NCBI GenBank assembly: GCA_948470905.1
Contig: CAOKQK010000025.1
Span: forward strand, 1 to 42,280
DNA: 42,280 bases
Source: an uncultured Lachnospiraceae bacterium
GTDB taxonomy: Bacteria; Bacillota; Clostridia; Lachnospirales; Lachnospiraceae
Direction of reading: 5' to 3'
The notes under the pieces were generated by a model. That model was not told the origin of the DNA, ran no database searches, and was given only the letters and a program-made list of their open reading frames with translations. Of this stretch, positions 1-42,280 are shown piece after piece. Positions within the stretch are counted from its first letter, which is position 1. Every line of letters starts with the position of its first letter. Made by a program: the position numbers and the translations under genes.

Positions 1-1840
1 CGCCCGCCACCGTCATGCCTTCCGCCTCCAGCTCCTTACTGCTGTCAAAACGGTAGATATCCCGATAGTCCATATATCTCACAAGATGCTGGCGTCTGTG
101 CATTCCGTCATAGCCATAGCGCTTTGACACCTCCAGGATCTGTGCGAACAGGTCATTGTCAAAATCGCAGGTCCCCCGCTCCCAGTCAACCATCCCCCAC
201 AGATCCTCCGAACCCTTCAGGAGAATCTGCAGAACCCCTCCGGCATTTACATATTCATAAAAAAACGCATCCTCCTCCCTGTCGGAGAGGGCATCCAAAA
301 GCTGCCGGATATCCAGCTCCCCGGTCCCGGCAGGCAGGGCATCCCTTCGGATCTTATGGCCGTACGGGCGGATATAGGTATTGATCCCATAAATCTTATC
401 CCCTTCCCTCCAGCTGCCGAAAGCCGCAGGCAGGAAATCCCCTTCCGTGATCCCCATGGCTTCCAGGGAGCCGCTCAGGTCCAGGAACATTCCCTTGTCG
501 ATCAGTCCCCGGAGGTATTCCTCCAGCAGGTCGCCGCACAGGATGTCAGGCCCCTTCCCGGCTGATAACTCCACATTGGTGCGCTTGGCGTAATCAGCCA
601 GATTCCCTGCCGAGCTGGTGGAAAACTCCTCCAGCACAACCCAGTACTGGGTGTTTGTCTTGTTGAACTCCGCCGCCCGGAGCTTCATCCAGGCCGGGAC
701 GGACGCCGCCCGGAGGGTGATCGTCTCCCGTTCACCCTCCACTGCCTTCAGTTCTTCCAGGAGCCCCCTTTGGAGCTGCCCGTAGATCGTATCCTTGTCC
801 TCATCACAGCCATAAAGAGCTTGGACGCTACCGTCTTCCAGTACCCGGAAATCCTTCAGCTTCCAATATATCCCCAGGCTCGTCCAGGCAGTGCCCCCGA
901 AGGATATGAAGTCGGACACGCTGCCGTCGCTTAAGTTCACCTTCCGGATGCCGCCGCTGTCATACAGGTACAGCCCCTCCGGTCCCCAGCCGAAGCAGTT
1001 TACGCCCCTGGCAATCTTATTGGTCTTGCCTTCCTCCAGGACGAAGGCATCCGACTCGGAGAGGACGCCGGTTTCAGGGTCAAAGGCAACCACTCTCTTG
1101 ACGGTGGTACCGTCCCTCTCCCCGCCCAGGATCACATACATGGTGTCCCCGAAAGTTCCGAAGCCCTCCGCCTCGAAGCCGGGTTCCAGGCTGGTCTTAT
1201 ATAATACCTTCCCGCTTCGGTCCAGCTTCAGGAAATATCCCTTTTCCTCATCGGGACGATCCCTGCCCCAGATCTCTTCATAGTATTTTGACCAGACATA
1301 GGTGCTATAATAGCAGTTTCCGTCTCCGTCCAAATACCAGGTGTGTAGATCGATGGCTCTTGAGGTTTTTTCCTCCCTATCCTCCTGGGAGCAAATGCTC
1401 TCTATCAATGGTTCCCCCGGTATCAGGAGCTTGGTGCTGCCATCCATCCGCTGCAGATAGAGCCCGCTGTCCGGAAAAAGCGCAGGCTCCTTTGTTACAC
1501 GGTATTCGCCGTCTATCAAGGTCAGTTCTCCCATATGATATGTCTTTACCAGGAGAACTATGGGCTCTCCCTGATAAAATTGGATTGCTACGGGCAAACC
1601 TTCATAATCATTTTCCCAGTATTTATCCTTGGAAACCTCATAAATCTGCTCCCTGTCTATGGTAAGAAAAAAAGCCGCCTTCTCCGGCGGCATGGCCGAG
1701 ACGGATGCCATGGTACCTGCTGCTGCCATTTCTCCGCCTGATCCTTCTGCAGAAGATATGCCGGATGCAGGACCTTCCTGCTGTCCGCTGCAGCTCGTGA
1801 GAAGGATGCAGCACAGCAGCACAAAAAGCCTTTTGAACAT
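1..1840 (-). CDS. Extracellular solute-binding lipoprotein (partial, runs off left edge)
   Basis: The reading frame starts at an ATG at 1840-1838 and stays open to base 1, so at least 613 residues are present and the C-terminus is missing. The N-terminus is a lipoprotein signal: MFKRLF, a hydrophobic core, then the lipobox LTSC with the lipidated Cys near residue 17. Residues from about 40 to 350 read like a repeat-containing propeller-like sensor region (LHTWYLDGDGN, GPEGLYLYDSGGIRK). From about residue 370 it resembles family 1 ABC solute-binding proteins (SVPAWMKLRAAEFNKTN; later GDKIYGINTYIRPYG). It would sit on the outer face of the membrane and bind a sugar or oligosaccharide for an ABC importer encoded off-window. 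An AGGGG about 9 nt upstream of the ATG supports the start. The two-part architecture with a long N-terminal extension is common in Lachnospiraceae; the substrate is not readable. Confidence 0.75.
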   Translation of the reverse strand, partial: MFKRLFVLLCCILLTSCSGQQEGPASGISSAEGSGGEMAAAGTMASVSAMPPEKAAFFLTIDREQIYEVSKDKYWENDYEGLPVAIQFYQGEPIVLLVKTYHMGELTLIDGEYRVTKEPALFPDSGLYLQRMDGSTKLLIPGEPLIESICSQEDREEKTSRAIDLHTWYLDGDGNCYYSTYVWSKYYEEIWGRDRPDEEKGYFLKLDRSGKVLYKTSLEPGFEAEGFGTFGDTMYVILGGERDGTTVKRVVAFDPETGVLSESDAFVLEEGKTNKIARGVNCFGWGPEGLYLYDSGGIRKVNLSDGSVSDFISFGGTAWTSLGIYWKLKDFRVLEDGSVQALYGCDEDKDTIYGQLQRGLLEELKAVEGERETITLRAASVPAWMKLRAAEFNKTNTQYWVVLEEFSTSSAGNLADYAKRTNVELSAGKGPDILCGDLLEEYLRGLIDKGMFLDLSGSLEAMGITEGDFLPAAFGSWREGDKIYGINTYIRPYGHKIRRDALPAGTGELDIRQLLDALSDREEDAFFYEYVNAGGVLQILLKGSEDLWGMVDWERGTCDFDNDLFAQILEVSKRYGYDGMHRRQHLVRYMDYRDIYRFDSSKELEAEGMTVAG

Positions 1841-1888
1841 ATGATTTTCCCCTGACTTCGATCTTTTTTATGCAATATGTAACAATCG

Positions 1889-2221
1889 CTATTTCAAAGT
1901 GTTCTCATAATCCTGCAGGTCATGGTAGATACCGATGACAAGCGCTCGTTTATCAGCTATCTTATAGAGCATAAAATATCTATGTCGCTCAAGATGGATT
2001 GTCCGGTACCCCTTTGCCCTGAGTTCTGGGTCGTCGCACAGCTTTAGACTGCCGGCTACGCAAGCAAGCCGCTTGATAGTTGCCTTCATATCCTGTTCGA
2101 CGCTATAAGCGGCCTGTGCATTCTCCAACTCATAAAAAATATAGTCCAAAATCCTTTGGGCCTGCCTTTCTGCTTTTGAGGTCAGTTGAACCTCAAAAGC
2201 CATATCTTTGTTCCAGTCCAT
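1889..2221 (-). CDS. RelE/ParE-type toxin of a type II toxin-antitoxin pair
   Basis: About 110 residues with the RelE/ParE fold signature: an N-terminal strand (AFEVQLTSKAERQAQ), a helical pair, a central GYRTIHLERHRYFMLYKI strand region and the C-terminal VIGIYHDLQDYE. Proteins of this family act in the cytosol as ribosome-dependent mRNA nucleases (RelE) or gyrase poisons (ParE); the sequence alone does not decide which. The start at 2221 is preferred because a GAGG lies 6 nt upstream. A longer start at 2260 and a shorter one at 2203 are possible. It overlaps the 3' end of the upstream antitoxin gene by 29 nt, which implies translational coupling, as is usual for these pairs. Confidence 0.85.
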   Translation of the reverse strand: MDWNKDMAFEVQLTSKAERQAQRILDYIFYELENAQAAYSVEQDMKATIKRLACVAGSLKLCDDPELRAKGYRTIHLERHRYFMLYKIADKRALVIGIYHDLQDYENTLK

Positions 2222-2453
2222 CGAATACCTCGTCTGCACTTCTGCACATTCTGCCAGCAATTTCTTTTTCTGCTACTTCAACATCGTTCAAAAAATCATT
2301 TCTTGACATAGGCTGCAGCATTTTTCCAACGGCATTGTCTGCGGCTTCATGTTCCCGCTGCCGGAACAATTTACGGATCATATCCTGTATTTTCATGAGG
2401 TCGGCTTCTGGCAGTGTTTCCATCATAGAAATTGTCTTTTCCAGTGTACTCAT
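2193..2453 (-). CDS. Antitoxin partner of the RelE/ParE-type toxin
   Basis: An 86-residue, highly charged, mostly helical protein directly upstream of and overlapping the toxin gene. The first half (MSTLEKTISMMETLPEADLM, then a basic RKLFRQREHE stretch) looks like a dimerising/DNA-binding part. The second half (LNDVEVAEKEIAGRMCRSAD) would wrap the toxin. It is expected to neutralise the toxin and repress the shared promoter. A strong AGGAGG precedes the ATG. I do not recognise a specific antitoxin family, so the call rests mainly on position, size and overlap with a clear toxin. Confidence 0.8.
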   Translation of the reverse strand: MSTLEKTISMMETLPEADLMKIQDMIRKLFRQREHEAADNAVGKMLQPMSRNDFLNDVEVAEKEIAGRMCRSADEVFDGLEQRYGF

Positions 2454-2498
2454 TGTATCCTCCTCTCAGTTAAGACTATTTATATTACTTCCACATTT

Positions 2499-2527
2499 AT
2501 TATAACAGCTTCTGAGGCAAATATAAA
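2499..2527 (-). promoter_or_regulatory. Sigma-A promoter of the toxin-antitoxin pair
   Basis: Read on the minus strand: TTTATA (2527-2522), a 17-nt spacer, then a perfect TATAAT (2504-2499). It lies about 45 nt upstream of the antitoxin start and has no other gene to serve. Confidence 0.55.
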
Positions 2528-2607
2528 CCTTTTTTGAAGGAATAGCGCAAATGGTTATAGTTGGTTTTTTGGGACAATGATCTGTTATACGGATCCCAGG
2601 GTACTTT

Positions 2608-2769
2608 ATGAGTATATACATTATCTATAAATATTGGGGAGGTTCTGCCGGTAAGGGCGAAAAGACGTCGGAACTTTTGTTTATCGAGGGACAAAAGATG
2701 TCAGTTAAGGGATTTTTCCGGCAAAACAGGGCATTCTATCCTTATGAAGAATGCGTTGGATCAAAATAA
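2608..2769 (+). CDS. Small ORF upstream of and overlapping the CmpB-like gene
   Basis: A 53-codon frame beginning MSIYIIYKYWGG and ending EECVGSK. It overlaps the first 26 nt of the next gene. A weak GGG lies about 7 nt before the ATG. The downstream membrane-protein gene has almost no ribosome-binding site of its own, so this small ORF could act as a translational-coupling leader. It could equally be a gene remnant or chance. No family is recognised. Confidence 0.25.
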   Translation: MSIYIIYKYWGGSAGKGEKTSELLFIEGQKMSVKGFFRQNRAFYPYEECVGSK

Positions 2770-3301
2770 AATCTATCGAAGCTTTGACTTTTATGTGCTG
2801 CTGTTTTTTCTGATCAGCTTTTTGGGCTGGGTTTGGGAGGGCGCTATCTATCTTGTCACAAGACAGGGCTTTGTGAATAGGGGTGTTTATCTGGGACCGT
2901 ACCTGCCTATTTACGGGGCTGGGGGGCTTCTGCTGTGGTTTCTGCTGCACCGCCTGTCGAAAAGACCGCTTTTGACCTTTCTTTTGTCAGCGGCAATCTG
3001 TTCTGCCCTGGAATACGCGGTCAGCTTCTGCCTGGAGAAAATGTGGGGGCTGCGGTGGTGGGATTACAGCGGGTGGTTCCTGAATGTAAACGGGCGGATC
3101 TGCCTGACCAGTGCCGTCGCTTTCGGGTTGGGAGGCATGGCGCTGAACTGTTTCCTGATGCCATATTATATGCGGGTCTACCACAGGCTGCCGCGGGGCT
3201 GGAGGATCGCTCTGTGCATCCTGTTCCTGGCTGTCTTTATCCTGGACGCCACCTACTGCGCCGTGAAGCCCCATATGGGGGACAATGTCAGCTACGGATA
3301 A
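2744..3301 (+). CDS. CmpB-family integral membrane protein (putative ABC transporter permease, PF06541-like)
   Basis: 185 residues with about five hydrophobic segments: roughly 17-37, 47-67, 75-92, 118-138 and 155-175. The family marks are the loop GVYLGPYLPIYGAGG after the first segment, the intramembrane EYAVSFCLEKMW, and WWDYSGWFLNVNGRICL. These match the widespread Firmicutes 'putative ABC transporter permease' family; no ATPase partner is adjacent and the true function of the family is unknown. The ATG at 2744 has a poor ribosome-binding site (an AGGG 14 nt away), which leaves translation by coupling from the preceding small ORF as a possibility. Confidence 0.75.
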   Translation: MKNALDQNKIYRSFDFYVLLFFLISFLGWVWEGAIYLVTRQGFVNRGVYLGPYLPIYGAGGLLLWFLLHRLSKRPLLTFLLSAAICSALEYAVSFCLEKMWGLRWWDYSGWFLNVNGRICLTSAVAFGLGGMALNCFLMPYYMRVYHRLPRGWRIALCILFLAVFILDATYCAVKPHMGDNVSYG

Positions 3302-3382
3302 CGCGGAACTGCAGCCGATCCGTGTTACCGTTCACCCACGCCATCTGCAAAACGTACCTGCGGCGCTGCTGCCATTGATTCA

Positions 3383-3412
3383 GCAACAGTTGAGGAGGGG
3401 CTGAACTGTTGC
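3383..3412. repeat. 9-bp perfect inverted repeat in the gap after the CmpB-like gene
   Basis: GCAACAGTT (3383-3391) pairs with AACTGTTGC (3404-3412) around a 12-nt purine-rich loop that contains GGAGGGG. No U-tract follows on either strand, so a classic terminator is unlikely. The role is unknown; it may be an operator for the promoter 40 nt downstream. Confidence 0.4.
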
Positions 3413-3452
3413 CTGATTCACAACAATAAAAGCTGCGTTCATGACAAGTAAC

Positions 3453-3481
3453 TGGACAAAGATGTTCCTCAGTGATATAAT
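3453..3481 (+). promoter_or_regulatory. Near-consensus sigma-A promoter for the solenoid gene
   Basis: TGGACA (3453-3458), a 17-nt spacer, and a perfect TATAAT (3476-3481). Transcription would begin near 3488, giving a leader of about 240 nt before the ATG at 3729. The leader contains a hairpin, CCTGCAT (3528-3534) with ATGCAGG (3548-3554), extended inside by GCA/TGC. Confidence 0.65.
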
Positions 3482-3728
3482 GTTTGAAATAATTGCTGCC
3501 TGTATAGCTGTTGATACAACTGCCCGACCTGCATTGCAGTGAATTGCATGCAGGCAGACCGTTGGGCTGCAGCTGTACCGGCGGGGAAACTGCACATCCG
3601 ATAGAAGCAGGTATCTGAGGGAGGCAACTATCCGGAGAGGCTTAATGTATGGGCATACCGGAAGAAATACATATTCAGAGGGGATTATCTGCGGGCCGGA
3701 GAGATTATCACAGGAGGGGAATGAAGAC

Positions 3729-5120
3729 ATGGGTGTAAATGGAGAGCCTACGGGCAGCAGCGCGGCAGTGGGACGCGCGAGGGAATTGGCGGATCTCAGC
3801 CACGAGCGGCGGAGTGAGAAGTCCGTGCGGCAGGCGGTTGAGAAACTGGAGGCGCTTGCTTCTGAATATCCGGATGTGGAGGAGGTCATCGTTTTGCTGG
3901 CGGAAGGACTGGTCAATCTGGGATGTGTGCAGGAGGAGCCGGAGGCAAAGAAAACCGTGGACGCTTTGGAGGCGCTTGCCGCGGCGCATCCCGGTATTGC
4001 GGGGGTGGCGGCAAAGTATGCCAGGAGCCTGGTGAATCTGAGCAATATTCAGGATGAGCAGGGGACTCTGGCCACGGTAGCCAGGCTGGAAAAGCTGGCA
4101 AAGGAATACCCGGAGGTGGAGGCGATAGCGATCCAGCTTGCGGAGGGTCTTTACAATCTGTGCTATGAACAGGAGCATGAGTCAGTATCAGGGACAGTGA
4201 ACAGGCTGGAAGAGGTTGCCGCGGCACATCCCGGTGTCGCGGAGATAGCGGTTCAGTATGCCAGCGGCCTGGCGCTTCAGAGCAGCGAGTCGGAGCTGGA
4301 GGAAGCGGTTGGCCTGGTGCGCAGGCTGGAAGCGGTAGCGGCGGCGTATCCCGATGATGGGGAGATCAATACTCAATATGCGGTGGGGCTGGCGGGTCTG
4401 AGCTGTGATCAGGAAGGAAAGGCGCTGTATCAGACAGTCCGCACGTTGGCGAAGCTGGCTGCAGAGAATCCGGATGAGGAGGGAATAGCCGCCGCGTATG
4501 CCAAAGGGCTTGCAAACGTGAGCTACGAGACGGATGAAGAAGCGGTAATAAAGGCAGTGGTTAAGCTGGCGGAGCTTGCAGAAGCGGATCCGGAAAATGT
4601 GCCGGTAGCGATCGCGTATGCCAAAGGGCTTGCCAACCTGAGCTTAGACCAGGAGGATCAGGACGCGCTCCATACCCTGGGTATCCTGCAGAACCTGCTT
4701 TCTGCATATCCGGATGAGACAGAGATAGCCGAGCAGTTTGCCAGAGGGCTGTCCGCCCTGTGTTATGAGCCGGGTCCCCAGGCTGTAAAGGCAATAGGGG
4801 TATTGGAAAAGCTGTATGAAGAATATTCTTCGGTGGAAGAAGTGGCGGCAGAGCTTGTCAGAGGGCTTCTTGCGCTTAGCCTTGGGGTGGATGAGCGGTC
4901 AGCGGCGGGAATCAACGCCAGGCTGGGGGAGCTGGTTGCGGAAAATCCGGAGCTGTCTGAGGTAATAGAGGAATTTCTGGAGGAAAACGACGAGGAAGAA
5001 GACGACGAAGAGGAAGAAGACTGGGAAAACGACGAGGAGGAAGACGAAGAGGAAGAAGACTGGGAAAACGACGAGGAGGAAGACGACGAAGAAGACTGGG
5101 AAGACGACGAGGACGAGTGA
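3729..5120 (+). CDS. Helical solenoid protein of ten 40-residue TPR-like repeats with an acidic tail
   Basis: 463 residues from the ATG at 3729, which follows a GGAGGGG at about 9 nt; a longer in-frame start at 3645 lacks such a site. After a short N-terminus come ten consecutive repeats of exactly 40 residues with the pattern V..LE.LA..YP...EIA..YA.GL.NLS, for example VARLEKLAKEYPEVEAIAIQ. The helix-turn-helix layout and the conserved Leu/Ala/Pro/Gly positions resemble tetratricopeptide repeats but are longer than the usual 34 residues. From about residue 416 the chain becomes almost pure Asp/Glu with three WEND/WEDD-type units, coded by an imperfect ~39-nt tandem repeat. There is no signal peptide or membrane segment, so it is a cytosolic protein-binding scaffold. 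Its partner is unknown and it stands alone between a promoter and a terminator. Confidence 0.75.
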   Translation: MGVNGEPTGSSAAVGRARELADLSHERRSEKSVRQAVEKLEALASEYPDVEEVIVLLAEGLVNLGCVQEEPEAKKTVDALEALAAAHPGIAGVAAKYARSLVNLSNIQDEQGTLATVARLEKLAKEYPEVEAIAIQLAEGLYNLCYEQEHESVSGTVNRLEEVAAAHPGVAEIAVQYASGLALQSSESELEEAVGLVRRLEAVAAAYPDDGEINTQYAVGLAGLSCDQEGKALYQTVRTLAKLAAENPDEEGIAAAYAKGLANVSYETDEEAVIKAVVKLAELAEADPENVPVAIAYAKGLANLSLDQEDQDALHTLGILQNLLSAYPDETEIAEQFARGLSALCYEPGPQAVKAIGVLEKLYEEYSSVEEVAAELVRGLLALSLGVDERSAAGINARLGELVAENPELSEVIEEFLEENDEEEDDEEEEDWENDEEEDEEEEDWENDEEEDDEEDWEDDEDE

Positions 5121-5216
5121 CAGGGAAACCATAGGTAATAAGAACAGAATATAAAAAGTCTGTAAACAGGTCACATGCAATGGAAAGCGGCAGGTGAAAT
5201 CTCAGATTTCAAGAAA

Positions 5217-5252
5217 AAGTGTACATTTTTGACAGGATGTACACTTTTTTTG
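5217..5252 (+). terminator. Intrinsic terminator after the solenoid gene
   Basis: AAGTGTACAT (5217-5226) pairs perfectly with ATGTACACTT (5237-5246) around a 10-nt loop, followed by a run of T to 5251. It also isolates the next operon. Confidence 0.85.
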
Positions 5253-5275
5253 TGCTTATGTTTTAGAGGATATTT

Positions 5276-5309
5276 GAACCATTCGTGCAGAATAAGAACC
5301 ATTCGTGCA
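5276..5309 (+). promoter_or_regulatory. Tandem 14-bp direct repeat, probable LytTR-type activator site
   Basis: GAACCATTCGTGCA occurs twice, at 5276-5289 and 5296-5309, with a 20-bp period (two helical turns). The core ACCATTCGT fits the LytTR-family 9-mer pattern (W-M-M-G-T-T-N-R-K) at eight of nine positions. The second repeat ends one base before the expected -35 region of the promoter at 5311-5339, the arrangement used by AgrA/VirR/ComE-type activators. Confidence 0.55.
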
Positions 5310-5310
5310 A

Positions 5311-5339
5311 GTTTTCCCTGTTTTTAGAAAGAATATGAT
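5311..5339 (+). promoter_or_regulatory. Activator-dependent promoter of the two-exporter operon
   Basis: TATGAT (5334-5339) is a good -10. The hexamer 17 nt upstream (GTTTTC) is a very poor -35, which fits dependence on an activator bound to the adjacent direct repeats. The leader from about 5346 to 5568 holds open frames (for example from 5387 and 5401) but none with a convincing ribosome-binding site or a recognisable peptide. Confidence 0.45.
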
Positions 5340-5567
5340 ATTATTTTATCCGGCAGCGAACCAGGCGTCCCTATCCTCTGTAGGGGATGCCGGGTTGGCA
5401 ATGCGGCGGGACAGCAAGGCGGATGTGCAGGAACCTGCAGGGGACAGAAAGAGCAGATTCCAAGGAGCCCACAGGAGACAGCAAGTGCAGGCAAAAGGAG
5501 CGGCAGGTGCCGGAAACCACGGAAGCGGAGCCCGCAAAAAGCAAACAGACAGGGAGGATGGGAAAGG

Positions 5568-7472
5568 ATGGAGAAAGAGCATTCCATGAAAGAAAAACAT
5601 AAAAAGTCAAAAGTACCTGAAAATGATACAGGCGGCGGAGTCTTTATCACCAGGCATTCGGTATTTTCCAATGTGATGTTCTGGGTCAGGCATTTCTGGA
5701 AGTATGAGCCTGTTACCATATGGACGAGGATTCTGGGGATTGTCATGTCGCCGCTGTTCCAGATGATGAGCCTTTATTTTCCCAAGGTGACGCTGAGCCT
5801 GATTGAGCGGAGGGCGGATGTGAGGACAGTGCTGACGGTGCTGGGCAGTTACATCCTTATTTACCTGGTAGCCCATGCTTTTAAGGCGGGGATTCAGAAT
5901 GCTGCATATTACAGGACAAATGAGGAGAGGCAGCGGATCCTGTTCCGGACATTTTTAAAGAGCCTCCGCATGAAGTATTCCGATGTGGAGTCGGAGGAGG
6001 GCAGGAATCTGTACCAGAAAGCAATCAATACCCAGAGGATGGGAGACGGTTCTGCCAGCACCCAGACCTTCAACCAGGTGGAGAGCATGATTGTATCCGT
6101 GCTGATGTTTGCCCTTTATTCCACGGTGCTGGGTTCCTTGAGCATATGGATGGTGCTGATATTGCTGGCGCTGGCAGTAGCGACCTACCTGCTGCAGCTT
6201 GTGGAGAACAGGTATAATGAGAAATGCCACGAAAAGTGGGCGGTCATCAATAAGCACAGCAATTATGTCAGGTCTGCCATGGGCAGTATGGAGGCGGCAA
6301 AGGATATCCGTATCTTCAGCATGTCCGGGTGGCTCAGGGACAGACTGCAGTCTGCCCAGGACGCCATTCGCAGACAGGTTCGGACAGAGGAGGGCTGGAA
6401 GTTTAAATTCGGCATGATAGGCGCACTGCTGGGGCTTGCCAGGGATCTGGGGGCCTACGCCTATCTGCTTTACCGGGCATTGCAGGGAGGAATATCGGCA
6501 AGTGATTTCGTACTTTATTTTGCCGCTATCACTCAGTTTTCAGGCTTTGTCACAAGCATGGCGCAGAGGCTGGCGGGCCTTAAGAGAATCTCCAGGGAGA
6601 CGGACTGGGTGAGGGGATATCTGGAGGCGCCGGAGGAGGACCGCACCACGGGAAACAGGCATATCAGCGAGCTTGCCAGGCCTATTTCCGTGGAGTTTCA
6701 GGATGTGAGCTTTGCCTATCGGCTGGAGGGCAAAAAGAAACAGATCTTCTCCCACTTTAACCTGAAGGTGGAGGCAGGGGAGAAGCTTGCCCTGGTAGGG
6801 GTCAACGGCGCGGGCAAGACCACGCTGGTAAAGCTGATGTGCGGTCTCTATGAGCCGGACGAGGGGGCTATCCTGTTAAACGGGATTGACATGAGGGAAT
6901 TTCCCAAGAAAGAGATTTATGAGCTGTTCTCCGTGGTGTTCCAGGATAATATGCTTCCTTACTTTACCGTGCGGGAGAGTATTGTGCTGAAGGAGGCTTC
7001 GGAGGTGGATGACAACAGGCTGACCCAGGCGCTGGAGGATGCGGGGCTTGCCGGAGTCTTCCGGGACAGGAACATATCTTATGGGCAGTACATGGGCAAG
7101 AAAGTGACGGATGACGGCGTGGAGCTTTCCGGAGGGCAGAATCAGAGGCTATTGCTGGCGCGGGCGCTTTACAAGGACGGGGATATGCTGATTCTGGACG
7201 AGCCCACGGCGGCGTTAGACCCAATCGCGGAAGGGGAGATCTACGAGGCGTATAAGGAGTTCGGCGCGGGCAAGACCAGCGTTTTTATCTCCCACAGGCT
7301 TGCCAGCACCAGGTTTTCCGACAGGATCATATATCTGGAGAACGGGCAGATCATGGAGACAGGCACCCATGAGGAGCTTTTGAAAAAGGGCGGCGCATAC
7401 GCGGAGATGTTCCGGATCCAGAGCAATTATTATTCCGAGGACGGGAACCTGGCAGGAAGGGAGGAGGCGTGA
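5568..7472 (+). CDS. ABC exporter half-transporter A (membrane domain plus ATPase)
   Basis: 634 residues. The charged N-terminal tail (MEKEHSMKEKHKKSK) is followed by a six-helix exporter membrane domain (about 40-340) and a nucleotide-binding domain. Visible motifs: Walker A GVNGAGKTT near 411-419, signature LSGGQ near 520, Walker B LILDEP near 541-546, D-loop AALD, and switch His in FISHR. A GGGAGG about 10 nt before the ATG supports the start. It is followed at once by a second half-transporter with a similar layout, so the two probably form a heterodimer that exports a peptide or a drug-like compound. The substrate is not readable; no precursor peptide or protease domain is present. The LytTR-like site upstream suggests cell-density or peptide-signal control. 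Confidence 0.9.
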   Translation: MEKEHSMKEKHKKSKVPENDTGGGVFITRHSVFSNVMFWVRHFWKYEPVTIWTRILGIVMSPLFQMMSLYFPKVTLSLIERRADVRTVLTVLGSYILIYLVAHAFKAGIQNAAYYRTNEERQRILFRTFLKSLRMKYSDVESEEGRNLYQKAINTQRMGDGSASTQTFNQVESMIVSVLMFALYSTVLGSLSIWMVLILLALAVATYLLQLVENRYNEKCHEKWAVINKHSNYVRSAMGSMEAAKDIRIFSMSGWLRDRLQSAQDAIRRQVRTEEGWKFKFGMIGALLGLARDLGAYAYLLYRALQGGISASDFVLYFAAITQFSGFVTSMAQRLAGLKRISRETDWVRGYLEAPEEDRTTGNRHISELARPISVEFQDVSFAYRLEGKKKQIFSHFNLKVEAGEKLALVGVNGAGKTTLVKLMCGLYEPDEGAILLNGIDMREFPKKEIYELFSVVFQDNMLPYFTVRESIVLKEASEVDDNRLTQALEDAGLAGVFRDRNISYGQYMGKKVTDDGVELSGGQNQRLLLARALYKDGDMLILDEPTAALDPIAEGEIYEAYKEFGAGKTSVFISHRLASTRFSDRIIYLENGQIMETGTHEELLKKGGAYAEMFRIQSNYYSEDGNLAGREEA

Positions 7473-7474
7473 CT

Positions 7475-9388
7475 ATGGCGGAGTATAAGAGTCTGACGGA
7501 GAAGATTACCCTGAAAGAGAATTTTACAAATCTGAAGCGGCTTGTCAAGGTATTGCACAACATGGATAAGTTTTACTTTCCTTCAAATTTTTCGCTGCAC
7601 CTTGTGACGGTGGTCAGCAGGTATATCGGTCTGTATTTGTCGGCTTATGTCCTGGACGCCCTGATGGCACAGGAGGCGTTCGGGGTCATATTCCGGAATG
7701 TGGCAATCGTTTTGGGGGTGATCTTCGCGCTGAACAGGTACACGGATTACGTGAACAAGCGGAATATCGCCAGCAGGCAGGTGCTGTCCGACAGGTATTA
7801 CAGTCTGCAGGAACAGAAAATGCTGGATATGGACTTCTCCAAGCTGTCGGGGAAGGAATGCAGGGAATTAAAGGAGAAGATCCGGAATGACAACAACTGG
7901 GGCAATGGTATCTGGGGCGTGTTTAATTCCATCAACGGATTGACTTACTGTATATTAAACCTCATAGGCGCAGTTTTTGTGGGCGCGCCCCTGGTGAAAC
8001 TCCTTTTCACGTCCAGGCAGCCCGCTGCCTGGGGCGTGGTGGCGGCTGCGGCGCTTATGACCTTCGTAACCACGAAGCTGAGTATCCGCAGCGAAAAGAA
8101 GAAAAATGTACTGATCTATGACAGAGGCCGCAGTGAGGAAGAAGAAAAGGAGTGGCTGGAAGCTCCTGCGCTTGGCTGGTATTTTACGGAAAGCGGCATG
8201 CAGACCAGGAGCGGCAAGGATTTCCGCATCTATGACGGCCACGGGCTGGCACAGAAATATATACTGGACAATGAGTATGCACCCAGGGTAATGAAATGGA
8301 TCAAGGCGGTAGGTAAGTATGAGGGTGTGGCTTCGTTCAGCAACGTGATCTCCGGGCATGTCATCGAGGGGGCTTCCTGGCTGCTGATGGCGGTACTTTC
8401 CGTGGGCGGCGCTGTCTCTCTGGGCAATGTGGTAAAGTATGCGGGCTGTATCAGGAACCTGTTCGGGGAGCTTGACAAGATTGTCAAGGGGGTGCCTCGG
8501 ATATTCCTGCAGGCCCGCAAGAATATGGGCATTCTGGACCTGATGGAGCTGGAGGATGACATGTATAAGGGCAAGCTCCCTGTGGAGAAGCGCAGCGACG
8601 GGCGGTACCAGATTGAGTTCCGGAACGTGTCCTTCAAATATCCGGACACGGAAAGGTATGCCCTGAAAAATTTTAACTTAAAGCTTAACATCGGGGAGAA
8701 GCTTGCCATCGTCGGCATGAACGGCAGCGGCAAGACCACCATGATCAAGCTTCTGTGCAGGCTCTATGACCCGGACGAGGGGGAGATATTGTTAAACGGC
8801 GTGGACATCAGGAAGTTTCGCCAGGATCAGTACAGCAGACTTTTCTCCGTGGTGTTCCAGGACTTCCAGCTCTTTGACTTTGAGATCGGGGAGAACGTGG
8901 CGTCTTCCAGGGATTATGACAGGAAAAAGGCATGGGACTGCCTGGAGGCGGCAGGCTTCGGGGAGAAGATGAGATCACTAGGGGATGCGGAGGCGGCCCT
9001 GGACATCTATATCCGCAAGGGTTATGGGGACGGCATCGACATCTCCGGCGGGGAGGCGCAGAAGATCGCCATCGCCCGGGCCATTTACAAGGACGCGCCC
9101 TTTATCCTGCTGGATGAGCCCACGGCTGCGCTGGATCCCATTTCGGAGTATGAGATCTATTCCGGCTTCGACAAGATCATCGGGGATAAGACCGCAATCT
9201 ATATTTCCCACAGATTGTCTTCCTGCAAATTCTGTGAGAGGATCGCGGTGTTCCATGAGGGCAGCCTGATCCAGACAGGCAGCCACAACGAACTTCTCCA
9301 GGACACGGACGGCAAGTATTACGAGATGTGGGAGGCTCAGGCCCAGTATTACAGGGAAAGCGGACAGGAGATCCTGACTGCCATGTAG
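7475..9388 (+). CDS. ABC exporter half-transporter B (membrane domain plus ATPase)
   Basis: 637 residues from the ATG at 7475, which lies 7 nt after GGGAGGAGG; a GTG at 7469 would be too close to that site. The gap to the upstream stop is 2 nt. The membrane domain spans about 45-340 and carries an extra charged insert after the fourth helix (SEKKKNVLIYDRGRSEEEEK). ATPase motifs: Walker A GMNGSGKTT near 413-421, signature ISGGEAQ near 523, Walker B FILLDEP, D-loop AALD, switch His in YISHR. The signature sequence is slightly different from that of the partner. It should pair with half-transporter A in the cytoplasmic membrane. Confidence 0.9.
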   Translation: MAEYKSLTEKITLKENFTNLKRLVKVLHNMDKFYFPSNFSLHLVTVVSRYIGLYLSAYVLDALMAQEAFGVIFRNVAIVLGVIFALNRYTDYVNKRNIASRQVLSDRYYSLQEQKMLDMDFSKLSGKECRELKEKIRNDNNWGNGIWGVFNSINGLTYCILNLIGAVFVGAPLVKLLFTSRQPAAWGVVAAAALMTFVTTKLSIRSEKKKNVLIYDRGRSEEEEKEWLEAPALGWYFTESGMQTRSGKDFRIYDGHGLAQKYILDNEYAPRVMKWIKAVGKYEGVASFSNVISGHVIEGASWLLMAVLSVGGAVSLGNVVKYAGCIRNLFGELDKIVKGVPRIFLQARKNMGILDLMELEDDMYKGKLPVEKRSDGRYQIEFRNVSFKYPDTERYALKNFNLKLNIGEKLAIVGMNGSGKTTMIKLLCRLYDPDEGEILLNGVDIRKFRQDQYSRLFSVVFQDFQLFDFEIGENVASSRDYDRKKAWDCLEAAGFGEKMRSLGDAEAALDIYIRKGYGDGIDISGGEAQKIAIARAIYKDAPFILLDEPTAALDPISEYEIYSGFDKIIGDKTAIYISHRLSSCKFCERIAVFHEGSLIQTGSHNELLQDTDGKYYEMWEAQAQYYRESGQEILTAM

Positions 9389-9498
9389 TAAGGTGGCGAC
9401 ATGCATTGTTTGTCACTGCAGGTGATGAGCCGCAGGCTCAAGGAAGGAAATCCCTGGCATCCTGAAATAGTGCAATTTCACAAAAAGAAAAGATTAGG

Positions 9499-9555
9499 GT
9501 CATCCCTGAATTGTCACTTTGACCAGAAAGTACAATTTGTGGGATGACTTTTTTT
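9499..9555 (+). terminator. Strong intrinsic terminator after the two-exporter operon
   Basis: GTCATCCC (9499-9506) pairs with GGGATGAC (9541-9548). Inside are AATTGT/ACAATT and ACTTT/AAAGT helices around the loop GACCAG, and a run of seven T follows. The long nested stem makes this an efficient terminator. Confidence 0.9.
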
Positions 9556-9580
9556 GCATAAGGTGTTAAAATAATATAAA
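9553..9580 (+). promoter_or_regulatory. Possible promoter of the efflux-adaptor operon
   Basis: TTTGCA (9553-9558), a 16-nt spacer and TATAAA (9575-9580), immediately after the terminator and 49 nt before the first start codon. Each hexamer is an imperfect match, but the position is right. Confidence 0.4.
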
Positions 9581-9628
9581 AGGGAAAACGTGTTTTTGGC
9601 ACCGGAATCTGGATGAGGCGGCGGGGAT

Positions 9629-10789
9629 ATGATGAGAGGCGGTAAGGTAAAGAGAACAGGCGGGAAGATATGCAGGCTGTTGGCGCTGGGACTTGCACTG
9701 GGGGGAGCGGCGCTGTCCGCATCAGGCTGCAGTATACCCGTGATGGGGGCGGCAGGAACGGAAGAAGCGGAGGAGGTGCTGGTCCTGGTAGAGAAGCCTG
9801 ATGAAGACGAAAGCGCTTATACCCTGACGGAGGTGGCTCTGGCGGATGTGGAGAAGACGGCTTCCGTCCGGTTCAGCTACACACAGGCCCGGTCGGAGGA
9901 TGTATTGTTTCCCCTCAGCGGCAGGCGTGTGTCGGAGGTCTATGTGAAATTGGGCGACAGGGTGGAGGAAGGACAGCTTTTGGCGGTGCTGGAGGGAAGC
10001 CAGGACAGAGAGGAGGATATCCGCGAGCTGGAATATCAGATTGCCCGCAGCAGGATACAGGACAGCTATCTGGATCTCAATGAGGCTTATGAGGTATCGG
10101 GGAGACTGTGGAAGCTGTATTATCAGTCCGGCCGTTCGGAGGAAGAACAGGAGAAAGCCCAGAACGATGTGGATGCCATACGGCAGAATTATCGTTATAA
10201 AAGGGAGGATTACCAGGATATACAGGAAATGGCGCAGATACGTCTGGAGACTTATCGGAAGGAGATGGAGGAAGGGCGTATCTATGCGGGAATGGACGGC
10301 GTGATCTACAGGCTGGGAGGGGATATGGAAACGATCATATCCGATGTGAGCAAGCCGGCTTTTACCATAATTGATGACAGCCATTGCCTGTTTGAAAGCT
10401 CAGACATGTCATATGCGGAATATTTTACAGAGGGAGAAGTGTATGAGCTGGTCAGGGGAGTCGGCGCTTCGGCGAGGACTTACCTGGTGAGCCCGTGGAG
10501 CAAGGTGGCATGGGAGGACAGGATCTACCTGGAGCTTATTGAAGAGGAGGGCGGGGAGAGCGTTGAGGTGGGGACTTACGCCTATCTCACACTGATGCTG
10601 GAGAAGCGGGAAAATGTGCTCGCGGTGAAAAAGAGTGCCATACATATTGCCGAGGGAAAGTCCTATGTGTACGTGCTGGGCGAAAATGATATCCGCGACG
10701 TAAGGTGGGTCGAAACAGGGCTGCAGGGAGACACATTGACGGAGATCGTAAGCGGGCTGGAAGAAGGAGAGGCGGTAATATTGAAATGA
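9629..10789 (+). CDS. HlyD/MacA-like efflux adaptor lipoprotein
   Basis: About 386 residues; a second ATG follows at once, so the start is ambiguous by one codon. A basic N-terminus, a hydrophobic stretch and the lipobox LSASGC (Cys near residue 34) show a lipoprotein anchored outside the membrane. Then comes a lipoyl-like half (LFPLSGRRVSEVYVKLGDRV), a long coiled coil (about 135-215), the returning half-lipoyl (RIYAGMDGVIYRLGGDM), a beta-barrel and a C-terminal membrane-proximal domain ending TEIVSGLEEGEAVILK. This is the adaptor of a MacAB-type tripartite-like pump adapted to a Gram-positive cell. It heads an operon with a second adaptor, an FtsX-like permease and two ATPases. Confidence 0.85.
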   Translation: MMRGGKVKRTGGKICRLLALGLALGGAALSASGCSIPVMGAAGTEEAEEVLVLVEKPDEDESAYTLTEVALADVEKTASVRFSYTQARSEDVLFPLSGRRVSEVYVKLGDRVEEGQLLAVLEGSQDREEDIRELEYQIARSRIQDSYLDLNEAYEVSGRLWKLYYQSGRSEEEQEKAQNDVDAIRQNYRYKREDYQDIQEMAQIRLETYRKEMEEGRIYAGMDGVIYRLGGDMETIISDVSKPAFTIIDDSHCLFESSDMSYAEYFTEGEVYELVRGVGASARTYLVSPWSKVAWEDRIYLELIEEEGGESVEVGTYAYLTLMLEKRENVLAVKKSAIHIAEGKSYVYVLGENDIRDVRWVETGLQGDTLTEIVSGLEEGEAVILK

Positions 10790-13011
10790 AGATAAATAGG
10801 GAAAAGATTCTCTCCATGGCTTTGGCGTCCTGCCTGGCGGCAGCGCAGGCTGTCTGTCTCACCGGCTGCGGGGAACGGCAGGTACAGGCTGTGACGGAGG
10901 AGGCGGTGATCGAACTGATAGAGCCCACGGCGGAGCTTTCGGGCAGCGAGGCTGTCACTCGCAGGGACCTGTTCACGGCAAGGGTTTATGAGGTGCTGGT
11001 GGATCCTTATGTGGAGGATTACTCCTACGAGGAGACGAGGAATTTCCTCGGTACGGAGTGGAAGATGGGGGATACGGTAGGGGCAGGGAACATTCTGTAC
11101 AGGGCTAATATCCTGTCTCTGGATCCCAGGATAGAGAAGCTCACGGAGAAGCTGGAAGAACTGGAGGAGAGCTATGCGGAATATCATTATGATATCCAGA
11201 CGAAGCTGAATGACCAGTATTGGGAGCTGTCCGTGCTGGATTGGGAGCTGGAGGAGGTGCTGGATCAGGAGCCGGATGATGAGTCCAGCGCCGCTTATGC
11301 AGCCTGGGAGAGGGAAAAGGAGAGGGCGGAAGGAGAATACAACAAAAAAGACCTGGATATCCGGATGAACGAGATGGCCCTGAGCGAGAGAAAGGAGCTT
11401 ATGTATCTGGACTATGAGTATTATGCGGGACAGCTGCAGGAGCTGCTTAAGAAGAACGAATTGGGCAATCTCTGTTCAGACATCACCGGCCAGATCGTTT
11501 ATCTGTATGCGTGTGACAGGGGGGATCAGATCAGCCCCGGCACGGTTGTGGCATCCGTGGCGGACATGAACCAAAAAAGGATAGTCTGTAACTCCATTGA
11601 CAGTTCAACCAGGTATACGATAAAGGAGGCGTACGCCTTCTTTAACGGCAGGCGGTATGAGGTGGCTTATGAGGAAGAATCCAGCAGCCTCACTTCCTCC
11701 GTGTTCCTCCTGCAGGACCCCAGGGGAGAGGTCCCGGTGGGCACGTACGGCAATCTGGTGCTTTATACGGGTATGAAGGAGCAGGTCCTGACAGTGCCCA
11801 AGGAGGCGGTCCACAATGTGGGCCTGGAGAAATATGTCTATGTTCTGGAAGGAGACAGGACGGCGCTTAGGACTGTGAGGATTGGGCTGACGGACGATGT
11901 CTACGTGGAGATCCTGTCCGGGCTGGAGGAGGGGGAGCGGGTGTTCCTGGACAGGAGCGATCCCCAGGCGGTCCACAGGGCAGTGCTGGAGAAGGGTTCG
12001 GTGTCGCTGGCTTATTCGGAGAAGGGCACGCTGTATTATCCCATTGAATTTGACGTGAGCTGCGATGTGGATCACGGCACGGTGGTATTCAAAAGCTGGC
12101 AGCCCTATGAGAATGTTGTGAAAGGGCAGACTTATGCCTTTGACCAGCTGGCGGATGCCTGGTATATGCCAATGAAGGCAGGGGATATTATCGCCAATAT
12201 AAGCGTCGTGCCGAGCGACGTGGAAAAGCAGGAGATGATACAGCTGGAGAATGACTTAAGGCGTGCCGAGGAGAGGCTTGAGGACCTGATGAAGGAAGAG
12301 GAGTCGGAGAGCCGTGATAAGCTCATTGAGAGCAGGCAGGCGGATATAGAGCGGAAAAGGGAGGAGCTTGTGGACCTGATCACGGATTACAGCATCACGT
12401 CGGTCCGTGCCGAGAGGAACGGCCTGTTGTACGCTGTCAATGACAGGATCTATTATCAGGGCGGCGGCTCCAGGGTAGGTATCAGTGTGCTGACCGGTGA
12501 CAAGATGGACAGGGATTATGTCTATGCCCGGATGGTGGACAACAGTATCGCATATCTGCTGCTGCCGGAGAAGGCAGCCGGCGTCTATGGGAGGCTCGGG
12601 TATAATACGACGATGACGGTGAGCTACAATAACTGGGAGAACGAGATCGTCACCAGGGAGGTCCCTGTGGCAACGGTCAATGTGGGCAGCAGCAGCCAGG
12701 CGCTGCTTCTGGACAGGGAACTTCTGGAGGATCTGAACATTTACAGGACGCAGTATCAGAGCACTTCCAACAGGCAGACCAGCCTGGAGGTCAGGGGCAG
12801 GGTAAAGAGTATGGAAAATGTAGTCCTGTTGCCGGAGAAGGCAATAAAGCTGGTAAACAGCAGCTTCGGTTACGTGAATGTGCTGGAGGAGGATGGCAGC
12901 ATCCGCTCTGTCAGCGTTGTGATAGGAAGGAAGTATCTGGCTGAGGACGGACAGTATAACTACTGCGTGATAGACGGACTGACGGAAGGAATGACAATAT
13001 GCTGGGAATAA
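10786..13011 (+). CDS. Double-length efflux adaptor lipoprotein (two adaptor modules in tandem)
   Basis: 741 residues from an ATG that overlaps the upstream stop (ATGA), so translation is coupled. The signal ends in the lipobox LTGC (Cys near residue 25). Two successive adaptor modules can be followed: the first has a coiled coil at about 120-215 and closes with YVYVLEGD and VEILSGLEEGERVFL near 390. The second has its own coiled coil (LENDLRRAEERLEDLMKEEE) and closes with GYVNVLEEDGSIRSV and VIDGLTEGMTICWE. A single adaptor is usually 350-420 residues, so this is about twice the family length. It is likely to bridge the permease and the cell wall or substrate; the duplication may replace part of the usual oligomer. 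Confidence 0.75.
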   Translation: MKINREKILSMALASCLAAAQAVCLTGCGERQVQAVTEEAVIELIEPTAELSGSEAVTRRDLFTARVYEVLVDPYVEDYSYEETRNFLGTEWKMGDTVGAGNILYRANILSLDPRIEKLTEKLEELEESYAEYHYDIQTKLNDQYWELSVLDWELEEVLDQEPDDESSAAYAAWEREKERAEGEYNKKDLDIRMNEMALSERKELMYLDYEYYAGQLQELLKKNELGNLCSDITGQIVYLYACDRGDQISPGTVVASVADMNQKRIVCNSIDSSTRYTIKEAYAFFNGRRYEVAYEEESSSLTSSVFLLQDPRGEVPVGTYGNLVLYTGMKEQVLTVPKEAVHNVGLEKYVYVLEGDRTALRTVRIGLTDDVYVEILSGLEEGERVFLDRSDPQAVHRAVLEKGSVSLAYSEKGTLYYPIEFDVSCDVDHGTVVFKSWQPYENVVKGQTYAFDQLADAWYMPMKAGDIIANISVVPSDVEKQEMIQLENDLRRAEERLEDLMKEEESESRDKLIESRQADIERKREELVDLITDYSITSVRAERNGLLYAVNDRIYYQGGGSRVGISVLTGDKMDRDYVYARMVDNSIAYLLLPEKAAGVYGRLGYNTTMTVSYNNWENEIVTREVPVATVNVGSSSQALLLDRELLEDLNIYRTQYQSTSNRQTSLEVRGRVKSMENVVLLPEKAIKLVNSSFGYVNVLEEDGSIRSVSVVIGRKYLAEDGQYNYCVIDGLTEGMTICWE

Positions 13012-15824
13012 TGTTGCGTAAGCTGGTATCTAAAAAATGGATGTTCGTCTGCCTGCTCCTGGGCTGTGTCCTGTTGATCGCTACGGTCATCAGCTTCCCG
13101 CTGTACAGGAACGCCACCTTTGACAAGATGCTGCACGATGAATTCACTGCGGAGCTTGTGGAGTCCGGGCATTGGCCGGCAAGGTTCCGGGGAGCGGTCA
13201 TCTCGGAGAGGAACACCGGGGATGCGCAGCTTCATGAGCTGGAGGAGCAGCTGGCCGGCATGGAAGACAGGCTCCATGTGGAGACAAAGGAAAACGTTTT
13301 ATTTTACCGCCTGAATAACCTGCAGATGACCAGCCTGATGGAACGGGAGGATCTTAAGGCAGGGCTGAAGCTGCGTCTTGCCTTTCTGTCAGAGCTGCCT
13401 GAGCATGTGGAGATACTGGGAGGGGAGATGTATTCGGAGAAGGGGCTTTCCGGGGACGGCGCCATCGAGGTGGTCATAACGCAGGACTGTATGATCAAAA
13501 ACAACCTGCTTTTGGGGGAGACGCTGCAGCTCAACACTCTGCAGGACAGAAACGGCAAACAGCTGAGAGTCCGTATTGTAGGCATTATAGAGGATATTCC
13601 GGGGGATTATTACTGGGAGATCGGGACCGGCGAGCTTGGAAACACGATCCTGATGGATGAAAAGCTGTTCAGGGAATACTTTGTGGACAGGGGGTATGCG
13701 ATCACCTGCTGTTACAGTTATCTGTTTGATTACAGGAAGCTTACCAGCGGCGATGCGGATTTCCTGAAGGCGGTCCTGGACGAGGAGCCCGAAAAATATA
13801 AGGGAGAATATTTCCGGGGAGTCCTGGAGAGGTTTCTCGCCAAGCGGGAGAGAATTTCCGTGACGCTGTTCATCCTGCAGGTGCCGGTGCTGGTGCTGCT
13901 TGCCGCGTTCCTGCTTATGATATCCGGCCAGATGTATGAACTGGAGAAGAATGAGATATCCGTCATAAAGAGCAGGGGAAGCTCCGGAGGACAGATTTTC
14001 CGGCTGTACATATATCAGAGCCTGTTCCTGACCGGGATGGGAGTCCTGTTCGGGATGCCTCTGGGAGAATTTTTCAGCAGGATCCTTGGTTCAGCCAGCA
14101 ATTTCCTGGAGTTTGGGCTGGTCAGGCAGCTGGAGGTGCGGTTTACCCAGGAGACATACGTTTATCTCGGTGCGGCTGCCGCCGTGACGGTCCTGATCAT
14201 GGCAGTGCCTGCAATCAGACACAGCAGGGTATCCATCGTCCATTTAAAACAGAGCAGGGCGGTTAAGAAAAAGGCGCTGTGGGAGAAGCTTTTTCTGGAC
14301 TTTATCTGTCTTGGGGTGGCGCTGTACGGCTATTACAGCTATTCCCGAAACGAGGAACAGCTTCTTAAGAATGTGCTGCTGGGAAAGTCCCTTGACCCCC
14401 TTCTGTATCTCTGTTCCTCCGTGTTCATCGTGGGGATGGGGCTTCTGTATCTGCGCCTGCAGCCTCTTATTGTGAAGCTCATATATCTGATCGGGCAGAA
14501 ATTCTGGCGTCCCGCAAGCTACGCCTCCTTTATGGAAAACCTGAAAAACGGGCGCAGGCAGCAGTTCATCATGTTATTTTTGATCCTGACCATTGCCCTG
14601 GGGATCTTCCATGCCACGGTAGCGCGGACGATCCTGCAGAACGCCCAGGATAATACGGCTTATCTGGACGGTGTGGACGTTATCCTGAAGGAGACCTGGA
14701 AAAGCAATAAGTACGCGGCGGACGACGGGGACGGGGAGTCTCATGTGAGGTTTTTTGAACCGGATCTCGGCAAGTATCCGGCGGCGGAATTCATTGAGAG
14801 TTACACAAAAGTGATCGCAGCAGGCCCCAGCTATGGCAGCGATACCGCCCAGGCGTCCATTGTGTCCGGCAAGGACAGGCAGAGGATCAACCTGCTTGGC
14901 ATCCATACAAGGGAGTTTGGCGAGAAGACCCGGGTGGACAGGGAGCTTCTGGAAAAGCCCTACTACGCTTATCTGAACGAGCTGGCGGAGACGTCCAACG
15001 GAGTCCTGCTGTCCGAAAACTGTCGGACATATCTGGGATTGGACATTGGCCACTTGGTGACGATCACTTATCAGAATACCAATGGAACATCCTATACTTT
15101 TCAGGGAAGGGTGCTGGATTTCGTGGATTACTGGCCCGGCTATGCGCCGACGGCAACAAGGCTTACGGACGGGGAGGACGAGGTCCTCACAGAGCAGAAT
15201 TATCTTGCCGTGGTAAATATCGGCGCGCTGCAGCGCCTGTTCCAGGATGTGGAGCCATATGAGCTCTGGATATCCCTGAAGGAGGGGACAAAAGCCGACG
15301 AGGTCGGACGCTGGATCAACGACAACGAGATCAAGGTGGCGCGGTACAAGAATATGGCGGAGGATCTGCAGGCGGATGTGGAAAACCCTCTTTTCCAGGG
15401 GACCAACGGTGTGCTGACCATGGGGTTCCTGGTCATGATCCTGCTGTGCGGCGTGGGGTATCTGATCTACTGGATCATGTCCATCCGTTCCAGGGAGATG
15501 ATGTTCGGCGTGCTGCGAGCCTTTGGCATGCATAAGGGGGAGTTGTTCCACATGCTGATGATGGAACAGATCTTCTGCGGTGTGTTCACTGTCTTTGCGG
15601 GTATCGGTATCGGCAGGCTGGTCTCAGCGATGTATGTGCCCATGCTGCAGACCGCATATGCGGTTTCAGATCAGGTGCTGCCCATGAAGCTGAACAGTGA
15701 CCCGTCAGACCTGATGCGCCTTTACAGCGCGCTGGCGGGAATGATGATAGTCTGTCTGATCATATTGATCTTCCTGGTAGTGAAGCTCAATGTGGCAAAG
15801 GCGTTGAAATTAGGGGAAGAATGA
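12999..15824 (+). CDS. FtsX/MacB-like ABC permease with large extracytoplasmic domains
   Basis: 941 residues. The start at 12999 follows GGAAGGA at about 9 nt and overlaps the upstream gene by 13 nt. One N-terminal membrane helix (about 16-34) precedes a large external domain (35-280). Three helices follow (about 290-400), the repeated FtsX unit, then two helices around 430-500, a helix near 525-545, a second external domain (550-800) and three final helices, ending KLNVAKALKLGEE. This duplicated FtsX layout is typical of Firmicutes MacB/BceB-like permeases, which move substrates or transmit force outside the membrane rather than through a channel. The permease has no fused ATPase; two separate ATPase genes follow with 4-nt or 0-nt spacing. 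Confidence 0.85.
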   Translation: MLGIMLRKLVSKKWMFVCLLLGCVLLIATVISFPLYRNATFDKMLHDEFTAELVESGHWPARFRGAVISERNTGDAQLHELEEQLAGMEDRLHVETKENVLFYRLNNLQMTSLMEREDLKAGLKLRLAFLSELPEHVEILGGEMYSEKGLSGDGAIEVVITQDCMIKNNLLLGETLQLNTLQDRNGKQLRVRIVGIIEDIPGDYYWEIGTGELGNTILMDEKLFREYFVDRGYAITCCYSYLFDYRKLTSGDADFLKAVLDEEPEKYKGEYFRGVLERFLAKRERISVTLFILQVPVLVLLAAFLLMISGQMYELEKNEISVIKSRGSSGGQIFRLYIYQSLFLTGMGVLFGMPLGEFFSRILGSASNFLEFGLVRQLEVRFTQETYVYLGAAAAVTVLIMAVPAIRHSRVSIVHLKQSRAVKKKALWEKLFLDFICLGVALYGYYSYSRNEEQLLKNVLLGKSLDPLLYLCSSVFIVGMGLLYLRLQPLIVKLIYLIGQKFWRPASYASFMENLKNGRRQQFIMLFLILTIALGIFHATVARTILQNAQDNTAYLDGVDVILKETWKSNKYAADDGDGESHVRFFEPDLGKYPAAEFIESYTKVIAAGPSYGSDTAQASIVSGKDRQRINLLGIHTREFGEKTRVDRELLEKPYYAYLNELAETSNGVLLSENCRTYLGLDIGHLVTITYQNTNGTSYTFQGRVLDFVDYWPGYAPTATRLTDGEDEVLTEQNYLAVVNIGALQRLFQDVEPYELWISLKEGTKADEVGRWINDNEIKVARYKNMAEDLQADVENPLFQGTNGVLTMGFLVMILLCGVGYLIYWIMSIRSREMMFGVLRAFGMHKGELFHMLMMEQIFCGVFTVFAGIGIGRLVSAMYVPMLQTAYAVSDQVLPMKLNSDPSDLMRLYSALAGMMIVCLIILIFLVVKLNVAKALKLGEE

Positions 15825-16591
15825 TCATGAGAAAGAAGACGATACCGGCAGCGGAAAGTCCGTCTGATAAAAAGCCGGTGGTAATAGAGGCGAAGCAGAT
15901 AAACAGAGTGTTTCATACGGCGGGCGGGGCGTTCCAGGCGCTGAAGGATATTAATCTGGAGATCCCGGAGGGCACGCTTGCCATCTTGAAGGGGCGCTCC
16001 GGCTCCGGCAAGACCACGCTCCTGAATATTCTGGGAGCTCTGGATAAGCCCTCATCGGGACAGATTCTCATTGACGGCAGGAATGTGAGCCGCATGTCCG
16101 CCCACAGGAGGGAAAAGCTGCGCAGGAAGCAGATGGGCTTTGTCTTTCAGGCAGTATCCCTGATCCCGACCATGAATGCCTTCCAGAATGTAGAGTTCTC
16201 CATGCGGATGGCGGGAATCCGCAAAAAGAGGGCGCAGAGGGTGGAGGAGTGCCTGAAGCTGGTAGGGCTGGGCAACCGGATGAAGCATATGCCGGCGGAG
16301 ATGTCCGGCGGCGAGCAGCAGAGGGTGGCGATCGCCAGGGCTCTGGCCCACAGGCCGCGGATTATTTTTGCGGATGAGCCCACCGCGGAGCTGGACAGTG
16401 CCATGGGCGCGGAGGTGGTGAGACTTTTTAAGGAGATGTGTGAAAAGGAGCGGGTGACGATCGTCATGACCACCCACGATGTGGGCTTGATGAGCGCAGG
16501 TGACGAGATTATTGAGCTGGAAGGCGGGCAGAGGATAGAGCACGCAGAGGACGGTGTCATAGAGTCGGAAGGCGGACAGGGGGGCGAATAA
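15821..16591 (+). CDS. ABC ATPase of the MacB/LolD type
   Basis: 256 residues, start overlapping the permease stop (ATGA). A second ATG two codons later could also be used. Motifs: Walker A GRSGSGKTT near 58-66, signature MSGGEQQRVAIARAL, Walker B IIFADEPTAELD, switch His in MTTHD. The pattern matches the LolD/MacB/FtsE family, which pairs with FtsX-like permeases. It is coupled to the permease by overlap and to a second ATPase downstream. Confidence 0.9.
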   Translation: MIMRKKTIPAAESPSDKKPVVIEAKQINRVFHTAGGAFQALKDINLEIPEGTLAILKGRSGSGKTTLLNILGALDKPSSGQILIDGRNVSRMSAHRREKLRRKQMGFVFQAVSLIPTMNAFQNVEFSMRMAGIRKKRAQRVEECLKLVGLGNRMKHMPAEMSGGEQQRVAIARALAHRPRIIFADEPTAELDSAMGAEVVRLFKEMCEKERVTIVMTTHDVGLMSAGDEIIELEGGQRIEHAEDGVIESEGGQGGE

Positions 16592-17479
16592 ATGGCGGAG
16601 GCTATGATCCAGGCAGACGGTCTGGTAAAAATTTATAAGTCCAAGCTCACGGAGGTGCTGGCTCTGCAGGGTCTGGACCTGACAGTGGAGACCGGGGAGC
16701 TGACGGCGGTCATCGGCAACAGCGGCAGCGGAAAGTCCACCTTCCTGAATATGATAGGAGGGTTGGACAGACCCAGCGCGGGAGCTCTCTCCGTGGCGGG
16801 GAGCAATCTCTTTACCATGACGGAAAGGGAGCTTGTCCGCTATAAACGCGATACGGTAGGCTTTGTGTGGCAGAATAACGGGCGCAACCTTCTGCCGTAT
16901 CTGACGGCCCTGCAGAATGTGATGCTGCCCATGAGGCTGTCCGGCAGGTGGAGAAAGAGGTCAAAAGCGCTGGAGCTTCTGGACATGGTCGGCATGAAGC
17001 ATCGGAAGAACAGCCGTCTGAACACCCTGTCCGGGGGTGAGCAGCAGAGGATTGCCATCGCCATTGCCCTGGCCAACAGCCCAAAGCTGCTGTTGGCGGA
17101 CGAACCCACAGGAAGCGTGGATACGGCTACGGCCGATTATATATTTGACGTCTTTACGGAACTGAATCATAACGGTCAGACCATACTGATCGTCACCCAC
17201 GATGTGGCGCTATCCAAAAAGGTCCGCAGGGTGGTGGCGATCAGGGACGGCAAGATCAGCAGTGAACGCGTGCTGAAAGAGGCTTATGCGGACCGGCTTA
17301 AAGAATCGGCAGTCAACTGGCGGGAGGAGGAGACACAGGACGAATATGCCATCCTGGACCGTGCAGGGCGTGTCCAGATACCCAGGGAGCTGCTCAATTC
17401 CCTGAAGCTGGACGGGAACAAAATAAAGATTGAGATGAAGGACGGAAAGGTGATTTTAAGCGGGTCGGAAAAGAAATAG
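16592..17479 (+). CDS. ABC ATPase fused to a C-terminal AbrB/MazE-like domain
   Basis: 295 residues, beginning at the base after the upstream stop. Residues 1-230 form a MacB/LolD-type ATPase: Walker A GNSGSGKST near 42-50, signature LSGGEQQRIAIAIAL, Walker B LLLADEPTGSVD, switch His in IVTHD. From about 248 to 293 a short domain follows that reads ILDRAGRVQIPRELL, then LDGNKIKIEMKDGKVILSG. This is the swapped-hairpin (SpoVT/AbrB-like) pattern usually found in DNA-binding proteins and antitoxins. It could dimerise the ATPase or link the pump to gene control. Two different ATPases beside a single permease suggest an ATPase heterodimer. Confidence 0.85.
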   Translation: MAEAMIQADGLVKIYKSKLTEVLALQGLDLTVETGELTAVIGNSGSGKSTFLNMIGGLDRPSAGALSVAGSNLFTMTERELVRYKRDTVGFVWQNNGRNLLPYLTALQNVMLPMRLSGRWRKRSKALELLDMVGMKHRKNSRLNTLSGGEQQRIAIAIALANSPKLLLADEPTGSVDTATADYIFDVFTELNHNGQTILIVTHDVALSKKVRRVVAIRDGKISSERVLKEAYADRLKESAVNWREEETQDEYAILDRAGRVQIPRELLNSLKLDGNKIKIEMKDGKVILSGSEKK

Positions 17480-17550
17480 TAAAAGGGGCAGAGCAAAAAA
17501 CAACTAGAAAAAACCCCTTGAAAACTCAATAAATATCAATTTTTTGCGGA

Positions 17551-17612
17551 TTGCCCTCGCCCACTGACAGCGGTTATAATGATGCTGTAGGTCAGTGGCG
17601 TGAGGGCATTTT
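17551..17612 (+). promoter_or_regulatory. Hairpin with a TATAAT in its loop between the efflux operon and the propeller gene
   Basis: TGCCCTC (17552-17558) pairs with GAGGGCA (17602-17608) and CCACTGAC (17561-17568) with GTCAGTGG (17591-17598). The 22-nt loop holds a perfect TATAAT (17575-17580), and TTGCCC (17551-17556) lies 18 nt upstream of it as a fair -35. Only four T follow, so a terminator call is weak. A promoter inside an inverted repeat, and thus an operator, is the alternative. Confidence 0.4.
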
Positions 17613-17722
17613 GCATGAATTTCACGATTCTGGCAGAGGAGCCTGACAGAGCAGGGTAGCCAGAGCGGAGGCATGGCAAAAAGGAAATTATCAAAATAAA
17701 AAATATATATGGAGGTAGGAAC

Positions 17723-18820
17723 ATGGAATTGGAGATCAGGAGAATTTGTGAGTACGAGGGTTCTACGTTGTTGGGGATGAACGGAGGGCAGCCGGAGAGC
17801 CCGGACGGAAAGCTTCTGGTGTATGCCAGGAAGCCGTCCCTGACGGAGAGCCTGACAGAGCTGTGGATCTGTGACAGGGATGAGGGCGGCAGTCTTGTCA
17901 ACCACAGGAAGGTGTTTACCGTGTCATGCGGCAATCACAATGGTCCGTCGGCAACCTTTGTGGATAATGAGCACATTGTCTTTCGGGACAGCGTCAATAA
18001 GACAGCGGCTTTCAGAATATTGAACGTACATACGGGCGAAGTAAAATATGGTCCCATATTTGCCAAGGAGAGCCACTGCGCGGAAAACGGCTGGTATCCC
18101 TTTTCTATCTCTGAAAATTTTCTCGGGAAAAATCCGGACCACCCGGAGATTGACAGGTGCGGGATCTACCTTCTGGAGCTTGCCACAGGGCGGATCAAAT
18201 GTGTAGCCGATAAGGAGGCTGTGCTGAATATGGCAGTGGAGCATGGCTGTGTGCCCAATGAACACACCACATCTATGAGCCATGTGCAGCTGAATCCTTC
18301 CGCCACCAGGGTCATGATGCGTCTCAGCGTAGATAACTGTCCGATTTTTGGGGCTTTGGGCTGCATCGACCTGGAGACAGGCGGGACCCATGTGATTCTG
18401 GATAAGCCTGTACATCAGCTGTGGTTTGACGATGATACCTATATGGCTACCAGGCAGTATCACGACGGCACGAAAATAGAGATGGAGAGCAGCCGCATCC
18501 AGCGTTTTACCCTGGACGGAGAGTGCCTTGAGACTCTTGGCGGGATCGGCAACCACATCGACGGCTCCCCGGACAGGCGGTATTTTACGGGAGACAGGGC
18601 ATATCCGGGCCATCCGGCAGATATTTTCCTCTATAAGAGAGGGCAGGTGGAGCCGATCGCCACTTTCGGAGGCCAGGATTTTCAGGATATTGTCTGGAAG
18701 AAAAAGGTACATCCCAACCCGACATTTTCCAGGGACGGGAAAAGGATTTACTTTAACCATCCCGTCAGTGAGGAAAGGACGGAGAGCTGCTATGTGGAGG
18801 TGGAGCCCCTTCTGGACTGA
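17723..18820 (+). CDS. Beta-propeller protein related to oligogalacturonate lyases
   Basis: 365 residues with a GGAGG about 7 nt before the ATG. No signal peptide or membrane segment, so it is cytosolic. The chain is a string of propeller blades: ESPDGKLLVYARKPS, FVDNEHIVFRDS, SHVQLNPSATRVMM, HIDGSPDRRYFTG, HPNPTFSRDGKRIYFN. The spacing, the SHVQ segment and the final HPNPTFSRDGK blade recall family PL22 oligogalacturonate lyases and TolB-like propellers. If active, it would cleave pectin-derived disaccharides after import. I cannot confirm all metal-binding residues, so a non-catalytic propeller is possible. The pectin-type genes 9 kb downstream make the link plausible. Confidence 0.5.
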   Translation: MELEIRRICEYEGSTLLGMNGGQPESPDGKLLVYARKPSLTESLTELWICDRDEGGSLVNHRKVFTVSCGNHNGPSATFVDNEHIVFRDSVNKTAAFRILNVHTGEVKYGPIFAKESHCAENGWYPFSISENFLGKNPDHPEIDRCGIYLLELATGRIKCVADKEAVLNMAVEHGCVPNEHTTSMSHVQLNPSATRVMMRLSVDNCPIFGALGCIDLETGGTHVILDKPVHQLWFDDDTYMATRQYHDGTKIEMESSRIQRFTLDGECLETLGGIGNHIDGSPDRRYFTGDRAYPGHPADIFLYKRGQVEPIATFGGQDFQDIVWKKKVHPNPTFSRDGKRIYFNHPVSEERTESCYVEVEPLLD

Positions 18821-18963
18821 GGTCATGACTGAGGTGGCAGTGCGAATGCGGCTGGTATATGCTCAGGCGGACAGTGCCGCAGCGGACAGGGCGTTGAGGA
18901 GATGAAAATGTCGTAAAAGGAAAGGGGACTGTGGCTCCCGGGCGGAAGCATTACGGAGATGAA

Positions 18964-21330
18964 ATGGTGAAAATGGAAAATAATAAACTGCCCAGGCAGG
19001 TTTATACATTTTTGAAGGAAAAAGGAATAAGGGAACAGGACGTTCTCTACACCGCGCAGACAGACCTGAATGCGGAGGGCGAATTTGCAGACGGTTATCT
19101 GGTGCTGACAAAGGACGTTCTGGGGATTATCCAGGCGCCGGCGGCAGAAGACAGGGTTCATTCTTTCAGGGGAAGCAGCCTTCTTAAGGCGGAGCTGACA
19201 GAGGATACTGTCTATGAGGAAGATGCGCAGGAGCCGGACAGGGAGGAGTGGTCGGCACAGTTTGTGGAGATAGACAGGCTGGAGCGGCTCTGGATCGAGA
19301 ACGGTGTGGGATGCAACCTGTTGGTTGGAAAATGGGAGGACAGAGAGCACTGTTTGACTATGTTTACCCATCTGCAGAAGCGCAGCCTGGCAAAGCTTAC
19401 CAGGGGCATTGAGCAGATGAAGCGGGGAGGCAGCCCGGACTTTGACGCGGAGGCGGATGAGTACTGTCCCAAGTGCGGCAGGATGTACCCGGACAGGGCG
19501 CGCAGGGTCTGTCCGAACTGCATGGATAAGCACAATGTATTTTTCCGGGTGTTCCGGTATTTTAAGCCCTACAGGGTCAACTTTGTGATCATGATGGCAA
19601 CGATCGCCGTTACTGCTCTGCTAAATCTGATATGGCCCTATTTAAACGGAAACATTCTATATAATAAAGTGTTGGCGAAGGATCCTGAATTCCTGAGCGG
19701 GATAGGCTTAAAGCCGGACAGCTTTGTGACGGCACTCCTTATGCTGGTGCTGGCAATGGTCGCCACCAAGCTGGTGCTGCTGCTGTTTGGCATCCTCCAG
19801 GGCGTCCTGACGGCGCGGATGGTGATCGGCGTGGTCAGAGACTTGAAGAAGGATATTTTCCGCAAGATGGGACAGCTTTCCATCAGCTTTTACAGGAGCA
19901 GGCAGACCGGCGGGCTTATGACCAGGGTCTTAAGCGACGCCAACAGGATCACGGGATTCTTCGTGGATGATGCCCCGTTTTTCCTGGTGCATGCGCTGAC
20001 CATGGTTGCCACGATTGTGGTCATGTTTGCCATGAATCCCTGGATGGCGCTGATCGCGGTGGTGATGCTGCCCATCCTGTTTGGCTTAAACCGCTATCTG
20101 CGGCCCAGGATCTGGGTCATGTTCGGACGGCGCCACAGGGCGGAGCGTTCCATGAACAGCCTGATCAATGACAACCTGACGGGCTCCCGGGTGGTGAAAA
20201 GCTTCGGACAGGAGAAAAAGGAGATCCAGCGTTTTGAGGGCAGCAGCAGGCGGCTGAAGGAGGCAGAGATCGCCATTTCCTACAGGCAGAACTGGTTCCA
20301 ACTGGTGTACGGCGGCGCCAGGGAGCTGGCATCCATGGCTATCTGGGCGCTGGGCGTCTACTTCATTATGAGTGGGAGCGGTGAGGAGATGCAGCTGGGT
20401 ACGCTGATCACCTTTGTAGGTTATGTGGGACAGCTCCAGGGTCCCATGAACTTCTTTGCCCGCATTCCCAACAGGTGGGCGGACAGCATGAACAGCGCAC
20501 AGCGCATCTTTGAGATCATTGACGCTGTGCCGGAGGTGCTGGAGGCACAGAAGCCCAGACGTCTGGAGCAGCCGGAAGGGGATATCGAACTGGACAATGT
20601 CACTTTTGGCTATGAGGTCAACAGGCCGGTGTTAAAGGATGTGAACCTGCATATCCCGGCAGGGAGCATGGTGGGTATCGTTGGACGTTCCGGCGCAGGC
20701 AAGACCACTCTGGTCAACCTGATCTCCAGGATGTATGATGTGCAGGAAGGGGAGATCAGGATAGACGGCATACCTATCAGGGAATTGTCTTTTAATGATC
20801 TGAGGAGAAATGTTGCCATGGTGTCCCAGGAGACTTATATCTTTATGGGAACCGTGGCGGAGAATATCGCTTACGCCAACCAGGGGGCTGATCTGAAAGA
20901 GATCATGAGGGCGGCGAAGCTTGCGGGAGCCCATGAGTTCATCATGCGGATGCCGGACGGCTATGATACCAGGATCGGTTCCTCCGGCAGGGAGCTCTCC
21001 GGCGGGGAGAGGCAGAGAATTTCCATAGCAAGGGCGATCCTTGCCAATCCCAAGATACTGATCCTGGATGAAGCCACCGCTTCCGTGGATACGGAGACGG
21101 AGAGGGTGATCCAGAAGGCGCTGAATTACCTGGTGCAGGGCAGGACGACAATCTCCATTGCCCACAGGCTGTCAACGCTGAGGGATGCGGATTATCTGGT
21201 GGTGATCGACCACGGGAAAGTCACGGAGCAGGGCACCCACCAGGAGCTGTTTGCGTTAAAGGGGACCTATTACAAGCTTCAGGAGCTGCAGACTAAGGCG
21301 CTTCAGTTAAAAGGAGAGATAGGAGGATGA
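18964..21330 (+). CDS. ABC exporter with N-terminal PH-like domain and zinc ribbon (first of pair)
   Basis: 788 residues from the ATG at 18964 (GGAG 5 nt upstream); a GTG at 18931 is a longer alternative. Residues 1-160 look like a PH-type beta-rich domain (DGYLVLTKDVLGII, FVEIDRLERLWIENGVGCNL). Then a four-cysteine zinc ribbon: CPKC at 168-171 and CPNC at 183-186. A six-helix exporter domain follows (about 205-500), then the ATPase with Walker A GRSGAGKTT near 574-582, signature LSGGERQ and Walker B LILDEATASVD. The standard exporter motifs are intact. The N-terminal extension is not typical of exporters. The gene is followed by DUF1854 and a second exporter of the same layout, which implies a heterodimeric complex in the cytoplasmic membrane with a cytosolic sensory head. 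Confidence 0.85.
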   Translation: MVKMENNKLPRQVYTFLKEKGIREQDVLYTAQTDLNAEGEFADGYLVLTKDVLGIIQAPAAEDRVHSFRGSSLLKAELTEDTVYEEDAQEPDREEWSAQFVEIDRLERLWIENGVGCNLLVGKWEDREHCLTMFTHLQKRSLAKLTRGIEQMKRGGSPDFDAEADEYCPKCGRMYPDRARRVCPNCMDKHNVFFRVFRYFKPYRVNFVIMMATIAVTALLNLIWPYLNGNILYNKVLAKDPEFLSGIGLKPDSFVTALLMLVLAMVATKLVLLLFGILQGVLTARMVIGVVRDLKKDIFRKMGQLSISFYRSRQTGGLMTRVLSDANRITGFFVDDAPFFLVHALTMVATIVVMFAMNPWMALIAVVMLPILFGLNRYLRPRIWVMFGRRHRAERSMNSLINDNLTGSRVVKSFGQEKKEIQRFEGSSRRLKEAEIAISYRQNWFQLVYGGARELASMAIWALGVYFIMSGSGEEMQLGTLITFVGYVGQLQGPMNFFARIPNRWADSMNSAQRIFEIIDAVPEVLEAQKPRRLEQPEGDIELDNVTFGYEVNRPVLKDVNLHIPAGSMVGIVGRSGAGKTTLVNLISRMYDVQEGEIRIDGIPIRELSFNDLRRNVAMVSQETYIFMGTVAENIAYANQGADLKEIMRAAKLAGAHEFIMRMPDGYDTRIGSSGRELSGGERQRISIARAILANPKILILDEATASVDTETERVIQKALNYLVQGRTTISIAHRLSTLRDADYLVVIDHGKVTEQGTHQELFALKGTYYKLQELQTKALQLKGEIGG

Positions 21331-21334
21331 GGAT

Positions 21335-21997
21335 ATGAGTGGAACAGGTGTGGGACACGGTCCTGAAGGGCCGGGCGGACACGGACCGGGAGGTCCGGGT
21401 GGACGGGGGCAAGGTGGTCCTAAAGGACCGGGCGGACGCGGTCCCGGGGCAGGAGAGTTTGAGGACTTCCAGCTGTCTCAGATGGAGAAGGAGACAGAGG
21501 AAATGCTGCGGGTGAGATACCTGAATGACGAGAATGCTGTCTTTGAAAGAACGGGTACAGGGTTCTTAAGCCTGCGGGTGGGGGAGGAATTTTATCCAAG
21601 GGTAGTAGTAGTAAGGATGTTTCCCTTTTCCGACAAGGATGAGTTTATCTCCATCAGGACCGCGGAGGAGCGCTCCAGGGAGATCGGCATTGTGGAAAAG
21701 ATGTCCCAGGTCAGCGGGGAGACGGCCAGGATGCTGGAGGAGCAGCTGACTCTGCGGTATTTTACTCCGGTGATAGAGAAGATTATCAAAATAAAGGACG
21801 AATACGGCTTTGCATACTGGAACGTGGTGACGGACCACGGAGCCTGTAACTTTACCATCCGCATGGGAGGCAATTCGGTCATTCATCTGTCGGACGTGAG
21901 GATATTGATCATGGATATCGACGAGAATCGGTTTGAGATTCCCGATATCAACAGGCTGACGCCTGCGGAGCGCAAGAAGCTGGATTTGTTTTTGTAA
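21335..21997 (+). CDS. DUF1854 protein with a Gly/Pro-rich collagen-like N-terminus
   Basis: 220 residues, AGGAGG 8 nt before the ATG, 4 nt after the upstream stop. Residues 2-44 are a Gly-X-Y-like stretch (GPGGHGPGGPGGRGQGGPKG), coded by imperfect DNA repeats. Residues 50-220 match DUF1854 in my reading: MFPFSDKDEFISIRT, the LRYFTPVIEKI helix, YWNVVTDHGACNF, and the end IPDINRLTPAERKKLDLFL. DUF1854 proteins are best known beside ABC transporters in proteobacterial cyanophycin gene clusters; their function is unknown. Here the gene lies between two ABC exporters and no cyanophycin synthetase is visible. An accessory subunit or regulator of the exporter is the simplest reading. Confidence 0.8.
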   Translation: MSGTGVGHGPEGPGGHGPGGPGGRGQGGPKGPGGRGPGAGEFEDFQLSQMEKETEEMLRVRYLNDENAVFERTGTGFLSLRVGEEFYPRVVVVRMFPFSDKDEFISIRTAEERSREIGIVEKMSQVSGETARMLEEQLTLRYFTPVIEKIIKIKDEYGFAYWNVVTDHGACNFTIRMGGNSVIHLSDVRILIMDIDENRFEIPDINRLTPAERKKLDLFL

Positions 21998-22017
21998 AAA
22001 AAGGGGCGGTTTACAAG

Positions 22018-24204
22018 GTGATATTATTATACGATCTGTCAGAAGAAAATTTAGAACTGTGCAGCCTGGAGCCGGGGGAGGAGATTTATTACTGCCTGCC
22101 TCTGGACATTGACCTGCGCGGCGATTATCAGTCGGACTCCTATGTGGTAATGACTGACAGGCGCCTGATGGTGCTTAAAAATAACGAACTGGCTGTGAAT
22201 TTATCCCTGGAGGAATGCGACAGCATCCACTGCGAGCCGCAGATTGCCTGCGGGCTGCTCTTTGTGCAAAAGGACGGGAAAGATGTGCTGTTGGGCAGGT
22301 ATACGGCGAAGCACCTGACCAGGTACTCTTATCTGGCCAGAGGGATGATGATCCTTAAGAGCGGGCGCAAAGACAGGGTTGTGAGCCATGAGTATGAAAA
22401 GAGCTGCCCGAAATGCGGGTGGGCAATGCCGGGAACCAGGGTGTGCCCCCACTGCAGCGGCAGCAGGCGGGGGTACTTTAAGGATTATGTGTCAATGGTA
22501 AAGCCCTATATGGGACAGATGGCGGCGATCATCGTGCTGATGTTCGTGTCGGCGCTGATCGGGCTTTTAAGCCCCATGGTGCAGAGATATCTGGTAGACG
22601 ATCTGCTGATCGCAGAGGGCAGGACCTATGGGGATGCGGTTCCCTGCCTGCTTGCCATGCTGGCGCTCTCGCTGGGAGTCATTTTTGTAAATACAGGGAA
22701 GAATTACCTGTGTGCCAGGCTGGGGTCTTACATCAGCCAGGGGCTGAGGCGCCAGGTCTTTGAGAAGGTGCAGAAGCTGTCGCTCTCTTTTATCATGGAC
22801 AGAAAGCCAGGCGAGCTGATGAACAGGATTGTCAGGGATACAGGCAGGATCAAGGATTTCTGCAGCGAAGTTTTCTGCAATATGTTTACTATTGTGATCT
22901 CTTTCATCTTTGTGCTGGCTTATATGCTGACCATGAACTGGAAGCTGGCGATACTTGCCTTTGTCTTTGTGCCGGTGTCGGTGGGGCTCTCCATCGGCTG
23001 GAGGAAGAAGATCCGCAGGCGATACCGCAGGCAGGGCGTGAAGGATGACAAGCTGCACAGCAGGCTGCAGGATGTGATCTCCGGTATGGCGGTGGTGAAG
23101 TCTTATGGTCAGGAGACCAAGGAGGCGGAGAACTTTGATCTGGCAGCGGAGGAGTTTGCACAGATTGAGAGAGGGAACGAGACATTCTTTGCCGTATTCT
23201 TCCCTATATTGACCTTTTTGCTGGGGCTGGGAAGCTACCTTGTGACTTTCTTTGGCGGCAGGGCGACGCTTTTGGGAGATATGACCCCGGGCGAACTGAT
23301 GCAGTTTGTCACTTATTCGGGCATGCTGTACGGCTATGTAGGCTGGATCAGCAATATGCCCAGGCACCTGATGAACCTGATCACCAGCATGGAACGGATT
23401 TCGGATGTGATGAACCAGGAGCTTACCATTTATGACGGGGACAACGCGGTAGATCTGGACATTCAGGGGGAGGTGGAGTTTCGGCATGCTTCCTTTGGTT
23501 ATAAGTCCTATCAGCCAGTCCTGGATAATATCAGCCTGAAGGTGAAAAAGGGCGAGATGATAGGTCTGGTGGGGGCATCCGGCGCCGGAAAATCCACCAT
23601 GATCAACCTGATCATGCACCTGTATGAGATAGACGACGGGGAGCTTCTGATAGATGGGGTGGATATCAGGAATATCAGCCTGGAAAAGTTCCACAGCCAG
23701 ATCGGAGTGGTGCTGCAGGAGAACTTCCTGTTTGCGGGGACGATTTATAATAACATACGCTTTGCCAAGCAGGACGCCACCTATGAGGAGATCATCCGGG
23801 CGGCAAAGATGGCCAACGCCCACGACTTTATCTGTCAGACGCCCGACGGCTACAACACCTATGTGGGGGAACACGGCTATAACCTGTCAGGGGGCGAGAG
23901 ACAGCGTATCGCCATAGCCAGGGCAATCCTGAGCAATCCGAGGCTGCTGATCCTGGACGAGGCCACGGCGAGCCTTGACACGGAAAGCGAATACCTGATC
24001 CAGAAGGCGCTGGAACGCCTGACCAAAGGGCGCACTACCTTTGCCATTGCGCACCGTCTGTCCACTCTCAAGGACGCGGACAGGCTGGTGGTCATAGACG
24101 ATCATCATATTGCGGAGATGGGAAGCCATGACGAACTGATGGCGCAGAAGGGAATTTACTATGGGCTGGTGCAGGCGCAGCTGCAGATGCAGAAGGGAGG
24201 ATGA
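22018..24204 (+). CDS. ABC exporter with N-terminal PH-like domain and zinc ribbon (second of pair)
   Basis: 728 residues. The start is a GTG at 22018, about 20 nt after the DUF1854 stop; a GGGG lies 10-12 nt upstream, and no nearby ATG fits as well. Residues 1-125 form a PH-like domain (SYVVMTDRRLMVLKNNELAV). The zinc ribbon is CPKC at 130-133 and CPHC at 143-146. The membrane domain spans about 160-450, and the ATPase has Walker A GASGAGKST near 519-527, signature LSGGERQ, Walker B LILDEATASLD and switch His in IAHR. The order PH domain, ribbon, exporter matches the first gene, though sequence identity in the heads is low. The two stops of this gene and the convergent AraC-type gene are only 3 nt apart. 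Confidence 0.85.
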   Translation: MILLYDLSEENLELCSLEPGEEIYYCLPLDIDLRGDYQSDSYVVMTDRRLMVLKNNELAVNLSLEECDSIHCEPQIACGLLFVQKDGKDVLLGRYTAKHLTRYSYLARGMMILKSGRKDRVVSHEYEKSCPKCGWAMPGTRVCPHCSGSRRGYFKDYVSMVKPYMGQMAAIIVLMFVSALIGLLSPMVQRYLVDDLLIAEGRTYGDAVPCLLAMLALSLGVIFVNTGKNYLCARLGSYISQGLRRQVFEKVQKLSLSFIMDRKPGELMNRIVRDTGRIKDFCSEVFCNMFTIVISFIFVLAYMLTMNWKLAILAFVFVPVSVGLSIGWRKKIRRRYRRQGVKDDKLHSRLQDVISGMAVVKSYGQETKEAENFDLAAEEFAQIERGNETFFAVFFPILTFLLGLGSYLVTFFGGRATLLGDMTPGELMQFVTYSGMLYGYVGWISNMPRHLMNLITSMERISDVMNQELTIYDGDNAVDLDIQGEVEFRHASFGYKSYQPVLDNISLKVKKGEMIGLVGASGAGKSTMINLIMHLYEIDDGELLIDGVDIRNISLEKFHSQIGVVLQENFLFAGTIYNNIRFAKQDATYEEIIRAAKMANAHDFICQTPDGYNTYVGEHGYNLSGGERQRIAIARAILSNPRLLILDEATASLDTESEYLIQKALERLTKGRTTFAIAHRLSTLKDADRLVVIDDHHIAEMGSHDELMAQKGIYYGLVQAQLQMQKGG

Positions 24205-24207
24205 TAG

Positions 24208-26418
24208 CTATTCTGTCATATGCAGCTTGCGGTAGGCGGTGGGAGACACGCCGTACTTTGCCTTGAAGCGGGAAAGAAAATATGTGGGGTTGCCGTAGCC
24301 GAGCATGTCGGCGATATCGGCAACCTTTATTTTATTGTCCTGTACAAGCAGCTTTGCCGCTTCCTCCAGCTTGCGGTCAGAGAGGTATTCTGAGAAATTC
24401 GTGCCGGTGTTTTTCTTGAATACACGGCTTAGGTGGCTGTCTGTCATCTGCATTTTCCTGGCGATGGAGTTCAGGTTTGCATCGGCCAGATCCTGTTCAA
24501 TATACATATAGATACTGTTCATGATCTGCTCATTGCGGCTGCTGAGCACATGCTGGTTCTCCTGCTGATAGCTCTGGATAGAGGAGATCAGGTAATCACA
24601 GAAGTGCCCGAAGCCGGGGTTGGCGCGCAGCACCGTAATGCAGGATGTCTCCACCATGGGGTGCGTAAAGTCGTTTTCCTGGAAAAAGAGCTTCACTGCA
24701 GAGAAAGATTCCTCCGCAAAGCGGTATATTTCCGAGAAAGAATACGGGGTGCTGCCCGGGCGGGCAAAATGGGTACAGGCATCCCTGTAGCGTCGCAGAT
24801 ATCCGTACAGATCCTCATAGGCTCTGGTGCGCAGATGGTTCTGGATAGTGCTTGCCACGCCCACATCCATCTTTTCCTGGCTCGACTCGAAGGAGCGTAT
24901 CTGACGGATGGAAAGTCTCAGGTTGTACCCCAAAAGCAGGCTGTAGCGCAGCTGCTGATGGAGGTAGAGCAGTTCGTTCTCCATCTCCTGGCGGGTGGAT
25001 ACTGCATTGCTGTAGAATATGTTGATGGCATATTCGGGTGCTGCGTTGTAGAGGTTCATCTTCAGGGAGTCGCTTAATACCCGCAGGTTGTAAGTGTTGT
25101 AATTCATATAGTACTGCAGGCAGTCCGAACACCGCTGGGAGGACTGCTGGAACAATATCTTGCTTACGGAGAGATTTTCGCAGATGATCCTGTCGAAAAG
25201 CTCCAGGGTGTCGGGGCTGACGGAAGTGCCCTTTGTATTATAGTAATCAATGATAATGCCGCTGAAATAAGGGCGGGAACCAAAGACGTCAGAAGTTTCC
25301 TGCTTTTCTTTCCTGGGATTATCATTCTTTCGCCCGGCGGATTTGGAGTTCTGCTGTTTACAGTTCCGCGGGGCTGTGTTCTGGGGGCTGCCGTTTTGGG
25401 GGGCTGCATACCAGGGTTCTGTATTCTGCAGGCTGCTGTTCCGTGAACCTGTATCCACGGGCTTGCCGTTTCGGGGTTCTGTATCCTGGAGGTTGCAGTT
25501 CCGTGAGCCCGCATCCGCGGGCTTGCCGTTTCGGTTTTTTGTATCCTGGAGGCTGCTGTTCCGTGAGTCTGGATCCATGGTACTGCTGTTCCGGGATTCT
25601 GTATTCTGCAGGCTGCTGTCTCTTGAAACTGCATCTATGGGTTTGCCGTTCCGGGATTCTGTATCCTGCAGATTACCACTCTGTAGGTCTGTGCCCTGGA
25701 ATCTGCCGCTTTGCATACCTTGCCCCTGGGGACTGTCGATCTGCAGGGCTTTGCTGTGTGCGCCGTCTGCCGTTTGCTGGCTGCCACCTTGTTTTCCCTG
25801 CCTTTTATCGGGGGAGGCTGAGAGCAGGAACAGGACGGGTAATGCAGCGGCAAGCAGCAGGAGCAGCAGAAAGCCCTGAAAGTTAAAAAACGACTGCCTG
25901 ACCAGAGCCCGCCCGGTGAGCACAGGTTCATAATAGCAGTAGCCCAGCCCGTCTGTCTGCGAGGGTACATAGCAGAAATAAAAGTCGGGAAGGCTTAAGT
26001 CCCGGTAAGTGTATACAGCCTCCGACGGGTCAGAAACTTCTGAGGAGGTCCTGCGTGCAAGCTCGGAGACGGCGGCTACCAGTTTCCAGGAAAGGGGGCT
26101 GTAGCCTTCTGTGGACAGTACCCGGTCCTCCTGCAGCACCACGAAAGTTGACAGGGACGATGCGAAGGAAAGTTCCTGGGTTAAAACGTCCTTCAGGTGT
26201 CCCAAGCTGTCCCCTGCCTGTTCTTCTTTGGCAGTGTGCCGGTCCATGATACCGGCATAGGCGACGGCGTTTTCATAGACAGCTGTTTTTTGGAATTTCT
26301 TTGCTTTCAGAACGGAAAAGCAGCACAGCAGGACAGAGACTGAGATTAAGGTAAACAATATGATTTTAAGCAGTAAACTGCGGCGGTTGCCTGGATTCTT
26401 TAAAAACTTGTCCAACAT
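24208..26418 (-). CDS. Membrane-bound AraC-family sensor-regulator with a repeat-filled linker
   Basis: 736 residues from the ATG at 26418 (AGAGG about 10 nt upstream); an upstream in-frame TTG at 26454 has no ribosome-binding site. The first membrane helix is at about 15-38, an external sensor region spans 40-165, and the second helix (FLLLLLLAAALPVLFLLS) is near 170-190. Next comes a ~150-residue hydrophilic linker of 10- and 20-residue repeats built on SRN and LQDTE. The cytosolic part follows and the last 100 residues are a clear AraC DNA-binding domain: two helix-turn-helix units (LNSIARKMQMTDSHLSRVFK and VADIADMLGYGNPTYFLSRF). Such proteins usually respond to an extracellular sugar signal and control neighbouring carbohydrate genes; candidates are the GH2 gene to its right and the genes to its left. 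Confidence 0.85.
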   Translation of the reverse strand: MLDKFLKNPGNRRSLLLKIILFTLISVSVLLCCFSVLKAKKFQKTAVYENAVAYAGIMDRHTAKEEQAGDSLGHLKDVLTQELSFASSLSTFVVLQEDRVLSTEGYSPLSWKLVAAVSELARRTSSEVSDPSEAVYTYRDLSLPDFYFCYVPSQTDGLGYCYYEPVLTGRALVRQSFFNFQGFLLLLLLAAALPVLFLLSASPDKRQGKQGGSQQTADGAHSKALQIDSPQGQGMQSGRFQGTDLQSGNLQDTESRNGKPIDAVSRDSSLQNTESRNSSTMDPDSRNSSLQDTKNRNGKPADAGSRNCNLQDTEPRNGKPVDTGSRNSSLQNTEPWYAAPQNGSPQNTAPRNCKQQNSKSAGRKNDNPRKEKQETSDVFGSRPYFSGIIIDYYNTKGTSVSPDTLELFDRIICENLSVSKILFQQSSQRCSDCLQYYMNYNTYNLRVLSDSLKMNLYNAAPEYAINIFYSNAVSTRQEMENELLYLHQQLRYSLLLGYNLRLSIRQIRSFESSQEKMDVGVASTIQNHLRTRAYEDLYGYLRRYRDACTHFARPGSTPYSFSEIYRFAEESFSAVKLFFQENDFTHPMVETSCITVLRANPGFGHFCDYLISSIQSYQQENQHVLSSRNEQIMNSIYMYIEQDLADANLNSIARKMQMTDSHLSRVFKKNTGTNFSEYLSDRKLEEAAKLLVQDNKIKVADIADMLGYGNPTYFLSRFKAKYGVSPTAYRKLHMTE
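25400..25690 (-). repeat. 60-bp tandem repeat (about 4.5 copies) inside the AraC-type gene
   Basis: Four consecutive 60-bp units begin at 25441, 25501, 25561 and 25621, with a partial unit to the left. Each splits into two related 30-bp halves, so the protein repeat is 10 residues. The period keeps the frame (60 = 20 codons). Identity between units is high in the last 30 bp and lower in the first. Confidence 0.85.
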
Positions 26419-26731
26419 AGTATTGATCCTCTCGTAAAAGCGGAAACTTTCCAAAGAAATATTATCATATTTTTCGGATCGCTACAAGCGCTGGACTATG
26501 CTCTAATTGCTTTTATTTTATCTTTTTTTGATAAAAAGATCAATATATGATTAGTTAGTAATCGCAAAGCGGGATGGATGGAGGACTGCTTTATGAATAA
26601 TTTGTGAACAGAATCAAAATATGAGCAGGAGAGCGGCGGTTCGGGATTCTGCCAGAATGATGCACAGGAGTTGGAGTTCAGTGACCTGACTCAAGGAGCC
26701 TTGATTTGACAATAATTCAGATAGAATATGC

Positions 26732-26760
26732 TTGCCCGATAACCTGCCATTGCATATAAT
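26732..26760 (+). promoter_or_regulatory. Promoter of the broken PIN-domain gene
   Basis: TTGCCC (26732-26737), a 17-nt spacer and a perfect TATAAT (26755-26760). A separate TTGACA at 26706 has no matching -10. The stretch 26419-26731 holds no gene; it includes an AT-rich palindrome (ATCTTTTT/AAAAAGAT near 26520-26542). Confidence 0.5.
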
Positions 26761-26781
26761 ATAATCAGGAGGAGCAATTTA

Positions 26782-27087
26782 ATGAGAAGGTTGAAGGTGT
26801 ATTTGGACACTTCGGTGGTTAGTTATCTGTATCAAGAAGATGCCTTCGAGAGGATGCAGGACACGCTGGCGCTATGGGAGCTGTTTCGGCAGGGAGTGTA
26901 TGAGGTTTAAATATCTGATCTCGTTTTAAGGGAAATAGACCGATGCACAGAGGAAAAGTTGAAGATTCTTTTGGATTATATGAAACAGATAAAGATTCAT
27001 GTAATCAAAGGCTTCGAGGTGATCAGTTCTAGGTTTTATAGATTCCAGGGCAGGATACAAAAACATGGAAAATTAACAAGTATTTAG
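26782..27087 (+). pseudogene. PIN-domain (VapC-like) gene with a premature stop and a lost C-terminus
   Basis: An AGGAGGAG 8 nt before the ATG starts a 42-residue frame MRRLKVYLDTSVVSYLYQED... that ends in TAA at 26908-26910 after YEV. Read through this stop, the same frame continues with ISDLVLREIDRCTEEKLKIL, the typical next segment of a PIN nuclease, and a change of TAA to TAC would restore it. After about residue 75 the similarity fades and the frame ends at 27087, well short of the ~150 residues usual for the family, so the last acidic residues of the active site are missing. The conserved first Asp (YLDTS) is present. The product would be inactive. No antitoxin gene is next to it. Confidence 0.75.
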
Positions 27088-27183
27088 CTGACATTTGGGC
27101 CGATTTATGCTATCCTTATCTAATAGGTATCTTGGTGGTGTGAGGACGGTTGCGGAACTTAAAATTAAAGAAAGGATAAGCAC

Positions 27184-30100
27184 ATGGGATCTGAGGCAAA
27201 AAACGGAAAGTATAATTTTAATTACGGGTGGCATTTCAGGCTTGCCGACACTTTTCCGCTGAAAAAGGTGCTTGAAGGCACGGCGGACAGTGAGGGGAAG
27301 CTTTTTTATGAGAGGGATTATCGGGAGGAAGGGTGGAAGGAGGTCAGCCTTCCGCATACCTTTAATGACGGGGATCTGTTTGTGAACCGCATTGAGGACG
27401 CGGGAAGCGGGCAGAAGAGAACGGGCTCCTGCTACCGTAAGTGGTTCCGGCTGGGAGACTGTGGTACATCCGAGGGGAATGGGACGTCCCCGGACGAAAC
27501 GGCCTCCAGGGGGTATGGCGCAGCCGGGGAACGCAAGGTTTTCCTGGAGATTGAAGGCATCCGCCAGACCTGTTATCTCTATGTGAACGGGAGGCTTGCG
27601 GGATATTATGAGGCGGGGGCCTTTCCCATCGGCTTTGATATTACGGATTTCCTCACGGAGGATGAGGAGCAGCTCATCGCCATTGCTACGGACAGCACTT
27701 CCTCCAGGAATATGGATTACATAAGCGCGGAGACGCCCAATCATCCGGATGCGGTGCCGGGAGATTTTGTGGCGGCAATTACCTCCAGGGGCAGAATGCC
27801 GGAAACCCAGGCGGGAGTGGCGTATCAGTGGAACTGCAACGATTTTAACCCCACAGTGGGTGGGCTGTCCAGAAATATCTATCTGCACATAAAGCCAAAG
27901 ACCTATCTGACCCTGCCTTTGTACAGCAATTTAAAGACCAAGGGCGTCTATGTCTACGCTTCTGATTTTGACATCCAGAGGCGGACAGCACGGCTGCATG
28001 TGGAGGCGGAAGTCAGGAATGAGAGCGGCCGTGAGGCGGAGGCTTTTCTCAAGGTGGTATTGAGGGATGCCGCCGGTCGTGAGGCGGCTGTCTTTGAGGG
28101 CAGCGGTAAAAAGCTGGAGTCTGTGGGGGCTGTGGAGGCTTTTCGGACGATCATTCCGCAAAATGCCTATCGCAGGACGGAGGACGGTTTTGAGCCTGTG
28201 GACGAGTCGGAGGCGGGCGAAGTGGAGACTGCGTCTTATAAGGTGGAGGTCCTGACTGCAGAGGCAGAGGTTTCCGGCATGAATTTCTGGGAGATTGACA
28301 ATCCCTGTCTTTACCATGTGTGCGTGCAGCTGTGGGTGGACGGCCAGGTTGCGGATTGGCAGGAGGTGGACACCGGCTTTAGGAAGGTGGAGTACGCGAG
28401 TGATTCCGGGCTTAGGATCAACGGGGCGAAGGTGTGGCTCACAGGCTATGCCCAGAGGGCGACGAATGAGTGGGTGGCGCTGGGCTGTGCTCCTGACTGG
28501 CTCAAGGATGAGGACGCGAAGCTGATCAGGGAGAGCAACGCGAACCATATCCGATTCATGCATGTGGCGGGCGCCCCGGCGGACGTGCGCTCCTATGACA
28601 GGTTTGGCGTGGTGTGTACCCAGCCGGCGGGTGACAAGGAGCGTGAGGTCTTTGGCAGGCAGTGGAAACAGCGTGTGGAGCTGATGCGGGATATTATTAT
28701 CTATTTCAGGAACAGCCCCAGCATTGTGTTCTGGGAGGCGGGAAACAATTCCATCGGGAAGGAACACATGCGTGAGATGCGCCTTTTGAAACAGGAGCTT
28801 GATCCTCACGGAGGCAGATTCATGGGCTGCCGCACCATCAATACCCAGGAGGTCATCCAGGAGGCGGAGTATGCGGGCACCATGCTGAACCGTCACGCGG
28901 CGACCTTTATCGCCAGGCAGGTTCCTATCACGGAGACGGAGTACCTGCGGGAGGAGTCTCCCAGGCGTGTATGGGATGATTTTACGCCGCCCTTTTATGA
29001 CTATGACAGCCTGTGGCTGGGCAAAGGCGGAAGGAAGCAGACAGGCTATGATTATTATGATCTGACGGCGGAGGATTTTGCCCTGGCGGCGGCATCGGGC
29101 TATCAGGAATTCTTTCACGACAGGGTGGGCGGCGCTTCCGGGAATAACCTGTATTCCGCCGCGGCGGCGCTCTGCTGGACAGATTCCGCCCAGCATGGCA
29201 GACAGTCCCACAGTGAGAACGGCAGGATGAGCGGCAGAGTGGACGCTGCCAGGGTCAAGAAACAGAACTTCAGGGTATTCCAGGTGATGCAGTCTCCTGG
29301 TGCGGATGTAGCGATACTGGGGCATTGGAATTATCCCCAGGAGAGTCCTGAGACTTATCGTTATGCACTGAAAAAGTTTGACGGCACTGCCTGGGTCAAG
29401 ACAGGGGAGTATGATTACAGGAACCCAAAGGACAAGACGGTCTATGTAGTGGGCAGCTACAGCATCGCAAGGGTGGAGCTGTCTGTGAACGGCAGGCTTG
29501 TGGGAAGCTGTGACAAGCCGGTGCGCACTTTTATTTTCCCGTTTCCTCATGTGGATGTGACCCAGTCGGGCAGTATCCAGGCAAAGGCGTACGATTATGA
29601 GGGAAATCTTGTGGCCACGGATACGCTGGAGACGGCGGGAGGGCCTGCAAAGCTGAAACTGACTGCTGTATGCAGTGAAAATGGCTTCCATGCCGACGGT
29701 GTGGATGCGGCTTATATAGATATAGAAGTTCAGGACGAAAACGGGCGTGTATGTCCTCTGTGCGACAGCAGGATCCGCTTTCAGGTGGATGGTCCGGCGG
29801 AGTTCCTGGGCGGTTATAACAGCGGGCGCTTCAAAGGACCCGAAGAGGATGACAGCGTGATCCATAAGGATTATATTTATGCGGAATGCGGCATCAACAG
29901 GGTGTTCCTGCGTGCGGGCAGGGTGCCCGGGGAAATCACGGTGACTGCTGTCATGGAGAAAGCATGCGGGCAGGAAGGCAGTGTGGGGAAACACGAAGTT
30001 CCAGGGGAGGGAAATTTTGGGACAGACGGTGCTGTCCGGCAGGACGGTAATATTGGGAAAGATGACGCCGCCCGGCAGGATGGTTTTATCAGGCAGAGCG

Positions 30101-30624
30101 TTGTCCTTCACACTGTAGCAGCGGATACATCAGACCTGACTGAGGCGCTTCCCGGGCGCCAGAGCGCCGTGATAAGGGAAGGCGTTACCCAGAGGCAGGA
30201 CGATTTTCCGGCGAATGCCCTTGCGGATGCGGCAAAATACACAAAGAGAGAGGGGCTTTACTGCAAGGTGCTGGTGAACGGGCAGGAACCGGACACCCAC
30301 GGTATCATGAGCAGGGTGGACAACGGCAGTATTTACAGCCCTATATTATACATATTGAAGTCCATGCATGGAGGAAGGCCGGAGGCATTTTCCTACTCTT
30401 ATCAGGACAAGGTGCTGACCATAGACAGCGGCGGGTATCATGTGGAGATGGAAGCAGGGCATACGCACATGCTGGTAAACGGGGAGGAAAACCTGTTGAA
30501 CGGTCAGCCCTTTGAGGATGCGGAAGGCAATCTGATCGTGGAGATCAATGCGGTCATATCGTATATCCAGGGCGTTTCCGCCGGGTATGACGAGATGGCG
30601 AACCTGTTCCGGATCAATTGGTAG
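27184..30624 (+). CDS. Large GH2-type glycoside hydrolase with extra C-terminal domains
   Basis: 1146 residues with AAAGGA 8 nt upstream. No signal peptide, so cytosolic. Order: GH2 sugar-binding domain (about 10-225), immunoglobulin-like domain (235-400), TIM barrel (about 415-690), a DUF4982-like domain (VELSVNGRLVGS), a GH2 C-terminal sandwich (FQVDGPAEFLGGYNSG), and a last ~120-residue part with NGQEPDTHG and LVNGEENLLNGQPF that resembles the copper amine oxidase N-terminal-like domain. The acid/base segment reads WEAGNNS, where the canonical GH2 motif has Asn-Glu; the nucleophile segment ITETEYL keeps Glu. Activity therefore needs an alternative acid or the protein is specialised. A low-complexity insert (GAVRQDGNIGKDDAARQDG) interrupts the late domain. 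The substrate is probably a beta-galactoside or uronide from pectin. Confidence 0.8.
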   Translation: MGSEAKNGKYNFNYGWHFRLADTFPLKKVLEGTADSEGKLFYERDYREEGWKEVSLPHTFNDGDLFVNRIEDAGSGQKRTGSCYRKWFRLGDCGTSEGNGTSPDETASRGYGAAGERKVFLEIEGIRQTCYLYVNGRLAGYYEAGAFPIGFDITDFLTEDEEQLIAIATDSTSSRNMDYISAETPNHPDAVPGDFVAAITSRGRMPETQAGVAYQWNCNDFNPTVGGLSRNIYLHIKPKTYLTLPLYSNLKTKGVYVYASDFDIQRRTARLHVEAEVRNESGREAEAFLKVVLRDAAGREAAVFEGSGKKLESVGAVEAFRTIIPQNAYRRTEDGFEPVDESEAGEVETASYKVEVLTAEAEVSGMNFWEIDNPCLYHVCVQLWVDGQVADWQEVDTGFRKVEYASDSGLRINGAKVWLTGYAQRATNEWVALGCAPDWLKDEDAKLIRESNANHIRFMHVAGAPADVRSYDRFGVVCTQPAGDKEREVFGRQWKQRVELMRDIIIYFRNSPSIVFWEAGNNSIGKEHMREMRLLKQELDPHGGRFMGCRTINTQEVIQEAEYAGTMLNRHAATFIARQVPITETEYLREESPRRVWDDFTPPFYDYDSLWLGKGGRKQTGYDYYDLTAEDFALAAASGYQEFFHDRVGGASGNNLYSAAAALCWTDSAQHGRQSHSENGRMSGRVDAARVKKQNFRVFQVMQSPGADVAILGHWNYPQESPETYRYALKKFDGTAWVKTGEYDYRNPKDKTVYVVGSYSIARVELSVNGRLVGSCDKPVRTFIFPFPHVDVTQSGSIQAKAYDYEGNLVATDTLETAGGPAKLKLTAVCSENGFHADGVDAAYIDIEVQDENGRVCPLCDSRIRFQVDGPAEFLGGYNSGRFKGPEEDDSVIHKDYIYAECGINRVFLRAGRVPGEITVTAVMEKACGQEGSVGKHEVPGEGNFGTDGAVRQDGNIGKDDAARQDGFIRQSVVLHTVAADTSDLTEALPGRQSAVIREGVTQRQDDFPANALADAAKYTKREGLYCKVLVNGQEPDTHGIMSRVDNGSIYSPILYILKSMHGGRPEAFSYSYQDKVLTIDSGGYHVEMEAGHTHMLVNGEENLLNGQPFEDAEGNLIVEINAVISYIQGVSAGYDEMANLFRINW

Positions 30625-30751
30625 AAAGAAGGGGGCATTCCCGTCAGAAAAATCTGTTTGGACGGAAGAGGCGCGGTAATCTGCCCTGCGGGGTTTAGAG
30701 AATGTGGTAAAATGGATGTAAATGAGATGCGCGGAGGAAACGGAGAAGAAT

Positions 30752-32059
30752 ATGGAACCAATTTTGATCAGTAGTCTTGACATTTCCAGGGCTGGGAAAA
30801 ACTGTAAGATATTGCTGGGGGATATTGATGGGGACGGGCGTATGGAGTTAGTCTGCGCCCAGCCTGACGGAGGGATCGACGACCGTTATGTGCCCCATAT
30901 GGTGGTTTGCCTGACGGCGTTTTCCCTTACGGGGGAGCTTCTGTGGCAGGCAGGCGAGCCTGTGGCGCAGCCGGGTGGGCCCGGATCAGATTACCCGGTG
31001 CAGATAGCTGACATTGACGGAGACGGAAGGCTTGAGGTTCTTGCCGTTATGGATAAGACTCTTTTTGTGCTGGACGGCGCAGACGGACAGGTGAAGAAGT
31101 CATTTTCATTAAAAAACCTTCCGCAGCTTGCCTCCAGCGACCCCAGGTTTCCACAGGGCGAAGGCTGCCCCAATGCTCACGACTGTATCATTGTTGCAAA
31201 TCTGCGGGGAAAGGATACGCCTCAGGATATTATATTGAAAGACCGCTATGAAAACATGTGGGCATTGGACGGGGACTTCAACCTGCTCTGGACCCACAGC
31301 GGCAATGTGGGGCATTTCCCTCTTGCCTGCGATATCAACGGGGACGGCCGGGACGAGGTGATGGCGGGCTACGACCTGCTTTCCTCAGAGGGGAAAGTCA
31401 TGTGGTCCTGCAAGGATCTGGAGGATCATGCGGACTGTCTCTGGATGGGGGACGTCAACGGTGACGGAAAGCCTGAAATGTGCGTGGGAGGCAGTGTCAC
31501 CTGCCTCTATGACGCAGAGGGGAAAGAGCTGTGGCGATACACCGGCTCCATCGAATCCCAGCATGTGGCACTTGGAAAATTTCTGCCGGACAGCCCGGGA
31601 CTGCAGGTGGCAGGTCTGGACAGGATACGCAGAGGCGACGGTCACAAGGGGCAGCATGACGGCAAGGATGGCATGTTCCTCTTAGACTGCCAGGGCAGAG
31701 AGATTTGGAAAGAGGACCGCAGGACAAAAGGCTGGCTCACCATTGTCAACACCTACCGCAACTGGGCGGGGGAGGGAAGGGACTATATTCTCGCCTACCG
31801 CAGAGGAGGCGGGGTGAAGCCGACGCTTTACAACGGGGAGATGGAGGCTGTGGTCACATTCCCTGAGGATGGTTATGTGCTGAGCGGAGATCTGTTTGGG
31901 AGGAACTGTGAGGACGCGGTCATTTACGCTGACGGAAAGGCATGGATCTACTCAGGGCTGCCCTATGACCTGACCCGGAAGCCTTCCGGCAGGCCAGTTC
32001 CCCAGACAGGCAGGCTTTACCGCTCCACCCTGTATCCGGGGTGCGTGTATGGGGAGTGA
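30752..32059 (+). CDS. FG-GAP/VCBS-repeat propeller protein, rhamnogalacturonan-lyase-like
   Basis: 435 residues from the ATG at 30752, with GGAG 7 nt upstream; an ATG at 30722 lacks a site. At least four calcium-binding loops of the form DxDGDGxxE are visible: LLGDIDGDGRMEL, IADIDGDGRLEV, CDINGDGRDEV and GDVNGDGKPEM. These belong to a beta-propeller related to the large domain of PL11 rhamnogalacturonan lyases, but the chain is shorter than those (~600 residues) and has no signal peptide. It may be a small cytosolic lyase, a binding protein or a non-catalytic relative. It follows the GH2 gene by about 130 nt and precedes the DUF1961 gene. Confidence 0.7.
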   Translation: MEPILISSLDISRAGKNCKILLGDIDGDGRMELVCAQPDGGIDDRYVPHMVVCLTAFSLTGELLWQAGEPVAQPGGPGSDYPVQIADIDGDGRLEVLAVMDKTLFVLDGADGQVKKSFSLKNLPQLASSDPRFPQGEGCPNAHDCIIVANLRGKDTPQDIILKDRYENMWALDGDFNLLWTHSGNVGHFPLACDINGDGRDEVMAGYDLLSSEGKVMWSCKDLEDHADCLWMGDVNGDGKPEMCVGGSVTCLYDAEGKELWRYTGSIESQHVALGKFLPDSPGLQVAGLDRIRRGDGHKGQHDGKDGMFLLDCQGREIWKEDRRTKGWLTIVNTYRNWAGEGRDYILAYRRGGGVKPTLYNGEMEAVVTFPEDGYVLSGDLFGRNCEDAVIYADGKAWIYSGLPYDLTRKPSGRPVPQTGRLYRSTLYPGCVYGE

Positions 32060-32121
32060 GCCCAAACCAGGGGGGCATAGAAGTGCAGAGAGCGGAACAA
32101 GTTCCCGCAGGCGGGAACTGG
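32060..32121 (+). repeat. Partial copy (3' end) of the nested-hairpin element
   Basis: Starting right after the FG-GAP gene, the sequence GGGGGGCATAGAAGTGCAG matches the 3' arm of the full copies. It is followed by a perfect 8-bp hairpin GTTCCCGC/GCGGGAAC (32101-32118). The 5' arm is absent, so this is a decayed or truncated unit that starts the array. Confidence 0.75.
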
Positions 32122-32126
32122 AAAAC

Positions 32127-32230
32127 AGTCTCGGAACGGAGTTGCCCCCGGAAGGAATTTCCAGCTGCATTTCCGGGCAGATGGAAATTCCTTCCAGCCC
32201 AAGGGGGCGTAGAAGTGCAGAGAGCGGAAC
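32127..32230 (+). repeat. Nested-hairpin element, copy 1
   Basis: Full unit: outer stem GTCTC with a slightly damaged GAGAgC partner, second stem GCCCCC/GGGGGC, then the 14-bp perfect stem GGAAGGAATTTCCA/TGGAAATTCCTTCC with an inner CTGC/GCAG hairpin. Copies 1 and 2 form a tandem with a 132-bp period. The linker hairpin that separates them is GTTCCCA/TGGGAAC (32233-32250); the equivalent hairpin before copy 1 is GTTCCCGC/GCGGGAAC, so this stem is kept while the bases differ. Confidence 0.85.
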
Positions 32231-32258
32231 AAGTTCCCATATGTGGGAACTGGAAAAC

Positions 32259-32362
32259 AGTCTCGGAACGGAGATGCCCCCGGAAGGAATTTCCAGCTGC
32301 ATTTCTGTGCAGATGGAAATTCCTTCCAGCCCAAAGGGGCATAGAAGTGTAGAGACGGAACT
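32259..32362 (+). repeat. Nested-hairpin element, copy 2 (upstream of the DUF1961 gene)
   Basis: Outer stem GTCTC (32260-32264)/GAGAC (32352-32356), a symmetric 9/9-nt purine-rich internal loop, second stem ATGCCCC (32274-32280)/GGGGCAT (32336-32342), 14-bp stem (32282-32295/32314-32327), inner CTGCA/TGCAG with a 6-nt loop. Only about 8 nt separate its end from the AGGAGG of the DUF1961 gene. Confidence 0.9.
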
Positions 32363-32383
32363 GGAATAGGAGGCATGTGAGAA

Positions 32384-33040
32384 ATGAAATTAATCTATGA
32401 AAATGCGTTGAGCTGTGAGGAGGACATCAGGGATTTTACTTTAGAGGGCAGCGCCAGGCTTTCTTTCCCGGAGGGGAAGTTGCGGATGGAGAATGCCATA
32501 AGTGCAGAGCAGGGGCAGAAGGCGAACTACGTGCTGTGGTGCCCGGTGGATTTTCCCTCTGATGTGAGGGTGGAGTGGAAGTTCCAGCCCCTCAAGGAGC
32601 CGGGGCTGGCGATCCTGTTTTTTGCTGCAAAGGGAAGAAACGGGGAGGACATCTTTGACGAGGCACTGGCAAAGAGGACAGGAGAGTATGTGCAGTACCA
32701 TCACGGTGATATTAATGCTTTCCATGTGTCATATTTCCGCAGAAAGGAGCCGGATGAGAGAGCGCTGCACACCTGCAACTTAAGAAAAAGCTATGGTTTT
32801 CATCTGGTGTCTCAGGGCGGGGATCCGATTCCTGATGCAGATGAGTGCAGTGGCATGTATAAGCTGGCGCTGGAGAAAAAGGGAAATCTGGTGCGGTTTC
32901 TGGTGGAGGAGGTCGAGGTCTTCCGCTTTGAGGATGACGGGGAGGCTTATGGCCCACTGCTTGGCGGCGGAAAGATTGGTTTCCGCCAGCTGGCACCCAT
33001 GATTGCGGAGTACGCGGATCTGAAAGTGTATGAGCTGTAA
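32384..33040 (+). CDS. DUF1961 (YesU-like) protein
   Basis: 218 residues, AGGAGG upstream, no signal peptide. The sequence is a beta-rich, concanavalin-like sandwich: MKLIYENALSCEEDI, LWCPVDFPSDVRVEWKFQPL, FHVSYFRRKEPDERALHTCN, and the end KIGFRQLAPMIAEYADLKVY. It matches DUF1961, whose best-known member is YesU in the Bacillus subtilis rhamnogalacturonan (yes) operon; its function there is unknown, probably oligosaccharide binding or processing. Its position after the FG-GAP gene supports the same pathway. Two copies of the nested-hairpin element fill the gap between the two genes. Confidence 0.8.
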   Translation: MKLIYENALSCEEDIRDFTLEGSARLSFPEGKLRMENAISAEQGQKANYVLWCPVDFPSDVRVEWKFQPLKEPGLAILFFAAKGRNGEDIFDEALAKRTGEYVQYHHGDINAFHVSYFRRKEPDERALHTCNLRKSYGFHLVSQGGDPIPDADECSGMYKLALEKKGNLVRFLVEEVEVFRFEDDGEAYGPLLGGGKIGFRQLAPMIAEYADLKVYEL

Positions 33041-33082
33041 ATTAATGTCTGCTGCCGTCTGGAGGTAACAGTTTGGTGAGCT

Positions 33083-33236
33083 GTCGCAACAGAGCCTAAG
33101 TCTGAAGACAGGTTGAATCGGGAATGCGCGATGGATTCTCGTATAAGGGAGTGTATTTTCGGGGTAATCTTGACCGTATAAGCCAGGTATTGGGAAATGT
33201 GCGGTGTTTTCAAGGCTGGCTTTGTGCGGTTGCGAC
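33083..33236. repeat. 154-bp segment bounded by 8-bp inverted ends
   Basis: GTCGCAAC (33083-33090) and GTTGCGAC (33229-33236) form perfect inverted ends in an otherwise gene-free gap (33041-33255). There is no transposase and no clear target duplication. It may be a very small non-autonomous element or a long stem. Confidence 0.3.
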
Positions 33237-33255
33237 ATTTTCAAGTAATAAAAAA

Positions 33256-33353
33256 AGTCTCGGAACGGGGAAGCCTACGGAAGGAATTTAAGACGCGTCA
33301 GCGGCAGAAAATCCTTCCAGCCCAAGGGGGCGTAGAAGTGTAGAGACGGGACT
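33256..33353 (+). repeat. Nested-hairpin element, copy 3 (divergent apical half)
   Basis: Outer stem GTCTC (33257-33261)/GAGAC (33343-33347) and the basal GGAAGGA/TCCTTCC stem are kept. The apical part is different: AATTTAAGACGC, loop GTCA, GCGGCAGAAAA. The second stem is weak. It belongs to the same apical variant as copy 5. Confidence 0.8.
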
Positions 33354-33360
33354 AAAAAAC

Positions 33361-33464
33361 AGTCTCGGAACGGAGATGCCCCCGGAAGGAATTTCCAGCT
33401 GCATTTGTGTGCAGATGGAAAATCCTTCCAGCCCAAAGGGGCATAGAAGTGTAGAGACGGAACT
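33361..33464 (+). repeat. Nested-hairpin element, copy 4 (upstream of ankyrin gene 1)
   Basis: 105-bp period from copy 3. Outer stem 33362-33366/33454-33458, second stem ATGCCCC (33376-33382)/GGGGCAT (33438-33444), and a long stem as in copy 2 with one A-A mismatch. About 8 nt separate its end from the AGGAGG of the ankyrin gene. Confidence 0.9.
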
Positions 33465-33484
33465 AAATTTAGGAGGAGTTTGAA

Positions 33485-34465
33485 ATGCAGTTGGATGATT
33501 TGTTTTTGAAGGCGTGTCAGAACGGGCAGAAAAGTGTGGTCATCACGTTTTTAAAAAAGGGTGGCATCAATGTTGACAAGAGAGACATGAATGGTTTCAC
33601 CCCTTTGCACCACGCGTGCAGGAAAGGTGCCAGGGATATTGTCAAGCTTCTGATTGAGAACAGTGCGGATGTGAACATGGCATCCAATACCAGCATCACA
33701 CCCTTGCATCTGGCGGCACAGCTGGGGAATCAGGAGATCATACAGTGCCTGTTGGATGCCGGGGCGGATATCAATGCCACAGATAAGGAGGGCAAGAGTG
33801 TCCTCATCTACAGTGTGCTGGCAAAGAAGGTAGAGGCGGCGAAGTATCTGATCGCCAAGGGAGCCGATGCGGCTGTCAAGGACAACGACAACAGGACGGC
33901 TCTGGATTATGCCAATGCGCTGGGGCTGCCGTATTTTGTGTCGGAGGTTTCCACAGATACCCTGGGGGAGACGGATGCTTACGGTAACACCCCCCTACAC
34001 CAGGCCAGCTTCAACGGACAGAGCGAGGTTGTGAAGGTGATGCTGGCGAAGGGGGAGGCTGATGTAAACGCTGTGAATAATGACGGGGAAACCCCACTGT
34101 TTGTGGCGGTGGACAGTAACAATATCTATGTCTCTGAGCTTCTGCTGGGGGCGGGGGCTCAGCCTGACAGGGCGACAAACGAGGGGGTCTGTCCCATCCA
34201 TGCAGCGGCAATGAATGGGAATGAGCACATGGTCGATGTGTTGATTAAGCATGGCGCGGATATTAACTGTCGGGATAAATACGGAGAGACTGCGCTGATC
34301 ATCGCAGCCAGGAAGGGTATGAACAATGTAGTGTCCGAGCTGACAGCGAAGGGGGCGGATGTTACCTGCGCCGATCAGGACGAACATACCGCCCTGTATT
34401 ATGCATCAGAGAGCGGCTTTAACGAGATCGTTGAGATATTGCTGATGGCTGGGGCTGAGTCATAA
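33485..34465 (+). CDS. Ankyrin-repeat protein 1
   Basis: 326 residues with AGGAGG 8-10 nt upstream. About nine ankyrin repeats of 33 residues cover nearly the whole chain, for example NGFTPLHHACRKGARDIVKL, TPLHLAAQLGNQEIIQCLLD and GETALIIAARKGMNNVV. There is no signal peptide, membrane segment or catalytic domain, so it is a soluble protein-binding protein. Its gene lies behind two nested-hairpin copies. The downstream neighbour is a second ankyrin gene. Confidence 0.9.
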   Translation: MQLDDLFLKACQNGQKSVVITFLKKGGINVDKRDMNGFTPLHHACRKGARDIVKLLIENSADVNMASNTSITPLHLAAQLGNQEIIQCLLDAGADINATDKEGKSVLIYSVLAKKVEAAKYLIAKGADAAVKDNDNRTALDYANALGLPYFVSEVSTDTLGETDAYGNTPLHQASFNGQSEVVKVMLAKGEADVNAVNNDGETPLFVAVDSNNIYVSELLLGAGAQPDRATNEGVCPIHAAAMNGNEHMVDVLIKHGADINCRDKYGETALIIAARKGMNNVVSELTAKGADVTCADQDEHTALYYASESGFNEIVEILLMAGAES

Positions 34466-34636
34466 AGTCAACAATCCCGTTGCAAGCAGCGGGGGATGTG
34501 ACCCTCGCGGCATTTGCCAAGGCCTTACAGGATTTGGCTCATTGCTCGCGGGAATCAAGGCAGGAGCTGTGGGCTGAAATATTTCCGCACCGGAGCCGGA
34601 GGTTCCGGCGTGGAAAACACAGACAGGACTTAAAAC

Positions 34637-34733
34637 AGCCTCGGAAACGGACACGCCCCGGAAGGAATTTAAGACGCGGGAGCGGCAGAAGTTACTTCCA
34701 GTCAGAGGGGCGAAGGAGAGCAGAGGCGGAACT
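34637..34733 (+). repeat. Nested-hairpin element, copy 5 (upstream of ankyrin gene 2)
   Basis: Outer stem GCCTC (34638-34642)/GAGGC (34723-34727) and second stem CGCCCC (34654-34659)/GGGGCG (34707-34712): both differ from copies 2 and 4 by paired changes that keep base pairing. The apical part is of the copy-3 type. A hairpin GCCGGA/TCCGGC (34595-34609) sits 5' of it, like the linker hairpins of copies 1 and 2. The rest of the gap (34466-34594) contains a CCCGTTG/CAGCGGG stem and no gene. Confidence 0.85.
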
Positions 34734-34772
34734 GGAATAAAAAAAGCGGGACTGGAATTAGGAGGTATACAG

Positions 34773-36044
34773 ATGGTAATCAATTACGAGGAGAGCAGGG
34801 AAAACGTAGAGAGGGTGCTGGCAGGGGAGCTGGATCCGGAGGCGGCGGAGTTGTGGCCTCTGATCTACTATCTGACGGTCATGATCCGGGATCCCAAAAA
34901 TGACAGGGAGTATGTGGACAAAAGCCTTACGCTTTTTGAAAAGCTGCTGCAAAAGGTGGACCAGGACGAGGATGACGAGATGGAGATGGTCATCGAGGCG
35001 GCGGACAGTATCATCGGTTGGGAAGGGCCGGTGGAGAGGGTGCTGGAGCTGATAGCGGAGGCGGGGGTGAGCTTTACCGAGCCAAGATATTATGAGAGGG
35101 AGCTTACCAATCTTAGGGACCACTTTCTGGATTACAGGGTCCGCATTGAGACAGTGGTTAAGATGGCGGAGCTGGGCATCGATCTGAACGAGGCTCTGAT
35201 CAAGGGAAAGACGCCCGCGTATATTATTGCCCACAAGGAGAGGGTGAAGACCTGGGGGAGCGGCGCCAACGAGATTGAGGAGAGCTATGCAAAGATGGTG
35301 GAGGAATACTTCAGCGTGGAGTCCATGGAGGCGCTGAATGCCGAGGGAACCTCCGCGGCCCATGAGGCGGTCAGGCGTGACCATCATGAAATGCTGGCGG
35401 CGATGCTGAAAAAGGGCATTGATGTGAATGTCACAGAGGACCAGCCCCAGGTGGCGGGAACTACAATGCTGATGACGGCTTGTGCCTACAGTTTCCTTGA
35501 TACTGTGAAGATGCTGATGGACGCCGGGGCGGATGACAGCCTGAAGAATGTGGCGGACGAGACGGCGGCGCATATAGCGGTTTCCATAAAGGTCCGTTAT
35601 AAGGAAATAACCAACGAGGAGAGGGCGGAGATGCTGAAGTGCCTGAAAAACATTGACATTCCAGGCAAAAACGGCAGGACACCCCTGATGACTGCACAGA
35701 ACTATGACCTGCATGGCTCCCACACGCTGACGCCTGTGTTTATTGAGAAAGGCGCGGATGTAAACCGGGTGGATGACAACGGAAATACGGCTCTTATGCT
35801 TCATGCGGAGTGGTACTGCGACAAGGATGTATTCAAGGCGATGGTGAAGGCGGGATATGATGTCAACGCCAGGAACAAGGCGGGAAATACGGTGCTTCAC
35901 TATGCAATGAAAAACAACAGCAGTGAAGTGGCGGTCTACCTTATCAAGAAAGGTGCGGATGTAAACGTCGCCAACGAGAAGCAGGTGACTCCCATGCAGA
36001 TCGCGGTGGAGAAAGGCATGGACGAGGTGCTGGCGTTCCTGTAA
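34773..36044 (+). CDS. Ankyrin-repeat protein 2 with a helical N-terminal domain
   Basis: 423 residues, AGGAGG 8 nt before the ATG. Residues 1-180 are helical and acidic, without a recognised domain. From about 185 to 423 there are ankyrin repeats: GTSAAHEAVRRDHHEMLAAM, GTTMLMTACAYSFLDTVKML, NGRTPLMTAQNYDL, GNTALMLHAEW, GNTVLHYAMKNNSSEVAVYL. Soluble, probably a protein-interaction partner of unknown target. It is separated from the TerB-type operon downstream by a 361-nt gap with two large hairpins. Confidence 0.85.
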   Translation: MVINYEESRENVERVLAGELDPEAAELWPLIYYLTVMIRDPKNDREYVDKSLTLFEKLLQKVDQDEDDEMEMVIEAADSIIGWEGPVERVLELIAEAGVSFTEPRYYERELTNLRDHFLDYRVRIETVVKMAELGIDLNEALIKGKTPAYIIAHKERVKTWGSGANEIEESYAKMVEEYFSVESMEALNAEGTSAAHEAVRRDHHEMLAAMLKKGIDVNVTEDQPQVAGTTMLMTACAYSFLDTVKMLMDAGADDSLKNVADETAAHIAVSIKVRYKEITNEERAEMLKCLKNIDIPGKNGRTPLMTAQNYDLHGSHTLTPVFIEKGADVNRVDDNGNTALMLHAEWYCDKDVFKAMVKAGYDVNARNKAGNTVLHYAMKNNSSEVAVYLIKKGADVNVANEKQVTPMQIAVEKGMDEVLAFL

Positions 36045-36078
36045 GGCTGTGGGACGGGGTGTCTGCGGGAAGATAATG

Positions 36079-36183
36079 GGGTATCAGCTGACCATCAAAA
36101 ACAGATGGCAGGGTGATACCCAATGTCAGTAACTCAGGGAATTCTTGGCAGGAACCTTTTGCCCCCGGCATCCTGACATTGGG
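36079..36183 (+). promoter_or_regulatory. Two overlapping, mutually exclusive hairpins between ankyrin gene 2 and the TerB-type operon
   Basis: Hairpin 1: GGGTATCA (36079-36086)/TGATACCC (36114-36121), with CCATC/GATGG inside. Hairpin 2: CCCAATGTCAG (36119-36129)/CTGACATTGGG (36173-36183). They share bases 36119-36121, so only one can form fully. No U-run follows either. The rest of the gap (36184-36405) shows no gene and no convincing promoter. Confidence 0.45.
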
Positions 36184-36405
36184 ATAAGATTGTAAATTTT
36201 ATATTGGAGAAGCGGCAGAGGGATAACGGATGATTCAGGCTTATTCCTCTGTTTTTTATGCACAGACCCGTGCAAAGGAATATGCCACAGATCGGCGCAC
36301 GGATAAAAATGCCCTTCTTGCAATATACAGGCAAATATGGTAAGCTATGGATTGTAGACAGCGAACATGTGTTGGTAATTTTTTGAATTTGCAGGGTACA
36401 GCAGC

Positions 36406-38313
36406 GTGGGAAAATTTGATAAGGAATACGAAGCGTTCCGAATATTTGAGGAAATATTGGAGCAGTCGCAGGCTGAACAGGCACAGGCTGAACAGCCGCA
36501 GGCAGAAAGAATAGAAAATGGAATTGGGCATCAGCCTGCGGGTGGGAAAGCGGAACACGCAGAGGCTCCTTATTATGAGATAGAATATGATTCCTGCCCG
36601 ATGCACGGGGTGGGCAGATTTGTATTGAAGTCCAGTAAAATTGAAGCGCCCAAAAAGGATGAAACCAGGGATATTTTCAACCAGATGCGCGATATTGCGA
36701 GAAAATACAGGACTTCCTATTTTAACAGTTCCAAATTCTATAATAAGGCAGCACAGCAGGAAAATGCTAAGATCTTTTATAAACAGGGTATGTTTATGAA
36801 GGATTTTAAGGATGAATATGATAAATCTGTTCATTATTCATCCTATTATCCCAGTTATCAGATGATGGGGTATGACCAGCTTCGGACTTATTTTACATGG
36901 AGGACAAAGGTCAGACAAAAGGAGGTTGAAAACACCTCCCTGTCTTACGCGTTCCTGTATATTTACGAACTCCTTAACAATATCGGCGTGGACGGACCGG
37001 AAGAAGGTCTGGAGAAGCTGATGTTTTTCTGGGAGGCTTACAGGATATACGATGGCAGTATTGACAAATATATGCTGCAATGGGTGAAAGATTACCATAT
37101 TTATTATGAATTACCCAGGCCATTTAAGGAATTCCTGGAAGAAAACGGCCTGGAGGCGCACTATCCGGAATTGTCCGGCCCGGAGGATAAATTTGACTTA
37201 TTCTGTTCCATTTCTAAGTATGATATCAGAAAATCGGTGTTCTTTTGTGAAGGCAGCATGGAACAAAAGCATTCCATGGAAGAAGGGCATTCCATGGAAC
37301 AAAAGCATTCCATGGAACAGGGAAATGTTGTGGAAAAAGTGCGTTCCAGGGATTTTATAAAAGGCTGTTTCTATTTTGTACTGGACAGGCTGAAACAGGT
37401 GCTTGCGGAAAACCGGATAAATTTTGACGAATTTATATTTCAGCCGGCAAAGAATATGGTGATATGGACACCATTTAAAGGGGCGCTTTTTTACCCGGCA
37501 GCCAGGCAGCAGGACAGGAAGGTGGTGTTGTCGGAGAGGGAAATCTATTTGTGCAGCGGAAACCGTTGGACATTTAATACGGTGATTACCGCGGAGAGCG
37601 GGAAAAGGCTCATTGGTTATTGCATGAAACAAATGGAGTCCACCCTGAGAAAAGCGGTAAAGTACAAATACAGACTTTCCGCCGGTACTGACATGCTCAG
37701 CCCTGTAATGGCGGCTGAATTGCAAAAAGCAAACATATTTCTTGAGAAGACAGTCACGGAGGCGAGCCTGGAATATTACAGGGAAGCCACCAAAACGGTA
37801 GTGAGTATAGATTCCAGGGCACTGGAAAGAATCAGGGAAGAAGCGCTGGCTACACAGGAGAAGCTGATTGTGCCGGAGCAGGAGGAATTTCGGTTTGCAC
37901 TATCCGCTTCCGCGGCTCAGGGGAGCCTTGCAGAACAGGAAAATACCGAAATACAGGGCAGGATTGCAAAGCAGGAAGACAGCCTGGCACAAGGCAGTTT
38001 TGGGCATGACAGGAAAACGGGAACGGGGCTGCAGCAAGGAGAAAGGACGGATTTGGCGGCTTCCGCATCAGAACCGTGGGATGGCTTAAAGGCAGCCTTG
38101 GAGGAAACGGAAAAGAGCGCCTTGCTTATTGTGTTAAACGGGGAAACAGACATAAAACATTTTGCTGACAGCCATGGCATCATGCTGGAGGTCCTGATGG
38201 ACAGGATTAATGAGAAGGCCATGGACTTTATCGGTGATAACCTTCTGGACAGTGAATTCCAGATTTATGAGGATTATGCAGAACAAGTGAAGGGAATGGT
38301 GGAGACAGGATGA
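36406..38313 (+). CDS. TerB_N-domain protein (first gene of a three-gene defence-like module)
   Basis: About 635 residues. The start is probably the GTG at 36406; the ribosome-binding site is weak (GGG 10 nt upstream) and no nearby in-frame ATG is better. After a low-complexity N-terminus (AEQAQAEQPQAE) the TerB N-terminal domain is clear at about 145-215: YDQLRTYFTWRTKVRQ, SYAFLYIYELLNNIGV. The later part (about 380-630) looks like the TerB C-terminal partner domain. Between lies an insert with four SMEQKH-type hexapeptides coded by 18-bp tandem units (37255-37326). These proteins have been linked by comparative genomics to tellurite-type stress and anti-phage systems. The stop overlaps the next start (ATGA). 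Confidence 0.75.
   Translation: MGKFDKEYEAFRIFEEILEQSQAEQAQAEQPQAERIENGIGHQPAGGKAEHAEAPYYEIEYDSCPMHGVGRFVLKSSKIEAPKKDETRDIFNQMRDIARKYRTSYFNSSKFYNKAAQQENAKIFYKQGMFMKDFKDEYDKSVHYSSYYPSYQMMGYDQLRTYFTWRTKVRQKEVENTSLSYAFLYIYELLNNIGVDGPEEGLEKLMFFWEAYRIYDGSIDKYMLQWVKDYHIYYELPRPFKEFLEENGLEAHYPELSGPEDKFDLFCSISKYDIRKSVFFCEGSMEQKHSMEEGHSMEQKHSMEQGNVVEKVRSRDFIKGCFYFVLDRLKQVLAENRINFDEFIFQPAKNMVIWTPFKGALFYPAARQQDRKVVLSEREIYLCSGNRWTFNTVITAESGKRLIGYCMKQMESTLRKAVKYKYRLSAGTDMLSPVMAAELQKANIFLEKTVTEASLEYYREATKTVVSIDSRALERIREEALATQEKLIVPEQEEFRFALSASAAQGSLAEQENTEIQGRIAKQEDSLAQGSFGHDRKTGTGLQQGERTDLAASASEPWDGLKAALEETEKSALLIVLNGETDIKHFADSHGIMLEVLMDRINEKAMDFIGDNLLDSEFQIYEDYAEQVKGMVETG
37255..37326 (+). repeat. 18-bp tandem repeat (4 copies) in the TerB_N gene
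   Basis: Four in-frame units coding S-M-E-(Q/E)-(K/G)-(H/N): 37255, 37273, 37291 and 37309. Units 1 and 3 are almost identical. Confidence 0.9.
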
Positions 38314-39626
38314 CGAAGCAAGTACCCAGAAGGATAGCCAATATTTTGATAAATGCATTAAAAGGCGGCGTAGTGCCCCGGGCGGGGCTGGAATATATCA
38401 CAGTCGGGCGCACACAGGAGATTTCAGCCATTTTACATGACATTGAAATGATTGAAGAAGGGGGCGCTTCCTTCCGGTTTATTGTGGGGAAATATGGCAG
38501 CGGGAAAAGTTTCCTGCTCCAGACAATGCGCAATTATGCCACGGCAAAGGGGTTTGTCGTTGTGGACGCAGACCTTTCCCCGGAGCGCCGTTTCGCAGGG
38601 ACAAAGGGGCAGGGGCTTGCCACCTATAAGGAACTGATAAAAAATCTTTCCACGAAGTCAAAGCTCGACGGCGGTGCATTGCCGCTGATATTGGAAAAAT
38701 GGATTTCAGGCATACAGACAACAATAAAAATGGAAACCAGGGCAGAGGGCGGGGAATTTGATGCACTTGTGGAAAAGCAGATTTATGCAGTGGCGGGCTC
38801 CCTGGAAGGAATGGTAAATGGGTTTGAATTTGCCAGGGCTGTGGTGCTTTACTGGAAGGCCTACCGGGAGGACGATACGGCGCTGAAGTCCAATGTCTTA
38901 AGATGGTTCCGGGGAGAGTACCCTACCCGGAAGGAGGCCAAAGAAGACTTGGGCATTAATTTTATTGTGACGGACGAGACATGGTATGATTTCCTGAAGG
39001 TATTTGCTGTTTTCCTGGTGGGGGCCGGATATAAAGGCATGCTGGTGGTTATTGACGAATTGGTCAATATATTTAAGATACCGAATTCCATTACCAGGGC
39101 GAACAATTATGAAAAGATACTTACCATGTACAATGATGTGCTGCAGGGCAAGGCACAGCATATCGGTTTCCTCATGGGAGGCACTCCCCAGTGTATTGAG
39201 GATAAATATAAAGGTGTGTTCAGCTATGAGGCGCTGCGTTCCCGGCTGGCAGAGGGGCATTTTGCAACGGAAGATGTCAGGGATTTTTCGGCGCCTGTTA
39301 TCAGGCTCCAGATGCTGACCCAAGAGGAAATGTATGTTTTGGTGGAAAAGCTGTTGAGTATACATACTCAGTTGTACAGCTATACGTCGTCCCTGACACA
39401 GGAGGATTTGGTCTATTTCCTTACGGTGGAATATAACCGGGTGGGAGCCAGCACACATATTACGCCCCGGGAGATTATCCGGGATTTTATTGAATTGATC
39501 AATATCCTGCACCAGACCCCCCAGAAAAGCGTGGCGGAAATCCTTGGTAGCAACAGCTTTGAGATGGCAAAGGGAGGCCTGCCGGAGGAAGAAATACACG
39601 AGGAATTTCAGGAATTTGAAATCTGA
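38310..39626 (+). CDS. DUF2791 (BrxD-like) P-loop ATPase
   Basis: 438 residues, start overlapping the upstream stop by 4 nt. Walker A GKYGSGKS at residues 60-67, Walker B MLVVIDELVNI near 247-257, and the family motif FLMGGTPQCIEDKYKGVFSY followed by EALRSRLAEG. The N-terminus (RRIANILINALKGGVVP) is also typical. BrxD is the name of this family in type 2 BREX anti-phage systems, where it pairs with a helicase of the BrxHI type. Here the BREX methylase, PglZ and PglW/PglY genes are not in view. ATP-driven remodelling or sensing on DNA is the likely role. The next gene starts 121 nt downstream. Confidence 0.85.
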   Translation: MTKQVPRRIANILINALKGGVVPRAGLEYITVGRTQEISAILHDIEMIEEGGASFRFIVGKYGSGKSFLLQTMRNYATAKGFVVVDADLSPERRFAGTKGQGLATYKELIKNLSTKSKLDGGALPLILEKWISGIQTTIKMETRAEGGEFDALVEKQIYAVAGSLEGMVNGFEFARAVVLYWKAYREDDTALKSNVLRWFRGEYPTRKEAKEDLGINFIVTDETWYDFLKVFAVFLVGAGYKGMLVVIDELVNIFKIPNSITRANNYEKILTMYNDVLQGKAQHIGFLMGGTPQCIEDKYKGVFSYEALRSRLAEGHFATEDVRDFSAPVIRLQMLTQEEMYVLVEKLLSIHTQLYSYTSSLTQEDLVYFLTVEYNRVGASTHITPREIIRDFIELINILHQTPQKSVAEILGSNSFEMAKGGLPEEEIHEEFQEFEI

Positions 39627-39747
39627 TAAAGTTCTGGAAGGGCAGGGAGGGAATAATTTGCCGCAGGCAGGATAAATTGCTGCAGATGTCATGGGTTCCA
39701 CAGGCGGCACAAAATGCCCCTTGTGGCAATTGGATAGGAGAGCATAG

Positions 39748-41952
39748 ATGGATGTATTTGGCAGGCTTGCCCCGTTCATACAGGATTTTATCTATCAGAA
39801 TAAATGGGAAGAATTGCATGGTAATCAGGTGGCGGCATGCGAGGTGATTTTTGACAGTGATGACAACCTGCTGCTTTCCTCCGGCACGGCTTCCGGTAAA
39901 ACGGAGGCAGCGTTCCTGCCGGTGCTTACAGAAATTTATAACAAACCCTCCAGGTCGGTGGGGGTTATGTATATTTCACCTTTAAAGGCGCTGATAAACG
40001 ACCAGTTTAAACGTCTGGAACAATTGCTGATAGATTCTAATATTCCTGTTACAAAATGGCATGGCGATGCCTCCGTTGACAGGAAAAATAAACTGATGAA
40101 AAACCCCGAGGGCATTTTGCAGATTACCCCGGAGTCCCTGGAAAGTCTGATCACAAACAAGCGCGGTGCGTGTCTGGAAATGTTTTCAGACCTGCGCTTT
40201 ATCATCATTGACGAAGTGCATTCTTTTATGAGGGATGTGCGGGGGCTGCAGCTTTTGTGTGTCCTTGAGCGGCTGAAACGGCTTACCGGCGTGAATCCCC
40301 GGAGGGTTGGCCTGTCTGCCACCCTGGGGGATGTGTCTCTGGCACAGGAATGGCTGAATACCGGAACCGGCAGGGCTTGCGCCGCCCCTGTTGCAAATGA
40401 GGGGAAGAAGCGGGTCAGGCTGCATATTGAACGCTTTGTGAATTATTCCGACAAACATGACCTTGTGGAAAGAAACGGGAGCGACAATGTGGTAAATGTC
40501 AGCGGTGAAGGAGATATGGGCGACAGGGAGCATTACGAATATCTTTTCAAACAGACCCTGGATAAGAAGACCATTATCTTTGCCAACAGCCGGGAAGAAA
40601 TTGAATTTGTCATGGCAAACCTAAGGCAGATTGCCTTAAAGCATAAGGCTCCGGATATTTACCGTGTCCATCATGGAAATGTGTCCGCACTGCTGCGGGA
40701 GACTACAGAGGACGAAATGAAGTCCGGGGAGGAAAAAATTGTCACAGGCGCCACAGTGACACTGGAACTGGGGATTGATATCGGTTCACTTGACCAGGCG
40801 GTACAGATTGGCGCACCCCTTAATGTATCCAGTTTTGCCCAGCGCCTTGGGCGGTGCGGCCGCAGAGGGCAGGTGCCTCAGCTGCTTTTTACCTTTGTGG
40901 AAAGCATCAAAATCAATTCTTCGGATATGCTGGGCCCCATTAACTGGGAATTTATACGGACCATTGCCATTATAGAACTGTATCTGAGAGCCCATTGGCT
41001 GGAACCCATACCGCCCAGGAAGCATGCCTATAATCTGTTATACCATCAGACTATGAGCTGTCTGAAAAGCAATGGTGAAATGTCGCCTGCCGGGCTTGCC
41101 CAGGCTGTCCTTACCCTGGGATGTTTTCAGGAAATTTCTCAGGAGGATTATAGGAAGCTGCTGCATCATTTGATTTATATAGAGCAATTGGAACGCACAG
41201 AGCAAGGGGGCGTGGCAATTGGGCGGGCGGGGGAAAAGGTGGTAAACAGCCATAAATTCCTGACCGTGTTCCTTGCGCCGGAATATTATCTGGTAAAGGA
41301 TGAAAACAGGGCTATCGGTACTGTGGATAAGGCATATCCTGTGGGCGTGCGGTTTGCCCTGGCGGGGAGGTCCTGGGAGACAGTGGATATCAATGTGGCA
41401 TCCAAGGTTATCTTTGTAAAGCAGATACCGGGCATTTCCGCGGTGGATTGGGATATGGATTTTGAGGCGGAGCTCCACACCGTGCTTGTTCGGAAAATCC
41501 GCAGCGTGTTGTCAGAAAACGGTGAATACCCGTATTTGAGCGACCGGTGCAGGGAGCGGTTGGCGGAAATCCAATATATTGCCAGGAACACAGGGATTTT
41601 GGAGCATCTTGTGACTGCTCTGTCCGACAAGAAATATGCCGTTTTCCCCTGGGTTGGGACCAGACAGATGGTAACGCTCCATTACGCACTGCTCCACAGG
41701 AAAATAAAAAGCAGGCTGCTGTGGGGAACCTGTATTTACCTGGAAGTCATATTTGACAGGGATGGGAAAGAACTGGAAAGGATTATTGCGGATATCCTTC
41801 ATTCCGAACCTGACCTGTATGCGTTTCCCCTGCCTGATAAAGTACAAATCCAGGGTAAGTATAATGAATTTATTCCCCGGGAACTGCTGAGAAAACAATT
41901 TATTGAGGATTATCTTGATTTTGAAGGGTTGAAAGAGGATATGATGTTATGA
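39748..41952 (+). CDS. Lhr-like DEVH superfamily 2 helicase (BrxHI-like)
   Basis: 734 residues with TAGGAGAG 5-6 nt before the ATG. Helicase motifs in order: I SSGTASGKTEAA (Lys at about 51), Ia YISPLKALINDQF, II DEVH (155-158), III SAT in GLSATLGD, IV IIFANSREE, V VTLELGIDIG, VI QRLGRCGRRG (365-374). The C-terminal ~330 residues include a winged-helix-like part as in Lhr enzymes. It should translocate on DNA, or on a nucleic-acid duplex, with the BrxD-like ATPase. The set TerB_N, DUF2791 and this helicase recurs as a unit in Firmicutes to my knowledge; its exact target is undescribed. Confidence 0.85.
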   Translation: MDVFGRLAPFIQDFIYQNKWEELHGNQVAACEVIFDSDDNLLLSSGTASGKTEAAFLPVLTEIYNKPSRSVGVMYISPLKALINDQFKRLEQLLIDSNIPVTKWHGDASVDRKNKLMKNPEGILQITPESLESLITNKRGACLEMFSDLRFIIIDEVHSFMRDVRGLQLLCVLERLKRLTGVNPRRVGLSATLGDVSLAQEWLNTGTGRACAAPVANEGKKRVRLHIERFVNYSDKHDLVERNGSDNVVNVSGEGDMGDREHYEYLFKQTLDKKTIIFANSREEIEFVMANLRQIALKHKAPDIYRVHHGNVSALLRETTEDEMKSGEEKIVTGATVTLELGIDIGSLDQAVQIGAPLNVSSFAQRLGRCGRRGQVPQLLFTFVESIKINSSDMLGPINWEFIRTIAIIELYLRAHWLEPIPPRKHAYNLLYHQTMSCLKSNGEMSPAGLAQAVLTLGCFQEISQEDYRKLLHHLIYIEQLERTEQGGVAIGRAGEKVVNSHKFLTVFLAPEYYLVKDENRAIGTVDKAYPVGVRFALAGRSWETVDINVASKVIFVKQIPGISAVDWDMDFEAELHTVLVRKIRSVLSENGEYPYLSDRCRERLAEIQYIARNTGILEHLVTALSDKKYAVFPWVGTRQMVTLHYALLHRKIKSRLLWGTCIYLEVIFDRDGKELERIIADILHSEPDLYAFPLPDKVQIQGKYNEFIPRELLRKQFIEDYLDFEGLKEDMML

Positions 41953-42021
41953 TTGGCTGCTATCAGTGATGAAAAAGGAAGGTTGAAAGGTGAAAGTGGG
42001 ATAACCAACCAATGAGGATGT

Positions 42022-42053
42022 GCAACCTGTAAATCAGCCGGATTACAGGTTGC
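42022..42053 (+). terminator. Hairpin after the helicase gene, possible terminator
   Basis: GCAACCTGTAA (42022-42032) pairs perfectly with TTACAGGTTGC (42043-42053) around a 10-nt loop, 70 nt after the helicase stop. The sequence that follows is A-rich rather than T-rich, so it is at best a weak terminator. Confidence 0.4.
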
Positions 42054-42155
42054 AGACCGGGGAAAAAATTATTTGCGGTAATTGTGGCAGCATGACACCG
42101 GGGTAAATATAATCTGCCCCTGTCTGAAAACTGAATAACCATCGTTTCATAGAAC

Positions 42156-42204
42156 GGCACATCAAGACAGGAAACCAAGAATAGTTTTCCTGTCTTGATG
42201 TGCC
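42156..42204. repeat. 19-bp perfect inverted repeat near the right edge
   Basis: GGCACATCAAGACAGGAAA (42156-42174) pairs with TTTCCTGTCTTGATGTGCC (42186-42204), loop 11 nt. It is followed on the plus strand by TATTATACTTT, a poor U-tract. It may be a terminator for either strand or part of a mobile element off-window. No supported gene was seen in 41953-42280. Confidence 0.6.
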
Positions 42205-42280
42205 TATTATACTTTACTCCCAGGCTAGTACTGTGTTGCGCAATTAACAGTGAATTCAGCACCGCCTATTTGCACCAATG

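Follow-up and report, generated by a model that had tools for sequence, protein, structure and literature searches.

A dispersed hairpin repeat located mostly just upstream of Shine-Dalgarno sequences in a Lachnospiraceae genome

Bacterial genomes commonly carry small palindromic repeats, for most of which we know of no established targeting mechanism or mobilizer. The BOX, RUP, and SPRITE elements of pneumococcus are read as parasitic and are over-represented between convergent genes, and BOX elements are co-transcribed (PMC3049150, available in part). ERIC RNA is reported to alter mRNA stability in an orientation-dependent manner (PMC2229807, available in part), and the palindromes of REP/REPIN elements have a GTAG or CGTC tag beside them (PMC3733652, available in part).

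The repeat described here lies in a 42,280-nucleotide contig of an uncultured Lachnospiraceae bacterium (CAOKQK010000025.1; the window). It resembles BOX in being high-copy, modular, patchy across related species, strongly structured as RNA, and without a tie to any gene class, as far as the available part of PMC3049150 describes BOX. BOX elements are enriched there in the gaps between convergent genes, at varying distances, whereas this repeat nearly always points the same way as the downstream gene and in most cases ends at a Shine-Dalgarno (SD) sequence; the comparison with the boxA-boxB-boxC elements is one of placement. Like ERIC/IRU/RU-1 (127 bp), RU-2 (YPAL), and RU-3, as partly described, it is a stem-loop in the range of approximately 100–170 bp dispersed in one bacterial family. 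ERIC, however, is bounded by terminal inverted repeats with TA ends and duplicates its target (PMC2229807, in part), whereas our repeat has a strict SD position, no TA ends, and no detected duplication.

Size and distribution of the family

The 3.7-Mb genome carries at least 135 copies of a repeat of approximately 105 bases, arranged in 119 clusters, none of which mixes strands. Each unit consists of a 5′ AAACAG, an imperfect hairpin of approximately 95 nt, GGAACT, and a tail of approximately 5 nt. A preliminary description, made from the window, had proposed a dispersed palindromic family, as the genome-wide copies bear out; that the family is genome-wide is more than a reading of the window could show. 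Automatic splitting of half-copies was unreliable, most "halves" being full copies with mismatches; inspection by eye showed at least six 3′-arm fragments lying upstream of complete copies, together with two 5′-arm fragments (L109 and L144).

The search of relatives that the preliminary description had called for found the repeat in 14 of 61 genomes of the genus and, in a family-wide sample, in seven of 397 genomes (own genome counted in both); its distribution is patchy. The end-anchored repeat pattern had no match in the viral_contigs set. Covariance-model searches of Rfam gave no match in the whole window at the gathering cut-off, nor between positions 32000 and 34800 at E of 1 or less, in keeping with the earlier remark that the fold was not recognized as a known riboswitch or RNA class. 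In the open-licence PMC literature we found no account of this family and none of repeats targeted to SD sequences, which is weak evidence of absence.

Copies in the window and their fold

All five full copies previously reported were recovered (Table 1). The partial copy that had been placed at 32060–32121 is a real fragment, which begins right after the upstream gene's TGA stop codon (32057–32059), but that range takes in the small hairpin that follows. There are ten occurrences of GGAAGGAATTT in the window (at most one mismatch, both strands) against 1.18 expected, and one of the ten falls outside the repeats. The arrays of the window end close to the SD of the downstream gene, a feature that goes beyond the preliminary description; the DUF1961 gene was assigned by Pfam PF09224.

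Table 1. Repeat copies, associated small hairpins, and SD sequences in the window
Feature	Position	Strand	Basis or remark
5′-truncated copy (3′ arm only)	32060–32099	+	Sequence; directly after upstream gene's stop codon
Small 20-nt hairpin, AGTTCCC-N6-GGGAACT	32100–32119	+	Sequence
Copy 1, full element	32123–32231	+	Model R1, 100 bits
Small 20-nt hairpin	32232–32251	+	Sequence
Copy 2, full element, SD-proximal	32255–32362	+	Model R1, 115.6 bits
SD AGGAGG, DUF1961 gene (ATG 32384)	32368–32373	+	5 nt past element's GGAACT
Copy 3, full element, short apical form	33252–33353	+	Model R1, 73.8 bits
Copy 4, full element, SD-proximal	33357–33464	+	Model R1, 111.4 bits
SD AGGAGG, ankyrin gene (ATG 33485)	33471–33476	+	6 nt past element
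Copy 5, full element, short apical form	34633–34733	+	Model R1, 80.4 bits
3′-end remnant GCGGGACTGGAATT	After copy 5	+	Sequence
SD AGGAGG, second ankyrin gene (ATG 34773)	34760–34765	+	Sequence

Both of the paired changes noted earlier (GTCTC/GAGAC to GCCTC/GAGGC, and ATGCCCC/GGGGCAT to CGCCCC/GGGGCG) are present in the sequence, as are the two apical forms among the window copies; copies elsewhere in the genome have a third body, GGGAG-AATTTTCAGATGCG. The region 33350–33490, which includes copy 4, has a predicted fold of −50.7 kcal/mol, whereas shuffled sequences average −31.8 (z = −5.35). In the repeat alignment, which was fitted to the model, 26 of 29 stem pairs show changes on both sides, compared with 18.1 pairs in shuffled alignments, and there are 514 double-change cells, compared with 105.5 shuffled and at most 101 in slid versions. 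The covarying stems of the preliminary description thus exceed both controls in the kind of statistical test that it had proposed.

The own-genome alignment holds 100 of 122 loci and alignment A3 holds 150 of 163 matches. On the mRNA-sense strand, G-U cells outnumber A-C cells in two alignments (102 to 57 and 83 to 26), after omission of 18 of 139 and 14 of 150 rows that had under 24 pair cells or were duplicates, and with two full-length opposite-strand self-matches (L026 and L009) not removed by strand. This asymmetry is suggestive only, because a single pair supplies 22 G-U cells of the 102 in the first alignment and 27 of the 83 in the second, and because the rows are related sequences. 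Together with the location in 5′ leaders, it leads us to propose that the RNA form of the repeat may matter.

Placement relative to genes

The nearest called downstream gene is co-oriented with the repeat in 99 of 107 clusters, six clusters with no called gene and six with under 300 nt of DNA having been set aside; apparently real exceptions, in which an opposite gene comes next, include at least C16:17258, C52:10238, and C68:15603. A start codon, sought among co-oriented starts, lies within 65 nt of the cluster in 94 of the 113 clusters for which one was found, and farther away in 19. AGGAG or GGAGG occurs within 90 nt past the 3′ end of the repeat in 91 of 113 clusters, compared with five of 111 in a mirror control. 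The SD distances form bands of 5–6 nt (42 clusters), 24–29 nt (26), and 42–47 nt (8), and these three narrow bands, corresponding to 5–6 nt or to that spacing plus one or two 20-nt hairpins, hold 76 of the 113 clusters. AGGAGG serves as the SD of 56 of 92 element-bearing genes and of 20 of 205 others, with rough start calls that favour a good SD in both gene sets. Among 80 clusters in 12 other assemblies, 67 of the 76 that could be judged have a start within 60 nt. Similarity between two near-identical copies (C45:25902 and C4:65574) ends on the left at AAACAG and on the right at the SD.

These observations bear on random insertion followed by selection, by which the repeat would land anywhere and the survivors would be the copies that spare the SD and start codon. 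Selection must act, since the repeat-bearing genes include rpsR, accD, murD, glmS, and an ileS-like gene, and a few clusters do lie away from an SD. Such a process nevertheless predicts a minimum distance rather than a sharp 5–6-nt class with steps of approximately 20 nt, would not readily produce one orientation in 99 of 107 clusters or the enrichment of AGGAGG, and is at odds with the pneumococcal elements read as parasitic, which favour convergent-gene gaps instead (PMC3049150, in part); we judge it unlikely.

Scanning of 30 of the 91 eligible downstream genes gave 12 with a match at 1e-30 (murD, hflC, accD, ileS, pyrF, purB, pepT, glmS, rpsR, hisA, a response regulator, and a rhamnogalacturonidase, of which the ileS, response regulator, and rhamnogalacturonidase matches fell below the curated cut-off) and 18 without; no common pathway or gene class was seen among the 30. 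Sequestration of the SD was rejected on predicted accessibilities of 0.589 with the repeat and 0.593 without it (n = 79; removal, p = 0.47; shuffling, p = 0.24). An intrinsic terminator was likewise rejected, the one terminator-like site predicted in 31900–34900 lying at 32601, away from the copies, and no promoter-like site was predicted in that interval.

Like riboswitch leader RNAs, the repeat lies immediately 5′ of start codons and has a conserved structure with covariation, and an ordinary riboswitch or attenuator class acting on translation or termination would account for the leader position, the conserved structure, and the tandem copies. We regard such a class as highly improbable: there is no Rfam match, SD sequestration is not predicted, no terminator-like site occurs at the copies in 31900–34900, and the sampled genes have no common pathway. 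Unlike riboswitch leaders, the family shows no shared regulon among the sampled genes, has no expression platform that we saw, and occupies sites mostly unshared between species.

On the upstream side, the closest gene points the same way as the repeat in 84 of 106 clusters and is divergent in 22 (a cruder count gave 67 and 42), so that many repeats may sit inside operons. This arrangement, the covariation in 26 of 29 pairs, the suggestive excess of G-U over A-C on the sense strand, and the precedent of ERIC RNA with its reported orientation-dependent effect on mRNA stability (PMC2229807, in part) would all suit a leader RNA of benefit to the host, possibly a co-opted mobile element, whose rod stabilizes or separately processes the mRNA of the downstream cistron. 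The patchy distribution, the few shared sites, and the lack of a gene class in the sample make this rather doubtful.

Empty sites, probable mobility, and proposed origin

In the rpsR leader of our genome, the repeat lies between GATTATGTG and TAGGAGG. All 28 informative relatives lack it there and keep a native SD, with AGGAGG in place in 23. This is an empty site in relatives, as expected of a mobile element, and the only one resolved to the base, with three to four host bases beside the SD apparently missing or changed. At infA, our genome's SD is unlike that of most relatives, and short variants with the same ends occur in two of 29 relatives (G056 and G075); at der, a precise empty site could not be aligned in relatives. 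Sites common to other species number seven of 76 (protein identity of at least 60%), a lower bound because the count of own copies is itself a minimum and the loci compared were partial. As chance would give about 4% (135 of approximately 3,300 genes, the gene number being assumed), this sharing may exceed chance, and some insertion sites may therefore be old.

No target-site duplication was detected among 43 single copies that had no remnant visible upstream of them (suffix-match sum of 105, compared with 98 shuffled; 247 of 2,000 shuffles as high). By eye, terminal inverted repeats and TA ends are absent from the aligned copies, the ends AAACA and GGAACT-N5 being unpaired and not inverted, with pairing starting inside. 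Lacking target-site duplications and terminal inverted repeats, the family was rejected as a classical MITE of the ERIC/RUP type.

REP/REPIN elements, moved by a RAYT or IS200/IS605 (Y1) transposase, offer a closer likeness in that our repeat is also palindromic, extragenic, intergenic, and high in copy number, without target duplication, and has small 20-bp palindromes alongside it. Y1 genes, however, occur in five of 12 carrier genomes and in five of ten non-carriers tested (drafts), and none was found in the carriers G021, G056, and G057 (18, 7, and 16 repeat matches; drafts, 97–98% complete). The one Y1 gene of our genome is stop-interrupted and lies within an IS200-like copy whose ends are unrelated to the repeat. 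Because Y1 genes do not track the repeat, a Y1/RAYT transposase was rejected as its mobilizer. GTAG occurs within GCGTAGAAG of many own copies, and GCATAG, GCTGAAG, and others occur elsewhere (by eye); as part of a paired stem that is replaced in other species, GTAG is no conserved tag. Without a tracking Y1 enzyme or a conserved GTAG/CGTC tag, and with one prevailing orientation relative to genes, the family is very unlikely to be of REP/REPIN type.

The evidence suggests a small mobile element of a kind not yet described, one that chooses a harmless landing spot. The repeats are probably small non-autonomous mobile palindromes that insert just 5′ of the SD and are transcribed as a neutral RNA rod. 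Where the preliminary description had left a choice between a cis-acting RNA and a dispersed repeat mobilized from elsewhere, the few shared sites, the empty rpsR site, and the lack of a common function among the sampled genes favour the dispersed repeat over an ordinary cis-acting RNA; no enzyme that would mobilize it was found. A unit would insert directly 5′ of a gene's SD hexamer, in a single orientation and without target duplication, the SD itself (AGGAGG, read as CCTCCT on the opposite strand) presumably being recognized and an enzyme presumably acting in trans. Later units or 20-nt minimal hairpins would enter between the resident unit and the SD, so that arrays would grow on the SD side while far copies decay. 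When transcribed, each unit would fold as its own rod and leave the SD as free as before, and the downstream gene would thus be unharmed.

We also put forward, tentatively, a transposition system that targets the SD itself (AGGAGG/CCTCCT) in one orientation and with near base-exact spacing, its mobilizer being of an unrecognized type that acts on the conserved ends AAACAG and GGAACT. Such a mobilizer might be RNA- or ribosome-linked, the palindrome between the ends could change freely, and every gene would offer the element a safe harbour immediately before the ribosome-binding site.

If the proposed insertion is true, a repeat that settles beside SD sequences, even those of essential genes, would stand as a clear example of safe-harbour targeting in bacteria. 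Approximately 100 genes would at the same time carry a hairpin in their 5′ leaders, and both what it does to their mRNA and which enzyme moves it could be tested directly.

Family size and paired stems

The five full copies and the partial fragment reported in the preliminary description are present in the window sequence, as are the paired base changes quoted for their stems and the two apical forms. Each full element is a hairpin-forming repeat of about 105 nt, with the ends AAACAG (5') and GGAACT (3'). The failure to recognise a known RNA class was borne out: an Rfam search returned no family in the whole window and no match at E ≤1 in 32000-34800, and no tRNA was found in the window.

With copy 4 as query, BLAST gave 52 matches in the source genome (3.7 Mb, 157 contigs, 90% complete; the window is its contig C25), three of which are copies counted a second time, through their palindromic core on the reverse strand. 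A covariance model, R1, built from 26 copies (alignment A1) found at least 135 matches, a floor because only 150 of 2,452 first-look candidates were scored; these form 119 clusters, 16 with two copies and none of mixed strand. Counting the source genome each time, matches occurred in 14 of 61 genomes sampled from the genus and in 7 of 41 in a nearest-relative sample, whose 16 genomes from other families had none. Family-wide, a broader model, R2, with at most nine candidates scored per genome, matched 7 of 397 genomes (7 of 334 genera, own included). A pattern scan of GTDB contigs found at least 12 assemblies, titled Lachnospiraceae, Blautia, D16-50 or uncultured bacterium; viral contigs gave no match to the pattern. 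Each genome has, by eye, its own element sequence type.

The small palindromic elements are a real, covarying family, undescribed as far as our literature search shows. An alignment of 150 copies, 140 of them distinct, from genomes other than the own has two-sided changes at 26 of 29 pairs, amounting to 514 cells versus 105.5 after shuffling and no more than 101 in the slid versions, with 95.4% of cells pairing; it was fitted to the structure and is biased to that extent in favour of pairing. Several copies from other genera have GCATC/GATGC or GCAAC/GTTGC as their outer stem in place of GYCTC/GAGRC, and at least four of the five outer pairs form in 105 of the 115 matches with both ends and a Shine-Dalgarno (SD) sequence at the loci examined, most of them originally found through the model or pattern. 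G-U cells exceed A-C cells in the own genome (102 vs 57) and in the others (83 vs 26), a single pair supplying 22 and 27 of the G-U cells, respectively, in related sequences. This excess suggests that constraint acts on the sense RNA or on the corresponding DNA strand; the element is presumably transcribed. We take its internal loop, CGGA/GAAG, to resemble a purine-rich 3x3 RNA loop with sheared G-A pairs.

Copies at two loci (L059, 1629-1683; L238, 7554-7598) have lost the apical hairpin and kept both ends and the outer stem. A repeated module, GGAATARTCCAGCTAAGAARTGTCAAGAGGAAATTTA, lies directly 5' of the element at two genes of the own genome (upstream flanks C12:43282 and C27:28306, as contig:position), and locus L214 of another assembly has a similar stretch; the module is possibly one more building block.

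Position and orientation at genes

Gene calls on both strands put a co-oriented gene nearest downstream of the cluster in 99 of 107 cases, setting aside six clusters without a called gene and six with less than 300 nt of DNA. At five of the eight clusters with an opposite call, a co-oriented start lies within 40 nt, and these calls are probably antisense frames; the other three (C16:17258, C52:10238 and C68:15603) seem to be genuine exceptions. The upstream gene is co-oriented at 84 of 106 clusters and opposite at 22. When only starts in the element's orientation were sought, 113 of the 119 clusters had one within 400 nt, and the remaining six ran off the contig; distances were ≤27 nt in 55, 28-47 nt in 30, 48-65 nt in 9 and greater in 19. 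Of 80 clusters from 12 other assemblies, 76 could be judged, the other four reaching the contig end, and 67 of the 76 have a start within 60 nt.

AGGAG or GGAGG follows within 90 nt 3' of the element in 91 of 113 clusters, versus 5 of 111 in a mirror control read outward from the 5' end on the other strand. The spacing falls into classes of 5-6 nt (42 clusters), 24-29 nt (26) and 42-47 nt (8), and these steps of about 20 nt are consistent with a small hairpin, AGTTCCC-N6-GGGAACT, present in 67 copies in the own genome (reversed pattern, none). Among 48 distinct sense-strand cases of this hairpin at the loci examined, 14 have AGGAG/GGAGG 5-6 nt after the hairpin's end and 28 have neither motif within 20 nt, another element coming next in several of these 28. 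Arrays would grow on the SD side. AGGAGG precedes 56 of 92 element-bearing genes versus 20 of 205 other ORFs, start calls being rough.

Predictions gave no sign of a terminator at the copies in 31900-34900 or of an SD switch, and predicted SD accessibility did not change (0.589 with the element vs 0.593 without, n = 79). No regulon was apparent in a sample of 30 of the 91 eligible downstream genes, of which 18 had no match at 1e-30 and 12 did (murD, hflC, accD, ileS, pyrF, purB, pepT, a response regulator, glmS, rpsR, hisA and a rhamnogalacturonidase), three of the 12 scoring under the curated cut-off. In the window, the repeat-flanked ankyrin genes are followed closely by a Shango system; its PADLOC E-values are 7e-67 for SngA (TerB domains), 2e-179 for SngB (BrxC/D ATPase) and 3e-220 for SngC (DEAD helicase).

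Genes downstream of the elements in the window
Feature	Coordinates	Strand	Basis
Two consecutive ankyrin-repeat genes, element before each	33485-36044	+	Both match PADLOC candidate model PDC-M72A
Shango anti-phage system (SngA, SngB, SngC)	36406-41952	+	PADLOC models

Empty sites and probable mobility

One clean empty site was found, at rpsR. Of 55 matching genomes, 30 contributed a locus to the comparison: the own genome, one whose sequence is cut off 14 nt upstream, and 28 informative relatives. In the own genome the sequence is GATTATGTG-[element and small hairpin]-TAGGAGG; the relatives have the ssb end, a short spacer and then the native SD, with ATAGGAGG in 19 of them and AGGAGG in 23. 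A different short insert is present in one relative, G044, and the SD-adjacent host bases (AGA in many relatives) are absent from the own genome. Upstream of infA, 27 of 29 relatives have no element end within 400 nt; loci L351 (genome G075) and L349 (G056) carry, close 5' of the SD, short hairpins with the family's ends (AAACAGC...GCGGRACT) and unrelated bodies, and what defines the family may be its ends rather than its stem sequence. At der, none of the other 29 loci shows the full element within its 170-nt window; two of them (G044 and G053) contain stretches resembling its modules, and another assembly, JAMPFQ, does carry an element there. The spacer varies too much to define an exact empty site.

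Two almost identical copies, C45:25902 and C4:65574, lie at different genes; to the left their similarity stops at AAACAG, and to the right it extends through CAAAA and the SD only. No target duplication was detected at element copies. In other species, 7 of 76 element-bearing genes match an element-bearing gene of the own genome at ≥60% identity, four of them from JAMPFQ.

Mobilisation by a Y1 transposase, as in REP/RAYT systems, is argued against by the sole Y1 gene found in the own genome (locus L282, 1474-1950, on C39), which is interrupted by a stop codon and sits in an IS200-like copy whose flanking hairpins and ends differ from the element's, and by the occurrence of Y1 genes in 5 of 12 carriers and 5 of 10 non-carriers. 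The pneumococcal BOX, RUP and SPRITE repeats are over-represented between convergent genes (PMC3049150), and ERIC elements end in TA and duplicate their target (PMC2229807); from these the element appears distinct by its SD position and prevailing single orientation.

Rated slightly lower because of the few real exceptions in orientation, the reading that we favour, with moderate confidence, is that the element is a non-autonomous mobile palindrome inserting just 5' of the SD sequence, which it would target and to which a mobiliser acting in trans would bring it.
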